From positions 1 to 58,714 of the forward strand of contig JAFMBV010000013.1 in NCBI GenBank assembly GCA_017858255.1: a stretch of 58,714 bases of DNA. The letters are read 5' to 3'. Both the position numbers and the translations under genes were made by a program. Origin of the DNA: Bacteriovoracaceae bacterium. Lineage in GTDB: Bacteria; Bdellovibrionota; Bacteriovoracia; Bacteriovoracales; Bacteriovoracaceae. Position 1 is the first letter of the stretch; each line of letters opens with the position of its first letter. The notes below the pieces were generated by a model. That model worked only from the letters and a program-made list of their open reading frames with translations. It was not told the DNA's origin and did no database searches. Shown here one piece after another: positions 1 to 58,714 of the stretch.

Positions 1-804
1 AAGGGTGAGCCCCTCTTTATGCTCGATGCTGACGAGCTCACGATGAACTCTACCGTAGGAAAGACATTCTTCTTTAAACCTAAGGGCTTCGTGTTTACAG
101 GTAAAGGTGAGAGAGTCGACTACGCTGGAGAGAGAGGAGTCTACGATCAGAATAAAGAAGTCCTTACTCTCGAGAGAGAAACGACAGTAAACCTGCCAGA
201 TACACAGGCAAACTCTGAAAAGATGATTTATGAAGTTAAAGAGGACCGAGTTCATCTTATTGGAGATGTGAAAACAAAGACTTTCTATGTTGAAGAAGGT
301 GATTGGATTTTCCTTGATGCAGATGAAGCATACTTTTGGACTGAGGCCAGACGGTCTCGATATTTAGGCAATGTTTCAGGAAAAATCAAAAGAAAAAGAG
401 TTTATGAGGACTCTCTATCCTTTAGATCAAATGAACTTTATTTAAACATGAATACACTAAAGGCAGATTTGAATCACAATGTTTTCATGAAAAAACAGAA
501 CCTTACGGCAACAAGTCGGCGAGGAGAGATCTTCCTAGAGAACTATAACAAAAAGCTCAAGTATTTCGTGCTTTATGACGATGTGAAGGTAATAGAAAAA
601 GTGATGCTTGATGGGAAATTTATAAATAGAAAGGCGTTCTCGGAAAAACTTGAAGGCCTGCCTAGTGAGAGTAAGATCATTCTTACTGGTTATCCTAAGG
701 TCTATCAATTAAATGATGTGATCAAGGGAAATAAGATTGTCCTAAGAGAAAACACTGAAGTGGTTGAGGTTGACGATGCCAATTCGAAATTCAAAGTAGA
801 GTAA
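1..804 (+). CDS. LPS transport periplasmic protein, LptC/LptA (OstA)-like, 5'-partial
   Basis: The reading frame is open from the first base, so the start lies outside the window and 267 codons are visible. The visible part looks like tandem OstA/LptA-type beta repeats. The first half (residues with G-x-Y-D-x-N-K-E-V-L-T-L) resembles LptC, and the last 60 residues (I-I-L-T-G-Y-P-K-V ... G-N-K-I-V-L) resemble the end of LptA. LptC anchors at the inner membrane and hands LPS to LptA, which bridges the periplasm. The stop codon directly abuts the lptB start, and rpoN and hpf follow, the order known from proteobacterial lpt-rpoN clusters. Whether this is LptA alone or an LptC-LptA fusion cannot be decided without the missing 5' end. 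Confidence 0.75.
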   Translation, partial: KGEPLFMLDADELTMNSTVGKTFFFKPKGFVFTGKGERVDYAGERGVYDQNKEVLTLERETTVNLPDTQANSEKMIYEVKEDRVHLIGDVKTKTFYVEEGDWIFLDADEAYFWTEARRSRYLGNVSGKIKRKRVYEDSLSFRSNELYLNMNTLKADLNHNVFMKKQNLTATSRRGEIFLENYNKKLKYFVLYDDVKVIEKVMLDGKFINRKAFSEKLEGLPSESKIILTGYPKVYQLNDVIKGNKIVLRENTEVVEVDDANSKFKVE

Positions 805-1536
805 ATGGAAGAAGTAAAATTTTTAAGAGCACAACATTTAAAGAAAACTTACGCAGGTAGAACTGTCGTTAAAGATGTGAGCCTTGAAGTAAGCCAAGGC
901 GAAATTGTAGGTCTTCTTGGACCCAATGGCGCGGGAAAGACTACTTCTTTTTATATGATGGTAGGCCTTGTGAAAGCAGATGAAGGCACAATTGAGATAT
1001 CTGGTACAGATTTAACAAGCTTTCCTATTCATATCAGAGCACTTAAGGGGGTCGGTTATCTTCCTCAAGAGGCATCTGTTTTTAGAGATTTAACAGTTGA
1101 AACAAATATATACGCCGTTCTCGAAAACCGAGACCTTCCTCGAGTAAAAAAGAGGAACCTCCTCAACAGTTTGATAACTGATTTTGGACTGGAACATATT
1201 CGACAATCTAAAGGGGGAGACCTCTCGGGTGGTGAAAGAAGAAGAGTGGAGATTGCGAGGGCGTTGGCCTTGGAGCCGAAGTTCATTTTATTAGATGAAC
1301 CTTTTGCTGGAGTTGATCCTTTAGCGGTCAGTGATATTCAAGGAATTATTCGAGGATTAAAGAAAAGAAATATTGGGGTCCTAATAACAGATCACAATGT
1401 CCGAGAGACATTAGGGATTGTTGATAGGGCCTATATTATGAACTCAGGAGAATTGCTGGTAGATGGAACGCCAGATGAAATCATCAATAATGAGAGGGCA
1501 CGGAAGTTCTATCTTGGTGAAGAATTTAGAATGTAA
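805..1536 (+). CDS. lptB: LPS export ABC transporter ATPase LptB
   Basis: LptB is the cytoplasmic ATPase that powers extraction of LPS from the inner membrane through LptFG and on to LptC/LptA. The 243-residue length is normal for the family. Walker A GPNGAGKT is at residues 39-46, followed by the ABC signature [15 protein letters not shown], Walker [14 protein letters not shown] and the H-loop TDHNVRETL. The D-E-P-F-A-G-V-D-P wording is typical of LptB rather than of amino-acid ABC ATPases. The ATG starts on the base after the stop of the upstream LPS protein, so the two are translationally coupled. No ribosome binding site beyond this coupling is obvious. Identification is firm. Confidence 0.95.
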
Positions 1537-1557
1537 CTCTGAATAGAGGTGGCCCTT

Positions 1558-3021
1558 ATGGCAATTAAAATGTCGCAAAGTCTCAAGCAGTCGCAAAGCT
1601 TAATGATGACGCCCCAGTTGCAGCAGGCGATTAAGCTTTTGACCCTAACTCACTTAGAAATGACGAATGTCATTGCTGAAGAGATGGTCGAAAATCCCAT
1701 GCTAGAGGAATTTGATGGTAACACCGGTGACGGTAGTTCAACTGATGGTGATAGTAAGGCCAAAGAAGAACGACTCGAGCTTCAAAATAAAGAGGCGACT
1801 TCTGACTCCTTTCAAGAAGATGGTCCAGTTAATAAAGACGAATTTGATTGGCAGTCTTATATCGAAACCTATAACAGCACATCAAGCACGCCTCCTAATA
1901 TGGCGACTCAAGACTTTGATGATATGCCTAATTATGAAAATATTGTTTCACAAGGTCAGACTCTTGCAGAACATCTCGAATGGCAGCTTCGAATGGAAGA
2001 TTTGTCTGTTGAAGAATTAGACTTTGCCATTCAAATTATTCACAACATTAACGATGATGGTTATCTTTCAGCTCCATTTGAGGAACTTGTATCTACGGTT
2101 GATATGGACCGAGAAGATGCTGAAGATATCTGGAAAATGGTCAAATCACTGGATCCTGTTGGATGTGCTTGTGAGACCCTAACCGATTGCCTACTTTCTC
2201 AAGCAAGAATTGCTGAAGAAAGAAGTCCACTCTTAGAAAAAATTATTCGTGATCACCTTAAAGATTTAGAGAATCGCGACCTCGGAAAAATAGCGAAAAC
2301 TCTTGGGGTTGAAAGAGAACAAGTTGAAAAAACAACTGAACTCTTAAGAAACTTTCATCCAAAGCCAGGGCGATTAATCTCTTCTGGCGATACACATTAT
2401 GTCGTACCAGACATTTATGTGGTTCAAGTAGGTTCAGAGTTTGTTGTTAAGGTTAATGATGAAGGTGTTCCACGTTTGAAAATCAGTAAGCTTTATCAAC
2501 AAATGTTAGCTCAAAAGGACAACAAAGAAGCGTACGATTATGTCCAAGAGAAAATGAAGAGTGCTCTTTGGTTAATTAAATCGATACAAAATAGACAGAG
2601 AACAATTTACAAAGTTTCAAAGGCCATAGTGGCCCAGCAACAGGACTTCTTTAAGAATGGTCCTAGATATCTAAAGCCAATGGTTCTTAAAGATATTGCT
2701 AATGAGATTGGTATGCATGAGTCGACCGTATCGAGGGTCACAACAAATAAGTATATGCATACTCCCATCGGAATGTTTGAGCTGAAGTATTTCTTCAACA
2801 CAGGCGTTGGTGGAAAGAATGGTGGGATTGATGTGTCGAGTGAGGTTCTTAAATTAAAGATTAAAGAACTTGTTGCTAATGAAAGCCCCAAGAAGCCATT
2901 ATCTGATCAAAAGATAGCGGGTCTCCTTAGTCGGGATGATGTGAAGGTCGCTCGTCGTACTATTGCTAAGTATAGAGAAATATTGGGAATTCAATCTTCT
3001 TCAAAAAGAAAGCTTAAGTAA
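1558..3021 (+). CDS. rpoN: RNA polymerase sigma-54 factor RpoN
   Basis: Sigma-54 directs RNA polymerase to -24/-12 promoters and needs AAA+ activators to open them. The N-terminus has the glutamine-rich activator-interacting region I (SLKQSQSLMMTPQLQQAIKL). An acidic stretch follows (about residues 55-110), then the core-binding region. The RpoN box (ARRTIAKYRE) sits near the C-terminus. The reading frame also allows a GTG at 1549, but the Shine-Dalgarno-like AGAGG at 1545-1549 overlaps that codon and is well spaced for the ATG at 1558, giving 487 residues. It follows lptB after about 20 bases and precedes hpf, the classical lptB-rpoN-hpf order. Downstream PTS genes (ptsN) found in enterobacteria are absent here. 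Confidence 0.95.
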   Translation: MAIKMSQSLKQSQSLMMTPQLQQAIKLLTLTHLEMTNVIAEEMVENPMLEEFDGNTGDGSSTDGDSKAKEERLELQNKEATSDSFQEDGPVNKDEFDWQSYIETYNSTSSTPPNMATQDFDDMPNYENIVSQGQTLAEHLEWQLRMEDLSVEELDFAIQIIHNINDDGYLSAPFEELVSTVDMDREDAEDIWKMVKSLDPVGCACETLTDCLLSQARIAEERSPLLEKIIRDHLKDLENRDLGKIAKTLGVEREQVEKTTELLRNFHPKPGRLISSGDTHYVVPDIYVVQVGSEFVVKVNDEGVPRLKISKLYQQMLAQKDNKEAYDYVQEKMKSALWLIKSIQNRQRTIYKVSKAIVAQQQDFFKNGPRYLKPMVLKDIANEIGMHESTVSRVTTNKYMHTPIGMFELKYFFNTGVGGKNGGIDVSSEVLKLKIKELVANESPKKPLSDQKIAGLLSRDDVKVARRTIAKYREILGIQSSSKRKLK

Positions 3022-3023
3022 GC

Positions 3024-3066
3024 AGGGGTGAAAGTTCGAAAGAGAATTAACCCCTAATTTTTTTCA
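3024..3066 (+). terminator. weak terminator-like hairpin between rpoN and hpf
   Basis: AGGGGT at 3024-3029 pairs with ACCCCT at 3050-3055 and is followed by an AATTTTTTT tract. The loop is long (about 20 bases, with only imperfect inner pairing), so termination is probably partial. It could let hpf be expressed separately from rpoN. Confidence 0.4.
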
Positions 3067-3105
3067 AAGAAAGACTATTTAGGACACCATCAGGGAGAAT
3101 TATTT

Positions 3106-3483
3106 ATGAAAATTACTATTTCCTTCCAGCACCTTGAGCATACGCCATCACTAGATGAAAGAATCAAGGAGAAGACAACAAAGCTTAGTAAATATATGGA
3201 GGGGAAGACCCACGCAAAGTGGAATTGTTATGTCGAAGATCATGAACATTATGCGGAAATAGACTTAGTAGGTCCGGGTTGTGAATTTCATGCCACCGCA
3301 AAATCTGAAAATCTTTATAAGTCGATTGATCTTGTTTTGCACAAGCTTGAAAAACAGATTCAGAAGAAAAATGCAAAGAGAAAAAATAAGATTCATCGTA
3401 GTAAGGGTGAGAGACCTGAGATTCTCGATGTTGAAGCCGCATGGCTTGATTATGATGAGGAAAACTTTAAAGACGTAGGTTAA
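3106..3483 (+). CDS. hpf: ribosome hibernation-promoting factor (short form)
   Basis: HPF/YfiA proteins bind the 30S decoding region and silence ribosomes in stationary phase or starvation. This 125-residue protein has the beta-alpha-beta-beta-beta-alpha pattern of the family: the opening MKITISFQHLEHT, the central H-A-E-I-D-L-V-type strands and helix L-Y-K-S-I-D-L-V-L-H-K-L-E-K-Q-I. It lacks the C-terminal dimerisation domain of long HPF (about 190 residues), so it is the short type. A Shine-Dalgarno AGGGAG lies about 10 bases before the ATG. It closes the lpt-rpoN operon and is followed by a strong terminator. A dormancy factor is plausible for a predator with a non-growing attack phase, but that link is inference. 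Confidence 0.92.
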   Translation: MKITISFQHLEHTPSLDERIKEKTTKLSKYMEGKTHAKWNCYVEDHEHYAEIDLVGPGCEFHATAKSENLYKSIDLVLHKLEKQIQKKNAKRKNKIHRSKGERPEILDVEAAWLDYDEENFKDVG

Positions 3484-3527
3484 AGTTAGAAACGTTTTAG
3501 AAAGACAATATTTAAGATAAAGACCAT

Positions 3528-3556
3528 AAACCGCTCAATTTGAGCGGTTTTTTTTT
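3528..3556 (+). terminator. rho-independent terminator after hpf
   Basis: The perfect stem AAACCGCTCAA (3528-3538) pairs with TTGAGCGGTTT (3540-3550) and is followed by an uninterrupted T tract. It ends the lpt-rpoN-hpf transcript. Confidence 0.9.
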
Positions 3557-3613
3557 AAGTAAATCTCCCGTCTTACCGATTAGTTGAGTGGAATACTTTG
3601 TTAGGTGGGAAGA

Positions 3614-4159
3614 TTGAAGCACTTCATGAAAACATATTTAACGATTCTTCTGTTTGTTCTTTGCGAATTTCAGGCATGGGGAACAGTTAGGGAGGAAGTC
3701 TTGAAGACTGATTCGGGGACTATCGTTGTTTCTAGGCCCAATGGTTGGACTATTGAAGAGCGAGTCTTAGGCATTCCATTTGTTTTTTTCAGCCCTAAAG
3801 TAAATGGTCAACGAAGTAATGTTTCCTTTACTCATACGGGTCAAAGTTTGAAGCTCAATGACAAAGCACTTCTCGCCGATTTTAAAAATTACAAATTAGG
3901 AAAAAAGCAATGGGCCGAAAAGGTAGGTGCAAAAATTTTAAAGGTTATTCCTTTAAAGTCTTTCCAAAATACTCATGGGCATAAGGTTACTCAAATTGGT
4001 GTTTCTTATAAATTTAAAAAGAAAAGTTATATTGAAAAAAGCTATTACATAGAGTGTGGTCAAAAACTGTTGCATTCAAAAGCTCTAACACTTCAGAAAA
4101 ATAAAACTCATCATAATCTAGTGGAGAATATGATAAAGGGGATCGACTGTGCTCAGTAG
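3614..4159 (+). CDS. exported protein of unknown function preceding the giant Fic protein
   Basis: Not a recognised family. The N-terminus is a Sec signal peptide (basic start, hydrophobic TYLTILLFVLC, likely cut near AWG/TV). The mature protein is about 155 residues, with alternating beta-like segments, many lysines and two cysteines late in the chain (C-G-Q and I-D-C), which may form a disulfide. Start choice is uncertain: GTG 3605, TTG 3614 (after AGGTGGG) and ATG 3626 are in frame. The stop overlaps the GTG start of the 2231-residue protein by 11 bases, so the two are almost certainly co-translated. That suggests a shared function such as chaperone, immunity or adaptor, but nothing in the sequence decides which. 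Confidence 0.75.
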   Translation: MKHFMKTYLTILLFVLCEFQAWGTVREEVLKTDSGTIVVSRPNGWTIEERVLGIPFVFFSPKVNGQRSNVSFTHTGQSLKLNDKALLADFKNYKLGKKQWAEKVGAKILKVIPLKSFQNTHGHKVTQIGVSYKFKKKSYIEKSYYIECGQKLLHSKALTLQKNKTHHNLVENMIKGIDCAQ

Positions 4160-7100
4160 ATTACTTCCCCTGGTTTTAATACTCTTAGTTTCTTGCGTAA
4201 ATATCCATGCAGAGGTCGAAGAGGTTGATAACTTCGCAGCAGAAACTGAAATGATTCTCTTTAATGAGGAATGTGCAGAGGGTGAGTGTATTCAACAAAT
4301 AATTGATCAATACGAAGCAGTTCACAAACTGGCTCAAGATAATAAGTGTTTGCCTCCTGAGGGAGAATCTGAAGATAGCATTCTTGCTTACTATGAAGAA
4401 ACTATTCTTAATGAATCATGTATACAATATTTGAGAAAGCTAAAGGAACTTGAAGATCATTTAAAAATGATTGAATCTGAACTTGTGACCCATGCTCAAG
4501 GGGAGGAAGTACGTTGCGACCCCGCGCGAGTTTCTGTAGATGGAGTACTCTCTGAGGAACTTGTGGCAGCGGCAGGGTCAAGTAGTGAACTCCAATGTAC
4601 AGAAGAGAAAAAAGCAGAAATTAAAAATGAATGCATGGCAGACGCCAGCTGCGCTCTAAAGAGTAATCTTGTTTCTATGGGGGGACGATTCCTACTCTCT
4701 AGAGAAAATGGAGAGTCTGAAGAAGAAATGATTAAACGCTATCTTGGGGATAATTGTAGTGCAAGTGATGATAACTGTTTCTACCAACTTGCTTCTGGCT
4801 TTAAAACAGCGGCCATGGCCTTTCTTGAAGGGTCTTGGGAGCTGATTAAAATGGCGGGCAATGGTATCAAAAATGGCGTTGTTAGTACTTGGAATTCTCT
4901 ATGGGGTGTTGAAGCTGAAACCTCAACAGATGCTTTAGCTCTAGCAGAAGCAAGTGAAGATGATGGTGTTTTATCTATGATTATCGCCAATCCAGGACAG
5001 GCCTTAGGCAATATGTGGGATGGTCTTGTGAGCATGCTCACAGAGTGGATGGCCAATGATGTCTTTTGCCAAAAGTGGGAAGGGGCCGCTCATGAAAGTG
5101 AATGCTTAGAGCCAGCTGAGTCTTGGCGATGTTTAAGTTGTAAATCTATGTTCAATGGAGGCTGCCATCTTGTGGGGGCAGCCTTGGCCGAGATTGTGCC
5201 TGCTTTTCTTACGGGAGGGGCAGTTTCTGCGATCCGCTGGGGTGGTAAAGCCGGTGTTACCTTAGCTCGGTCCTTAAAGATAAGTGATAAAACGAGAGAG
5301 GCCATAAAAAATTCCCGTCTTGCCCAGGCTACGAGTCGAGCGGCAAGTAAGGCGCTAGATTTTTCTGGTACAAGTAAACTGATTGGGCACTCCGCAAATC
5401 TCTTATCTAAGTCCCTTGGGCTTGTTCGTCGTTTTATGATTAGCCCTCTTAGAGTCGGAGCTTCAAAAAGCCTCAATGTCCTTGCAGAATTAGGTAAAAA
5501 GGCCGGTACTTTTACCTTTGTAAAAAATGGTAAACGATATGTTAGCTATGGTGGAAGGGGATTAGTAACAACGGGGAAAATTTTAATTTATCCTATCGAT
5601 AATCCCTTAACGAGGGTTGCCTTTAATTTTGGTATGAAGGTCGGTCCTTCAAAGGTCGTCGGAGGTGTTCGTGCTACCAGTGGGGCAGCAAAAGTTACAG
5701 GTGCTCTCGATAATACGGATGATCCTTTTATTCGTATGAAATTGGCCGAAGAAAATATAATAAATCTAAGTCGTGGTAGAGCTGATGGAGTCTTTCCTGA
5801 TCCCAAAGTATTGGACCAAAACATAAGCATTTTTAAGGGTGCACGCGACGAATATCTAATGACCTTAAGGAATACTCGAGAAGACACGGCAAGGGCACTT
5901 CTTAATTCAAAAGAAAAAGTATCACTAAATGAAGTTGTTGAGGAGCTATTTCCTGAGCTTCGCTATGGTGATGATTTATCACGAACACTATCCTCTGAGG
6001 AACTGCGCTCTGCTGAAGCGCAACTCAGGGCCATCCTGACAAATATGGATGACCCGGTGAGGAAATCACAGTTTATTCAAGAGTTCCATCATTGGCGCTC
6101 TTCTCCCTTAAGAAGTAAAAGAGGTATTGATAATCAACTGTTCTTTAACCCTAATGAAGTTCATTTAAATGCCCGGCTTTCTCCAAAGGAGAGGGTAAGA
6201 AAGGGTTTTCAAATATTAGGAATTGATTCCTCAAAAGTAGCAAAAGAGGATCTTATTCGGTTAGAAAAAGGAATCGAAAATGCCCATGCCGTAGGTCAAG
6301 GAAGAGGAGCAGGTGTCTACGAATATACATCTGCTGAAATTTCAAGAAAATACCGCATGTTAAGAGAGTTTGGTTTCACGAAGGATCAATCCGCAAACCT
6401 CGTGCGCTCAGGAATTGCTGGCGATATTCCGGATTTTACTAAGTTTAATGATTTTAGTGATGACCTCTTTAAGGAGCTTGTTTCAGCGGCAGATGGTCTA
6501 CCCTCTGCAAAGGCCTATGAGAACTTTCTGACTAATAATAGAAAAACATTAGATGATCTAATCGCAAAGGAAAATCTCCGTTTACACGATTTAGCCCCTG
6601 AAAATTTTTCTGCATTAAAATCTCTTCGAGACGGAAAAGAATATGTCATCCTCAAGAATGGCAGTGGTCAGAACTTTGTTTTTCGTGCCAATGGAGACCG
6701 ACTTGGTTTTTTTAGAAAGGCACGCAGTGAAAGTCTAAATGATTTTGTTGGTGGAAAGTCTCATACATTTCAAAACGCAGATGGGGAGAAATTCGTTTAT
6801 TCAAGCCTTTATGATAGTGACCTTCCTCAATTGAGAAGAACTGAGTTTAAACCTCCCACATCAAGAAAAGAATTTGATGTTTGGAAAAATGAAGTTCTTA
6901 GAAAGTACCCTGTAAATGATCCAGATATTATGGCGAGGTTTGAAAACTTCGCAAATGAAAGAAAAGCGGATCTTTTGGAATTATTTAAACAAGGTAAGCT
7001 TTTACCAGATGAGGTAAGACCGAATAATATGCATATCGTTTTTGATCCTGATGCGAATAAGAAAGTAATTCTCTTTCTTAATGAAACGGAAGGAAAGGTA

Positions 7101-10100
7101 AATAACTCCTTCATCTTTGGTATGAATAAAGATGAACTAATTAATGAACTACCTTTTAGTCGGCTTGGAAGATTGGAGATTAATAATGCTGCAAATCGCT
7201 TTATCTTCGATGATGGCAGAATGTTATCCATGCATGAAAGTAACATGGGTTTTAGTTCTTTTTCGATGACTGATGGTGTGGCCTCCAGAACATCTCTTCG
7301 GGAAAATGGGTTTTTCAACAAACTTGATGAATCGGCTAAAAATCATCTTTCTCCTGAAGGTTTTGCTGAGTTTAGAAAATTCATGCAAATACATGCCGCA
7401 AATATTGAGGAGGGAATAGTTCGACAACAATTCACCCCGATGGATATTGCACCACAGACTTTTAAAACTTTTAAAGCTGCTGATGGAAATCAGTATGGAA
7501 TCTTCTATAAAAACCAGTTTGAAGACAGTTTAGTCTTTCGTCTAAATGATGGTGCTAATATTTCTAAAAAACCCTACACATTATACGGGGATGAATTGGA
7601 AAGATTTGGCCATGATATTACCCTGAATGATGGTAGTCTTGTTCGGTCGTGGCGCGAAGGTGGTGAACTTAAACATACATTCACAACCAGAGAAGCAAGA
7701 GATGTTAGGTTTCTCTCAGATGATGTTCATCGTAAATTTGATATTACAAATTCTGCTGGCATTCGTTTGAATGAAGAATTTTTAAACTTCGTCAGAAATA
7801 ATGAAATAACAATTAAACAGGCCATTTTAAATAATCGGCTAAGTGTTTCTCAAATAGAACCCAGCCAATTTATAAAGTTAACGTCTGAAAATGGTGATGA
7901 ATTTATATCCTTTATTAAAAATGGAAAGTTTGAAGATAATCTATTCTTTCCGACGGATAAGACTATTTTACGTGGACACGAAGCAAGAGATGGATTTGTT
8001 CAGTTTGATCGATTAAGAGATTTTGGAAATGAATATAATAATGGTCCACGTTTAAATTTAACTTTTAATGAATCTCGTGGAGATGTCTTTAGCTTACGGA
8101 ACGCTGGGAAAAATAATTATAGTGAGATGTATAAAACAAGTAATGTGTTAAGAAATGCATCTCTAGACTTTAATGAACGTTTGGCGACGGTTAAGCGCTA
8201 CTTAAGTCCTTCTAGTACCAATGGTCAAAAAGGCAAGGATGCTATCCTTCAGGCCCTTGACGTTGGTAAGGGAAGTGGCACTTCTGTTTTTAATTATTCG
8301 AAAAGTGAATTGAGAGAAGTTCGCAGGATACTAACAGGAGGGGGCTTTAATTCACCAGATCGTGAATTCCTTATTCGTTCAGGTCTTGCCGCTCGCCCCC
8401 CAAATCGTTTTGCTGAATCTACAACGGGTTTATTCGCTGATGATTTTATTACGATGTCTCGGAAGACATTTGGTGAAAAGGTAGATGATTTAGAGAAAGT
8501 ACTTCAAGAACCAGGAGTAATAAGTCGCAGATATACAGCAAAAGAAGCTGAAAATATTAAAAATAATATTGAGTCTTTGTTTTTTATTGATAACCGTCAC
8601 TCTGCAGATGAATTAAGGAAAGTCGTATTAGGAGAAGGTTCTCTTTCGAGACTGCGCCTTTTTGAGCGATACAATGACACAGGAACAAATGGATTTAGAA
8701 ACTATCAAAAAACTAATAAATGGTTAATGGAAGAAAAACCCGAAATTTCAATGGAGACTTTCAAAAGAATTCAGTCAAATTTTATGCAAGAAGGTGTCGA
8801 AAATATAAAAGATAAATATCTCGGGCAGTTAAGGGACGCGGGTGTTATTGGAAATGTTACTACACGTAAGCCAATTGATGAAATCACCTTAAACAATATC
8901 AGAAGTAATCCTTATACGGACTTTAAAGTATTAAGAGAATTTGATGATGGTTTGAAAACGGGGGAGATTATTTATCCAAACGTACCAAATGTTAAAGAAA
9001 CCGCACTTGCCCGAATTAGTGATTCCAATCCTGATATAGTTGAAAAAGTTCGTTTCTTAAAAGGAGCGGAAGCTGAACGCCAAGTGATTCTTAAAAAAAT
9101 CAAAGATACGCGTAATCTTGATGGAGAATTAAATCAGCAATTAAGCGCTCTTTGGTCCGCAAGAAATAGAATTAATAATGTTACAAATAAGTCACCGAAA
9201 GAAATTGAGACTCTTAAATCTTTAGATGAGGAAATTCAACGGCTATCAAGACGTATGGATAACCTTCAAAACGAAATAAAAGAAGAGGCGGCTAGGTTAA
9301 CAAGGGATCTTAATCAAATAAATAGAAAAGCTGAGAAAATTGACACAAAAACTCTTCAACAACGACTGGTGAACGCCCTGGCAGAAGAGCGTATTGATTG
9401 GTTTAACAAATTGAGAGCTGAGTTAGGACCTATTAATTCTTCAGAAAAGTTAGAAAACTTTGCTGACCTTGTTGCTGAGTTTCAGCGCGATCTGGTATCT
9501 ATTCACCCTTTTGGTGATGGAAATGGGCGCACTACCCGACAGTTTGCTCTTTATTATCCTCTTCTAAAGGAAGGCTTTCCTCCTCCTCGCATATTGGACC
9601 CAGATACAGACCTCTTTAAGCCTCTTGAAGTATGGCAGCAGGAAGTTAAGGATGGTATTTTTGCTTCTCAGCGCCTAATTGAAGATGTTACTGATAGGGC
9701 CCGTCTCGGTCTTGCATTAGAAGATTCTGTAGAACTCTTAAGACCAATGGGTGATTACCAAATCCAGAGGCAAATGTTTAGAAAGGGAAAGAATCCCTGG
9801 GTGGAAGGACCTGAGGCAACCTCTGTTGATCGTAGGCAATTCAATTATTATGTAAAAGAGGTATTAGAAGAAAATCAAGACTTATTAAACGATGTAACGG
9901 CTAGACCTCGGGAGACTTGGGAAAATGTTCATCGTTTAGCAGAGGAAAGATATAAGAAGAATAATATCTATTATGACTACAGAGGTAAGGCCGGCAAGAA
10001 TAGAATTGAAGAGCTAAGTATGGGCATGCCTGATGATGATTTTAAAAGCCTTTTTGGTCGCTCCACTTTTGAGAACCCTGAGGCCTATCAATTTAAAATG

Positions 10101-10844
10101 AATAATTGGTATGAGGACGAAGTTAATTGGCGAGGGTTAGCAACTCGAAATAGTGCAGGGGTTCGCTCTGAAGAAGGTGTTTTAGATATGTTTAGGGAGC
10201 TTGATAAACATATGACTTCTAATAATATCTTGAGAACTGTTAAGGGGAGTGATCCTGCAAGTATTCGCAAAGTGGCCATTGATAATATGGAAAATTATGA
10301 AAAAGCGGCACGAGTAGATGGTAATGGTGATATTGCGAATATTGCCCAATGGCATGCAGACGCAGTTAATCCTCATTATGGAAACTCTATCGGTTACTCG
10401 ACTTCTAAACAAGAAAAAGTCGGAGAGGCCTTTGCGATGGGCGCTATGCAAGTGGGAGAATATAGAACGCTACCTGGTGAAAAAATAGCGGATTATCTCA
10501 AAGCCGAAAATCAAGCCAGAGTTTTTCAACGTTTAAATGTTGGAGTTCGACGTAGTATAAAAGATGTCGACTTTATGAGACTCAAACCTTTGAGAAATGA
10601 CTTTTCTTATAACTATTTTCGTCAACAAGAGGTCATGGGAATTGGTGCTGCTGAACCAGATGCGATTATGATTATTAAGGAGCTTGATAGTCAAAGAAAC
10701 GTACTTAAAAGTTATGTCAGAAACCCTGATCGACCCTATGAGGTTTGGGTCGTTGATGGAAATGCTGTAGAGGGCGTTCGTCCTCTACAGGGAACTTACA
10801 AAACTATTGACTTGAGGCAGGGCCGCTCTCCAGCTGGCCCTTAG
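4149..10844 (+). CDS. giant exported protein with Fic domain and putative C-terminal ADP-ribosyltransferase
   Basis: This 2231-residue protein begins with a signal peptide whose end, L-V-S-C, looks like a lipobox, so it may be a lipoprotein. Residues about 305-365 hold a cysteine-rich segment followed by a hydrophobic stretch. Residues 690-1310 contain degenerate repeats (two helical modules and four beta-rich modules). A helical, probably coiled-coil region (about 1680-1755) leads to the perfect Fic motif HPFGDGNGRTTR at 1786-1797. Fic enzymes usually transfer AMP or another phosphate-linked group to a target hydroxyl. At the C-terminus an R-S-E pattern typical of ADP-ribosyltransferases can be read: WRGL (R1995), GYSTS (2082-2086) and QQEV (E2161). 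The Fic call is firm and the ART call is inference. It starts with GTG inside the upstream gene and overlaps the convergent exporter by 41 bases. A role as an effector on prey or host is plausible but unproven. Confidence 0.88.
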   Translation: MLSRLLPLVLILLVSCVNIHAEVEEVDNFAAETEMILFNEECAEGECIQQIIDQYEAVHKLAQDNKCLPPEGESEDSILAYYEETILNESCIQYLRKLKELEDHLKMIESELVTHAQGEEVRCDPARVSVDGVLSEELVAAAGSSSELQCTEEKKAEIKNECMADASCALKSNLVSMGGRFLLSRENGESEEEMIKRYLGDNCSASDDNCFYQLASGFKTAAMAFLEGSWELIKMAGNGIKNGVVSTWNSLWGVEAETSTDALALAEASEDDGVLSMIIANPGQALGNMWDGLVSMLTEWMANDVFCQKWEGAAHESECLEPAESWRCLSCKSMFNGGCHLVGAALAEIVPAFLTGGAVSAIRWGGKAGVTLARSLKISDKTREAIKNSRLAQATSRAASKALDFSGTSKLIGHSANLLSKSLGLVRRFMISPLRVGASKSLNVLAELGKKAGTFTFVKNGKRYVSYGGRGLVTTGKILIYPIDNPLTRVAFNFGMKVGPSKVVGGVRATSGAAKVTGALDNTDDPFIRMKLAEENIINLSRGRADGVFPDPKVLDQNISIFKGARDEYLMTLRNTREDTARALLNSKEKVSLNEVVEELFPELRYGDDLSRTLSSEELRSAEAQLRAILTNMDDPVRKSQFIQEFHHWRSSPLRSKRGIDNQLFFNPNEVHLNARLSPKERVRKGFQILGIDSSKVAKEDLIRLEKGIENAHAVGQGRGAGVYEYTSAEISRKYRMLREFGFTKDQSANLVRSGIAGDIPDFTKFNDFSDDLFKELVSAADGLPSAKAYENFLTNNRKTLDDLIAKENLRLHDLAPENFSALKSLRDGKEYVILKNGSGQNFVFRANGDRLGFFRKARSESLNDFVGGKSHTFQNADGEKFVYSSLYDSDLPQLRRTEFKPPTSRKEFDVWKNEVLRKYPVNDPDIMARFENFANERKADLLELFKQGKLLPDEVRPNNMHIVFDPDANKKVILFLNETEGKVNNSFIFGMNKDELINELPFSRLGRLEINNAANRFIFDDGRMLSMHESNMGFSSFSMTDGVASRTSLRENGFFNKLDESAKNHLSPEGFAEFRKFMQIHAANIEEGIVRQQFTPMDIAPQTFKTFKAADGNQYGIFYKNQFEDSLVFRLNDGANISKKPYTLYGDELERFGHDITLNDGSLVRSWREGGELKHTFTTREARDVRFLSDDVHRKFDITNSAGIRLNEEFLNFVRNNEITIKQAILNNRLSVSQIEPSQFIKLTSENGDEFISFIKNGKFEDNLFFPTDKTILRGHEARDGFVQFDRLRDFGNEYNNGPRLNLTFNESRGDVFSLRNAGKNNYSEMYKTSNVLRNASLDFNERLATVKRYLSPSSTNGQKGKDAILQALDVGKGSGTSVFNYSKSELREVRRILTGGGFNSPDREFLIRSGLAARPPNRFAESTTGLFADDFITMSRKTFGEKVDDLEKVLQEPGVISRRYTAKEAENIKNNIESLFFIDNRHSADELRKVVLGEGSLSRLRLFERYNDTGTNGFRNYQKTNKWLMEEKPEISMETFKRIQSNFMQEGVENIKDKYLGQLRDAGVIGNVTTRKPIDEITLNNIRSNPYTDFKVLREFDDGLKTGEIIYPNVPNVKETALARISDSNPDIVEKVRFLKGAEAERQVILKKIKDTRNLDGELNQQLSALWSARNRINNVTNKSPKEIETLKSLDEEIQRLSRRMDNLQNEIKEEAARLTRDLNQINRKAEKIDTKTLQQRLVNALAEERIDWFNKLRAELGPINSSEKLENFADLVAEFQRDLVSIHPFGDGNGRTTRQFALYYPLLKEGFPPPRILDPDTDLFKPLEVWQQEVKDGIFASQRLIEDVTDRARLGLALEDSVELLRPMGDYQIQRQMFRKGKNPWVEGPEATSVDRRQFNYYVKEVLEENQDLLNDVTARPRETWENVHRLAEERYKKNNIYYDYRGKAGKNRIEELSMGMPDDDFKSLFGRSTFENPEAYQFKMNNWYEDEVNWRGLATRNSAGVRSEEGVLDMFRELDKHMTSNNILRTVKGSDPASIRKVAIDNMENYEKAARVDGNGDIANIAQWHADAVNPHYGNSIGYSTSKQEKVGEAFAMGAMQVGEYRTLPGEKIADYLKAENQARVFQRLNVGVRRSIKDVDFMRLKPLRNDFSYNYFRQQEVMGIGAAEPDAIMIIKELDSQRNVLKSYVRNPDRPYEVWVVDGNAVEGVRPLQGTYKTIDLRQGRSPAGP

Positions 10845-13140
10845 CGTCTTTTTTATCAAAGACTAAGAGAAATGCTGGCAGAAAGATAAGGTCTACAACA
10901 AGTGCTGAGAGAAGTGTTACTGAACAAAGGATTCCAAAATTTACATTTGGTAAGAAATCTCCAAAAACATAGAGGCCAAAGGCCGAACTCAGAATTAGAG
11001 TTGTGATAACGAGAGCACTTCCTGTGTAACGAAAGATCTTGATAATATTTTCATCTTGAGTCATGCCCTCTTCTTTATTCTTAAAATAATTCGCTAGAAA
11101 GTGAATCGTATCATCCACAGCGATACCTAAACACACACTGGCAACAAGTGATGTGCCTAGATTGAGGTCCATATCAAAAATCGCCATCGTCGCTGCACCA
11201 AATGTCAGTGGAAGGACATTAGGAATAAGAGAGATTAAACCAATCTTAATTGAACGGAAAAATATCATAAGGCAGATGGAAACAAAGATCATGGCCATTA
11301 TGATGGATTGAATAAAGGTTTGCACCACGTAATCGATCATATCTTGGAAAAGGTTTGCTTTGCCAGCTATCGTTAGATCTAACCCTAACTCAAGTGCCTT
11401 TGCTTTAATCTTATCGCGATAGATCGCCCAATTTGTGGTGTCGTAGACAGTCCACAGTAGAGAAATTCGGGTGGTGCTATTGTCTAAGGAAATCCGGTCA
11501 TTAATATCCATACCAGGGGGGAGGCTTAAAGTGTAGAGGAAGAGGTATTGAGCCACCTGATTTTGCGTTTCGGGAATTTTGTAAAAGGCGGGGTCATTAT
11601 TATTTATAACCTGATTCATTTTTTTTAAAATATCAAGAATAGAGACGGTATTGTTCACAGGTTCTAAAGATCGCAACCAATCATTAAAGAGTGAGACTTT
11701 CTTTAGAAACTCTGGAGATTTTGCCATATCTGGACCACCCGCTTTTAAGATAAGCTCCGGTCCTGCACTTCCTCCAATATACTTTTTTACAACTTCATTG
11801 GCGCGGCCAATTCGTGAGTCTTGACTGAAATAACTATCTGGGTCTGCATTGGTGGAAACACTATTTCCTAGATAAACAGACACTATGGACAGCGTAAAAA
11901 ACACAAGAATGATTGGGAATCGCCACCTCTTTATTAAGGCGAAGGAAGCAGTATTTAACTTGCTCGATTTATTTCCTTTTTGGTCATCATGAAAAATGGG
12001 TGGAACTTTATAAGAAACAATTGATATTAATGGTATGAGAAGAAAGATGGTAAAAAGCCAAGCAATCATACAACCAATGCCAGCAAGAAGACCTAGGTGT
12101 TTTATAGGAATTAACTTGGTCGTCATTAAACTGAAGAGACCGATACTTGTCGAAAAACTTGTCAGAAATGTGGGCACGAAGTTTTTATGTACGGTAAGTT
12201 CTATCGCCTTCTCCGGACTTTCACCTTTACCCCGAAATTGAAAAAAGTTAACCATTATGTGAACGCTATCAGCAATTCCGATTGCCACAAGTATGATGGG
12301 AAGGATGGCCAATATAGCGCTGAAGTGAATTCCCCACCAAAAACCAAGACCTAAAGTTGCGGTAACACAAGTTATGACGATCAGAAATGGTAGTAGCATC
12401 GCCTTAAAACTTCTGAAAACATAGAAAAGGTAGGAGATAAGTAGGAGGAAGAGAAGGGGCATGATGAGTTTAACATCACCCATAGATACTTCTTCAAAGG
12501 CATAATTCAGACTGGCCTTACCAGTTATGTGGAATTCAAGATCTCCTTTTGAATACTGTTCCAATATTTCACGGGTTTGAAAAACGATGTCTTTATAGCG
12601 AGGTGTTTGTACATTTGATGGAATAAGGTGGGCAAAGATGAGGGCCAAACGGGCCTTCTTATCGACTAGGTATCCCTTGATTGATTTATCATTAAGGGAC
12701 AACTCCTTTCTTGATTGAAGGAAATCAGTATCAAAATCCTCACCAATTAAAGGCTCGACATTAATGTCATTTTCTACAGAGCTAACATAATTATAATTTG
12801 TAATAGATTCGACTCTGATTACTTGAGGTATTTGCCAAGCCTTCGAAGTGATCTCATGAATGACTTTCATGTGCTTGGATTGAAAGAGGTCGCCCTCTAT
12901 GTCGTCAGGTAAGTGCACAACGATGACAAGGGTTTCGTCATTGCCAAAGGTTTTTTCGAGATAATTGAGAGTATCAAGTTTAGGATCTGATTCATCAAAC
13001 CAGATACGAACATCATTTTTACTGTGAAAATGAATAAGGCCTGAACTTAGTCCAAGAAGGACGATGAGTGTTGCGCTGATGAGTGTCTTTGGATATTTCT
13101 TAATAATGGCCAAATATTTGGATATAATCTTATTTGTCAT
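10804..13140 (-). CDS. RND/MMPL-family membrane exporter
   Basis: This 778-residue protein has the two-fold RND layout: TM1, a large periplasmic loop (about residues 35-210), a five-helix bundle, TM7, a second periplasmic loop, then a second bundle. The conserved RND aspartates are in G-I-A-D-S-V-H-I-M-V-N-F-F and G-I-A-V-D-D-T-I-H-F-L-A-N-Y-F. Such single-chain transporters (COG1033 type) move lipids or hydrophobic metabolites using the proton gradient. It overlaps the upstream GH3 gene by 11 bases, so the two form one translation unit, and its cargo may be the GH3 product (inference). The 3' end overlaps the giant Fic gene on the other strand. Confidence 0.88.
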   Translation of the reverse strand: MTNKIISKYLAIIKKYPKTLISATLIVLLGLSSGLIHFHSKNDVRIWFDESDPKLDTLNYLEKTFGNDETLVIVVHLPDDIEGDLFQSKHMKVIHEITSKAWQIPQVIRVESITNYNYVSSVENDINVEPLIGEDFDTDFLQSRKELSLNDKSIKGYLVDKKARLALIFAHLIPSNVQTPRYKDIVFQTREILEQYSKGDLEFHITGKASLNYAFEEVSMGDVKLIMPLLFLLLISYLFYVFRSFKAMLLPFLIVITCVTATLGLGFWWGIHFSAILAILPIILVAIGIADSVHIMVNFFQFRGKGESPEKAIELTVHKNFVPTFLTSFSTSIGLFSLMTTKLIPIKHLGLLAGIGCMIAWLFTIFLLIPLISIVSYKVPPIFHDDQKGNKSSKLNTASFALIKRWRFPIILVFFTLSIVSVYLGNSVSTNADPDSYFSQDSRIGRANEVVKKYIGGSAGPELILKAGGPDMAKSPEFLKKVSLFNDWLRSLEPVNNTVSILDILKKMNQVINNNDPAFYKIPETQNQVAQYLFLYTLSLPPGMDINDRISLDNSTTRISLLWTVYDTTNWAIYRDKIKAKALELGLDLTIAGKANLFQDMIDYVVQTFIQSIIMAMIFVSICLMIFFRSIKIGLISLIPNVLPLTFGAATMAIFDMDLNLGTSLVASVCLGIAVDDTIHFLANYFKNKEEGMTQDENIIKIFRYTGSALVITTLILSSAFGLYVFGDFLPNVNFGILCSVTLLSALVVDLIFLPAFLLVFDKKDAKGQLESGPASSQ

Positions 13141-14644
13141 TCTTATTCCTTTTCCAAGGGTTCATAGCATCAGCAAGGCTGCGGTTATTCATGAGTCTTG
13201 GGACTTTATTTTGATGGGTCATTTTGTTAATAGACTTCATGTATTCAATAAAAGCCCCATGCTCTAGGCTCGTTATAATTGGATCATGCAGAACACTACC
13301 TTCAATAAGCATTTTGTAATTGTCACTAATCTTACAAAGCTCAAGAGAGAGTTCTTTTGAAAAGGAATTCAAGTTGGTTGGTTCTTTTTGAAACTCAATA
13401 AGCCACTCATGACGATTCCCTTTGTTCTCATCAGTAATGTGCGGGGCTACAGAGAAGTCCCGAACCTCAACATCAAAATGAGAGGCCGTCTTAGAGAGAG
13501 CGCTTTCAACCTGTTCGGATATAAGATGTTCGCCAGAGTTAGAAATAAAGTGTTTTGTTCTTCCTGAAACCTTCAGGCGGTATGGGCGAATGGAAGTAAA
13601 CGTTACGGTATCTCCTAGGTCATAGGCCCAAAGCCCTGCCATAGTAGTGATGACAATGGCGTATACAACTCCAATCTCGACTTCTTTTAATGAATGTCTT
13701 TTTGGATTTTCATTATCCCAATCAGTTAAAGCAACAAACTCATAGAATATTTCGGCATTCGGTACTAACAAGAGATCATCTTTATTTTGTTGATCTTGAA
13801 AAGCAATGAAGCCTTCTGAGGCACTAAAAACCTCTAACCGATGAAAGGGTTTTCCTATTAATGTCTCCATCCTCTTTTTATAAGGACCATAGGCAACACC
13901 ACCATGGGTGATAATATCAAGGTTTGGAAATACCTCTGAAACTGTTTTTGCTCCAGTTTTTTCAAGTAATCTTTCAAAGTAGCGAATAATCCAAGCAGGG
14001 AAGCCACCTACCATTCCGACATCTTGATCAAAGGATTCCTCAATCGTTTTGATCATCTTCAAATCCCAGTCGTCGATAGTATTAGTTTCGACACTAGGGA
14101 TACGCTGACTCTTCATAAAACTTGGGATGTGGCGATTGAAAATACCCGTAATTTTACCGTAACTTAAAGGTCCGTCCTGAACCATTTTTGGGTTGGCCGA
14201 GAGAATAACCATTTTTTTTAAAAGTGGTTGGTAGTTATCCGTATCTTTTAAATAAGTAGCTGAACAAAGAATAGAGGAGGCCATACCCTTTTTTAATGAG
14301 TCTTTGGTCACGGGAATAAACTTTTCTCCTGATGTCGTCCCCGATGTTGTCGCCAAATAAAGAGGAAAGCCCGGCCAAAGGACATCTCGTTCCCCCTTAC
14401 GTATTCTATCTACATAAGGCCTTAAATCATCGTATTTTGAAATGGGAACTAGCTTTTTATAATCCTCATAGGAGGTATCGATAGTCAGCTGGTGGTCTTT
14501 TCCAAACGTCGTTAGTTCAGCATTTTTCATGAGAGTTTTGAAAACTTGCTCTTGTGATAAGAGGGCCTCTTGAGAGAATTGTGCAATCTTTTTTGCCATT
14601 CTTCTAAAGTAGATTTTGAATATGAATTTCTTTAAAAATTTCAT
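13130..14644 (-). CDS. GH3-family acyl-acid amido synthetase
   Basis: GH3 enzymes adenylate a carboxylic acid and join it to an amine, usually an amino acid. The plant members conjugate auxin or jasmonate; bacterial substrates are mostly unknown. The ATP-binding motif is clear: L-A-T-T-S-G-T-T-S-G-E-K-F-I-P-V. Later family blocks are also present (V-F-S-A-S-E-G-F-I-A, A-G-L-W-A-Y-D-L-G-D-T-V and the S-G-R-T-K-H-F-I-S stretch). The open frame extends to a TTG at 14680, but ATG 14644 has GAGGAG at good spacing and gives 504 residues, near the family size. It overlaps the downstream RND exporter, suggesting synthesis and export of an acyl-amide. The substrate cannot be read from sequence. Confidence 0.87.
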   Translation of the reverse strand: MKFLKKFIFKIYFRRMAKKIAQFSQEALLSQEQVFKTLMKNAELTTFGKDHQLTIDTSYEDYKKLVPISKYDDLRPYVDRIRKGERDVLWPGFPLYLATTSGTTSGEKFIPVTKDSLKKGMASSILCSATYLKDTDNYQPLLKKMVILSANPKMVQDGPLSYGKITGIFNRHIPSFMKSQRIPSVETNTIDDWDLKMIKTIEESFDQDVGMVGGFPAWIIRYFERLLEKTGAKTVSEVFPNLDIITHGGVAYGPYKKRMETLIGKPFHRLEVFSASEGFIAFQDQQNKDDLLLVPNAEIFYEFVALTDWDNENPKRHSLKEVEIGVVYAIVITTMAGLWAYDLGDTVTFTSIRPYRLKVSGRTKHFISNSGEHLISEQVESALSKTASHFDVEVRDFSVAPHITDENKGNRHEWLIEFQKEPTNLNSFSKELSLELCKISDNYKMLIEGSVLHDPIITSLEHGAFIEYMKSINKMTHQNKVPRLMNNRSLADAMNPWKRNKNDK

Positions 14645-14879
14645 TTCTGTCGGCTCCTCAATTGGCTGGGACGTTATCAAGGAACACCAGAAATATCACT
14701 ATTTTCAGGTATATGTTGCGTGGTGTTGTTGGCGAATAATAATGAATTTTTACTAAAAACTGACAATAGACACCAGTTCCTTACAATGTCCGAGCTTTTT
14801 TCTTTCTTTAACTTACACAACTTGTCGGATACAGGCCCCAAAAGTAATTTATCTTCAGCGAAATACTTAGGAGAAATTT

Positions 14880-15767
14880 ATGAAAAAATGGATTTTATTA
14901 TTGGCTTTAGTTTCCTCGTTTTCCTCATGGACATGCGATTTTCATGGAGAAAGTGGGATCACAATTGATAATGACCTATGGATTGGTCCAAATGACAAAA
15001 ATGCTGCTGGTGTAACAAAAGAGCAATTTGATGGGGCCATAAACGACGTTGAGGCCATCTATAATGAAATTGTTACTTCTCACGGCGGAGCCTTAAAAGT
15101 TGTAAGAAATTGGGATGATGGCACAGTAAATGCTTTTGCTAAACAAACCAATGGTGATTGGGAAGTTCACATGTTTGGTGGTCTCGCTCGTCACGAAACA
15201 GTAACACCTGATGGTTTTGCCTTAGTTGTTTGTCATGAATTAGGACACCATCTTGGAGGTGCTCCTCGTAAAATGGATTGGTTTGGCCAAATTCGTTGGG
15301 CAGCAAATGAAGGACAAGCGGATTATTGGGGAATTTCAAAATGTTTTCGTAAGCTTCTAGAAAAAAGAGGCGATAGTCTTGAGGTTGTTAAAACGATGAC
15401 GGTTGATCCAGAAGTTCAAACTGTTTGTGATGCTGAATTTGGAGCATCTCAAGAAGAGTCTGCTATTTGTGTTCGCTCTGCTTATGCGGGTCGTTCATTA
15501 TCTTCTTTATTTCACTCACTAAGAGGCTTAACTGAAGAGCTATCATTCTCAGTTAAAGATCCAGCTGTTGTTACAGCGACTAGTCATTCACATCCATTAC
15601 CACAATGTCGTCTAGACACTTACTTTAGTGCAGCTTCTTGCGGTATTGCTTCTAATATTGATACAGATATGGAAGATCCAAATATTGGAACATGCAACAG
15701 AACGAAAGGTGATACGACAGGCGTAAGACCACTATGTTGGTACAACCCCTCCGAATACATCAAGTAG
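14880..15767 (+). CDS. exported zinc metalloprotease-like protein
   Basis: A signal peptide (MKKWILLLALVSSFSSW) precedes a mature part of about 275 residues. The zinc motif H119-E-L-G-H123 is followed by L-G-G-A-P, and a likely third ligand is E144 in ANEGQADYW. The spacing and the E-x-x-A-D wording place it among gluzincin-like proteases, but no specific family is assigned. Eight cysteines in the mature protein suggest disulfides and periplasmic or extracellular action. The Shine-Dalgarno TAGGAGAAATTT sits just before the ATG. It stands alone, with its own terminator. Secreted proteases fit the digestion of prey periplasm, but a housekeeping role is possible. Confidence 0.82.
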   Translation: MKKWILLLALVSSFSSWTCDFHGESGITIDNDLWIGPNDKNAAGVTKEQFDGAINDVEAIYNEIVTSHGGALKVVRNWDDGTVNAFAKQTNGDWEVHMFGGLARHETVTPDGFALVVCHELGHHLGGAPRKMDWFGQIRWAANEGQADYWGISKCFRKLLEKRGDSLEVVKTMTVDPEVQTVCDAEFGASQEESAICVRSAYAGRSLSSLFHSLRGLTEELSFSVKDPAVVTATSHSHPLPQCRLDTYFSAASCGIASNIDTDMEDPNIGTCNRTKGDTTGVRPLCWYNPSEYIK

Positions 15768-15793
15768 GAACACAGTAGAAAATTTTGATCGTA

Positions 15794-15826
15794 AAAAGCC
15801 CGCGCTAAGTTCGCGGGTTTTTTTGT
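15794..15826 (+). terminator. rho-independent terminator after the metalloprotease
   Basis: The stem CCCGCG (15799-15804) and CGCGGG (15812-15817), with a 7-base loop, is followed by a run of seven T. The A-rich 5' flank could also let it work for the minus-strand operon. Confidence 0.88.
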
Positions 15827-15834
15827 CTTAAACT

Positions 15835-15978
15835 TTACTCACTACTCCTCATTGAGAAATATTCTTTAGTAGTTATTCTTTGTACCAAGGTGTCTTCTCT
15901 TCTAGCAGCCATGGCAATTTCTGGAATTTTCGTTTTTGCATGATGATCAAGGTAACGCTTGAGGATCTGAGAGCGCAG
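15835..15978 (-). other. short open frame behind the receptor gene, possible gene remnant
   Basis: About 48 sense codons read from a CTG at 15978 to a stop at 15835, with a plausible protein-like composition (LKRYLDHHAKTKIPEIA ...). No ATG, GTG or TTG with a ribosome binding site opens it. The only ATG leaves 25 residues. It may be the tail of a lost gene or chance. It lies between the receptor stop and the metalloprotease terminator. Confidence 0.2.
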
Positions 15979-15998
15979 GGAAATGATTAAGCATTTGC

Positions 15999-18218
15999 CT
16001 AGAATTGTTGATTAAGACCGACTACAAAAGTCCTCGGAGAGCCTGGACGGGCGCCAAATGGTCTCAAGCTGGTAAGGTAGGTGTTATCAAGGATATTGTT
16101 AATTCTTAAGAACGCGCGACCTTTTGCCGCGTAGTTATATGAGAAGGCACTATCTACAACTCCGTAAGAGGGTATTAGTCTTCTGCCTTCTGCGATCGCT
16201 TGGTCGGCCAACTGATCTTTCCAGAGAATATTTAGGTCCATGGAAAATTTCTTGTATTGGACACCTGTACCAAAATTGATCTGATTTTGAGGCACGTAAG
16301 GCATAGGGTCGTTTACTCTTATTATGTTGTTACCACTTGTTGAGCCCCATTCTGGATTTGAATTAGCGAAGCTGGTTTTGAAGCGGGCAACGGTGAATGT
16401 ATAACCAAGGCGAACAGGAAAGCGAAAGCTACCTTTTGAGAACTCATGATTGGCCATAGTTTCAAGGCCATAAATCTCCGCCTTTCCACCATTGAACTCA
16501 GTATCGATATTTTCATCACTACAGCCGGAAGAAAAACTACAAGTACCTTTTAGGTTTTGATAGTCGCTATAGAAGGCAATGGCCTCAAAGTAGATAGGGG
16601 ACTTTATACGGAAGCCAGCTTCATAGTTAATTGCTTCTTCAGGTGCTATGGACTGGCTTTGACCAGGCCCAACTAAGGTAACACCTTTATTAACTCCTGC
16701 AAGAATTACCATTTCAGAGTTTAGAGAATAGTTAAAACCGATCCCGGGAACAAAGACATTTTCAGTGTTTTTCTGAATACTTGTTCCTAAGAGCCCACGT
16801 GGGTCGCGAGTGTGGTCCACTTGTTCAACTCTAAAACCAACTTTGGTTGTTAAGTCTCCCGCTATAATTTCATCTTCTGTGAAAAAGGCGATGGCGTTTG
16901 ATGTATCTTGATTTTTATTAGTAACTTGGAAGCTGTCTTCTTGATAAATGAGATCTCCGTCGATCATTTGTGCCAACGTTTCTGAGTGATTTCTCTCAAC
17001 TTGATCTCTATGTATTCTTATTCCTATTGAGACTTCATGAGCGATCTCACCACTATTTAAGCTCATATTTAATTTTGATTGAATGCCTTGTGAATAATAG
17101 AAGCGATCATTGGCACCAATTCTTAAACTCTCAGTACCATTTGCTGAATTACGAGTGCCTCTCAAAAGGTTAACGAGGTTATCTGGATCAACTCCCGTTC
17201 CTAGTGCCGATCTAAAGTCTTGCCGGTTAAAAAGGTCGCTAAACTTAGACCAGTTTCTGTCCATTTGATGATGATATAAAGTCGTCTTACTTTTCATCCA
17301 AGAGAGTGGGCTTATAGAGTAACTAGCTTGAAGTGCTGTACGATTCCACTGCAGGTTATCGTCCTGACTCGCGGCATAGCGAACAAAAGCATTACTATTA
17401 AAATCTTCAGAAGAAGTGCCAAGGTAAGTTTCGTCAGAGTTTTCATTAGCAAAAGAAAATTTAAATTCGAGTTTTTGCTGGCGACCAGAAATACTTTTTC
17501 CTAGTTTTACGAGGACATCATTTTGTTCGAATGTTGCTTCTTCACCATTAGGGAGGGAGCGAATAAGATCTCCTTCCTTACGATTAGCTTCTATAAACCA
17601 GTGAAAACCATTCTTTTGACCACGATTGTTAAGACGTAATTGAGAAAAAGTTCCCCCACTAACTTCCACTTCTGATCCTACAGGACCAAAGAGTGGCTTG
17701 CTCAACATATTAATCGCGCCCCCAATAGAGTTGGGCCCGTATTGAACCGAGCTAGGGCCTTTAAATACCTCCATAGAGGAAAGACGACTTGTGCTTGGAA
17801 AATAGTAAGCGGCTGGAGCAGCGTAGGGGGCTGGACCTATCAGAATTCCATCTTCCATTAAAGTGATCTTCTTAGAACGATGAGGGTGAGCACCTCTTAA
17901 GCCAATATTGGGTCTAAGACCTAGTCCATCTTCTTCTTGAATATAAACCCCAGGTACTTTATCTAAAACCCGATTTACATCTTGATAATTAAAAGTCTTA
18001 AGTTCTTTTTGATCAATGAAGTGAGCACTGCCTGGTGTATAGAATACCTTTTCTTTGGAGCCGATGACATAAATGACATCTTTCTCATCATTCTTATTTT
18101 GTTCATACTCACTCGTGTCCTGAATGATTGGAGTGAAAGAACTTGTCGTCTCAGTAGTTTGCGAAAGGGTCGAGACGATCAGAAAGCTAAATAGAAAAGA
18201 AAGAATTCCTTTTGCCAT
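15999..18218 (-). CDS. TonB-dependent outer-membrane receptor (FecA-like)
   Basis: A 739-residue outer-membrane receptor. Signal peptide, then the plug domain (about residues 45-170: D-V-I-Y-V-I-G-S as a TonB-box-like start, then V-P-G-V-Y-I-Q-E-E-D-G and I-G-L-R-G). Next come a long beta-barrel rich in aromatic strands and a C-terminal phenylalanine (L-N-Q-Q-F) needed for barrel insertion. Plug wording (R-P-N-I-G-L-R-G, G-P-S-S-V-Q-Y-G-P-N-S-I-G-G-A-I-N) is like iron(III)-citrate and related siderophore receptors. It is the last gene of an operon with tonB, a DUF4856 protein and imelysin; its ATG overlaps the imelysin stop (TAATG). Substrate is likely an iron complex, inferred from neighbours. 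Confidence 0.9.
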   Translation of the reverse strand: MAKGILSFLFSFLIVSTLSQTTETTSSFTPIIQDTSEYEQNKNDEKDVIYVIGSKEKVFYTPGSAHFIDQKELKTFNYQDVNRVLDKVPGVYIQEEDGLGLRPNIGLRGAHPHRSKKITLMEDGILIGPAPYAAPAAYYFPSTSRLSSMEVFKGPSSVQYGPNSIGGAINMLSKPLFGPVGSEVEVSGGTFSQLRLNNRGQKNGFHWFIEANRKEGDLIRSLPNGEEATFEQNDVLVKLGKSISGRQQKLEFKFSFANENSDETYLGTSSEDFNSNAFVRYAASQDDNLQWNRTALQASYSISPLSWMKSKTTLYHHQMDRNWSKFSDLFNRQDFRSALGTGVDPDNLVNLLRGTRNSANGTESLRIGANDRFYYSQGIQSKLNMSLNSGEIAHEVSIGIRIHRDQVERNHSETLAQMIDGDLIYQEDSFQVTNKNQDTSNAIAFFTEDEIIAGDLTTKVGFRVEQVDHTRDPRGLLGTSIQKNTENVFVPGIGFNYSLNSEMVILAGVNKGVTLVGPGQSQSIAPEEAINYEAGFRIKSPIYFEAIAFYSDYQNLKGTCSFSSGCSDENIDTEFNGGKAEIYGLETMANHEFSKGSFRFPVRLGYTFTVARFKTSFANSNPEWGSTSGNNIIRVNDPMPYVPQNQINFGTGVQYKKFSMDLNILWKDQLADQAIAEGRRLIPSYGVVDSAFSYNYAAKGRAFLRINNILDNTYLTSLRPFGARPGSPRTFVVGLNQQF

Positions 18219-19561
18219 TAGTCTGCATCTCCCTGAGCCTGGCCGGGAGCACTTAGTTCCTGAAGTGCGCTAAGGTATTCATTTTTTAAAAGGTTCGTGA
18301 CTTCGCGAATATCCCACACAAGAGCACAGGCTTCTTCAAGACGATTGTCTGCAGTTGTTTGTTCACATTTGACTGGGTCAAGGTTTTCAAGAGCAAGTGC
18401 TAAGCTTGTTGATTCTTTGAAAGACCTAACACTTTTAAGTACATTTTCTAGGGCCGATGACATCTTCTCTGCGACATCTCCATGATCTCGGCTTCTTAAA
18501 AGATCATCAAAGCCAAACCCGTTTACACCTGTTTGAGGATTTATTCCAAGAAACAAGAGGCGAAAGCCAACGAGAGAGGATTCAATGGCCTCTAAGGAAA
18601 AGTCAGCATAAAGGTGTTCTCTTTTTTTAGGGCAAACTGATTCTGGGCATTTTGTGACTGTGCCATCAATTCGCACCTCAAAGCCTGCGGGATAAGCAAG
18701 TTTGACATCCTTTGTATTTGTATCGAGAAGGAAAAGTCCTTGGCCAATAGAATTCGTAAGTTCAATGGGGCTTCCCGCGCCTCCCCTTAGCATTGTGGCC
18801 GTGTAGTGACCTTCATTGGGAGACCAAAGTTTCGCTAGCTCTCTTCCTTTCTTTTGTATGTCCTTAAGAAGGTGTTTAGCATAGGTACAGGCAGTCTTTT
18901 CACGGCTTAAAAGTGGAGTTTTAAACCACTCTACGATGCGAGAATTAGGGCGGCTACAGCGACTCTTATTAGGGTCACCAAAGAAGAGGGGCTCAAGGGC
19001 ATCGAGGCCTCTAACATTGTAGTTATTGATTACATCTGTTCTTGGTAAGCGTGTAATTCCGCCAGTACTTAGTTTATAAAGTTCAAAGTCAACGCGACAC
19101 TTTTCTTCACCATCAAAAGTGTAAAGGCTGTTCATTACTGTGGAAGAGGCAAGAGCTGCAGGACCATAACTCATCATAGAGAGTTGATGATAGCTACTCA
19201 TGGCCTTTTTCCAATTCTCTTGAACAGGTTCTCTAAGCTTTTTTAACTGCTCTAGAGACAATTCTGTTAGTACCTCAACCCCAAGACAATACTGATTAAC
19301 GGATTGATTAAAAGAATCGAGCTCGTTGGCCATTCTTTCAACGAGTGGCTGGGTGACAAAGGAGCCAGTATTCGCCAAAAATTTTTCTATTGTGAAAGAT
19401 CCGCTATTAATACGACTTGTTTCACTCAAAAGCAGGTCAATATTATCCAGCTCTTTTACAGGTGCTACGGCGACATCGAGGTTCTTCTGAGTAAAGTCCT
19501 CACATGAAGTGAGGAGAATACTTGTAAGGATCAATATTTTTACTTTTTTCATATAGGCCAT
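18218..19561 (-). CDS. imelysin-family lipoprotein
   Basis: Imelysin (ICMP/IrpA) proteins are helical periplasmic or outer-membrane proteins tied to iron uptake. Despite the old peptidase name most are thought to bind metal. The signal peptide ends in a lipobox L-T-S-C, so this is a lipoprotein. The W-K-K-A-M-S-S-Y-H-Q-L segment and the central G-L-D-A-L-E-P-L-F-F match the imelysin core. The GxHxxE metal motif is changed here (D in place of H). An in-frame TTG lies at 19576 inside the upstream gene; ATG 19561 and ATG 19552 are both possible starts and neither has a strong ribosome binding site. It is coupled to the receptor downstream and the DUF4856 gene upstream. Confidence 0.8.
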   Translation of the reverse strand: MAYMKKVKILILTSILLTSCEDFTQKNLDVAVAPVKELDNIDLLLSETSRINSGSFTIEKFLANTGSFVTQPLVERMANELDSFNQSVNQYCLGVEVLTELSLEQLKKLREPVQENWKKAMSSYHQLSMMSYGPAALASSTVMNSLYTFDGEEKCRVDFELYKLSTGGITRLPRTDVINNYNVRGLDALEPLFFGDPNKSRCSRPNSRIVEWFKTPLLSREKTACTYAKHLLKDIQKKGRELAKLWSPNEGHYTATMLRGGAGSPIELTNSIGQGLFLLDTNTKDVKLAYPAGFEVRIDGTVTKCPESVCPKKREHLYADFSLEAIESSLVGFRLLFLGINPQTGVNGFGFDDLLRSRDHGDVAEKMSSALENVLKSVRSFKESTSLALALENLDPVKCEQTTADNRLEEACALVWDIREVTNLLKNEYLSALQELSAPGQAQGDAD

Positions 19562-19569
19562 TATGATTT

Positions 19570-21015
19570 TTACCAATTTTGGATGTTGTTGTCCGAGAAG
19601 TTATAAGTTTTACCAATGAGGTCTCTTATCTGTTGTAGAGCGGCCATATATTGATTGACGGCCGTTTCTCCAGCATGTGGGAGTACTGGTCTGTCTCCAA
19701 GCAATCCTTGTATTTGGTCAAAAGTGGCATCATTCATAAGTGATTTAGGGTTGAATTGAAAAGATAATGAGAATCCTTTCATTTCACCCCAAAACTTAAC
19801 AAAGTCTTCATAGAGATAGTTTTCAGTTCCGTAGCTCTTGTATTCACTAATGGTCTTGTTTATGTAGTGAATTGTGAGACCGGCCAACGTTTTTTCCCAG
19901 TTTGTTAAAATGATTTGTGCTTGGGCCTCAACGTATTTTTTGTATCCTTGCGGCTTCTTTGTGATCAGGTTTCTACCACGAAGAAAAGCGTTCATAATGT
20001 CCTCAGACAGATTTAAGTCTTGGTCAAAGGCCGTAAGGTCAATGCGAGCACTATTGGGTGCAATACCGAGGTTCTTTTCAGACTTAAGTGAAATCAGCCC
20101 ATCATTATTACTATCTAGGGACAACTTTTCTCTGGCGAGCTTGTCACCGTAAGCGAGGTAATCTTTTGCAGCACCAAAGTAGCCAAAGGCTTCATCAAAG
20201 TGATGTTCCATTGCTGTATAGTTCGCACCTTGTTCGGCCGGCGTAGTATTGTCAGCATTAAGACCTTTATTAGGACCTAAATCTGTTGAAAGATAATCTC
20301 TTGCAGCCTGTGAATAGGAGACTGCGCCTAAAAGAAACTTTTGTGTGAGCTGAGCGTAATCAAGGCCATCCTCACTAGTATAGGCACCAGTGATTGTTTG
20401 TGGCGCTAAGTTTCCATTAGGGATAGTAAAGACCTTTCCCTCTACTGCATTCTTTGCAAATGCATTAAACCAGTTGTTGAGAAGGTCATCAGGCGTTTGA
20501 ATATTTTGAATACCAAAAAGTTTACCTCTTCTTAAAGAGTTGTCGACACCGGCTACTTTTCCATAGAGGTTTTTTCCTGGAGATTGTATATCGGAATAAA
20601 TAAACCCTTCAAAAATTGGCAAGTTAACGCCGACTGGATTTTTAGCATTTACTTTAAAGTCGCTAAAACCATCAATTGAGCCTGGGGCAAAAAGGTTGGT
20701 ATTCTCTGAGTACTTGTAGTAGCTGAGGAGCATATTTTTGGCATCATCTATCGAACCCGGATATTGGCCTAACAGCTGTGAAGTCATAGCACCTTTTATA
20801 TCTTCAATAAGTACATTTCGAAATACTTGTCCTGTGTAAGAGACAGAGGATGAGCGGGAAAACTGACCATTAAACTGGTAAGTGTTAGGTGCGCTTTCCA
20901 TGATGGTTTTAATTTCTGTAGGCGCATTTTGAATTGTTTGTTGGGCATCATCATAAAGATTTGCCATTGAAAAAGGCGCTACTAAGAAGGAAGAGATCAA
21001 AAAAGAATACTTCAT
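19570..21015 (-). CDS. DUF4856-type exported protein of the iron operon
   Basis: A 481-residue protein with a Sec signal peptide (MKYSFLISSFLVAPFSMA). The E-H-H-F-D-E-A-F-G-Y-F-G-A-A-K-D-Y segment and the overall helical layout resemble the DUF4856 family, whose members in Bacteroidetes sit beside imelysin and TonB receptors. Family assignment is from memory of that motif and context. Its exact role is unknown, but the metal-ligand-like H-H-x-D-E cluster suggests metal handling. An AGGA ribosome binding site precedes the ATG. A palindrome identical in layout to the one upstream of tonB lies 53-76 bases before the start, so this gene may have its own regulated promoter besides read-through from tonB. 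Confidence 0.72.
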   Translation of the reverse strand: MKYSFLISSFLVAPFSMANLYDDAQQTIQNAPTEIKTIMESAPNTYQFNGQFSRSSSVSYTGQVFRNVLIEDIKGAMTSQLLGQYPGSIDDAKNMLLSYYKYSENTNLFAPGSIDGFSDFKVNAKNPVGVNLPIFEGFIYSDIQSPGKNLYGKVAGVDNSLRRGKLFGIQNIQTPDDLLNNWFNAFAKNAVEGKVFTIPNGNLAPQTITGAYTSEDGLDYAQLTQKFLLGAVSYSQAARDYLSTDLGPNKGLNADNTTPAEQGANYTAMEHHFDEAFGYFGAAKDYLAYGDKLAREKLSLDSNNDGLISLKSEKNLGIAPNSARIDLTAFDQDLNLSEDIMNAFLRGRNLITKKPQGYKKYVEAQAQIILTNWEKTLAGLTIHYINKTISEYKSYGTENYLYEDFVKFWGEMKGFSLSFQFNPKSLMNDATFDQIQGLLGDRPVLPHAGETAVNQYMAALQQIRDLIGKTYNFSDNNIQNW

Positions 21016-21067
21016 AAATCCTCATCATTTGTTGGGTGTTTAATCGTTATGGAGCATTTTTATGGAA

Positions 21068-21091
21068 AATAGTTTGGTATGTCAAACTTTT
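21068..21091 (-). promoter_or_regulatory. palindromic operator, copy 2, upstream of the DUF4856 gene
   Basis: Left arm AATAGTTTG (21068-21076), six-base spacer, right arm CAAACTTTT (21083-21091): one mismatch from the perfect copy 1 upstream of tonB. The same arms with the same spacing at two promoter positions of one operon argue for a dimeric repressor site. The regulator is unknown; an iron or metal sensor is the natural guess. Confidence 0.6.
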
Positions 21092-21665
21092 AATTGATCT
21101 TGTAAACTATGACCTTAGACAGCTTATAAAGACTGTTTGAGTTATCTGAGAGTCTTTTAAATGACCAGCTCTTTGCGGCCAAAAGGGCAGAGTTATCTAG
21201 GCTTTGATAACCTGAGCTTTCGCTTACGAGAACTTTATCTATTTCACCGGTTCCCTTAACCCATAAGGTAAGGGAAACTTTGCCAGTAATACCCCTTCTT
21301 AGAGCAATTCTTGGATAATGTGGCTCAACATAACTTTTCACAACAGACTCAAAGTTTTTAGCTGCAGGCGCTGACGAGTTTTCTTCTTGAGGCTTAGAAG
21401 GAGTAATAGGCGCAGTTTTAGCAATATTCTCTCTAATGACTTTTTTCTTTTCAATTTTCTTAGGAGCTCTTTTTGGTTGTGGTTTAAAGGCTTCTTGTAA
21501 GTGAACCTGGATACTTTGGGCCATTGGAAAGCTCTCTTGGCCACTAACAAAAAATGTACTGCGACTCTTCTTATAAAAGAGAATGCCTCCATGAAGGACA
21601 ACGCTCAGGAGCAGAAAGGCCTTAAAGAGGCGATTGGAGTATGTCAGGTCCGGCTGATAATACAT
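21090..21665 (-). CDS. tonB: TonB-family energy transducer
   Basis: TonB links the proton gradient to outer-membrane receptors. The sequence shows a short cytoplasmic N-terminus, one membrane helix (AFLLLSVVLHGGILF), a lysine/proline-rich periplasmic linker (P-K-P-Q, K-R-A-P-K-K-I-E) and a C-terminal TonB domain (Y-P-R-I-A-L-R-R-G-I-T-G-K-V, E-S-S-G-Y-Q-S-L-D, W-S-F). The frame opens to 21740, but the perfect palindrome at 21689-21712 would then lie in coding sequence. Starting at ATG 21665 (191 residues) puts it 24 bases upstream, as expected of an operator, and removes a non-TonB-like leader. No exbB/exbD genes are in the window, so its motor partners must be elsewhere. Confidence 0.87.
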   Translation of the reverse strand: MYYQPDLTYSNRLFKAFLLLSVVLHGGILFYKKSRSTFFVSGQESFPMAQSIQVHLQEAFKPQPKRAPKKIEKKKVIRENIAKTAPITPSKPQEENSSAPAAKNFESVVKSYVEPHYPRIALRRGITGKVSLTLWVKGTGEIDKVLVSESSGYQSLDNSALLAAKSWSFKRLSDNSNSLYKLSKVIVYKIN

Positions 21666-21688
21666 GGGCGCATAGTAACAAAACTCTA

Positions 21689-21712
21689 AAAAGTTTGCTA
21701 GTTCAAACTTTT
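21689..21712 (-). promoter_or_regulatory. palindromic operator, copy 1, upstream of tonB
   Basis: Perfect inverted repeat AAAAGTTTG (21689-21697), six-base spacer CTAGTT, CAAACTTTT (21704-21712), just ahead of the tonB start at 21665. The twin site lies in front of the next gene of the same operon. Confidence 0.65.
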
Positions 21713-21720
21713 GGAACCCT

Positions 21721-21769
21721 GTAAAGACCACCATAAACAATTCATAATTTCAGTTAGTTAGGTCTTTAC
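21721..21769. promoter_or_regulatory. 9-bp inverted repeat in the divergent tonB/acyltransferase spacer
   Basis: GTAAAGACC (21721-21729) and GGTCTTTAC (21761-21769) form a perfect inverted repeat with a 31-base gap. Its right half lies in a 17-base string (21749-21765) that recurs with one change at 28347-28363 ahead of miaB. Possibly a promoter element or a regulator site for the divergent genes; function unknown. Confidence 0.35.
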
Positions 21770-21822
21770 CACATATTAAATTCAAGCTTCATACCGCCAC
21801 GAGTAATAGAACCATCTAGGTA

Positions 21823-22482
21823 ATGAGCAGAGGGGACAACATCAAAATCCTTGTATATAAAGATGGAATGGTAAAAAGGCTTTTATATTTATTGGTACGA
21901 TTTTTTGATCTTACTTATCGTTACCGTTTTCATAATTTGGATGTTCTCGAAAAGGCATCAAGTCTATCAGAAAATGGTAATTACCTTTTAGCTATCTGGC
22001 ATCAAAATCTATTTCAAGGAATCCTGGCCCAAACAGGAAAAAAGCATGTCGTGATTGTTTCTCGTTCTAAAGATGCGGAACCTGTGGCCTATACTTGTCA
22101 CAACCTTGGTCATGCTGTTGCTAGAGGCTCTTCTCGCTCAAAGACAGGGGTTGATAAGGGAGGAAGGGTCGCTATGGAAGAGATGATTGACCTTCTAAAA
22201 AGTGGTCTACCTGGTGCAGTAACGGTTGATGGCCCAAAAGGCCCTGCAAAAAAAGTTAAGCCTGGGATTATCGTCATGGCAAAGAAATCTGGTATTCCCA
22301 TCGTGCCTTATTCTCCCATTGCGAGAAACTATTGGGAGTTTAATAGCTGGGATAAGTTTCGTTTACCTCAACCATTCTCAGTCATTGATATCTATTATGG
22401 TGATCCCATAATGGTCGATGAACTCCCTCTCGAACAGGCTCAACTAGAGCTTGAAAATGGCCTAAATCAGGTGCTTTCTTAG
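21823..22482 (+). CDS. DUF374-family lysophospholipid acyltransferase-like protein
   Basis: DUF374 proteins belong to the LPLAT fold (PlsC/LpxL-like) and probably acylate a lipid at the inner membrane. An amphipathic/hydrophobic N-terminal segment (VKRLLYLLVRFFDL) anchors the protein. The acyltransferase block I-like I-W-H-Q-N-L-F carries the H (HX4D equivalent is not complete). D-G-P-K-G-P-A-K-K-V-K-P-G and G-I-P-I-V-P are the family-defining stretches. The 219-residue length is usual. ATG 21823 is used; ATG 21868 is a possible alternative. It faces away from tonB. The substrate is unknown; lipid A or phospholipid acylation are the two usual suggestions. Confidence 0.82.
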   Translation: MSRGDNIKILVYKDGMVKRLLYLLVRFFDLTYRYRFHNLDVLEKASSLSENGNYLLAIWHQNLFQGILAQTGKKHVVIVSRSKDAEPVAYTCHNLGHAVARGSSRSKTGVDKGGRVAMEEMIDLLKSGLPGAVTVDGPKGPAKKVKPGIIVMAKKSGIPIVPYSPIARNYWEFNSWDKFRLPQPFSVIDIYYGDPIMVDELPLEQAQLELENGLNQVLS

Positions 22483-22578
22483 CCAGTCTTGGCTTGGCAT
22501 TGATAATGCATCTTCTAATAGAATAAAGACCCTAGAAGTTACTAACCTCTTGAAATAACGAGATTTTGGAGGAGGGGA

Positions 22579-22593
22579 ATGTTTAATCCTTAA
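22579..22593 (+). other. four-codon leader ORF (M-F-N-P) with a strong ribosome binding site
   Basis: GGAGGAGGGG directly precedes ATG TTT AAT CCT TAA, which ends five bases before the GTG of the lipoprotein gene. It may be a leader for translational coupling, or the site may simply load ribosomes for the TTG/GTG start downstream. Confidence 0.3.
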
Positions 22594-22597
22594 ACAG

Positions 22598-23884
22598 GTG
22601 AGAGGTATTTTGCAGATTATCGTCATTGGACTCATTATTCTTCAAATATTTCTTTTGGGAAGTTGTGGCTTTGACCAGGAAATTAATAAGGTGCCTACGA
22701 CCTCACCTGCTATAGTGGAATTGACTCTTTTTAGAGAAGGAACTTGTCAAAATTCTCCTAGCGAACTTTCAAAGTCAGATCTCAAGCTTAAAAGTAATAT
22801 TGAAGGTTTCTTTCAGTCTGTAACAAATTTTTCTTATCAATATAATAAGGCACACTATCCTCACCTAAGCGCTCCAAGTGACCTCGATGTAGGTAGTGAG
22901 TTTGCGACTGACCCTCTCAATCCTTTGAGGTTATCAAAAAGACTTTTATTAAAAGATTTATTGGCCTTAAAAAGTGAGTGGCTAGAAAAAATTGGTTCAA
23001 AAAACGAAGCGGTCATAACAGCAAATACACAAATCACTCCTTCCTCATTAATAAAAATAGAAGATGTCTTAGCTCTGGAGGGGGTTCATAAAAAAGTACA
23101 CGCCTTAAAACGGAAGTTTTTAAGGTTAAGCGCCTTAAGCTGTTCAAAGGCTCAATTAGTAGCAAGGGAAAAGTTTGACGTTAGACCAATATTTGAAATT
23201 AGAGCGAAATTAGCAGAGGGCTTCAATGTTCTCGATCCAACAATGGAAGCTCTTTTACTAGATCTATGTACGGACTTTAATACAAGTAGTCTTTGTTCTC
23301 TTGAACTCTTGATGAATCGTCGTAGTAACAGTGTTGAGAAATTCTACCAGAACTTTGAAAGTAAATATGAACAAAGACTTTCAAGTTTTTTTAAAATTAA
23401 GGGACGAACAAAATGGTCATGTTTTAAAAATGGAGAAAAAACAATTATAAGGGTTCCAATAGAAAGTAATAATATCTTAAAAAATAAATTATTTGGAACT
23501 CTTTCAGTTTTAAAAGAATTTGTCGCGGAAAAGTGGGGTAATGAAAAGGTACAAGTCTTATTAGAGGAGGCCATCGATAATGAAGAATCTCTTAAAGTGT
23601 CTTGGACTGAGGGAGGACTTTCTTACGTGTTAGCAGATGAGCCCTCTCGTATTTACTTGTCAAAAAGTCTGAACTTTTCTCAATTGAATATTACCTTTGC
23701 TCATGAGCTTGGTCATGTCTTTGGTTTTCCAGATTGCTATCATGAGTTCTATGAAAAGAAATCAAATGAGATTATTTACTATAGCTTGGATAAATCTGGG
23801 CGCAATCTTATGTGCACACTTGGCCATCAGGCTAAAATACCTGATTCTTATCTAGAGAAACTCGTTCAAGAGGTTTGTCTTTAA
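22598..23884 (+). CDS. metalloprotease-like lipoprotein
   Basis: A lipoprotein of about 425 residues: a hydrophobic leader ends in L-L-G-S-C. The C-terminal part carries a zinc-protease motif, H369-E-L-G-H373 followed by V-F-G-F-P-D-C, counted from the GTG. It resembles reprolysin/metzincin-type H-E-L-G-H-x-x-G-x-x-D sites (HExxHxxGxxD), where D would replace the third histidine. The long N-terminal half is helical with no known family. Start choice: GTG 22598 has no clear ribosome binding site, whereas TTG 22610 has GAGAGG at six bases; TTG may be the real start. A strong GGAGGAGGGG at 22568-22577 instead serves a four-codon leader. The gene abuts the stop of the convergent terB-like gene with no space. 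Confidence 0.75.
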   Translation: MRGILQIIVIGLIILQIFLLGSCGFDQEINKVPTTSPAIVELTLFREGTCQNSPSELSKSDLKLKSNIEGFFQSVTNFSYQYNKAHYPHLSAPSDLDVGSEFATDPLNPLRLSKRLLLKDLLALKSEWLEKIGSKNEAVITANTQITPSSLIKIEDVLALEGVHKKVHALKRKFLRLSALSCSKAQLVAREKFDVRPIFEIRAKLAEGFNVLDPTMEALLLDLCTDFNTSSLCSLELLMNRRSNSVEKFYQNFESKYEQRLSSFFKIKGRTKWSCFKNGEKTIIRVPIESNNILKNKLFGTLSVLKEFVAEKWGNEKVQVLLEEAIDNEESLKVSWTEGGLSYVLADEPSRIYLSKSLNFSQLNITFAHELGHVFGFPDCYHEFYEKKSNEIIYYSLDKSGRNLMCTLGHQAKIPDSYLEKLVQEVCL

Positions 23885-24406
23885 TTAATCTTTCTTTAAA
23901 CTTCCAAGGTGCTCAAGCACAGTAGAGCGTGCTGAAATGAAGTGCTTATGCTCGAGAAGAAGTCCTTGGTTTATATTGCGAATTTCTTCACCTTCAAGGT
24001 TTTCAACATTTCCATCTGCAGCTGCTACGGCAAATAGGGTTTCAATAATTTTGTAACGGTCCATAACACTAAGAGACTCTCGCAAGGGAAGGCAGTATAA
24101 ATGATTTTCAATTCCTGCAAGGTCTTTGATTTCTTCTAGGCAGAGGTCAGCCAAGTTATTGGCCTCAGTTTCATTCATCTCCATCCAAGTAATAAGAGAT
24201 TGAGAGATTGTTTCTTTCTCTGAGCTGTCTATTTTTAAATCGGCATATGCTATTCTTGCCATTAGGCCAGAGAGACAGGCTGCTTTTAAATGAAATTCGT
24301 CGTCTTTGTTCGGAAAGTTATCTGAAATTTTCTGATGAAGTCTGCTTGAAAAAGAAGGGCTTTTTATTGATTCAAGGCTTTCTTTAAATGTTGACCATAA
24401 GCTCAT
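23885..24406 (-). CDS. TerB-family protein
   Basis: TerB-like proteins are seven-helix cytoplasmic proteins, some tied to tellurite resistance and membrane stress; most have no known function. The typical segments are A-R-I-A-Y-A-D-L-K-I-D-S-S-E-K-E-T-I and L-F-A-V-A-A-A-D-G-N-V-E-N-L-E-G-E-E-I, two acidic helices that may bind metal. The frame reaches 24451, but ATG 24406 follows GGAGGG at seven bases and gives 173 residues. It is a single gene, convergent with the lipoprotein gene (ends touch) and divergent from clpS. Confidence 0.8.
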   Translation of the reverse strand: MSLWSTFKESLESIKSPSFSSRLHQKISDNFPNKDDEFHLKAACLSGLMARIAYADLKIDSSEKETISQSLITWMEMNETEANNLADLCLEEIKDLAGIENHLYCLPLRESLSVMDRYKIIETLFAVAAADGNVENLEGEEIRNINQGLLLEHKHFISARSTVLEHLGSLKKD

Positions 24407-24582
24407 AAAAGGGCCCTCCAAAGGCTTTTTTTGATTAAGTTTAAAATGCAACTTAATGTTAGGTAAAAGTTAGGATTTTCGCAATGTTGCCTTACTTTTT
24501 AGTGCTTAGACACCCTATCTCTAACGGTTTAAACTTGGTAAAATAATAACATAGTAAACGAGTGCAGGAGCTTGTGAAAGTT

Positions 24583-24957
24583 ATGAAGAGTAGTTTAATT
24601 GATAACCTTGACTTTGATAAGATTACTCCCATCTTGGGAGTAGAAGAAGATGAAGATCACGATGAAGGTGCGGGCGTTGCAACTGTAAAAAAGCCAAAAG
24701 TAAAAAAACCACGTCTTTATAAAGTTCTGATTCACAATGATGATTACACAACAATGGAGTTTGTTGTGTATGTCTTACAAGTTCACTTTGGGAAATCGAT
24801 GGCAGATGCTCAAGGAATAATGCTGAAAGTTCATAATGAAGGAGTAGGCGTATGTGGTGTATTCACATATGAGGTAGCTGAAAGCAAGGTGGCGAAAGTG
24901 TCACGAGAGGCTAAAGAAAACGGTCATCCTCTAATGTGTTCAACCGAACCCGAATAA
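24583..24957 (+). CDS. clpS: ATP-dependent Clp protease adaptor ClpS
   Basis: ClpS delivers N-degron substrates to ClpA. The core is clear: Y-K-V-L-I-H-N-D-D-Y-T-T-M-E-F-V-V, the H-F-G-K-S helix, K-V-H-N-E-G-V-G-V-C-G-V-F and the end H-P-L. The N-terminus is about 45 residues longer than in E. coli, with an acidic stretch (E-E-D-E-D-H-D-E-G) and a lysine-rich stretch (K-K-P-K-V-K-K-P-R); extended N-termini could alter ClpA control. Start is unsure: AGGAG at 24566-24570 lies 3 bases from GTG 24574 and 12 from ATG 24583; the frame opens at GTG 24562. It is 47 bases upstream of clpA, the usual pair. Confidence 0.92.
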   Translation: MKSSLIDNLDFDKITPILGVEEDEDHDEGAGVATVKKPKVKKPRLYKVLIHNDDYTTMEFVVYVLQVHFGKSMADAQGIMLKVHNEGVGVCGVFTYEVAESKVAKVSREAKENGHPLMCSTEPE

Positions 24958-25004
24958 GGAAGTTCATGGGTTAGTCCCATGGGTTATTAACAAGAGGTGA
25001 ATTT

Positions 25005-27401
25005 ATGATGTCAAAAAAATTGGAAGTCATCATTAATGGCGCGATTAGAAAAGCAAATGAACTGAAGCATGAGTATCTCACTCTTGAGGCCATGCTCTTG
25101 TCTATGCTTGACGATGAACAAGTCGTTGAAGTTATTCGTTCCTGTGATGCGGACCCAAAAGAAATTAGAAAAGATTTAGAGGAGTTTTTAGATACTAAAG
25201 AGAATTTCAGTATCTTGGGTGAAGCAGAAGTTGAAGAACTTAGTAAAAAGCAATTTGTCGACGAAGATCTGAGAAAGCTTGCTAAAGAATCGGGTATTGT
25301 CTATCAGCCTGAAATAAGTCTTTCTCTTCAAAGAGTTATTCAAAGAGCTGCCATACACGTTCAGTCGTCTGGTAAAAGACATATCAGAGGAATAAATCTC
25401 CTCGTGGCCATGTTTCAAGAGAAAGAATCTTTTGCTCTTTATACTCTTCAAAAAAGAGGCATAGAGCGCTTTGATGTCGTTAAGTATATTTCCCATGGAA
25501 TAGATCACCCTGAAACAACAAAAGATAGTTTGATTGAAGAGGCTGAGGTGAATGAATTTTCTGACGAAGATTCAATGGAAGGAAGAGGCAAGGGTAAGTC
25601 TAAGAAGTTTAAGTTTCTTGAGCAGTACGCTTTAAATCTAAACGAGCTTGCCGCTAAAGAAAAAATTGACCCCGTGATTGGGCGTGAAGATGAAATTAGA
25701 AGAATCATTCAAATTCTTTGTCGTCGTCGTAAGAATAATCCGCTGTTGGTTGGTGCTGCTGGTGTCGGTAAGACGGCCATTGCTGAGGGACTGGCCTATT
25801 GTATTGACCAGGATGAAGTTCCTGAAGTGTTATCGGATACAACCATTTATAGTCTTGATATGGCCTCTCTATTGGCAGGTGCCAAGTTTAGAGGAGATTT
25901 TGAACAACGTCTGAAAGGCGTTATCCAAGATCTTATTGATTTAGGTGAAATTGGTAAGCAGCCAATTCTGTTTATTGACGAAATTCATACAGTCATGGGA
26001 GCTGGTGCAACGGCCGGTGGAAGTATGGATGCCTCGAACCTTCTAAAACCATCTTTGACCTCGGGAAGAATTAGGGTTTTGGGCTCTACGACCCATGAAG
26101 AATATCGAAAGTTTATAGAAAAGGACTCGGCATTTAGTCGCCGTTTCCAAAAAATTGATGTTGAAGAGCCATCACTGGATGATACATATAAAATCCTTCA
26201 AGGCTTAAGACCAAAGTTTGAAGAGCATCACGGCGTTAAGTACTCAAACTCCGTCCTTAAGGCCGCTGTCGATCTTTCTAGTCGTTATATTACGGATAGG
26301 ATGAATCCAGACAAGGCCATTGACGTTATTGATGAGGCGGGAGCTTATACTCAGCTTTTGGCAACTAAGCGCTCTAAAATAACGAAAAAAGACGTGGAAA
26401 GTATTGTGGCAAAGTTGGCCAAAGTTCCTATGATTAGCGTTGTTGGTGATGAAAAAGAGAAGTTAAGAGATCTAAAGAAAAACCTCCTGATGACCATTTA
26501 TGGTCAAGATAAAGCAGTTGAAAAAGTCGCTGATGCCATTCTTCTCTCAAGAAGTGGGTTAGGTACAGAAGATAAGCCGATGGCGAGCTTTCTTTTCTCT
26601 GGTCCAACGGGCGTTGGTAAGACTGAATTGGCCCGTCAGTTGGCCTTTAATCTCGATAGCCATTTAGAAAGAATGGATATGTCTGAGTACATGGAAAAAC
26701 ACTCTGTGAGTAAGCTTTTAGGTGCGCCTCCTGGATATGTGGGTTTTGATCAGGGTGGATTATTAACTGATGCCATTAAGAAAAATCCTCATTGTATTCT
26801 TCTTCTTGATGAAATTGAAAAGGCCCATCCAGATGTTTATAACGTTCTTCTTCAGGTAATGGACAGTGGTCGCTTAACTGATAGCCAAGGTAGAACGACA
26901 GACTTTAGAAATGTTGTGATTATTATGACTACCAATGCTGGTGCCAAAGAGATGGAAAGTGGCAGTATTGGCTTAAGTGGTGGTAAAGCAAAAGAGGCGA
27001 CCCATAAAAGAGATAAGGCCATTAAGAACTTCTTCACTCCTGAGTTTAGAAATCGTCTTGATGGAATTATTCACTTTAACGGTCTCGGAACTGATTTTAT
27101 TGTTCAAATCGTTGAAAAATTCCTCGCAGAGCTTGAGGCGAAGCTTATTGCAAAAAATGTTCATCTAGAAGTAGATGAAGAAGTTAAGGAATGGATGGCG
27201 GAAACGGGCTATGATCCCAAAATGGGAGCAAGACCAATAGCTCGAATTGTTGATAATGAGATCAAAAGACCTCTTTCTCAGGAAATTCTCTTCGGAGAAC
27301 TTGAAAAAGGTGGAACTGTGAAGGTTGTTCTTAAAGATGAAAAAGGTAAGAAGAAATTAGGGTTTGAGTTTGTAAAAAATCGTGAATTAGAACCGGCATA
27401 A
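25005..27401 (+). CDS. clpA: ATP-dependent Clp protease ATP-binding subunit ClpA
   Basis: AAA+ unfoldase that feeds substrates to ClpP. The 798-residue chain has a Clp N domain (1-145), a lysine/acid linker, and a first ATPase module (GAAGVGKT, then L-F-I-D-E-I-H). The second module follows (GPTGVGKT, L-L-L-D-E-I-E). The ClpP-docking loop is seen as I655-G-L. Lack of a long middle coiled-coil excludes ClpB/ClpC. AGAGGTG precedes the start; ATG 25005 and 25008 are adjacent. It is paired with clpS upstream and ends in a strong terminator. The ClpP partner is encoded about 24 kb away with clpX and lon. Confidence 0.96.
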   Translation: MMSKKLEVIINGAIRKANELKHEYLTLEAMLLSMLDDEQVVEVIRSCDADPKEIRKDLEEFLDTKENFSILGEAEVEELSKKQFVDEDLRKLAKESGIVYQPEISLSLQRVIQRAAIHVQSSGKRHIRGINLLVAMFQEKESFALYTLQKRGIERFDVVKYISHGIDHPETTKDSLIEEAEVNEFSDEDSMEGRGKGKSKKFKFLEQYALNLNELAAKEKIDPVIGREDEIRRIIQILCRRRKNNPLLVGAAGVGKTAIAEGLAYCIDQDEVPEVLSDTTIYSLDMASLLAGAKFRGDFEQRLKGVIQDLIDLGEIGKQPILFIDEIHTVMGAGATAGGSMDASNLLKPSLTSGRIRVLGSTTHEEYRKFIEKDSAFSRRFQKIDVEEPSLDDTYKILQGLRPKFEEHHGVKYSNSVLKAAVDLSSRYITDRMNPDKAIDVIDEAGAYTQLLATKRSKITKKDVESIVAKLAKVPMISVVGDEKEKLRDLKKNLLMTIYGQDKAVEKVADAILLSRSGLGTEDKPMASFLFSGPTGVGKTELARQLAFNLDSHLERMDMSEYMEKHSVSKLLGAPPGYVGFDQGGLLTDAIKKNPHCILLLDEIEKAHPDVYNVLLQVMDSGRLTDSQGRTTDFRNVVIIMTTNAGAKEMESGSIGLSGGKAKEATHKRDKAIKNFFTPEFRNRLDGIIHFNGLGTDFIVQIVEKFLAELEAKLIAKNVHLEVDEEVKEWMAETGYDPKMGARPIARIVDNEIKRPLSQEILFGELEKGGTVKVVLKDEKGKKKLGFEFVKNRELEPA

Positions 27402-27425
27402 TAAGACTTTTTATCATAATTTTTG

Positions 27426-27457
27426 AGCCCTCTTTGTTAAAGAGGGCTTTTTTTTTG
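27426..27457 (+). terminator. rho-independent terminator after clpA
   Basis: AGCCCTCTTT (27426-27435), loop GTT, AAAGAGGGCT (27439-27448), then a T run. A ten-base perfect stem. Confidence 0.93.
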
Positions 27458-27824
27458 CCTATTTTCTTATTAAATACTCAAAAATATGGCGATAATCTAG
27501 ATGATTTGTGACTTTTTTGCCCCTTAAAAAATAAAAATTTCACTTAAAAAAGAGAGGGAATTCTTCCTTTTATAGGGTGTTTTTATAATAAAAAAGACAC
27601 TTTTTTTTAAGAGTGAAAAAACGTTGAACGCTAGTATCTATGGTGTGTTTAAAGTTTTTATACCCGGTGAAGTAGAAAATAACTTTAATAAAAATTAAAG
27701 TTATTTTAAGGTTATGGCGAAAAAGCTTTAAGTATGAACACTTGAATAAAGTGACATTTTTGTTTGCGTTAAAACAAATTTGTGTTTATTCTTTAAAAAG
27801 GTATTACATCCAGGAGGACGTCTA
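27458..27824 (+). promoter_or_regulatory. AT-rich spacer upstream of the histone-like gene
   Basis: No gene was found in this very A/T-rich stretch. It holds a perfect 14-bp inverted repeat with an AAAA loop at 27676-27707, and a possible promoter TTGCGT (27764-27769), 17 bases, TATTCT (27787-27792), placing the start of transcription about 26 bases before the ATG. A good ribosome binding site, AGGAGG, is at 27812-27817. The promoter call is by eye only. Confidence 0.4.
27676..27707. repeat. perfect 14-bp inverted repeat with AAAA loop
   Basis: AAAATAACTTTAAT (27676-27689), AAAA, ATTAAAGTTATTTT (27694-27707). It is A/T-only except for one C and one G, and lies about 60 bases upstream of the predicted promoter of the histone-like gene. 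It may be a protein site, a cruciform or a terminator-like element. Confidence 0.7.
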
Positions 27825-28166
27825 ATGGCTGTTAAGAAAAAAGCTACTGCTAAGAAAGTAGCTAAAAAAGCAACGAAGAAAGCTACTAAGAAAAAAGTAG
27901 CCAAGAAGAAAGTAGCTAAAAAAGCTACTAAGAAGAAAGTAGCTAAGAAAAAAGTAGCAAAGAAAAAAGTAGCTAAAAAAGCTACTAAGAAAAAAGCTGC
28001 TAAGAAGAAAGTAGCTAAAAAAGCTACAAAAAAGAAAGTAGCAAAGAAAAAAGTAGCTAAAAAAGCTACTAAGAAAAAAGCTGCTAAGAAAAAAGTCGCT
28101 AAAAAAGCCACTAAGAAGAAAGTAGCTAAAAAAGCAACTAAGAAAGTCGCAAAGAAAAAGAAATAA
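27825..28166 (+). CDS. histone H1-like, lysine/alanine-rich DNA-binding protein
   Basis: The 113-residue protein is made only of K, A, V and T apart from the first Met, with repeats of K-K-V-A-K-K-A-T-K, like the basic tails of eukaryotic histone H1 and the Hc1/H1-like proteins of Chlamydia, Bordetella and Bdellovibrio. Such proteins bind DNA through positive charge and probably compact the nucleoid; a role in the non-replicating attack phase is inference. The frame runs to 27780, but the ATG at 27825 follows AGGAGG at seven bases and is clearly the start. The coding DNA is itself repeated (A-rich 12-30 base units), so copy number may vary between strains. It has its own terminator. Confidence 0.9.
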   Translation: MAVKKKATAKKVAKKATKKATKKKVAKKKVAKKATKKKVAKKKVAKKKVAKKATKKKAAKKKVAKKATKKKVAKKKVAKKATKKKAAKKKVAKKATKKKVAKKATKKVAKKKK

Positions 28167-28192
28167 TCACGCTTTTTAAAGTGAGATTAAGG

Positions 28193-28219
28193 AAAACCCT
28201 CCGCAAGGAGGGTTTTTTT
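28193..28219 (+). terminator. rho-independent terminator after the histone-like gene
   Basis: AACCCTCC (28195-28202), GCAA tetraloop, GGAGGGTT (28207-28214), then T7 in all. A textbook intrinsic terminator. Confidence 0.92.
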
Positions 28220-28565
28220 GTGCCAAAAGCTCAAAATAATAGAATTTCCAATAAAATTTGCCCAGTATCCTCATTCATTGATTGAGAAATCAAAGTCCCA
28301 ATTTGACCAAAATATTGTTTGAAATTAGCCTATTTTTTCTTGTAAATTCAGATAGTTAGGTCTATTTAGTAACTGACACTATACCAATTTTCAGTAACTT
28401 AAGTGCCATTATGGACGAAATAGAGGAGCGATGGTTGCTCGGAAAAATTACTGGAAGGCCGGAGACAGGCCATGAGAAAGTTGCCAAGAATACTCAGAAT
28501 TGTTACTTTGCGGCATCAAACTACGAGAAATTCGGCGTTATAAACCTTTTTAATGGAGACCCTTT
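28220..28565 (+). promoter_or_regulatory. spacer upstream of miaB with a repeated 17-base motif and a small ORF
   Basis: No established gene. It contains TTCAGATAGTTAGGTCT at 28347-28363, which matches 21749-21765 in 16 of 17 bases. A 52-codon open frame from ATG 28411 has its stop overlapping the miaB start as ATGA. No ribosome binding site is seen ahead of that ATG, so the frame is only a candidate. Confidence 0.35.
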
Positions 28566-28569
28566 ATGA
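28411..28569 (+). CDS. candidate 52-residue small protein coupled to miaB
   Basis: The open frame MDEIEERWLLGKITGRPETG ... ends with TGA overlapping the ATG of miaB by four bases (ATGA), the usual sign of translational coupling. There is no ribosome binding site before its ATG, and no homology is recognised. It may be a small protein or leader peptide, or the alignment may be chance. Confidence 0.3.
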   Translation: MDEIEERWLLGKITGRPETGHEKVAKNTQNCYFAASNYEKFGVINLFNGDPL

Positions 28570-30041
28570 CGACTTCCAGTGGACTTGGTTCACGCTCAAG
28601 TGAACTTCCTAAAGAGCAGTGGGTTATTGACCCAGAAACAGGTGAAAAATCAGTAAAAGTTGGGGATATCAATTTCCCTCCTAGAAAAGTATGGATGAAA
28701 ACCTTTGGTTGTCAGATGAATTATCACGACACCGAAAGGGTGCTTTCTCATTTGGAAGGCTTAAACTTTACTAAAACTGAAGATCAGGGCGATGCCGACC
28801 TCGTTTTATTTAATACCTGTGCTATTCGGGATTTATCTAATCAGAAGTTTTATTCAAAGCTCGGAGACACTCAACATCTTAAAAAGAAAAACCCAAATGT
28901 AAAAGTAGGGGTCGGAGGATGTGTTGCCCAAACAGAAGGCAAAGAGCTGATTAACAAATATAAGCATCTAGATTTTTCATTTGGAACAGATGTTATCGAT
29001 ACCATCAATGAACTCGTTTATCGGTCTTACGCTGGTGAAGATCCGTTTGCCATTAATACCTGGGATCGTAGTCAAAACTTTTCAATTGAAACTAAAGTGA
29101 CTCATGGTTCCCCTCAAGCTTTTGTTAATATTATTAAGGGTTGTAATAAGTGTTGCAGCTACTGCATTGTTCCTTTCACTCGTGGCAAAGAAAAATCTCG
29201 CCTCTTACAAGAAGTTGTCGATGATTGCCGTAAGCTAGTTGAGTATCAGGGAATCCAAGAGATCACTCTTCTTGGCCAAAATGTTAATTCATATGGCAAA
29301 GAAAATGGTGAGTCTCTGGCCAAGCTGATCACTGAGCTTGATAAGATCAACGGGCTTGAGCTTATTCGCTATACGACAAGTCACCCCTATGATGTTTCTG
29401 ATGAACTTATTGAGGTTCACGGCTCGGCGAAAAAGCTTTCTCGTCATCTCCACTTACCGGTTCAGTCTGGTTCAAATTCTTGCTTAGAGAGAATGTTGCG
29501 TGAATATACAGTTGAGCATTACTTGGGGCTTCTTGAAAAATTGCGTAAGGCGAAACCTGATATTGTTTTAAGTACTGATATTATCGCGGGCTTTGTTAAT
29601 GAAACAGAGGAAGAGCATCAAGCTACCCTAGATCTACTTACAGAAGCTCAGTATGACTTTATTTACTCATATGCTTATTCCCAGAGGGCCAAAACACGAG
29701 CTTCTCGTTGGGAAGATTCTCTAACTGACGATGTTAGAGGGATGCGACTGAGAGAAATCCAGGCCCACCAAACTGTTATTCAGGAAAATATTCGCCAAAC
29801 TCTAGTAGGAAAGAAGTTTACTGTCCTTGTTGATGGACATGGCTTCAAGGGCGGAGATAAGAAATGGAAAGGGCGTACGAATTGTATGCGTATCGTTCAC
29901 TTCTTGCCTGAGAATATAGAGCAAGATCTTCAGTGGCATTGGGTTGATGTTGAACTTACTTCGGCGACAGCGTTTTCATGTCAGGCAAAACTTCTTAAGG
30001 TTCACGGACGAAGAATGCCTAGTGAGGCCATTCGCTTCTAA
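28566..30041 (+). CDS. miaB: tRNA-2-methylthio-N6-dimethylallyladenosine synthase MiaB
   Basis: MiaB is a radical-SAM enzyme that adds a methylthio group to i6A37 of tRNAs reading UNN codons. The N-terminal methylthiotransferase domain has the three cluster cysteines in F-G-C-Q-M-N, N-T-C-A-I-R-D and G-G-C-V-A-Q. The radical-SAM cluster is C193-x3-C197-x2-C200, followed by I-V-P-F-T-R-G. The TRAM domain follows at the C-terminus. The chain of 491 residues is about 15-30 longer than usual because of an N-terminal leader before K-V-W-M-K-T-F-G-C. A GGAGA ribosome binding site lies just before the ATG. Confidence 0.95.
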   Translation: MTTSSGLGSRSSELPKEQWVIDPETGEKSVKVGDINFPPRKVWMKTFGCQMNYHDTERVLSHLEGLNFTKTEDQGDADLVLFNTCAIRDLSNQKFYSKLGDTQHLKKKNPNVKVGVGGCVAQTEGKELINKYKHLDFSFGTDVIDTINELVYRSYAGEDPFAINTWDRSQNFSIETKVTHGSPQAFVNIIKGCNKCCSYCIVPFTRGKEKSRLLQEVVDDCRKLVEYQGIQEITLLGQNVNSYGKENGESLAKLITELDKINGLELIRYTTSHPYDVSDELIEVHGSAKKLSRHLHLPVQSGSNSCLERMLREYTVEHYLGLLEKLRKAKPDIVLSTDIIAGFVNETEEEHQATLDLLTEAQYDFIYSYAYSQRAKTRASRWEDSLTDDVRGMRLREIQAHQTVIQENIRQTLVGKKFTVLVDGHGFKGGDKKWKGRTNCMRIVHFLPENIEQDLQWHWVDVELTSATAFSCQAKLLKVHGRRMPSEAIRF

Positions 30042-30074
30042 AATCCGCTAGTCATTTCAGTGGCTTATGATGGT

Positions 30075-30094
30075 TGGGAGGAAGAAACCTCCCA
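30075..30094 (+). terminator. hairpin after miaB without a T tract
   Basis: TGGGAGG (30075-30081), AAGAAA, CCTCCCA (30088-30094). There is no T run after it, so termination is doubtful. It might stabilise the miaB 3' end. Confidence 0.35.
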
Positions 30095-30136
30095 TGCGTC
30101 CAATTCATCCTTATGAGTTGTAGACTTATAGAAGGT

Positions 30137-30748
30137 ATGAAGAATGTCTTAGTTTTCCTTATATTCCTTTTTGTCCTCCCAAATAGTTATGCCCTTATTG
30201 AACTTAATGGCGATTATGGAGTTTCGACTCAAAAGTACGGTGAGAACAGGGATAATGAAATTGAAGCGACAACAATTGGGGGTTCCATGGCCCTTTACCT
30301 CTTTAATTTGACTGCAATAGAACTAAACTATTCTCAAACGGAAACAATCACTTCTGAAACTAACGTTCTTACCATTGATCCAACCTATGATTTGATTGGT
30401 CAGCAGAATAACGTTCTCGTCTATTCTTATGGAGTAGGGATAAGGCAGGCTTTTGCTTCTCGTAAGGCGCGCTTTCGTCCTAGTATGAGTTTGGGCTACG
30501 CTCGCCAGTTTATTAGAGATACTACACAGGCCACTTTTCGAAATAACGTCTCGGGAACCAGTTTCATTGTTAATGATGATGTTACAAAGCTTAGAGATGA
30601 CTCTGTTTTTGGTAGCTTCAGCTTAGAGATGCGTCTAACGAAAACAGTTTCTCTGAGAGGTTCAGTGAAGACTATCTTTAAAGCTTTTCAGTTTGATAAG
30701 GCCAGAGATAATGTGCGCTATCTTTTAGGCTTTTCTTGGTATCTCTAA
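30137..30748 (+). CDS. outer-membrane beta-barrel-like protein
   Basis: Starting at ATG 30137 (203 residues) gives a clean signal peptide (MKNVLVFLIFLFVLPNSYA). The rest is a series of alternating strands with aromatic ends (I-E-L-N-Y-S-Q-T, S-L-G-Y-A-R-Q-F, Y-L-L-G-F-S-W-Y-L), ending in an aromatic/leucine pair, as in small OmpA/OmpW-like barrels. The frame opens at 30074 but the first residues are not signal-like. It overlaps the downstream aminopeptidase gene by 13 bases, so they are one unit. Function unknown. Confidence 0.65.
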   Translation: MKNVLVFLIFLFVLPNSYALIELNGDYGVSTQKYGENRDNEIEATTIGGSMALYLFNLTAIELNYSQTETITSETNVLTIDPTYDLIGQQNNVLVYSYGVGIRQAFASRKARFRPSMSLGYARQFIRDTTQATFRNNVSGTSFIVNDDVTKLRDDSVFGSFSLEMRLTKTVSLRGSVKTIFKAFQFDKARDNVRYLLGFSWYL

Positions 30749-31797
30749 ATAATATTCTTCTCATTTTTTCGTTATTGGCCTGCTTCTCTTGTGCGAAGGT
30801 TGGTTATTTATGGGATCAAGGCTTTGGCCAGATGGACTTACTTTCTTCTGCGAGACCTAATAAAGAAGTTTTAGAGGACTCTAAGACCCCAATCGATGCT
30901 CAACAAAAGATAAGGCAGATTGAGAAATATAAAGAATATTTTTATCAATACTGGTCCATGAAGCCCACAGGCATCTATTCAGAGACAACTTTACTAGAGG
31001 GAGATGCAGTCACTTACTTGGTAATTGCCTCACCATTTAATAAAATAGAAGCTAAGCGACACTGCTTTCCCTTTATGGGCTGCTTTCCCTATCTTGGCTT
31101 CTTCTCTCAGCAAAAGGCGAAAAGCTTTGCGCGCGAGCTGGAGCAGGATAAGTATGAAACTTACGTCAGACCAGTTTATGCCTATTCTACTTTGGGATAT
31201 TTCGAAGATAAGATCCTTTCAAGCTTTTTTCATTACGATGATTATGGTTTAGCGGAGCTTATTTTTCATGAACTCTTTCACACACTATTTTTTATCAAAG
31301 ATGAAGTTGATTTCAATGAGGCTTTGGCCACATATTTTGCCCGTGAAATGGCTTTAGAGTATTTTGCATGGAATGATGAGCAAATTAAGCTTAAGGAGGC
31401 TAAGGAGCGACGTCAGGCCCTCATAAGTCGTGCTTTTGCTCAAAAGATAAAAAGTTTAAATAATGAATTCATAAAAAGGTCTTTTAAAACGCAAATTGAT
31501 GCCAAAAAGTTTAGAGAATCTTATTGGAAACAGACTTTAAAACCAGAAATCGAAAAAATTTGTGCTGAAAATCCTGGTAAAGGATGTTTTCCTTTAAAAA
31601 AGAATTGGAATAATGCCTCTTTAGCGGCTTTTATGACTTACGAAAATAACGGAGCAGATATAAAAACCCTTCACAAGGATTTGGGGGTCGATTTGAAGAA
31701 CTTCTTTCTTCACTTAAAAAAATCCTATTCTGACTATAAGAAAAATAGGAAAAAGAAGAGCTTTTCTGATATTTTTCTCGGGATAGTTGAGAATTAA
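30736..31797 (+). CDS. predicted aminopeptidase lipoprotein (PF10023-like)
   Basis: The 353-residue protein matches the PF10023 aminopeptidase family by its ordered blocks: H-C-F-P-F-M-G-C-F-P-Y-L-G-F-F, then V-Y-A-Y-S-T-L-G-Y-F-E-D, then the zinc site H178-E-L-F-H182, with third ligand E195 in F-N-E-A. The N-terminus is a lipoprotein signal (S-L-L-A-C, or C-F-S-C). The start is a TTG inside the preceding gene, so translation is coupled. Members are periplasmic metallopeptidases of unsettled physiological role. The C-terminal 130 residues are helical and basic. Confidence 0.82.
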   Translation: MVSLNNILLIFSLLACFSCAKVGYLWDQGFGQMDLLSSARPNKEVLEDSKTPIDAQQKIRQIEKYKEYFYQYWSMKPTGIYSETTLLEGDAVTYLVIASPFNKIEAKRHCFPFMGCFPYLGFFSQQKAKSFARELEQDKYETYVRPVYAYSTLGYFEDKILSSFFHYDDYGLAELIFHELFHTLFFIKDEVDFNEALATYFAREMALEYFAWNDEQIKLKEAKERRQALISRAFAQKIKSLNNEFIKRSFKTQIDAKKFRESYWKQTLKPEIEKICAENPGKGCFPLKKNWNNASLAAFMTYENNGADIKTLHKDLGVDLKNFFLHLKKSYSDYKKNRKKKSFSDIFLGIVEN

Positions 31798-31812
31798 AAC
31801 CCGAGGGCAACC

Positions 31813-32826
31813 ATGACGGCCTTATCATCATTTGATCACGTTCTTTTTATTGACCCATTAGAGAAGCTCGTTTTTAAAAAAGACAGTTCTCTACAACTTG
31901 CCTTGGCCTTAAAGAAATCTAATCGTAAAGTCGGTCTCCTCTTTGAAGAAGACTTTTATTTTTCGAATAAGGAAGAGCCACTCTTTAAAATTTATGATTT
32001 TGATGGTGAGTTTGAAGGCTCTTATCTGAAATCTTTTGATCTTGGAAATTCTTACGAGATCACACTGCATAAACGAACGATCGTTCATATGCGCATAGAT
32101 CCTCCTTTCGATACTCGTTATCTTCGTTATTTGTGGATACTCAGATCCCTTAAAGAGAAATGGGGAATTACGGTATTAAATGATCCTGAGGGAATTGCTG
32201 TTCACAACGAAAAAATGGTCTCCTATGAACTTGAAGATGCAGTACCAACCTATGTTGGAAGTTCTCTGAGTGGTTTTAAAAAGTTTTTTGATAGGCTTAA
32301 TCTCGACCAAGAAAATCCTTATGAGGGATTAATTCTGAAGCCCATTGATCTCTTTCAAGGAATTGGGGTGGAAAAAGTTTCAAAGGAATTAGCTTTTGAT
32401 GAAGTGGCCAAGCTCTTTGAAAAAAAGAAAGTCGATTATCATGGACCAGTTGTGGCCCAACCTTTTTTAACAGAGGTCTACAATGGTGAGTTGCGCTCGC
32501 TCTATTTTGATGGAAAAGAATTGGGGACAATCATAAAGACTCCACCTGAGGGAGAGTTCCTTGCGAATATTGCCCAAGGGGCTAAATATCATGCGGTAAA
32601 ATTGGAAGACGATGTGGCAAAAAGGTGTGAGGCCATGAGTTTAGAGTTCTCAAAACGTGGCGTTCCATGGATTGCTTATGATATTTTAGGGGGAAAGATT
32701 CAGGAGGCGAACTTGACTTGCCCAGGCCTACTCGTTGAGGTTTCTCACGCAGTGGGAAAAAATCTAGCCTTTGATCTTGTTGAGCATATAGAAAATTACT
32801 GTCAAAAAATTACTGATAAGTTCTAG
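31813..32826 (+). CDS. gshB: glutathione synthetase-like ATP-grasp ligase
   Basis: GshB joins gamma-glutamylcysteine to glycine. Recognisable stretches are R-I-D-P-P-F-D-T-R-Y-L, G-I-T-V-L-N-D-P-E-G-I, the ATP-grasp L-K-P-I-D-L-F-Q-G-I-G-V and the end N-L-T-C-P-G-L-L-V-E-V-S, where E. coli has N-V-T-S-P-T. The length of 337 fits GshB (about 315-320). The first 70 residues diverge from the usual V-M-D-P-I. No gshA is nearby, so the ligase may use another dipeptide, and the symbol is given with reserve. It overlaps the convergent lipoprotein gene by 17 bases. Confidence 0.75.
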   Translation: MTALSSFDHVLFIDPLEKLVFKKDSSLQLALALKKSNRKVGLLFEEDFYFSNKEEPLFKIYDFDGEFEGSYLKSFDLGNSYEITLHKRTIVHMRIDPPFDTRYLRYLWILRSLKEKWGITVLNDPEGIAVHNEKMVSYELEDAVPTYVGSSLSGFKKFFDRLNLDQENPYEGLILKPIDLFQGIGVEKVSKELAFDEVAKLFEKKKVDYHGPVVAQPFLTEVYNGELRSLYFDGKELGTIIKTPPEGEFLANIAQGAKYHAVKLEDDVAKRCEAMSLEFSKRGVPWIAYDILGGKIQEANLTCPGLLVEVSHAVGKNLAFDLVEHIENYCQKITDKF

Positions 32827-33595
32827 TTCCTGGAATATCTTTGGTCGTATCTGTGGAAAATTGAACTTCAAGAGCATAGCACTCTGTTTGCCAAACATTG
32901 TCGTAAGGACAAACACCGGGAACATTAGGGTAGCCTTGCTGCTCATAACTTTTACAGCTCCAATCCCATTGTACATTCATGACTTCTACGACAAGAGGGT
33001 CAGAAGTTGAAGGAACCTGAAATTCATGAATCTTTGAAGGGCAATCGACTTGTACATCACTAAAGCGATGATAGTCACCAACTCCTGGCGAACTTTGGCG
33101 TGAGCGCAGAACAATACCAATATTCATTTTTGTAAATGGCTGTGGGTTATAAGCACAGGGGATTCCCATACTATCGGTTCCCTTATTTTGATAGCGAGGA
33201 ATAACTCTTACATTAAAGCGGCTATCACTAAAGAAAATATTTTGATTATAGTTTGCAGGAAGATTAGATTCTGTTGAGAAAACAATATTTCCTTGATTAG
33301 CCCCATGAGCAATAATGTAGGGACTGTTGAGTTTGTAGTAATTAATTGTTTGTCCGGAGTCGGCCACTCCAGGTTCTGTGCCGCTGCCATATGCGCAGCT
33401 TGTAGGGGCGGGAGTAGATGTTCCTGTCGGGTAGGGGGTTGCTGTTGGAAAGGGGTTTGTTACCGGATTAGTGGACGTAGCAGAAACATTCTTTTTCGTA
33501 CTTTTTTGATCACAGCCTATTAATCCAATTGTAATGGATAGAGACAACGTCACTAAGGCCGATTTTTTAAATAACTTTGAATAATAAGTTTTCAT
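32810..33595 (-). CDS. lipoprotein with threonine/proline linker, unknown function
   Basis: A lipoprotein: signal peptide ending at I-G-L-I-G-C, then a T/S/N/P-rich linker (T-N-P-V-T-N-P-F-P-T-A-T), then a compact beta-rich domain of about 190 residues with seven cysteines. The linker suggests the domain stands away from the outer membrane. The domain is not recognised; jelly-roll or carbohydrate-binding folds are conceivable. Cysteines late in the chain (C-P-S-K, W-S-C-K-S, G-V-C-P-Y, T-E-C-Y) may form disulfides. Own promoter region upstream (33596-33640); convergent with gshB. Confidence 0.75.
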   Translation of the reverse strand: MKTYYSKLFKKSALVTLSLSITIGLIGCDQKSTKKNVSATSTNPVTNPFPTATPYPTGTSTPAPTSCAYGSGTEPGVADSGQTINYYKLNSPYIIAHGANQGNIVFSTESNLPANYNQNIFFSDSRFNVRVIPRYQNKGTDSMGIPCAYNPQPFTKMNIGIVLRSRQSSPGVGDYHRFSDVQVDCPSKIHEFQVPSTSDPLVVEVMNVQWDWSCKSYEQQGYPNVPGVCPYDNVWQTECYALEVQFSTDTTKDIPGTRTYQ

Positions 33596-33864
33596 GGGCG
33601 ATCATCCTCTTTCTTCACCTATCTCAGTAACTTATCGGACTATTAGGAAATTTCTTGAGTGAGAGAGTCCAGCGTCGGTTAAGATTAATACCTAGGCCTA
33701 AAGCATTAAAATTATAAGTTTTTTGATAAATCAAGGATTTACACACCTAAGTAGTGATCTTTCTTCCCTAAGTTCGTCTTTTTATATCTAAATAAATCCA
33801 AAGATGTTCCAAAAGAGTGGACATTAAGCTTGTCCCAACGGAGGGCAGGGCTTAAAATAAAAGG

Positions 33865-34287
33865 GTGGAAAGTCACTTAAAGGCAATGGAAGCCTTAACT
33901 CATAAACATTACGGATTGGCCTTTATTCTTCTTCCCGATGAATTGATGGCAACACAGCTTTTGATAGACTCAATCAGTAGGTTGGTTTTAACCATGGAAA
34001 ATGGTTTTGATGAGGATGAATCTCGTCTTGAGATAGATTTCGTAACCCACCTGATAAGCTTGGCCCGTATTCGACAAAAGCATTTCGCTTATAAAAAAGA
34101 AGACCCCTTTTTCAAGCTTTCTTTTGATGAAAGGGTGATTTTATATTTAAGAGACAAAAGACAATATCCTGTTTCATTTGTGGCAAGTGTTTTAGAGGGC
34201 CGAGAGGAGAGAGTCTTGGCGGCTTCACATCAGGCACGGGCCAATTTGCTAGCGCATAATGGCCAGGAGTGGGAGAGTTCTTGTTGA
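33865..34287 (+). CDS. ECF-type sigma-like protein (degenerate)
   Basis: A 140-residue protein resembling a shortened sigma-70 group 4 factor: a helical N-terminal part (D-E-L-M-A-T-Q-L-L-I-D-S-I) like region 2, then region-4-like E-R-V-I-L-Y-L-R-D-K-R-Q-Y-P-V-S-F-V-A-S-V-L. It is shorter than standard ECF factors (about 160-200). The next gene overlaps its end and encodes a membrane protein with an anti-sigma zinc motif, the classical ECF arrangement. GTG 33865 and ATG 33886 are possible starts; neither has a strong ribosome binding site. Whether it binds core polymerase cannot be told from the sequence. Confidence 0.6.
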   Translation: MESHLKAMEALTHKHYGLAFILLPDELMATQLLIDSISRLVLTMENGFDEDESRLEIDFVTHLISLARIRQKHFAYKKEDPFFKLSFDERVILYLRDKRQYPVSFVASVLEGREERVLAASHQARANLLAHNGQEWESSC

Positions 34288-34760
34288 ACCAATTGAAAGA
34301 ATCGACTTACCTTTATTCATCAGAAAATAGAGACCTTTATCACCATGTTTTAGACCAATTTAATAATAACGATTGCGTTTTTTCTCGCAATCTTATGGCC
34401 TTCATTGAGAGTCCTCAAAATGAACCTGGTCCTTTTTACAGTCGTCATATAAACGAATGTGGCCAGTGCCAGGCGAAAGTGAGAGCTTTTTCTCAAACTC
34501 TCAAGAATGTTAGAAAGTTGATTCCTGAAAATTCTCCACCAGAGGGTTTTAACGCTCAGGTGAGTCCCGAAATTCAAGAAGCGCTAAAGTTCTTAAAGAA
34601 GAGAATCAAAGTTGAAGAAAATAAAAATCTCCTCTTTAGTCGTGACTTTGTAAGACAGGCCATTATTGATTTCTTTACTATAGGTTTGCGTTCCCAGACC
34701 TTTTTTAAAGGGATTGCTCTCGCGGCCTTAAGCACGATTCTTGTTTATATTTTTGTATAA
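34284..34760 (+). CDS. anti-sigma factor-like membrane protein
   Basis: The protein of about 158 residues has an N-terminal soluble part with H-I-N-E-C-G-Q-C, the H-x3-C-x2-C pattern of zinc-binding anti-sigma (ZAS) domains. A linker of about 80 residues follows, then a C-terminal membrane helix (F-F-K-G-I-A-L-A-A-L-S-T-I-L-V-Y-I-F). This is the layout of membrane-tethered anti-sigma factors. TTG 34284 (or 34281) after GGGAGAG is preferred to GTG 34269. It overlaps the upstream sigma-like gene by a few bases, so they are coupled. The signal sensed is unknown. Confidence 0.68.
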   Translation: MNQLKESTYLYSSENRDLYHHVLDQFNNNDCVFSRNLMAFIESPQNEPGPFYSRHINECGQCQAKVRAFSQTLKNVRKLIPENSPPEGFNAQVSPEIQEALKFLKKRIKVEENKNLLFSRDFVRQAIIDFFTIGLRSQTFFKGIALAALSTILVYIFV

Positions 34761-34769
34761 AAATTAGAA

Positions 34770-35747
34770 CTAATTATTAATACTAAGTTGGTAGTAGATC
34801 GTGAACTGATTACGGTTTTCAATGAGAGCTTTTGGAGGATTTGGAAGGGTCCTAATTTCTTTTAACGTTTCTTCAAAGAGATTATGTACTTCATCACTTT
34901 TAGAGCTTCTTAGAATTTTTATTTTTAAAATATTACCTTCCTTATCAAAATCAATCTTTCCCGTTAACAAGTGTTTCTCATTTTTTAAAGCAGGTCCTAG
35001 TTGGGGCTTATTCAAAAGCTTTTGCTGATAGGTCGAGAGAAAAGCATTTACATAGGTAGTAAATGTCCTTTTTTGGAAAGAGAAGAAGATTTTTTCAACG
35101 CTATTAAGTTCATCCTCAGATATGCCTTCTGGAGGTTCAAAGTGGAGATTAAACCCGGTGTGATTGAGTATTTCAGAACGGCTCGATTGAGTTCCCATGC
35201 TACTAAGCATATTGCGTCTTAACCCTTCTTGACGGCGAAAGTTTTCAACTGCCTGATCTGACCTAAGCGCTGTTAAAGGGACTCCTGATTCTGCTGCTCG
35301 AATTTCTTTCTTAATTAAAACTTTTTGTTGTTCTCCCCTGAATTTATTGCGGGCCTTGGTCTGAGAGGCCTGGGGGTTTACGTCAGGTGGTGGCGGCGGA
35401 AGGTCTTTTTCCGAAACTTTTGGTTTAAGACTCTCTAGTGAGATATTTTTGTCATTGGGGGAGTCTTTCCCTTGAGGGTTTTTGGCTCGATTATTCTTCT
35501 TTTTTCTTACAGATGGGGGAGTCTTTTTCTGCATCGAGAACTTTTTAGAACCACCTTTTACTCCCACAGTACGGTATTTCTTTAATTGTTGTGGGCTGAT
35601 GCTCTCAATATTAATGGCCCTTTGACTAAGTTCCTGAGCTTTATTTAGCGCCGAATTACCCTGAAGTAGGTATAAGCACCCGAAAAGAAATAGGTGTACT
35701 AAGACGCTATTAATAGTGGCCTGAACGAGGCGGTTATTGGAGATCAC
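34770..35747 (-). CDS. TonB/TolA-like periplasmic transducer
   Basis: A 325-residue protein with one N-terminal membrane helix (T-I-N-S-V-L-V-H-L-F-L-F-G-C-L-Y-L-L). A long charged and proline-rich linker (K-K-K-N-N-R-A-K, D-L-P-P-P-P-P-D-V) leads to a C-terminal beta/alpha domain like TonB or TolA (G-K-I-D-F-D-K-E-G-N-I-L-K-I-K-I-L-R-S-S, then L-P-N-P-P-K-A-L). The central region is predicted helical. It is therefore a candidate second energy transducer besides tonB at 21090; no exb/tol neighbours are present. It is convergent with the anti-sigma gene and divergent from the histidine-kinase-like gene. Confidence 0.65.
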   Translation of the reverse strand: MISNNRLVQATINSVLVHLFLFGCLYLLQGNSALNKAQELSQRAINIESISPQQLKKYRTVGVKGGSKKFSMQKKTPPSVRKKKNNRAKNPQGKDSPNDKNISLESLKPKVSEKDLPPPPPDVNPQASQTKARNKFRGEQQKVLIKKEIRAAESGVPLTALRSDQAVENFRRQEGLRRNMLSSMGTQSSRSEILNHTGFNLHFEPPEGISEDELNSVEKIFFSFQKRTFTTYVNAFLSTYQQKLLNKPQLGPALKNEKHLLTGKIDFDKEGNILKIKILRSSKSDEVHNLFEETLKEIRTLPNPPKALIENRNQFTIYYQLSINN

Positions 35748-35824
35748 AAAATTACTTTACCATGGTAAGAGGCGAAAAATCACCACCCATAATAATCGGG
35801 TAAAAGAGGCAAATATTCCCTTTC

Positions 35825-35880
35825 TTGACTAATTTGTTGCAACTTGTAAACATAATTTAGGGGCGTATAGCGCCCTTTTT
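35825..35880 (+). promoter_or_regulatory. possible promoter followed by a terminator-like hairpin
   Basis: TTGACT (35825-35830) and CATAAT (35851-35856) or an overlapping AAACAT (35848) make an imperfect promoter. Right behind it GGGCG (35861-35865), TATAG, CGCCC (35871-35875) forms a short stem with a T5 tract. The hairpin lies between a divergent gene and the start at 35906, so it does not end any upstream gene on this strand. It could be a 5' attenuator or an RNA 5' stem. Confidence 0.4.
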
Positions 35881-35905
35881 AAAGATAATAACAGAGGTAG
35901 GGACC

Positions 35906-37336
35906 ATGAAGGTTAACCTAGGTAAATGGATTCAAGGAAGATCAAAAATTTTAGCGACAGTAGGGTTATTTTCACTCGTCGCGATTAGTGCTGGCCTCCA
36001 AAATTTCTCAACAAAAAATTCTAAAATATTGGCCCTTCAAGAAGGTCTACAAACTTGTTTTACAAGAGTTCACAATAGTTACACGGCCCGCCTTATTGGT
36101 AGTGGCTCGGAATATTTAGCAGATTCATTTGTTAAAAATAGCGAAGAGTGTTTTGGAGAGGCCATTCGTGTTTATGAAAATCTAGAAATCACAAATGGTA
36201 CTGTTTTAGAGGATCTCAATGCACTCTCAACTGACGTAAGTTGGTTTCATCAAAAACTAATTGCTAAGCCTGTCGAAGGGCTCTTTGATGGGAACCCTGA
36301 AAATGTCATTCTCTCTAATTTAGGAAGCCGTTTTGAAAAATTAGAAATTAAGAGAGAGCAAGTAAATGATTCACTTGCTTCAGCAAAAGCAACAATTCAA
36401 TCGCAAAAGGCAACTTTAGGAACTTTCTTTTACTTAGTTGCAGCGCTTGTCCCCATCTTTATTGGTCTTGATTACTTTCGCCAAAAAGGTCAGGAAGATA
36501 TTTTAGAGAAGGGTGAGTCTGAGGCCAAAAAGCTTCTAGCATCTGAAAAAGTTAGCGCAAGTATTGTCCAAGAATTAATTATAAAAACCCTAACCGGACT
36601 TGGTCTCAAGTCTATGGCGAGATTATATGATGTCAGCGTAGTGAGAGGGAAAAGATTGGTGCCGGAGAGTAAAGAGGATGAGGCGGGATCTCCCATTGTC
36701 TTGAGTGGTAAGAAGCCTACTAAGGATGCTTTTAAAATTGAGAAAAGCTGGAGTGAAGATGAACCTCAAAAGCCAGCTTTTAAGCGACCAAGCTTAGAGC
36801 TAGAGGAAACAGTTAGTAATGTGATCGATATCGTTTCTTCAAAAATCTTTACACAAGGGATAAAACTCGACATTCAGACGGAACAGGTTGAAATTTACGG
36901 GGACAAAGAAGCGCTAGAGCAGGCGCTTTATAACCTGCTAAGCAATGCTATTGAAAACTATAACTTTGATGATCCAAACAAGTACCTAAGTGTCAGTGTT
37001 AGAAAACTCGGTAGTACCGTTTTAATGGATCTTTTTGATTCAGGCAGAGAATTTACAAAAGGTTTCTTGAGACAAGCAAAAGGTCTCGCAACGGGAATGG
37101 CAGAGCATACTGAATTGGCTATAGCTCAAAGTTTAATAGAAGAGTTTACAGGTAAAATATCTTTTGAAAATGTGGCCAATGAAGATGGTCATCATGTTGG
37201 TCGTAAGGCTCAGATCATTCTTGAGGCCGTCTCAAGTAATGAAAAGTTTCTTCCTAAGCGTCGTTTGGCAAGAATTGAGAAGACAACAAAGAAAGAGCTT
37301 CTTAAGAAGTTAAAAAATGTCCAAAAAGATGCTTAG
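35906..37336 (+). CDS. membrane protein with histidine kinase-like ATPase domain, no evident phospho-acceptor
   Basis: The 476-residue protein has a membrane helix at about residues 12-32, a helical periplasmic domain, and a second helix at about 172-190. A cytoplasmic part follows with a GHKL-type ATPase domain: N-box L-Y-N-L-L-S-N-A-I-E-N (N347, N351) and a degenerate G1 box D378-S-G-R-E-F in place of DxGxG. The later boxes are hard to see. In the DHp-like stretch before it (about 290-325) no conserved histidine H-box is found. It may be a sensor with altered or lost kinase chemistry. No response regulator is adjacent. Its stop overlaps that of the ChaN gene by four bases. Confidence 0.65.
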   Translation: MKVNLGKWIQGRSKILATVGLFSLVAISAGLQNFSTKNSKILALQEGLQTCFTRVHNSYTARLIGSGSEYLADSFVKNSEECFGEAIRVYENLEITNGTVLEDLNALSTDVSWFHQKLIAKPVEGLFDGNPENVILSNLGSRFEKLEIKREQVNDSLASAKATIQSQKATLGTFFYLVAALVPIFIGLDYFRQKGQEDILEKGESEAKKLLASEKVSASIVQELIIKTLTGLGLKSMARLYDVSVVRGKRLVPESKEDEAGSPIVLSGKKPTKDAFKIEKSWSEDEPQKPAFKRPSLELEETVSNVIDIVSSKIFTQGIKLDIQTEQVEIYGDKEALEQALYNLLSNAIENYNFDDPNKYLSVSVRKLGSTVLMDLFDSGREFTKGFLRQAKGLATGMAEHTELAIAQSLIEEFTGKISFENVANEDGHHVGRKAQIILEAVSSNEKFLPKRRLARIEKTTKKELLKKLKNVQKDA

Positions 37337-38979
37337 AATAATCTCTTTTTCTGAAGAGGATATTTGTCGATAGGTAAGAGCTTTCTTAATAAGTCATAGA
37401 ATGAATCATAAGAGCACTGATCGTTTGTTAAATAAGAGAAGAGCTCTTTGTATTCACTATGACCCTTAATAAGAAAATCCTCATACACGATCTCACCAAA
37501 GTAAAACCCGAGTTTTCTAGCACATTCATAGGCATGAAAAAGTGATTTTTTCTCCATGAGCTGACTTAGCTCACTTGTTCCATCATCTTCGATAATATTA
37601 ATCATCGTACTGATGACGATCTTTTGGTCACTTGGAAGAAGAGGGTTGTTGTTCTTCTCCTTTAGATCCATATAGAGGTCACACTTACGAAAGGGGTTAA
37701 TAACTTTACTCGCTAAATAACCCATTGTATTTTGCTTTACGATAAGAACAAACTTTTTTGCTAAAGACTTATCCATCAGAATACTTTCGTAATTAATATT
37801 CTTCTTTCTTATAACTATGTCTTGAAGGTGAATACCACAGATAAAACTCATGCGATTGATAGAGTAGGAAGAGCAATAGTAGTTATTAGAGAATGGAATA
37901 CGAAAAACTCGCCCTTCTTTTACCAAGCGCTTCAAGAAGTTCGATAAGGTCGATTTGGGTAGTCTTCCGACCTTATCAAGGATGAGGCTTAGATTTTGAT
38001 GTTCATATAAGTTAAAATCTTCTAGCTCTTCACCGGACACATCAAAGTCCAAAACCTTTTGAATCTTTTCGCATAAGAAAATGAAGTTTTCGGGAACATT
38101 AGAGTGAAGATTAAGAATACCATTATTAAGTACATAATCGTGAAGCTCAAACTCTGGGTCGTCTGAGAGGTTTTCATACCAATAAATCATACTCTCATAC
38201 TTTATCCAGGGGGGAGCCGTCTGAAGTGAGTACTCATGCTCAGAAAATTTCACGATCTGGTTATGTTTTTCAATCTCATGTTCTTGTAATTTCCAATGAA
38301 CTTCATCAAGGTTTTGATGGATTGTCGTCGACCTGAATTCAGGTACCTTATCCTGAATTTTATCCTGAACCATCTTGGGCAACTTATTGGGAACAATATG
38401 AAGTTCTCCAAAAAGAACAAGAAGTCTTTCCGTTGGATTCTCTATAATAAAATGACTAAGAATTTCTGAGGCACGATAGTCTCTTTGAGACAAAGAGCCT
38501 TCGCTATTAAGCGCAATAATTGGGAGCTTATGTTTACGGGCCATTTCAAAAAAGGGCCTATAGTAGCTCCAGGGAAAGCGCCAAGACTCATGGTACTCAA
38601 TATCCTCAAGTAATTCTAACTCTGTAATTTGATGATTGAGATACCTCTCAATGCTCTCTTGATGATTCTCATTAACGAGCTCGACTCCTAGTGAGAATTT
38701 GTTTTTTTGTTTGATGAGCTCTCTTGTGAGTCTTTCAAGGTTGCGTGAATTTTGATCAAAACTATGGAAGTCGCCAAGAAAGACGACATTACTTTTGCGT
38801 ATAGCTAGAAAAAGCTCTTCACTCTTAGAGACTTTAAAGTCTCTGTTAGCGTACTTTCTTTGATTCTTTTCGTAATCTTTTAGTTCTTGAGAAACTTCAC
38901 CTTCTAGACCTTTCGCTCTCTTTTTAAGATGGCGATAGATAGACTTATGGAGTTCCCAAACTTTATCGGCCTCTGACAT
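37333..38979 (-). CDS. cytoplasmic ChaN-domain (haem-binding-like) protein with C-terminal extension
   Basis: Residues about 55-230 resemble the ChaN/Tiki fold: V-V-F-L-G-D70-F-H72-S-F-D at the first conserved strand and L-V-L-F-G191-E-L-H194-I-V at the next, the pattern G-(E/D)-x-H seen in ChaN, which binds haem. The remaining 300 residues are unrecognised and helical. There is no signal peptide, unlike typical ChaN lipoproteins, so it likely acts in the cytoplasm. It follows the 957-residue gene on the same strand after a gap of about 40 bases, so they form an operon. Function unknown. Confidence 0.62.
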   Translation of the reverse strand: MSEADKVWELHKSIYRHLKKRAKGLEGEVSQELKDYEKNQRKYANRDFKVSKSEELFLAIRKSNVVFLGDFHSFDQNSRNLERLTRELIKQKNKFSLGVELVNENHQESIERYLNHQITELELLEDIEYHESWRFPWSYYRPFFEMARKHKLPIIALNSEGSLSQRDYRASEILSHFIIENPTERLLVLFGELHIVPNKLPKMVQDKIQDKVPEFRSTTIHQNLDEVHWKLQEHEIEKHNQIVKFSEHEYSLQTAPPWIKYESMIYWYENLSDDPEFELHDYVLNNGILNLHSNVPENFIFLCEKIQKVLDFDVSGEELEDFNLYEHQNLSLILDKVGRLPKSTLSNFLKRLVKEGRVFRIPFSNNYYCSSYSINRMSFICGIHLQDIVIRKKNINYESILMDKSLAKKFVLIVKQNTMGYLASKVINPFRKCDLYMDLKEKNNNPLLPSDQKIVISTMINIIEDDGTSELSQLMEKKSLFHAYECARKLGFYFGEIVYEDFLIKGHSEYKELFSYLTNDQCSYDSFYDLLRKLLPIDKYPLQKKRLF

Positions 38980-39018
38980 GTCTTCATTTTATATTAGTAG
39001 GAAGAAATTTGTTGCCTT

Positions 39019-41892
39019 TTATACTTGAGCAATTTCTTTGGTGATTTGTTGCTTAATTTCTTGATTGAGACCTTCAAGAAGAGAGCTCAGGGTTGTCTGT
39101 ACACCATTAAACTTATCAAGAATTTCTTTGAGTGGAGTCGCTTTTGGGACTTGAAGGTTTTGAAGAATACCTAAAATTGGATAGCCCCCTGCTTGGGATA
39201 GTATAAAATCAATAAAAAGGAGAAGTTCTTTTTCTGCATGAAACTTAATTAGGCACTCATCTTCATGATAAATTTCAAGAGTAGAGTGACCGTCTTTTAG
39301 CTTAAGTTGTGTTTTTGACAGAGTTCTTTCAAGGTCGTCTTTGTGATCTATGAGGAGCTCAGTGAAAACCTGGTCATTAGGGTATACCGAAACTGTATCA
39401 AGTTTGATGAGCTCATCTTTAATTACTGGGTTATTAAAAGAGAGCTCTGACATCTTTTGTGACGTTTCTTCAAGTGTTTGCTTTGCCAGTATCTTAAAGT
39501 GGCACAGGATACTTAAGAAGGCCCAAAGACTTTCCGGCTTTTTCTGCTCAAGAAAGGCCATCTCATTATTAAAGAGCGTCTGAAGATCTCCGGGAGATTT
39601 TGAGAGGATATCTTCTTTTTGTAAGCTGAGAAATTTTGACGCTTCAAATGGACTTCCCTGTAGGTCGTGCCCATCACCAAAAAAGCGTGGTATTAGGAGC
39701 GAACGTAATTTTCCTTTTAGCTTAGCGGCACCCCCACTAAGGCAAATTTGAACAATCTGTGCTCCTAAGGATGAATCAAAAAACTCTCTTAGAAGGTTTA
39801 AGTTAAGGTGAGAAACTTTTGAAGTCATTGAGTAATAATAAAAATAAGCATCACCATAGTCTTGGCGTTTAGCCGCATATACAGCATTCGTGCATATTTC
39901 TATCGCAGGATTTAAGGGGTCCCTTAGATCCACAATCAATATATATTTACCTTCTGCATTTTGAGAGTTGTTTATCCCCAAGAAGTTATTTGTGAGGTTT
40001 TCTTTTGGTCTGTGGCTCATCTCCATCAAGTTAAAGAACTTCTCTAGTGGCACACAGCTTTTTGTTAGATTTTTAAAAAAATGTGGATGAGTGATTCTTT
40101 CACGATCATTTCCAAGTGAGCTTAAGAGCTTTCCTTCTATGATGGCATCTTGATGGAATTCCATTTGGATTTCAGGAGAGATATTTCTATGAAGCATTGA
40201 TATCGCGTAAGAGGATCTAGTCTTGAAGAAGGTGAGAAGCTCTTTAACGACTCCTTCGAAGTGGCCAAATTGGGATAGTTCTCCAGCGATACGGAAGGTA
40301 TAGCAGGACTCTTGTGCCTCTCCAGATGCATTGGTAAGACTAACAGGATCTATCTCAAAAGGGTTCCCACTTTTTTCAAACGGGTTTCTCTTACTTAAAA
40401 TATAAACATAGTTGCTGACTTCACCCTTTGCCTTTAGTTTTTCAAAGTTAAAGTTTGCCTCGACTTTGAAGTCTTTCAAAAGAGCTGCGACCTTTTTTGA
40501 TTGGCTTGGAACAAATAGCTTCTGATTACTAAGAACAATAAAGTAACCATCTTCAATCAATTCATCCTTTTGCTCCTGAATCTTTGTGAGGAGAAAATGA
40601 TGTGGGTTTTTCTTTGGTAAATCTCCAATATTGAGAACAATTCGGTCGTAGCTGACTACCTTATTGCTAAATAGGTTGAATTGACCAAGCTGGCGATTTT
40701 TAGTTTTACTGTACTTTTCTCTCGTCACTCTCGTGACAAGTTCTCTAGCGTTAATGTTGTGAGACTGTGCATATTGGACGAGGAAGGTGAGAAATTGTAG
40801 TTCCTGACCAAGCTTTATAAATGTTTCGGCGCCTAGGTCATTGGTTGAGAATTCAGGGCAAATAATTTCTGACCAAGAAAAACTCATATTAACTTCTTGG
40901 GCAAGCCAGTGACTCTGACTAAGGGATTCGATATTTTCGCCAACAAACTTTGTATTATAAATTTCTGGCTTTGTGGTATTTACGGACCTTGGGTAATCGA
41001 AGGTTTCTTGTTTTTGCCAGATAGGGAAGAAGATAAGAAGCTGATTGATAAACTGCCCAAAGGTCCTGTGGGATAGGGCATGACTATATTCATTATTCTC
41101 AAAGTTTAAAGACCGCTGAGACTTTTTAAAGTCTCTAAAGGAACTCAACTTCATCATTTGAGTAATCGAGAGCTTATAGAAGTTTCTCGTTAATTTCTCA
41201 AGTTCACTCGCGAGATGAGATGAAGGACGATACCAACTATATTGATTTATTCTAAAGGCTTCACAAACAATCTCTTGTGAGGAGCCTTTTCTAAAAAGCA
41301 TTTGGCTAAAGGTACTGGGGTTAATGATGTGATTGCGAGAGTATTCAAAACCAGTAGCTTTAGAAAATGTAATTAAAAACTTTAATCGTGATAAATAGTT
41401 TGTGGCCACTCGAAAGCTATAGAGCTCACTAAAGTCATCGAGTATCTTACGATGAGCAGAATCAATATTCTTTAATTCTTTCCAAAATGTTTCCGGAGTC
41501 TCTAAAGAATGGCTTTCTTTATTTTGATCATTTAAATGAAAAAAGGCGAGAAACTCCTGATGAATAGAGAGGGAGAGACTTCTGGGAAGGTTATCTACTT
41601 GCTTAAATCGTGCCATGGCATCTTCCCATAGCTTTTCTTGTAACTTTTTTATCCCGATGGCCTGCTTAGAGAAAAGAGAGTTTCCTACCCAGCCTGGAAT
41701 AAAATAATTGCCTGGCTGAAAGCCTTCGGCTTCTGTTGGAATAGCGGGAAGAAAGTCGGGAAGTGCATTATCTTGAGCCTTTCTTTCACAGTTGTAAGAA
41801 AGGGATTCAGGGGAATTCGCTAAGTTAGGCTCTAAACCATCCTTAGGGCTATGCTGGAGCCAGTAATTGGCCATAAAGGAGCTTTTACTCAA
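39019..41892 (-). CDS. large protein of unknown function, possibly degenerate N6-methylase-like
   Basis: A 957-residue protein without signal peptide or membrane segments. Residues about 405-500 (D416-R-I-V-L-N-I-G-D-L-P, then D-G-Y-F-I-V-L-S-N-Q-K-L-F and V-S-N-Y-V-Y-I-L-S-K-R) resemble the end of class-I N6-adenine DNA methylases, where the first stretch would be D-x-I-x-N-P-P-F/Y. The N-P-P-Y motif is missing, so it may be an inactive or remodelled relative. The rest is helical and unrecognised. The TTG at 41892 follows GGGAG at about eight bases; ATG 41874 is an alternative. It leads the operon with the ChaN gene. Identity is uncertain. Confidence 0.55.
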   Translation of the reverse strand: MSKSSFMANYWLQHSPKDGLEPNLANSPESLSYNCERKAQDNALPDFLPAIPTEAEGFQPGNYFIPGWVGNSLFSKQAIGIKKLQEKLWEDAMARFKQVDNLPRSLSLSIHQEFLAFFHLNDQNKESHSLETPETFWKELKNIDSAHRKILDDFSELYSFRVATNYLSRLKFLITFSKATGFEYSRNHIINPSTFSQMLFRKGSSQEIVCEAFRINQYSWYRPSSHLASELEKLTRNFYKLSITQMMKLSSFRDFKKSQRSLNFENNEYSHALSHRTFGQFINQLLIFFPIWQKQETFDYPRSVNTTKPEIYNTKFVGENIESLSQSHWLAQEVNMSFSWSEIICPEFSTNDLGAETFIKLGQELQFLTFLVQYAQSHNINARELVTRVTREKYSKTKNRQLGQFNLFSNKVVSYDRIVLNIGDLPKKNPHHFLLTKIQEQKDELIEDGYFIVLSNQKLFVPSQSKKVAALLKDFKVEANFNFEKLKAKGEVSNYVYILSKRNPFEKSGNPFEIDPVSLTNASGEAQESCYTFRIAGELSQFGHFEGVVKELLTFFKTRSSYAISMLHRNISPEIQMEFHQDAIIEGKLLSSLGNDRERITHPHFFKNLTKSCVPLEKFFNLMEMSHRPKENLTNNFLGINNSQNAEGKYILIVDLRDPLNPAIEICTNAVYAAKRQDYGDAYFYYYSMTSKVSHLNLNLLREFFDSSLGAQIVQICLSGGAAKLKGKLRSLLIPRFFGDGHDLQGSPFEASKFLSLQKEDILSKSPGDLQTLFNNEMAFLEQKKPESLWAFLSILCHFKILAKQTLEETSQKMSELSFNNPVIKDELIKLDTVSVYPNDQVFTELLIDHKDDLERTLSKTQLKLKDGHSTLEIYHEDECLIKFHAEKELLLFIDFILSQAGGYPILGILQNLQVPKATPLKEILDKFNGVQTTLSSLLEGLNQEIKQQITKEIAQV

Positions 41893-42186
41893 TTATAAGC
41901 TCCCAATATTGTTGATCTTTCATTTTGATCTTTTGTTCTCTGTGTATGTTGTGGAGGAGAAATTTAACGTAGTTTAGGGTGAATTGTCATGAGAGAAACG
42001 AGAAAAAACAGTTACATCGCAATTGTAAGACCGACTAAAATGGACAAAATCCTGACACCATAAAGTGAATTTGTTTTGTTAAAATATGCCGCATTACTGA
42101 ATTACGACTTTCTTATCTAAAGAGTGCTGAGTCATTAGCCGAAATGTAATGAAGTCGCAATATAAGGGCACTGGCCGGAGGATTTT
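41893..42186 (+). other. spacer between the 957-residue gene and the acidic protein gene
   Basis: No gene is seen. It is A/T-rich and should hold the divergent promoters of both neighbours. I could not define either with confidence. A GGAGG ribosome binding site (42176-42182) precedes the acidic protein gene. Confidence 0.5.
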
Positions 42187-42831
42187 ATGTCGGAAAAAGA
42201 TGAGAATTTGGAACAAAGCTTTAACGACGCTGAGCTTCAAGACATTATGAATGAAATAGAAAGTCTTGAGAAAGAATTTGTTGAGGAAGAGGGCACCGCA
42301 CAAACTAAAAGTGTTGAAGCTTCTCAAGTCGACGAAGAAGCTCCAGCTCCTGAAAACGATAGCGACGGAGATGAGATCTCTGCTGAAAGCGATGAAAGTC
42401 TTCTCCAGGAAGCAGAATCTCTTGAGTCAGAAGAAGTTCAAGCCGAAGCCGAAGAAGTCCAGGCAGAGGTTGAAGAAGAAACTTCTCCAATCGCCGAAGT
42501 AGAAGAAGAAACTTCTCCAATCGCCGAAGTAGAAGAAGAAACTAATAATGTTGTGGCCATGCCAATAGCGCAAACCCCAGCAACTCAACCAACATCTAAT
42601 GGAGAAGGTTATATGCAGTTTTCTGGTCAGGGTGAAATGGATATGCAATTGAATTTTCAACTTGGTTCGGAAACAGCAACCGTTAATATTAAAGATGGTG
42701 GCTTAACAGTAACTCTTGCGGGAGTTCAGTTGAATCTTAGTGAAGATGGTTGCGAAGTGAATATGGAAGGGGGAGTGAAATTTTCAGTTCCCTTGACAGG
42801 TAAGCAAACACAAGAGAAAAAGGCTGCCTAA
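42187..42831 (+). CDS. acidic repeat protein of unknown function
   Basis: A 214-residue protein, glutamate-rich in residues 1-125 and with a compact beta-rich C-terminal domain (about 135-205: E-M-D-M-Q-L-N-F-Q-L, A-T-V-N-I-K-D-G-G-L-T-V-T-L). The repeat unit E-E-E-T-S-P-I-A-E-V occurs twice in exact tandem (30-base DNA units at 42472-42501 and 42502-42531) with a partial third. The acidic part is probably disordered. No signal peptide, so it is cytoplasmic. It is followed closely by rsmD. No family is recognised. Confidence 0.7.
   Translation: MSEKDENLEQSFNDAELQDIMNEIESLEKEFVEEEGTAQTKSVEASQVDEEAPAPENDSDGDEISAESDESLLQEAESLESEEVQAEAEEVQAEVEEETSPIAEVEEETSPIAEVEEETNNVVAMPIAQTPATQPTSNGEGYMQFSGQGEMDMQLNFQLGSETATVNIKDGGLTVTLAGVQLNLSEDGCEVNMEGGVKFSVPLTGKQTQEKKAA
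42472..42543 (+). repeat. 30-bp tandem repeat in the acidic protein gene
   Basis: Two identical 30-base units (42472-42501, 42502-42531) plus the first 12 bases of a third. Being a multiple of three, gain or loss of a unit keeps the frame. Confidence 0.9.
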
Positions 42832-42860
42832 GCGACTTTAACGGCCAAAAGATTTTTAAA

Positions 42861-43433
42861 ATGAGTATAAAAATATTAGGGGGACTGGCCAAAGGCCGGT
42901 CCCTTTTCGTTCCAAAGGGTGATCAAACCCGCCCAACATCTGTTCTTCTTAAGAGAAGAATTTTTGATTCTATTCAGGACTTATCCGGATATCATTTCAT
43001 TGACCTTTGTGCAGGTACTGGATCAGTAGGTCTAGAGGCGTGGTCCCGCGGAGCTTTATCCGTCAGTTTTGTTGAGAATCATCGGTTAGCTATTGGTTCT
43101 TTAGAGAGAAATATCGGAGAATTTAAGAAAAATTTTGAATCAGAGGTTAATGAACGTCCTTTAACTATTTTTAAACAAAAAGCTGAGCGATGGTCCACCA
43201 CTTTTAAGAGTCACGGGCCAACGATTGTCTTCTTTGATCCACCATATGAAAGTCATGACCTCTATAAGACGCTTATGCCGCCAATTCTTGAAAACCCTCA
43301 GATTAACCAATTATGGATAGAGTCTGATCGCCAAAAAGGGATTGAGAGCGGCTATTGGGACGCTTTAGGTCATAAACCAGACAAGCTATTCGAGCAAGGA
43401 ACAAGCTATTTAGCTGTCTTTCGCTTTAATTGA
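42861..43433 (+). CDS. rsmD: 16S rRNA (guanine-966-N2)-methyltransferase RsmD
   Basis: RsmD methylates G966 of 16S rRNA. The sequence shows the typical opening I-K-I-L-G-G-L-A-K-G-R, the R-P-T-S-V substrate region, SAM-binding D-L-C-A-G-T-G-S-V-G-L-E-A and catalytic D-P-P-Y. The length of 190 is normal. It precedes coaD, the usual gene order in many bacteria. A hairpin with T4 lies inside codons 8-15 (see separate entry). The ATG is preceded by a weak ribosome binding site. Confidence 0.93.
   Translation: MSIKILGGLAKGRSLFVPKGDQTRPTSVLLKRRIFDSIQDLSGYHFIDLCAGTGSVGLEAWSRGALSVSFVENHRLAIGSLERNIGEFKKNFESEVNERPLTIFKQKAERWSTTFKSHGPTIVFFDPPYESHDLYKTLMPPILENPQINQLWIESDRQKGIESGYWDALGHKPDKLFEQGTSYLAVFRFN
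42881..42907 (+). terminator. terminator-like hairpin inside the 5' end of rsmD
   Basis: GGGACTGGCC (42881-42890), AAA, GGCCGGTCCC (42894-42903), with one G-T wobble, then TTTT. It lies in coding sequence just after the acidic protein gene and may act as an attenuator or may be chance of codon choice. Confidence 0.4.
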
Positions 43434-43496
43434 TTACCGATGACAAAGCCTATGGCCTTTCGTTAAGATAATATCACCATCATTAGGGAGTTATCC

Positions 43497-43964
43497 ATGA
43501 AAACGGCCATCTATCCTGGGACCTTTGATCCTTTTACTCTTGGACACGATGACATCTTACAAAGGGCCTTGAGGGTCTTTGATGAAATTACTATTTTGGT
43601 TGCGGTTTCGCCTGCAAAAAAAGCTCTCTTTAGCCAAGCAGAGCGAGTCAAAATGATCAAAACCCATGTTGAGAGTGACCCCAGAATAAAGGTTGATGCT
43701 TGGGACGGTCTGATTGTGGAATATGCCAAGAAGAAAGATATCAATGCAATTGTTCGTGGGCTGAGACCTACTGGGGATTTTGAGATGGAATTTCAAATGG
43801 CCTCCATGAATAACCACCTTTATGGAGAAATCGATACCTTCTTTCTTCCTACTGGTGGAAAGCATTACTTTGTTTCCTCTTCTCTTGTAAAAGAACTTTA
43901 TAAGCATGGAAGAGATGTGTCGGAGTTTGTTCCCGAAGCTATTTTAAAATGCATGCAAAAATAA
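43497..43964 (+). CDS. coaD: phosphopantetheine adenylyltransferase CoaD
   Basis: CoaD makes dephospho-CoA from 4'-phosphopantetheine and ATP, a late step of coenzyme A synthesis. The opening I-Y-P-G-T-F-D-P-F-T-L-G-H is the nucleotidyltransferase HxGH-type site, R-G-L-R is the R-G-L motif and S-S-S-L-V-K-E is the ISSSLV-type motif near the end. The 155 residues match the family (about 160). A GGGAG ribosome binding site lies before the ATG. Confidence 0.96.
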   Translation: MKTAIYPGTFDPFTLGHDDILQRALRVFDEITILVAVSPAKKALFSQAERVKMIKTHVESDPRIKVDAWDGLIVEYAKKKDINAIVRGLRPTGDFEMEFQMASMNNHLYGEIDTFFLPTGGKHYFVSSSLVKELYKHGRDVSEFVPEAILKCMQK

Positions 43965-43993
43965 AAACCTCACTTTTTGATAGGAGATAACTC

Positions 43994-45223
43994 ATGGAAT
44001 TGAGTTCAAGGGTCGAGAAAATTTCTGAAAGTATAACTCTAAAGCTTAATGCTAAGGCCACTGAAATGGCGGCTCAGGGTAAGAAAATCTACAACCTTAC
44101 TGCGGGTCAGTTACCCTTTAGGCCGATGAGTGAGTTTGTTGATCTGATCCGTAGTGAAAGTGATTTTATTAAATCTTTTCAATACAGTCCTGTGGCCGGT
44201 TTTCCCGAGCTAAGAGAAAAAGTAATTAAAAACTTTGAAGAAACAAGAAAGATCAACCTAGAGACTGCTGTTGAAGGCGTTCAGTTTGATGCTGTTATCT
44301 CTAATGGTGGTAAGCACTCTTTGACAAATATATTAGGCTGTCTGATAAATCATGGAGATGAGGTTTTACTTTTTGCACCCTACTGGGTGTCCTACCCGGA
44401 AATGGTAAAGTTTTGTGGTGGAACACCAGTATTTGTAGAGACGAGTCCTTTTGATGTTTTTGTTCCCTCACTTGAGGAAGTTGAAAGAAAGATTACAGAC
44501 AAAACCAAGATCATCATTGTTAACAGTCCAAATAATCCCACTGGAACTCATTACCAAGATGATTGGATGGCCGATTTTGCTGAGCTTATGCTTAAGTATC
44601 CAGAAATCGTAATTATTTCAGATGAAATATACTATGAGCTTTTCTTCTATGACCCAAGACCCACTTATTTTTATCAGCATCGTCCAGAACTCCTAGCAAG
44701 AACTGTGATTGTTGATGGGATCTCGAAGACACTTGCTTCAACTGGTCTTAGGATTGGTTTCACAATTGGCCCGAAGGAACTTACGACGGTTATAAATAAG
44801 CTTCAGGGGCAAACCACTTCAGGGGCAAACTCTTTGGTTCAAAGGGCCTTGGCACAATTTGATTTTAATCAAATACCAGTTTATCTAGAGCCCATAAAAC
44901 GTCACCTTCGTGATAATGCTGAAACCTTAGGTGAAGCATTAAGTGATCATAATTTAGGGCATGTTTTTTATCAGCCAACGTCTGCTTTTTACTACCTTCT
45001 CGATTTTTCTCAGACTCCAGTTATTGAGCGATTTAGAAGCCGCTCAAAAGAGGACGATTATTCTGTTGAGATTTGTGAAGAGCTTCTTGAAGAATATGGA
45101 CTTGCTCTGGTTCCTGGTGAAGCCTTCGGTTGTCCGAATACGGCGAGAATGAGTTTAGTTCTCGAGAAGGGGCCCTTTAAGGAAGCTCTGGATGTTTTGA
45201 TGAAATTTCTTTTAGGCGACTAA
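43994..45223 (+). CDS. class I/II pyridoxal-phosphate aminotransferase (aspartate aminotransferase-like)
   Basis: A fold-type I aminotransferase of 409 residues. The PLP lysine is K245 in D-G-I-S-K-T-L-A-S-T-G-L-R-I-G. N-S-P-N-N-P-T-G and S-D-E-I-Y-Y-E-L-F are the binding motifs for the cofactor ring, and the final R-M-S-L-V carries the substrate arginine. Wording is closest to aspartate/alanine-type enzymes; exact substrate is not resolved. It follows coaD after about 30 bases with AGGAGA before the ATG, and its stop overlaps the convergent outer-membrane gene. Confidence 0.9.
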   Translation: MELSSRVEKISESITLKLNAKATEMAAQGKKIYNLTAGQLPFRPMSEFVDLIRSESDFIKSFQYSPVAGFPELREKVIKNFEETRKINLETAVEGVQFDAVISNGGKHSLTNILGCLINHGDEVLLFAPYWVSYPEMVKFCGGTPVFVETSPFDVFVPSLEEVERKITDKTKIIIVNSPNNPTGTHYQDDWMADFAELMLKYPEIVIISDEIYYELFFYDPRPTYFYQHRPELLARTVIVDGISKTLASTGLRIGFTIGPKELTTVINKLQGQTTSGANSLVQRALAQFDFNQIPVYLEPIKRHLRDNAETLGEALSDHNLGHVFYQPTSAFYYLLDFSQTPVIERFRSRSKEDDYSVEICEELLEEYGLALVPGEAFGCPNTARMSLVLEKGPFKEALDVLMKFLLGD

Positions 45224-46365
45224 AAAAGATCTAAATTGAATTCTGCCAAGGAGATGGATATTACTGTTCGTTTTCCTTCTTCTTGGCGAAAATTTTGGCC
45301 TAGTTCAATGCCATAAAAACCTAGTTTAATATTAAAGATGAGTAAATCGACGCCTAGACCCCAAGAGGCATAACCCCCGTTGTAACCTAGGTAAGCACTA
45401 AGAATTGGAAAACGCGCCCTTGCTCCGAGTTTTAACTTTGAAATGGCCGGAGTACTAGCATCTATAATATTGGAGTAGTCTGCGGCAAGGGTGTAATCAA
45501 ATAGACCAAAGTCTTGATTAAATGATGTACCCAAGTTTAAAGATTGCTCTTGGTCGGGAACATCTACAATACCATCTTCTTTTGAAAAGGATGTGTCTCC
45601 CACATCAAGCCATGACAACCCAAAAGTGTAGCGTGTTGGGCCAGTGTAATAGTTATACTCAAAACCTAGGTCAAAACCAAAGCCAGAACCTTTTGAATAA
45701 CCTAAGTTCTTACGGATCGCCTTATAGTTATCTGAGTTTTGAATGATATCGAGGAGGCTAGTGCCAAAGAGATCAAAGTCATTCTCGAGGGCCTGGCGAT
45801 TCATTGTCTTGAGACCAAAGCCAAATGAAGTATTGCTGCCTTGAGGATTTTTTCCCTTTCCGCCGTTACCGTTGGTAAAAGCATAACCAAAAGTAATGCC
45901 ACGATCTAGGCGATAACTAAGATCAAGAACCGGATGGATAGCATTTTGAACATCCATACTTGTTTTTGAAACAGCAAAAAGGTTTAAACCAAAGTTCATG
46001 ATCTTTATGGCCGGAGCTGCTCCGACTTCTAGATAAATGGGATAACCGAGAACTCTTTCGGCAACAAGTGCGGGATCTTTCGGAAAGCTTTGGAAACGAT
46101 CGCTGATACCAAATTTAGGATTATCGAGACTAAGCTCTTTATCTAAAACATCTGGTAGCGTGATATTTGGCTTAAAGGGAATAATACTAACGCCTCGATG
46201 ACGACCAAGAGCTGCTGGATTATAGAAGAGGGTCATCTCATCATCGGCCACTGCCGTAAAGGCGTCCCCCATAAGCATCGCCTCAGCACTTCTGTTGAGG
46301 TAGCTAAAAGCTCCCAGTGAAGATAGGGAAGAGATAAAAAATATAAGAGCGAGAAAATAGCGCAA
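45220..46365 (-). CDS. outer-membrane beta-barrel protein (PorV/UPF0164-like)
   Basis: Signal peptide (M-R-Y-F-L-A-L-I-F-F), then a barrel opening A-M-L-M-G-D-A-F-T-A-V-A-D-D-E-M-T-L-F-Y-N-P-A-A-L, which is the FadL/PorV/UPF0164 type N-terminus. Repeated strands of alternating hydrophobic residues follow, and the end is phenylalanine (L-D-L-F), as for BAM substrates. Such proteins may be hydrophobic-compound channels or secretion-related barrels. The gene stands alone on the minus strand. Confidence 0.75.
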   Translation of the reverse strand: MRYFLALIFFISSLSSLGAFSYLNRSAEAMLMGDAFTAVADDEMTLFYNPAALGRHRGVSIIPFKPNITLPDVLDKELSLDNPKFGISDRFQSFPKDPALVAERVLGYPIYLEVGAAPAIKIMNFGLNLFAVSKTSMDVQNAIHPVLDLSYRLDRGITFGYAFTNGNGGKGKNPQGSNTSFGFGLKTMNRQALENDFDLFGTSLLDIIQNSDNYKAIRKNLGYSKGSGFGFDLGFEYNYYTGPTRYTFGLSWLDVGDTSFSKEDGIVDVPDQEQSLNLGTSFNQDFGLFDYTLAADYSNIIDASTPAISKLKLGARARFPILSAYLGYNGGYASWGLGVDLLIFNIKLGFYGIELGQNFRQEEGKRTVISISLAEFNLDLF

Positions 46366-46569
46366 AAATTAATCCTCTTAAGTTGAGCGAAATAGGTGGT
46401 CATTAAGTAAATGTCCTCTTCTATTGTATTAAAGCAGGGCATTTAAAGGCAGAGAGTAAATATGGCCATATATGATTTATTTGAAGTTCATTTCTTTGCA
46501 TATCGAGAGCAATTTCTTACAATTTCATTAGGATAAGCCCTTCCATGGGCTTTCACGGAGGAAAACCTA

Positions 46570-47889
46570 TTGGATAAGACATTTGTTCTCGATACGAACG
46601 TAATTCTTTTTGATCCCCAGGCCATTAATAAATTTGGTAAAAATAAAGTCGTTATTCCCCTCGTGGTTATCGAGGAAGTGGATCGCTTTAAAAAAGACCA
46701 GAATGAAAATGGACGAAATGCTCGACATTTCTCTCGGATAATCGATGACCTAAGAAGCAGAGGCTCTTTGGTGAAAGGTGTCTCGCTAGATAATGGAGGG
46801 ATACTTTTTCTTACGATTGATACGAAAGTAACAATGGGGGCAAAAGCAAAAATTGATCTTAGTATCAATGACAATATTATTTTAGGGGCAGCAATAACTT
46901 GCAAAGATGCTGGAGAAAATACGCTGTTGGTGACGAAGGATATTAACCTTCGCCTGAAGGCAGATGTTCTAGGTGTTCCTGCTGAAGATTATGGTGCTCG
47001 TGATGTATCTGTTGAAGAGCTTTACACAGGTCAAAGGACGGTAGAGGTAGAAGAGGAGTTGATCTCATTTTTTGAAAGTGAGAAGAATTTATCTCTAACC
47101 GATGTCGGTCTCGAAGATGCTGGAGTACTACCTAATGAGTATTTTATTATTCAGCTTCCAGGAAATGATAGGCGGCGAGTACTCGGACGCTATGATGGTA
47201 AAAAAGAAAAAATCGTACCCTTGATTAATATTCGTGAAGGAGTATGGGGGATTCACCCAAAAAATATCGAACAACAATTTGCATTTGACTCCCTTTTAAA
47301 TGATGAAATAAGTCTTGTGTCTCTTGTTGGTAAGGCCGGTACAGGTAAGACCCTGATGGCGATTGCGGCAGGACTAGAGAAAACAGTCGGAGACGAAAAA
47401 TATAGTCGTCTTCTCGTTTCTCGGCCGATTCAGCCAATGGGACGTGACCTAGGTTATCTTCCAGGTGACGTTAATGAAAAGCTTGGGCCTTGGATGCAGC
47501 CAATCTTTGATAATATGGATTTTCTTTTTGGTCAGTATCGTACAGATGGTTCGGCCAGCTATGAGGACCTTATTAATCATGGATTACTTCATATAGAACC
47601 ATTAACTTATATAAGAGGGCGTTCAATTCCTGGTCAGTACTTGATCGTCGATGAAGCACAAAACCTTTCTCCCCATGAAGTTAAGACCATTATTACAAGG
47701 GCTGGAGAAGGAACCAAAATTGTTCTTACAGGTGACCCCTATCAAATTGATAGCCCTTACTTAGATGAGGTAAATAACGGTCTCGTCTATGCACTAGAGA
47801 ATATGAAGAGTGAAGGCATTGTTGGTCATACGATTCTGACCCAAGGTGAAAGGTCTGCCCTTTCAGAGGCGGCATCTCACCTTCTATGA
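46570..47889 (+). CDS. PIN-PhoH ATPase
   Basis: The 439-residue protein fuses an N-terminal PIN ribonuclease-like domain (residues 1-130: V-L-D-T-N-V-I-L-F-D, E-E-V-D-R-F-K, N-D-N-I-I-L-G-A-A) to a PhoH ATPase domain. Walker A is G-K-A-G-T-G-K-T; R-P-I-Q-P-M-G-R-D-L-G-Y-L-P-G is the PhoH core, and L-I-V-D-E-A-Q-N is Walker B. PhoH2-like proteins are RNA helicases/nucleases or toxin-like elements. The start is TTG with GGAGG ten bases before. It overlaps the PilZ gene by four bases (ATGA), so the two are coupled. Confidence 0.92.
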   Translation: MDKTFVLDTNVILFDPQAINKFGKNKVVIPLVVIEEVDRFKKDQNENGRNARHFSRIIDDLRSRGSLVKGVSLDNGGILFLTIDTKVTMGAKAKIDLSINDNIILGAAITCKDAGENTLLVTKDINLRLKADVLGVPAEDYGARDVSVEELYTGQRTVEVEEELISFFESEKNLSLTDVGLEDAGVLPNEYFIIQLPGNDRRRVLGRYDGKKEKIVPLINIREGVWGIHPKNIEQQFAFDSLLNDEISLVSLVGKAGTGKTLMAIAAGLEKTVGDEKYSRLLVSRPIQPMGRDLGYLPGDVNEKLGPWMQPIFDNMDFLFGQYRTDGSASYEDLINHGLLHIEPLTYIRGRSIPGQYLIVDEAQNLSPHEVKTIITRAGEGTKIVLTGDPYQIDSPYLDEVNNGLVYALENMKSEGIVGHTILTQGERSALSEAASHLL

Positions 47890-48452
47890 CTTTAAGGTTT
47901 AAAAGAGAATATTTAAGGGCGCCCCTAAAAACGAACACTCTTTATTTAATGGAGGACTACGTCCTCAAGGCCTTCATGCTGAATATCTCAGAAGGGGGCG
48001 TTTTACTTGATAATTTACCAAGTATTCCTCCTGTGAAGGCCATTCCTCTCATGTTTCCTTTAATCGATTACCCGGAACTCTCTCTTTTACATCCTGAAGT
48101 TCTTTTTGGTTTAGATGTAACTCAAATGGATAAGAGAGTGATTCGCGTGAAGGCAAGAATAGTCAGAACTTTTGAAGGTTTTTCAGAAATTGATAAGATT
48201 TTTGTGACAAAAATAGGTTGTGAATTTGTTAATCCACAGCCTTTGGAAACACAGCTCATTAGTAAATATGTTTCTCGCTATGCTCGAAATCTGATTTATT
48301 TCTTAGGACTCTTCGAAGGAAGAGGTCAAAAAGCAGATCGAAAGGAACTGTTGAGAAAAACGGCAGGCCTTTTGGGTTACGACCCTGACATGCAAATAGC
48401 ACAGATGCGCTTGAAGGCCCTTCATGATTACCAATCTTTGGAATCTCTTTAA
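47886..48452 (+). CDS. PilZ-domain protein (c-di-GMP-binding type)
   Basis: The 188-residue protein carries both c-di-GMP-binding motifs of PilZ: R7-x3-R11 in K-R-E-Y-L-R and N33-x-S35-x2-G38 in N-I-S-E-G-G. The beta-barrel follows. The C-terminal 60 residues, with R-G-Q-K-A-D-R-K-E-L, are helical. It is coupled to the PIN-PhoH gene by an ATGA overlap, so c-di-GMP may influence RNA-processing machinery or the two may just share expression. No diguanylate cyclase is nearby. Confidence 0.85.
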   Translation: MTLRFKREYLRAPLKTNTLYLMEDYVLKAFMLNISEGGVLLDNLPSIPPVKAIPLMFPLIDYPELSLLHPEVLFGLDVTQMDKRVIRVKARIVRTFEGFSEIDKIFVTKIGCEFVNPQPLETQLISKYVSRYARNLIYFLGLFEGRGQKADRKELLRKTAGLLGYDPDMQIAQMRLKALHDYQSLESL

Positions 48453-48544
48453 AATATTTCCACTTTTAATTTGTCCCTAAGATTTAGGGAATGCTTGATC
48501 TGAAAATTCTAAAATTACTGAGTACGTCCAATCCAATCTAAAAG

Positions 48545-48994
48545 CTATAAGGATTCAACATTAAGAATTTCACGACAGAGGAATTCGTCTTCTTGATCAC
48601 CATTTTTTAGAAAACTACCCCAATAGGCATTGCCAAGATAAACCATAGATAAATAACCTTTTGGAAATCTTGAACTTAGCGCGCTTAAACCTTCATCTAA
48701 TAGAAAAGGCCAACGCTGCTTCTTACTTATATCGCTCAGGTTGCCACTCATGTCAGAGAGGTCAAAAGAGATGAGCTTTTCTTTAGGGTAATAGAAGATC
48801 TTTAAGAACTTCTCATCACCCTGCTGAAAGTTTGGATCATAGGGGTTGATTGGTAAGTGGCAATTGAATAACAATTGCTCGTCTTTCAATGGTCCGTTAA
48901 AAGATCCATCTTGGGCCCAACTACTTTCAAAGCACCAGAAACAAAATAAAAGGAGTAGCGTATTAGCTACGAGTAAGCTTGTTTTCAAGTTCAT
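48545..48994 (-). CDS. small exported protein of unknown function
   Basis: A 149-residue protein with a signal peptide (S-L-L-V-A-N-T-L-L-L-L-F-C-F-W-C-F, probably cut at S-W-A/Q-D). Two cysteines in the mature part (N-C-H-L-P and L-C-R-E) may form a disulfide. No family is recognised. Its start overlaps the end of the upstream 101-residue gene by 32 bases. Confidence 0.6.
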   Translation of the reverse strand: MNLKTSLLVANTLLLLFCFWCFESSWAQDGSFNGPLKDEQLLFNCHLPINPYDPNFQQGDEKFLKIFYYPKEKLISFDLSDMSGNLSDISKKQRWPFLLDEGLSALSSRFPKGYLSMVYLGNAYWGSFLKNGDQEDEFLCREILNVESL

Positions 48995-49268
48995 CCTTCA
49001 TTTTCAAAAAACTTCGACTTAGTCCCTTTGAATTTTTTAATCTCACACCGAGTTCTTTCAAAATCATTTTTGATTTCTTTATGATCTCTTCAGTTGAGCC
49101 TTCACGATTGAGCTCTTCAATGAGTTGAGTTGTCTCATCAATAAGTTCAGAAAAGCTTAGTACCTTAAAATAACGAGAGAGGGAGTCATTCTCTTTTTTA
49201 TCGTTTAGGGCCAACTTAGCATGGTTTAGGTCGATTACTTTTGCGGCTTCAATTTCTTCATTTTTCAC
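48963..49268 (-). CDS. small charged helical protein of unknown function
   Basis: A 101-residue, highly charged protein predicted to be almost wholly helical and possibly coiled-coil (S-F-S-E-L-I-D-E-T-T-Q-L-I-E-E-L). It begins at GTG 49268 with AAGGAA nine bases before. It overlaps the exported-protein gene downstream by 32 bases. No family is recognised. Confidence 0.5.
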   Translation of the reverse strand: MKNEEIEAAKVIDLNHAKLALNDKKENDSLSRYFKVLSFSELIDETTQLIEELNREGSTEEIIKKSKMILKELGVRLKNSKGLSRSFLKMKDELENKLTRS

Positions 49269-49425
49269 GAGTTTTATTTCCTTGCTGCCTTTTTTCCTGC
49301 GAAGGAGGTTTTGACAGTTTAAAAAGACTCTTTCAAGGCAGCGTTTTTATTGGTGAACTTTTTACCCACGACCATGTAAGAAAGTTGCCCTAAAGAGTAA
49401 GAAAGTTATGTGATATTAGTCGCTT

Positions 49426-49442
49426 AGGAGGATTAAATGTAA
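49426..49442 (+). other. Shine-Dalgarno followed directly by start-stop ATG TAA
   Basis: AGGAGG (49426-49431), five bases, ATG (49437-49439), TAA (49440-49442) on the plus strand in an intergenic region between two minus-strand genes. It may be a minimal start-stop element, a remnant of a gene, or chance. Confidence 0.3.
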
Positions 49443-49475
49443 GGTTAGAGTATTCTGAATTGAACTAAATGATAT

Positions 49476-50099
49476 TTATAAAGGCGTGTCCTGAAGTCCT
49501 TTGGACCTTCTTTCACGAATCTTTTTGTGAATGAACCAGCCGGTGATTGCGGCCGCAGCAATAGTGAATAGTATGAGGTTTCCTTTTTTAACAATGTCTA
49601 TAACGGACTCGCCGTAACTGAAATAAAGCCAAAAGAAAAACGTGCAAGAAATCAGACAGGCAAGTAAGTCACTTAGAGCAAACTTAAGGGCATTCATTTT
49701 CCCTAGGCCGGCGGTGATGAATAAAGCATTTCTAACTCCAAAAGGAATAAAGCGACCGATGATTAGAGTTAAAACTCCGTAACGAGTGTAAAAAGAGTTT
49801 ATTTTTTTTAGCCGTTGATCAGAGACCATATTGGCAAAGAATTTTATACGAAACATTTTTTCGCCGAGATATCTGCCCATAAAGGCATAACAGATAAGAT
49901 CACTTAAATAAGCGCCAAGAAAGACACTCATAAAGAGCTCAACTTTCATATCAGGATTTTTTATAGCAATGAGAGCAGAAGAGAGCAGCATGAGGTCTTC
50001 ACTAATAGGAAGGTTAAAGCCAGCTAGTAAGAGAAGTCCAAAAAACGCGTAGGGGGCATATTGAACATTACCTTGTACAAAATCTAAGAACATTTCCAT
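49476..50099 (-). CDS. DedA-family membrane protein
   Basis: DedA/VTT-domain proteins are inner-membrane proteins linked to undecaprenyl-phosphate and lipid flipping. The sequence has about five hydrophobic segments, the family signature region G-R-F-I-P-F-G-V-R-N with F-x-x-x-x-G, and the N-L-P-I-S-E-D-L-M reentrant segment. The length of 207 is usual. It follows the hydrolase gene after about seven bases on the same strand, so they are an operon. Confidence 0.85.
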   Translation of the reverse strand: MEMFLDFVQGNVQYAPYAFFGLLLLAGFNLPISEDLMLLSSALIAIKNPDMKVELFMSVFLGAYLSDLICYAFMGRYLGEKMFRIKFFANMVSDQRLKKINSFYTRYGVLTLIIGRFIPFGVRNALFITAGLGKMNALKFALSDLLACLISCTFFFWLYFSYGESVIDIVKKGNLILFTIAAAAITGWFIHKKIRERRSKGLQDTPL

Positions 50100-50106
50100 T
50101 CTTGTA

Positions 50107-50721
50107 TCATCCTATAAAATTCTTGATGGTATCAGCAGCAGTTTGCATATGCTCTTCCAGTGTATGACCTGACTTCTGCCTAGGTTTCCAACTATGATCA
50201 CCATCTTCTAACCATTTAAATTGTATCTTTTTTGATAAGGGGTAGGAAAGGCATTCTTCACGTGTGCCCATCGTGTCCCTAGTCCCTTGAATAATAAGCG
50301 TTTTAGTCCTTAGGTTTTTGAGGTTTTCGATACGCTCTCCCGGAGCTTTTCCAGGGGCATGAAAAGGGAAGCCAAGGGCGATAAACCCTTCTGGCTTAAC
50401 TTGGTCGGCAATTAGACCTGCGATTCTCCCTCCCATGGATTTTCCACCTATGAAAATAGGACTTTTAGGAGAGTTTTGTCTCACTTTTTTTATGACTTTC
50501 TGCCATGACTCAAGCAATACCTTTTTTGTATTGGGTGGTCTCTTCTTACCATTTAACCTTCTTTCCTCCATGTAGGGGAATTCAAAGCGAACAACTTGGA
50601 TTTCACGAGAGACAAGTTCATTAGTTAATTGATTCATCCAGTCTGAATCCATTGGAGCGCCAGCACCATGGGCCATAATAAAGATTGGGGTGTGTTTTGT
50701 TCCAGACTTTTTAAGCTTCAT
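50107..50721 (-). CDS. alpha/beta hydrolase (KANL3/Tex30-like)
   Basis: A soluble hydrolase of about 204 residues with oxyanion A-H-G-A-G-A-P, nucleophile elbow G-K-S-M-G-G-R, acid D in G-T-R-D-T and final histidine in G-D-H-S-W. The wording resembles the Tex30/KANL3 alpha/beta hydrolase group; substrate unknown. The frame reaches 50748, but its first residues are encoded in the peroxiredoxin terminator. ATG 50721 with GGAG six bases upstream is preferred; ATG 50733 is also possible. It is in one transcription unit with the DedA gene. Confidence 0.82.
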   Translation of the reverse strand: MKLKKSGTKHTPIFIMAHGAGAPMDSDWMNQLTNELVSREIQVVRFEFPYMEERRLNGKKRPPNTKKVLLESWQKVIKKVRQNSPKSPIFIGGKSMGGRIAGLIADQVKPEGFIALGFPFHAPGKAPGERIENLKNLRTKTLIIQGTRDTMGTREECLSYPLSKKIQFKWLEDGDHSWKPRQKSGHTLEEHMQTAADTIKNFIG

Positions 50722-50736
50722 TGAAAGCTCCATAAA

Positions 50737-50760
50737 AAAGCCGCCCAAAGGGCGGCTTTT
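50737..50760 (-). terminator. rho-independent terminator after the peroxiredoxin gene
   Basis: On the minus strand AAAAGCCGCC, loop CTTTG, GGCGGCTTTTTT, a strong stem with a T tract. The T tract runs right up to the ATG at 50733, so little of the hydrolase leader remains. Read-through may be the route by which the downstream genes are transcribed. Confidence 0.85.
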
Positions 50761-50783
50761 GCTATAGGAAATTTAAAATCAAA

Positions 50784-51389
50784 TTATTTAAGTTTTCCAA
50801 AGTACTCTTTTGAGCCAGTAGGATCAGGTTTCATTGTGTCGTCACCTTCAGTCCAGCCAGCAGGACAAACTTCGCCGTGCTTCGCTGTGTACTGGTATCC
50901 AGCTACAAGACGAGCAAATTCTTCTACGTTACGACCAACACTTAGGTTGTTGATACTCATGTGCTGAACGATATCATTGTCATCAATTACGTAAGTTGCG
51001 CGGAAAGCAACAGCTCCATTCATAAGACAACCATAGTCAGTAGCGATTTTCTTCGTTACGTCAGCAAGTAGTGGGTACTTAAGTTCACCAACACCACCCT
51101 CATTAACTGGAGTTTGTGTCCACTTAAGGTGAGAGAATTCAGAGTCAATTGAACAACCAATAACTTCGCAGCCCATTTTTGAGTAAAGCTCGATTTTATC
51201 AGAAAACGCCACAAGCTCAGTAGGGCAAACAAATGTGAAGTCTAGTGGGTAAAAGAAAAGAACTTTCCACTTTCCTTTGTAGTCGCCTAGGGAAATTTCT
51301 TTGATATCACCATTGATAACAGCATTTCCTTTAAAGTCAGGGGCCTTCTGTCCAACAAGAGTCCAGGGAGTTGCATTTTCAGTTGTCAT
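50784..51389 (-). CDS. 2-Cys peroxiredoxin (AhpC/Prx1 type)
   Basis: A typical 2-Cys peroxiredoxin of 201 residues that reduces hydrogen and organic peroxides. The peroxidatic Cys is in F-V-C-P-T-E and the resolving Cys in G-E-V-C-P-A-G-W, with the C-terminal Y-F tail (K-E-Y-F) that makes the enzyme sensitive to overoxidation. AAGGA precedes the ATG. The adaptor reductase (AhpF or thioredoxin) is not in the window. A strong terminator follows. Confidence 0.93.
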   Translation of the reverse strand: MTTENATPWTLVGQKAPDFKGNAVINGDIKEISLGDYKGKWKVLFFYPLDFTFVCPTELVAFSDKIELYSKMGCEVIGCSIDSEFSHLKWTQTPVNEGGVGELKYPLLADVTKKIATDYGCLMNGAVAFRATYVIDDNDIVQHMSINNLSVGRNVEEFARLVAGYQYTAKHGEVCPAGWTEGDDTMKPDPTGSKEYFGKLK

Positions 51390-51778
51390 AATTTTATCCT
51401 TATTAAATAAAGTTACACCTCAAGGGATAATGTCCGTAAAGGTTATTTCAAATCAGGGTTAGTTTGCCTTATTTTAAGCAAATTTACGATAAGAGAAGGC
51501 CTAGACATTAGCAAGGTGCCAAGGGTTACAGTAGGGCCTTTAAGTTGGTCTTTGCTGAGATGGTGCATAGCAAATGAAGACTTTAGCAAAAACTTCATAA
51601 TTCTAGACACCTATGGCCTTTTGGGACTTGTATTAATTTTAACTCACTTTTATTCTATGGAGCTAAAGAACTGCGCTGGACAGGACGAAAAGCGTTAATG
51701 AAATCAATGATTTTGAGACCCAGGCATTGTTGTTCCCTTGCAGGTTCATAATGTCGGTGGCACCAGGAGTATAAAAAG
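51390..51778 (+). other. spacer between peroxiredoxin and clpP
   Basis: No convincing gene. An open frame of 60 codons at 51516-51698 has no ribosome binding site and looks random. The stretch should hold the divergent promoters of the peroxiredoxin gene and clpP. I could not define either. TTTGC (51472-51476) and GCAAA (51478-51482 region, about ten bases apart) form a weak inverted pair. AGGAG lies nine bases before clpP. Confidence 0.5.
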
Positions 51779-52423
51779 ATGAACGATTCAAATGGCAACA
51801 ACCCTTTTCCTTCAATGCATATCCCAAATCCGATTGTGATTGAGCAAACGGCAAGAGGTGAAAGGCAGTACGATATTTACTCCCGACTCCTTATTGACCG
51901 AATTGTTTTCTTAGGAACTCAGGTTAATGATGTGGTGGCGAACCTTCTCATTGCACAGATGCTCTTCTTGGAACAAAACAATCCAGAAGACCCAATCCAC
52001 TTCTATATTAATAGCCCAGGTGGTTCTGTTTACGCGGGCCTTGGCATTTACGATATTATGCAACACATCTCTTGCCCAGTTTATACCTACTGTGTAGGGA
52101 TGGCCGCCTCAATGGGCTCATTGTTATTAAGTGCAGGGGAGGCAGGTTATCGTCATGCTCTTCCTCATTCACGTATCATGATTCATCAACCACTTGGTGG
52201 AGCTAGAGGGCAATGTTCTGATATTCAAATTCAAGCGGAAGAAATACAAACTCTAAAAGACCAGTTAAATGGTATATATATGAAACATTCTCCTAAAGAG
52301 CTTTCTAAGTCTCAAATTGAAGAATGGACTGATCGTGATAATTACCTTGATCCAGAGAAAGCGGTATCAATGGGACTTATCGATCAAGTGATTAATCCAA
52401 AAGGTAAAATTAAAGCTGAATAA
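51779..52423 (+). CDS. clpP: ATP-dependent Clp protease proteolytic subunit ClpP
   Basis: Serine protease core of the Clp machine. The catalytic triad is S111 (G-M-A-A-S-M-G-S), H136 (M-I-H-Q-P) and D185 (W-T-D-R-D). The segment [21 protein letters not shown] is the usual mature start after a short propeptide. An AGGAG nine bases before ATG 51779 supports the start. clpX follows 33 bases later and lon after that; the trigger factor gene normally upstream is missing from the window. Confidence 0.96.
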
Positions 52424-52456
52424 TTATAAAGCATAAGTAGAGAAAAGGACTAAAAG

Positions 52457-53764
52457 ATGGCCAAAGAAAAAGGCAGCTACAACAGCACTCTTCATTGCAA
52501 CTTTTGTGGGAAGTCTCAAAAGGAAGTTAAGAAGCTCATTGCTGGTCCAGGTGTTTATATCTGTGATGAGTGTATTGAACTTTGTAATGACATTATTTTT
52601 GAGGACTCTCTCAAAAGTACTTCTAAGGCTAGCTTGGATAACGTTCCAAAGCCTCACGAAATTAAACACCACTTAGACCAGTATGTGATTGGGCAAGATC
52701 GTGCGAAAAAGATTATTTCTGTAGCCGTTCACAATCACTACAAGAGAATTTCTCATGGTGGTGGTGGAAAAGGTAAAGATGAAGTTGAATTGGCAAAGTC
52801 AAATATCCTTCTTGCTGGACCTACTGGTTCTGGAAAGACTTTGATTGCTCAATCTCTTGCTAAGTATCTTAATGTTCCTTTCGCAATAGCTGATGCCACC
52901 TCTCTAACAGAAGCAGGTTATGTTGGTGAAGATGTTGAGAATATCATTCTTAATTTACTTCAAGCCTGTGATTATGATGTTGAAAGAGCAGAGCGCGGTA
53001 TTGTCTATATTGATGAAATCGATAAGATTGCAAGAAAGTCTGAAAATACATCGATTACTAGAGACGTATCTGGTGAAGGTGTTCAGCAAGCACTCTTGAA
53101 GCTTGTTGAAGGGACTGTTGCTTCAGTTCCTCCAAAAGGTGGACGAAAGCATCCTCAACAAGAATTTATTCAAGTGAATACAAAGAATATCCTCTTTATA
53201 GTGGCGGGTGCCTTTGTAGGTCTTGAAAAAATTATTGAAAAGAGAATGACGAAGAGACCTCTTGGACTTACAGCAAAAGCTAACGATTCTGAAAAATCAG
53301 TTGTTGAGAAACTCGGCGGTATTGAGTCAGAAGACCTTAGTCGCTTTGGACTCATCCCTGAGTTCATTGGCCGATTGCCAGTGAACGCCCTTCTTCAAGA
53401 ACTTGATGAGGAAGCCCTCGTTAGAATTCTAACGGAACCTAAGAACGCTATTACTAAGCAATATCAAAAACTTTTCGAAATGGATGGCATTTCGATAGAA
53501 TTTGAAGATGATGCCCTAACTGAAGTGGCCAAGATTGCTATTAAGAAAAAGACAGGTGCTCGTGGGTTAAGGGCAATTCTAGAACAAACAATGTTAGATA
53601 TAATGTATGACATTCCTTCTAACGATAAAGTTAATAAAGTTATCCTTACAAAGGCCTCTATTCTTGGTGAAGAAAGTCCCAGGCTATTAGAGGGAGACAG
53701 GATACCGCCTAAGCCAGAGGAGAGTAGTTCCTTTGGTGCTAAAAAGTCTATTGAATCGGCCTAA
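52457..53764 (+). CDS. clpX: ATP-dependent Clp protease ATP-binding subunit ClpX
   Basis: AAA+ unfoldase of ClpXP. The zinc-binding N-domain has C14, C17, C36 and C39. Walker A is GPTGSGKT (121-128), Walker B I-V-Y-I-D-E-I-D. The ClpP-docking loop is usually I-G-F; here the corresponding place reads P-L-G-L (K-R-P-L-G-L-T-A-K), a variation worth a check. The length of 435 is normal. It has its own terminator, and lon follows after about 300 bases. Confidence 0.96.
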
Positions 53765-53811
53765 AACACTCGGGTTATTTCGGCTCAAAAGGAAAAAAAT
53801 TTTCAACTCAC

Positions 53812-53846
53812 AAAAGCTGTCATTTCCCGTGACAGCTTTTTTTTTT
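53812..53846 (+). terminator. rho-independent terminator after clpX
   Basis: AAAAGCTGTCA (53812-53822), loop TTTCCCG, TGACAGCTTTT (53830-53840), then a T tract. A long, perfect stem. Confidence 0.92.
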
Positions 53847-53957
53847 ACCTAAAAACGCTCTAAAACCCCATTATTAGGCACTTTGGTTAAACTGAACTTT
53901 TACTAAGCGCGTGTAAACAGAAAGTTTTTCTGGGTAATAATGGCCAACATATTTTTT

Positions 53958-53987
53958 TTGAAATCAGTTTAGAAATAAGGGTAAAAT
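53958..53987 (+). promoter_or_regulatory. predicted sigma-70-like promoter upstream of lon
   Basis: TTGAAA (53958-53963), 18 bases, TAAAAT (53982-53987), 78 bases upstream of the lon ATG. Spacing is one base over the optimum. The rest of the 300-base clpX-lon spacer holds only the clpX terminator and a ribosome binding site CAGGAGGTAC before the ATG. Confidence 0.45.
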
Positions 53988-54064
53988 AATAGTAAGACTT
54001 CAAAATCCGCAGAGTCATGGAGGAATCGGGGTTTTGATAAAAGGTCTTTCGTACAGGAGGTACA

Positions 54065-56476
54065 ATGTCTGGAAAATCGAACGAGAGTAAAACACGCTTT
54101 CCTCTACTCCCGCTAAGAGATGTAATAATCTTTCCCCACATGGTTGTTCCGCTCTTTGTTGGGCGTGAAAAGTCGATCGCTGCTCTTGAAGAGGCGGCAA
54201 AGAATAACAATGAGTTATTCCTTGTTACTCAAAAAGATGCCAGTGTTCTCAACCCTGATAGGGAAGATATATATAACGTGGGTACAGTGGTTAACATAAT
54301 ACAGATGTTGAGACTTCCCGATAACACCGTAAAGGTTCTTATCGAAGGAAAGTATCGAGCCAACATCGATGAGTTTGAAGCTTCACCAGAAGGTTACTGG
54401 GCTCAAGTTTCTAAATGTCATTCTTCAACTGATAGTGCTGTAAACCTCGAAGCAACTATGAGAAGCATCAAAGCGATCTTCGAACAGTATGTAAAATTAA
54501 ATAAGAGGATTCCACCTGAGCTATTAATGAGTATTAGCTCTATTACGGATCCATCTCGTTTAGCTGATATTATCGTTGCCCACCTTAGTATGAAGATTCC
54601 TGAGAAGCAGGAAATTCTTGAAGCAACAGATGTCGAAAAGCGTCTTCGTCTTCTTCTTGAAAAAATGCAGGGTGAGATCGAAATCATTAATGTTGAGAGA
54701 CGCATTCGCTCTCGAGTTAAGACTCAAATGGAAAAAAGCCAAAAAGAGTACTATCTCAATGAGCAAATGAACGCTATTCAAAAAGAACTTGGTCATAAAG
54801 ATGAAAAATCTGAAATTCAAGAAATGGAAGAAAAGCTTGAAGCCAAAAATATGCCTAAAGAGGCCAAGGATAAAGTAAGAAAAGAGGTTAAAAAGCTCAA
54901 GTCCATGTCTCCCATGTCAGCAGAAGCAGCTGTTGTGAGAAACTATGTTGATTGGATGTTAAACCTACCTTGGTCTGAATACACTGAAGATAATAATTCC
55001 GTTAAGCACGCACGAGAAGTTTTGGAAAAGCATCATTACGGCATGCAAGATGTTAAGGACAGAATTGTCGAATATCTTGCAGTCCGTTCTCTTCTTAAGG
55101 AAGAAGGAAAGGGTACAATCCTTTGCCTTGCTGGCCCTCCTGGGGTTGGTAAAACTTCTATTGCACGTTCACTCGCCGATTCCCTTGGAAGAAATTTCCA
55201 AAGGATCTCCCTCGGCGGGGTACGGGATGAATCTGAGATTCGTGGTCACAGAAGAACTTATGTTGGGGCAATGCCTGGGAAAATTATCAATGCTCTTAAA
55301 AAGGCAGGGACATCAAACCCAGTAATCCTTCTCGATGAAATCGATAAGATGACATCAGACATGAGAGGTGATCCAGCCTCTGCGATGCTTGAAGTACTAG
55401 ATCCAGAACAAAACAAAAACTTTGGGGATCACTACATTGAAGTAGAGTATGACCTCTCAAAAGTTATGTTTATCATGACTGCCAATGACCTTTCTCAAGT
55501 CCCCGGACCTTTGAGAGATCGAATGGAGATTATCAGCGTGACTGGTTATACTCCTCAAGAAAAACTGCAAATTGGTAAAAGTTATCTTCTTCCTAAGGCC
55601 TGTAAAAACAATGGTCTTGATGAGTATGAAGTTAATATGACTGACAAGGTCGCAGTTGAAGCGATACGTGGTTGGACAAAAGAAGCTGGTGTTAGGGGCT
55701 ATGAAAGATTGCTCAATACTGTCTGTCGAAAGATTGCCACTGAGGTAGTCGAAAAAGAATACGAAACTGGAAAGAAATTTAAGGTGACGTCTAAACAACT
55801 CCCCAAATTTCTTGGAGCTAAGAGATTTACGGATACGGATACTGAGCAAGAGCCACAAGTTGGTCTTGTAAATGGTCTGGCCTGGACTTCTGTTGGTGGT
55901 GAACTTCTTCACATTGAAGTAGTGACAACACCGGGTAAGGGGCAAATCCAAATTACCGGTAAACTTGGTGACGTGATGCAAGAGTCAGCTAAAGCAGCTC
56001 TTAGTTATGTCAGAAGTATCAGTGATAGGCTTGGAATCGAATCTGAGTGGTATGAAAAAAATGATATTCATATCCATGTGCCCGAAGGCGCAACTCCGAA
56101 GGATGGTCCATCTGCCGGTGTAACGATGGTTACGGCCTTAACTTCTGCAATTACTGGAATTAAAGTTCAGCAATATGTAGCAATGACTGGGGAAGTGACG
56201 ATTCGTGGGCGCGTTCTACCAATTGGTGGTCTTAAGGAAAAATTACTTGCTGCTAAACAAGCGGGAATTACTACAGTCCTTATTCCTGCCAAAAATGAGA
56301 AGGATTTAGTTGAAATCCCTGACGAAATTAAGTCTGGATTAACGGTTATTCCTTGTACTCAAGTGGAAGAAGTACTTAGAGTGGCCCTTGAATTGAATCA
56401 ACCAGAAAAGTTTATGCAGATTGTAGGCCTTAAGGTTCTTGAGTCTGATAGTACTTCTACTCAGGTGGCAAATTAA
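54065..56476 (+). CDS. lon: ATP-dependent protease Lon (La)
   Basis: Lon degrades misfolded and regulatory proteins. The 803-residue protein has the LAN substrate domain (residues 1-200: [14 protein letters not shown]), a helical domain, an AAA+ module with Walker A GPPGVGKT (357-364) and the C-terminal protease domain. Its Ser-Lys dyad is S683 (P-K-D-G-P-S-A-G) and K726 (G-G-L-K-E-K). The length equals the family norm. CAGGAGG precedes the ATG. It is the last gene of clpP-clpX-lon and is followed by a strong terminator. Confidence 0.97.
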
Positions 56477-56508
56477 TTCTAAGTCATTTAAAGCTAAATA
56501 ACTGAAAT

Positions 56509-56535
56509 GAGGGGGCTTTTAGCCCCCTTTTTTTA
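56509..56535 (+). terminator. rho-independent terminator after lon
   Basis: GGGGGCT (56511-56517), loop TTT, AGCCCCC (56521-56527), then T7. A short GC-rich stem with T tract. Confidence 0.9.
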
Positions 56536-56609
56536 TAAACTAGTAGAAATTCCGTTGACATCATTACCACTTTTTCTTAAATTGCCACTTACCGAATCAT
56601 TTAAGAATC

Positions 56610-56684
56610 GGGCGTGTAGCTCAGTGGGAGAGCGCTGCCCTTACAAGGCAGATGTCGCAGGTTCAATCCCTGCCACGCCCACCA
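56610..56684 (+). tRNA. tRNA-Val (anticodon TAC)
   Basis: A 75-base cloverleaf including an encoded CCA. The acceptor GGGCGTG pairs with CACGCCC. The D-arm GCTC-AGTGGGA-GAGC and anticodon arm CTGCC-CTTACAA-GGCAG are clear, and the anticodon TAC reads valine codons. The T-arm is GCAGG-TTCAATC-CCTGC. A terminator follows directly. Confidence 0.96.
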
Positions 56685-56693
56685 AATATAAAA

Positions 56694-56723
56694 GAAGCCA
56701 CCTGTAAGGGTGGCTTTTTTTAT
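56694..56723 (+). terminator. rho-independent terminator after tRNA-Val
   Basis: AGCCACCT (56696-56703), GTAA loop, GGGTGGCT (56708-56715; one G-T pair), then a T run. It ends the tRNA transcript. Confidence 0.88.
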
Positions 56724-56809
56724 TTAAGAGACTATTAAGAGACTATCTAGAAGGTTTCAATAAAAAAGGGAGGCGAATTGCCTCCCTTAATCAAATAATT
56801 TTATAAGTT

Positions 56810-58081
56810 TTAAAGTTGTTCGAAGCCTTTTTTGAAAGCTAAGTATTCACGAACAAGAGTCGTGGGCTTTTGATTTACATTGGTATTTAAATGACAGGTG
56901 CCGGCCTTTGGTCCACTTCTTCCAAAGAGTTTTTTCTGCTTACAAACAACATTGGCATAGCACTTTTTGAAATCACAATTTAGAGCATTACCTGGATGGG
57001 CCTTAAATACATTGTCACCCCTCGCTACTGCTTTCAATATTCCCTCAACACAAGAATCAAAGTAGTTGGGATCTTTTGCTGTAGAACAAAGGTAATCAAA
57101 AACTTTCGCTTCAAATTTTTTCCAGCTTAGTTTGGCCTCTGGCCTTGAAGTTGCTTGAAAACTCAATATACTTGTCGCCATTGCTTTAAAACAAGTTTTT
57201 TCAGCATTTGGATAATTACAAAAGAACTTGTAAAAGCTAAGTCCACCCTCTTTGAAATTTCCCCAGTAAGAAGAGTAGTTATTTCGTTGAGGCTTCATGC
57301 GCCAGCAAACTCCCTCATTATTACAGGACGGTGCTGAGCTAAAGTTTAGACTGTTTTCATTGGCCCACTCAGAACGGGTACGATCTGACTTCTTATACCA
57401 TTTGTCATCAGCTTGAAGCCTTTCAAAAAGACTTCCAGTTAAAGCACCACTAACAGGAATTTCCCACATCTTTGACAATTCAGGAGCAAGGGTAAATCCA
57501 CCATTACAACCATTAAGAGTAGCGTAAGCACCTGGGATAAACTTACCTTTAAGTTGGGCAAATCCTTTACTAGCGAACATGGATGCATCTTTCTTTCCAA
57601 GTCTTAGGGCCCATGGGCTTGAGTGACCATAGAAATCGAAGCTAGCTATTTTTTTAAATTTTAACATTTGGGTTAAGAGCTGACCTGCTGTTAGTTTACT
57701 ACGAACATTTTCTATAATGGGAAGATTGAATCGGTTAAAAACTTCTTCTTGAGAAGCTTTAACTACATCAGGTTGAGAAATAATGACGACCTGATGACTC
57801 GGGAAGAGGTCGCGGTAAAGCTTTGCTCTTAAGAGAGTAGTTTGAAAAAACTGATCTGACTCATCACCCATCGCTGATCCCGGAACTAGGATATGAGTTA
57901 TTTTATTATAAGAGAATTTTTGAGGCTCAAATGTACCAACTAAATAATTGTCTCGACCTTTTTTCGTTGTGGATTCCTTATCCCATTCATGGGCATTTTG
58001 ATCCATTGGAAATGGCTCTTGGGAAAATATAGAACTAGAAAAAAGAAGTCCTAATAGAAGGACTAATCTGGATTTATGCAT
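56810..58081 (-). CDS. exported caspase-like (clan CD) cysteine peptidase-like protein
   Basis: A 423-residue protein with a signal peptide (M-H-K-S-R-L-V-L-L-L-G-L-L-F) and start at ATG 58081, supported by AGGGAG; the frame opens at 58120. Residues about 60-215 look like a Rossmann-like caspase/gingipain fold: H153 in F-Y-G-H-S-S and C192 in L-N-G-C-N-G-G, each after a hydrophobic strand, as for the clan CD His-Cys pair 39 residues apart. The C-terminal half has cysteines (at least eight) that may form disulfides. Clan assignment is inferred from motif spacing only. Substrate unknown. Confidence 0.6.
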   Translation of the reverse strand: MHKSRLVLLLGLLFSSSIFSQEPFPMDQNAHEWDKESTTKKGRDNYLVGTFEPQKFSYNKITHILVPGSAMGDESDQFFQTTLLRAKLYRDLFPSHQVVIISQPDVVKASQEEVFNRFNLPIIENVRSKLTAGQLLTQMLKFKKIASFDFYGHSSPWALRLGKKDASMFASKGFAQLKGKFIPGAYATLNGCNGGFTLAPELSKMWEIPVSGALTGSLFERLQADDKWYKKSDRTRSEWANENSLNFSSAPSCNNEGVCWRMKPQRNNYSSYWGNFKEGGLSFYKFFCNYPNAEKTCFKAMATSILSFQATSRPEAKLSWKKFEAKVFDYLCSTAKDPNYFDSCVEGILKAVARGDNVFKAHPGNALNCDFKKCYANVVCKQKKLFGRSGPKAGTCHLNTNVNQKPTTLVREYLAFKKGFEQL

Positions 58082-58120
58082 GCGTTTACTCCCTAAAAAT
58101 GTCTCTGTTATCAAGACCAT

Positions 58121-58384
58121 ATATAGGCCATAAGCGGCTGATAAGAGAATTGTCTGTGTGGGTAAATTCTATTTATGTAGGATTTACAGAGGGGTAATAA
58201 TGATAAGTAATATTGGTGGGTTAGTAATCTCTTTGGGGGGGGATATGTTGGGTTTTAGTCGATTAAATCAACTCATTTTAGAGCATATCGAATCGGCTTA
58301 ATTTGAAAGTGTCACTTTAATAACACTGCCTGTAATTTCGACTTTATGACCAATTATGTCCTTATATATTTGCGATAATACTCC
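58121..58384 (+). other. spacer after the caspase-like gene, with a small ORF and G8 tract
   Basis: A 33-codon frame with a good ribosome binding site (58200-58301) lies here and contains an eight-guanine run (58235-58242). No other gene. A possible -10 (GATAAT) lies 12 bases before the next gene. Confidence 0.4.
58200..58301 (+). CDS. candidate 33-residue small protein with G8 tract
   Basis: ATG after AGAGGGG five bases upstream; sequence M-I-S-N-I-G-G-L-V-I-S-L-G-G-D-M-L-G-F, then a helical-looking end. The G8 run spans codons 12-15; slippage would change the frame and end it a few codons later in either direction. A small protein or a spurious frame. Confidence 0.35.
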   Translation: MISNIGGLVISLGGDMLGFSRLNQLILEHIESA

Positions 58385-58714
58385 ATGCTTAAACTGGTCA
58401 CAATCTTTAGTATTTTCACTTTCTCTGTTTTTGCCGACTACCAGTCTGTCGCAACCTCCTTAAATGGAAGCAGCTCTCATGTAGATGGACCGAATTGCTG
58501 GAATGGTGCACTGTATGCTGTTGGAGTTTTAATAACTAAGAGGTTTATGCATCCCGATGAGTGGCTTCTTCATCTTAAAAATCATTGTGAAGAAGTTGAG
58601 TCTCCATTGGCTGGAGATGTTGGCCGTCTATATCACCCTGATGATGGTGAAGTTCATGGGTTTGTTCATTTGAATACGGAAAATATATTTGCCAAGCATG
58701 GTGAAAGTCTTCAG
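58385..58714 (+). CDS. exported protein, 3'-partial, possible NlpC/P60- or CHAP-like hydrolase
   Basis: The ATG at 58385 opens a frame that runs unbroken to the window end (110 codons seen). A signal peptide (M-L-K-L-V-T-I-F-S-I-F-T-F-S-V-F-A) precedes D-G-P-N-C38-W-N-G-A-L and L-A-G-D-V-G-R-L-Y ... V-H91-G-F-V-H, like the Cys and His regions of NlpC/P60-type cysteine hydrolases. The family is a guess. The ribosome binding site is weak. Confidence 0.55.
   Translation, partial: MLKLVTIFSIFTFSVFADYQSVATSLNGSSSHVDGPNCWNGALYAVGVLITKRFMHPDEWLLHLKNHCEEVESPLAGDVGRLYHPDDGEVHGFVHLNTENIFAKHGESLQ

Follow-up and report, generated by a model that had tools for sequence, protein, structure and literature searches.

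The palindrome examined here is a real DNA switch, and it stood before iron-uptake genes throughout one Bacteriovorax-like family, the family of the genome that supplied the window (the whole 58,714-nt stretch of DNA that was analyzed). It is probably the operator of the family's main iron repressor, most likely a divergent DtxR/MntR-type sensor that replaces Fur. What the sequences show is a conserved site, an iron regulon, scarcely any ordinary Fur in the family, a DtxR-like protein that co-occurs with the site, and an overlap of site and promoter. The binding protein, the metal, and the sign of control are what we infer; the protein is most likely linked to the site to judge from co-occurrence, operator register, and one varying residue. 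On balance, we also favor the wider reading that the entire family lost Fur and reorganized its iron regulon around a divergent DtxR/MntR-like repressor with apparently one metal site and the operator GTTTGA-N4-TCAAAC, one recognition-helix residue covarying with the presence of the operator.

The palindrome pair and its operon

Two copies of the palindrome were found in a minus-strand operon with the order tonB, DUF4856, imelysin (M75), and TonB-dependent receptor (Table 1). The first copy, AAAAGTTTGCTAGTTCAAACTTTT, is a perfect AAAAGTTTG-N6-CAAACTTTT palindrome (0 mismatches), and the second, AATAGTTTGGTATGTCAAACTTTT, carries one mismatch and likewise has an N6 spacer. The sequence-only reading had described a 24-bp repeat with equal spacers ahead of genes of one operon; coordinates, mismatch count, and spacer length were verified, and the genes that follow are tonB (ATG 21665) and the DUF4856 gene (ATG 21015). 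Operator 2 overlaps the 3′ end of the tonB open reading frame, whose stop codon ends at 21090. When the window was shuffled 100 times at the dinucleotide level, no palindrome match with up to one mismatch arose.

The receptor was closest to siderophore and ferric dicitrate receptors. The DUF4856 protein was present in five of 58 relatives searched (G004, G005, and G022, with partial matches in G001 and G003), and no homologue was found in the plasmid collection. Elsewhere, the window encodes a 128-aa lysine/alanine repeat protein (KKVAKKATKK; 27780-28166, plus strand) that resembles bacterial histone H1-type proteins and had no Pfam match. A GH3-family protein (PF03321, 3.7e-38) is encoded at 13130-14680 on the minus strand; the GH3 family is chiefly known for plant hormone conjugation.

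Table 1. Features of the tonB operon in window coordinates; promoter elements are candidates.
Feature	Position	Strand	Remarks
Operator 1	21689..21712	-	Perfect palindrome upstream of tonB; retained before tonB in G001, G004, G005
Operator 2	21068..21091	-	1 mismatch; before DUF4856 gene; retained in G001, G004, G005, G022
Possible -35 of tonB promoter, CTAGCA	21696..21701	-	Inside operator 1; TTGGCA or TTGTCA in two relatives
Possible -10 of tonB promoter, TACTAT	21672..21677	-	TATGAT, TATTAT, or TACGAT in this position in relatives
Internal promoter -35, TTGACA	21080..21085	-	Inside operator 2; TTGACN in four relatives
Internal promoter -10, TAAAAA	21057..21062	-	17 bp past TTGACA; weak match; family-wide -10 peak at this distance
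tonB (TonB C-terminal domain)	21090..21665	-	PF03544 5.1e-15; tonB_Cterm 7.8e-14
DUF4856 protein, 481 aa	19570..21015	-	PF16148 7e-22
Imelysin (Peptidase_M75) family protein	18218..19576	-	PF09375 6.1e-16
TonB-dependent receptor	15999..18218	-	PF00593, PF07715; TIGR01783 1.1e-44, under its cut-off

Core motif, regulon, and promoter geometry

When the readable upstream regions of operon relatives were compared, both sites were found in three genomes and the DUF4856 site in a fourth. The part that remained constant was GTTTG-N6-CAAAC, mostly GTTTGA-N4-TCAAAC, and the flanking A/T bases varied. The shared core is thus 16 bp, rather than the 24 bp of the sequence-only reading: the full 24-mer is overly specific, and the core is the unit of practical use. 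Across the whole 4.08-Mb genome, only the two operon sites fell within two mismatches of the 18-letter motif, and the strict 24-mer at three mismatches showed no genome-wide enrichment (12 matches vs. 16 in the control). A 20-letter motif gave 12 matches in the GTDB genome collection, five of them in Bacteriovorax-like or unplaced MAGs, some with plausible targets (e.g., feoAB in L160); the remaining matches, in unrelated taxa, are probably due to chance.

Each genome of the window's family had 0 to 8 strict matches to the core GTTTGANNNNTCAAAC (hereafter, the box). Over the 97 family genomes, 224 strict matches were counted vs. 65 with a reversed control (Wilcoxon, 4.5e-11), so that the enrichment at uptake genes elsewhere, on which the sequence-only reading had made its case depend, was observed. 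Its proposal of a site for a dimeric regulator is supported by this enrichment and by the frequent position of the core before iron genes.

An unbiased count was obtained at feoA, which was chosen by Pfam model, independently of the motif, with 200 bp upstream inspected. A box with at most two mismatches stood upstream of feoA in 27 of 35 cases within the family (12 exact, 10 with one mismatch, and five with two), compared with 0 of 7 cases in the phylum's other families. The box-negative genomes include G264, which had no DtxR-like match, and G025, G143, and G035, whose DtxR-like protein has diverged. Other box-negative cases were G011, for which just 52 bp were available, and G008, which has a three-mismatch site.

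Sites taken from 11 genomes were nearly all intergenic, most of them lying 100 bp or less from a start codon. Among the proteins encoded behind them are FeoA, TonB receptors, TonB, siderophore-interacting protein (SIP), FumC, HiPIP, and imelysin, as well as di-haem peroxidases, FA_hydroxylase, and an ABC ATPase; another is an IucA/IucC siderophore synthetase, whose gene is paired with that of a divergent MFS transporter. Within G000, the genome that supplied the window, further boxes precede feoA (contig C76), the genes for a Bfd-like ferredoxin and a ferritin-like protein (bfd-bfr, C179), a CCP_MauG-like (di-haem peroxidase-like) gene (C195), and an FA_hydroxylase gene (C30). Some targets had no recognizable link to iron (e.g., AstB and kelch/TolB-like proteins). 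Sites of the CRP/FNR, LexA, and TetR types were considered and dropped, as their spacing or target genes did not match.

In gene orientation, -10-like hexamers showed a peak at offset 25, counted from where the box begins (14 sites vs. ~3 elsewhere; Poisson, 2e-6), which places the peak 17 bp past the TTGAC within the box. Several boxes therefore hold the -35 element, and binding should therefore repress. At tonB, the -35 candidate falls in the second half of the box and the -10-like element ends 6 bp before the ATG (6-7 bp when relatives are included). The tonB start (window 21663-21677) appears to have no ribosome-binding site, an arrangement retained in three relatives. Because the -10 element is so near the ATG, a leaderless tonB message, or one with a very short leader, is suggested.

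The same geometry bears on the nature of the repeats. In RNA, the repeat could fold into a 9-bp stem closed by a 6-base loop; however, the core exceeded the reversed control, it was retained at the same genes across genera, and it often lies around the -35, where it would precede the transcript start. It is hardly credible, then, that the repeats act as RNA hairpins or that they are AT-rich palindromes that arose by chance and serve no regulator.

Fur-family proteins and the candidate regulator

Outside the family, strong Fur matches were found in most genomes, and in the phylum iron control usually falls to Fur. Inside the family, the Fur-family protein was weak, zinc-linked, or absent, and ordinary Fur appears to be missing from nearly all members. 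The window's genome has a single Fur-family gene, a weak match. As the Fur-family gene adjoins cobW, ABC-3 (znuB-like) transporter, or TonB receptor genes in several relatives, we read its product as looking like Zur. The box sequence also differs from the Fur box, which bears out the earlier remark that the palindrome is unlike it, and the window's genome has no ordinary Fur gene.

That the box is read by the single Fur-family protein, as a Fur with altered DNA preference, would fit the presence of one such gene in the window's genome and the usual role of Fur in the phylum. We nonetheless consider this very improbable: G022 and G027 carry the box with no Fur-family match, 35 family genomes with no Fur-family match listed had 59 boxes vs. 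28 in the control, the gene's neighbors present a Zur picture, and none of the five box-bearing family members examined had a Fur box (TGATAATNATTATCA-like, up to two mismatches) at feoA.

In G025 (L235, C31:71400-72500), an open reading frame at 227-1009 fuses a Fur domain to a FeoA domain (PF01475, 1.9e-29; PF04023, 2.1e-13); this fusion was the sole stronger Fur match in the family, and G025 has no strict box. In the window's genome, the Zur-like gene adjoins a gene (L135, C92, 114-1274, minus strand) for a protein with about 25 EEPVV-type repeats.

A DtxR-type protein was present in all 14 genomes first examined. When the DtxR-like model was run over 291 genomes of the phylum, it matched 93 of 97 family members and was rare outside the family. 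In the window's genome, the gene lies at C169:81885-82430 and encodes a stand-alone protein of 185 aa, with an N-terminal winged helix-turn-helix (Fe_dep_repress; PF01325, 3.7e-9) and a C-terminal metal-binding and dimerization domain (Fe_dep_repr_C; PF02742, 1.6e-11), both above cut-off. Its neighbors in that genome include no recognizable iron genes, and no box was found upstream of it within two mismatches, so there was no sign of autoregulation. Two genomes with no detected DtxR-like protein still had boxes, G028 (one box; 95% complete) and G286 (three boxes; 81% complete). Some family members also encode a second DtxR-like protein, a paralogue whose recognition helix differs (GVSRNAVHLQLKKL; L150 in G016, contig C4; L241 in G015; L242 in G116).

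The best NCBIfam matches and the closest solved relatives of the protein were MntR (PDB 1on1/4hx4, E about 3e-11), and its score against the curated MntR equivalog model NF003025 was 64.1 bits, under the cut-off of 138. Four of the six MntR ligands were changed in the alignment: Asp8, Glu11, His77, and Glu99 correspond to His20, Leu23, Arg90, and Cys113, the other two ligands being Glu102 and His103. Aligned to DtxR, the putative primary-site residues Cys113, Glu116, and His117 were invariant (equivalent to Cys102, Glu105, and His106), and an invariant His20 took the place of Met10. The positions of the DtxR ancillary site (His79, Glu83, and His98) were not metal ligands in the alignment (e.g., Arg90 for His79). 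The ancillary metal site thus appears to be lost, and the protein would therefore be a family variant, not a standard DtxR or IdeR.

The likeness to MntR could also mean that this same protein senses manganese and that its genes form a manganese-sparing or mixed Mn/Fe regulon. This is quite unlikely, however: the four MntR ligands are replaced, the targets include feoAB and bfd-bfr as well as TonB systems, siderophore synthesis, and siderophore-interacting protein, and none of the box targets examined was a manganese transporter.

The mntH operator of Bacillus subtilis is AATTTGCCTTAAGGAAACT (PMC9861239), and cryo-EM has shown that MntR sites are 18 bp and that Lys41 reads bases 4-5 (PMC11275975). 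The box and the mntH site had a common dyad register, with AAAC at +5 to +8 and T at +9. DtxR/MntR operators are 18-bp dyads of 9-bp half-sites with T at -7 and contacts at 4 to 7, and AGTTTGANN-NNTCAAACT agrees with the mntH site in length and register. Thr53 of the DtxR-like protein is the alignment equivalent of the base-reading Lys41. A strict box was present in 34 of 42 family genomes with Thr53 and in 0 of 5 with Ile or Leu (Fisher, 0.0008), a value that is a guide only: the genomes counted share ancestry, and neither the co-occurrence nor the pattern at residue 53 is made up of independent events, as both track the family tree. One genome with Ile53, G009, has a two-mismatch box at feoA.

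A further alternative accepts a real, iron-related box but has it read by another conserved regulator, either of the Rrf2 family (IscR or RirA-like) or unrecognized. Rrf2 regulators govern iron genes in other bacteria, and Rrf2 proteins were found in 25 of 25 family genomes examined, at one to six copies each. However, they were equally present in the box-less G025, G264, G031, G143, and G035 and so did not track the box, and the operator register and residue-53 pattern indicate a DtxR/MntR fold; we regard this alternative as unlikely.

With a DtxR/MntR-type repressor and ample Fe(II), His20, Cys113, Glu116, and His117 would together bind metal, and the metal-loaded dimer would hold both GTTTGA half-sites. 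Bound over the -35 hexamer, it would block RNA polymerase, and the two operators would close a promoter at tonB that serves the entire operon and an internal one at DUF4856. Under iron scarcity the repressor would come off, and the TonB, imelysin, and DUF4856 proteins and the outer-membrane receptor would be made together with the products of feoAB, bfd-bfr, and others. The likely identity of the regulator and the likely promoter geometry are additions to the sequence-only reading.

Significance and comparison with known systems

In the open-access literature searched, we found no account of iron control in Bacteriovoracaceae and nothing relevant on DtxR or Fur in Bdellovibrio or Bacteriovorax. 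If true, the proposal would supply the family's iron box, a target list, and a testable regulator, and it would add a clear example of Fur being exchanged for a DtxR-like protein as master iron regulator inside one phylum. The joint change of operators and protein (rewiring) would be directly testable in cultured relatives.

The system resembles that of Fur in regulon content and promoter overlap, whereas the box differs in sequence from the Fur box (GATAATGATNATCATTATC) and an ordinary Fur gene is missing from almost every family member. With MntR of Bacillus subtilis, the candidate shares a two-domain architecture with no third SH3/FeoA domain, a similar sequence, and the mntH operator register with AAAC at +5 to +8. 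It differs in its predicted ligands (His20, Cys113, Glu116, and His117), the apparent loss of the ancillary site, its iron-gene targets, and Thr53 in place of Lys41; the inner bases of the operator are TGA here vs. TCC or TGCC in MntR operators.

Like DtxR/IdeR of Actinobacteria, the protein would be a family-wide iron repressor that serves instead of Fur, and by alignment it appears to retain the primary-site Cys-Glu-His. Unlike them, it has no third domain, apparently no ancillary site, and His for Met10, and its box is very different from the DtxR/IdeR operator, TTAGGTTAGGCTAACCTAA. YtgR of Chlamydia is an Fe-dependent DtxR-like repressor in a Gram-negative bacterium and is fused to a membrane permease, from which it is cleaved off (PMC5599777). 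It thus offers a Gram-negative precedent for a DtxR-like iron repressor, whereas the protein described here stands alone.
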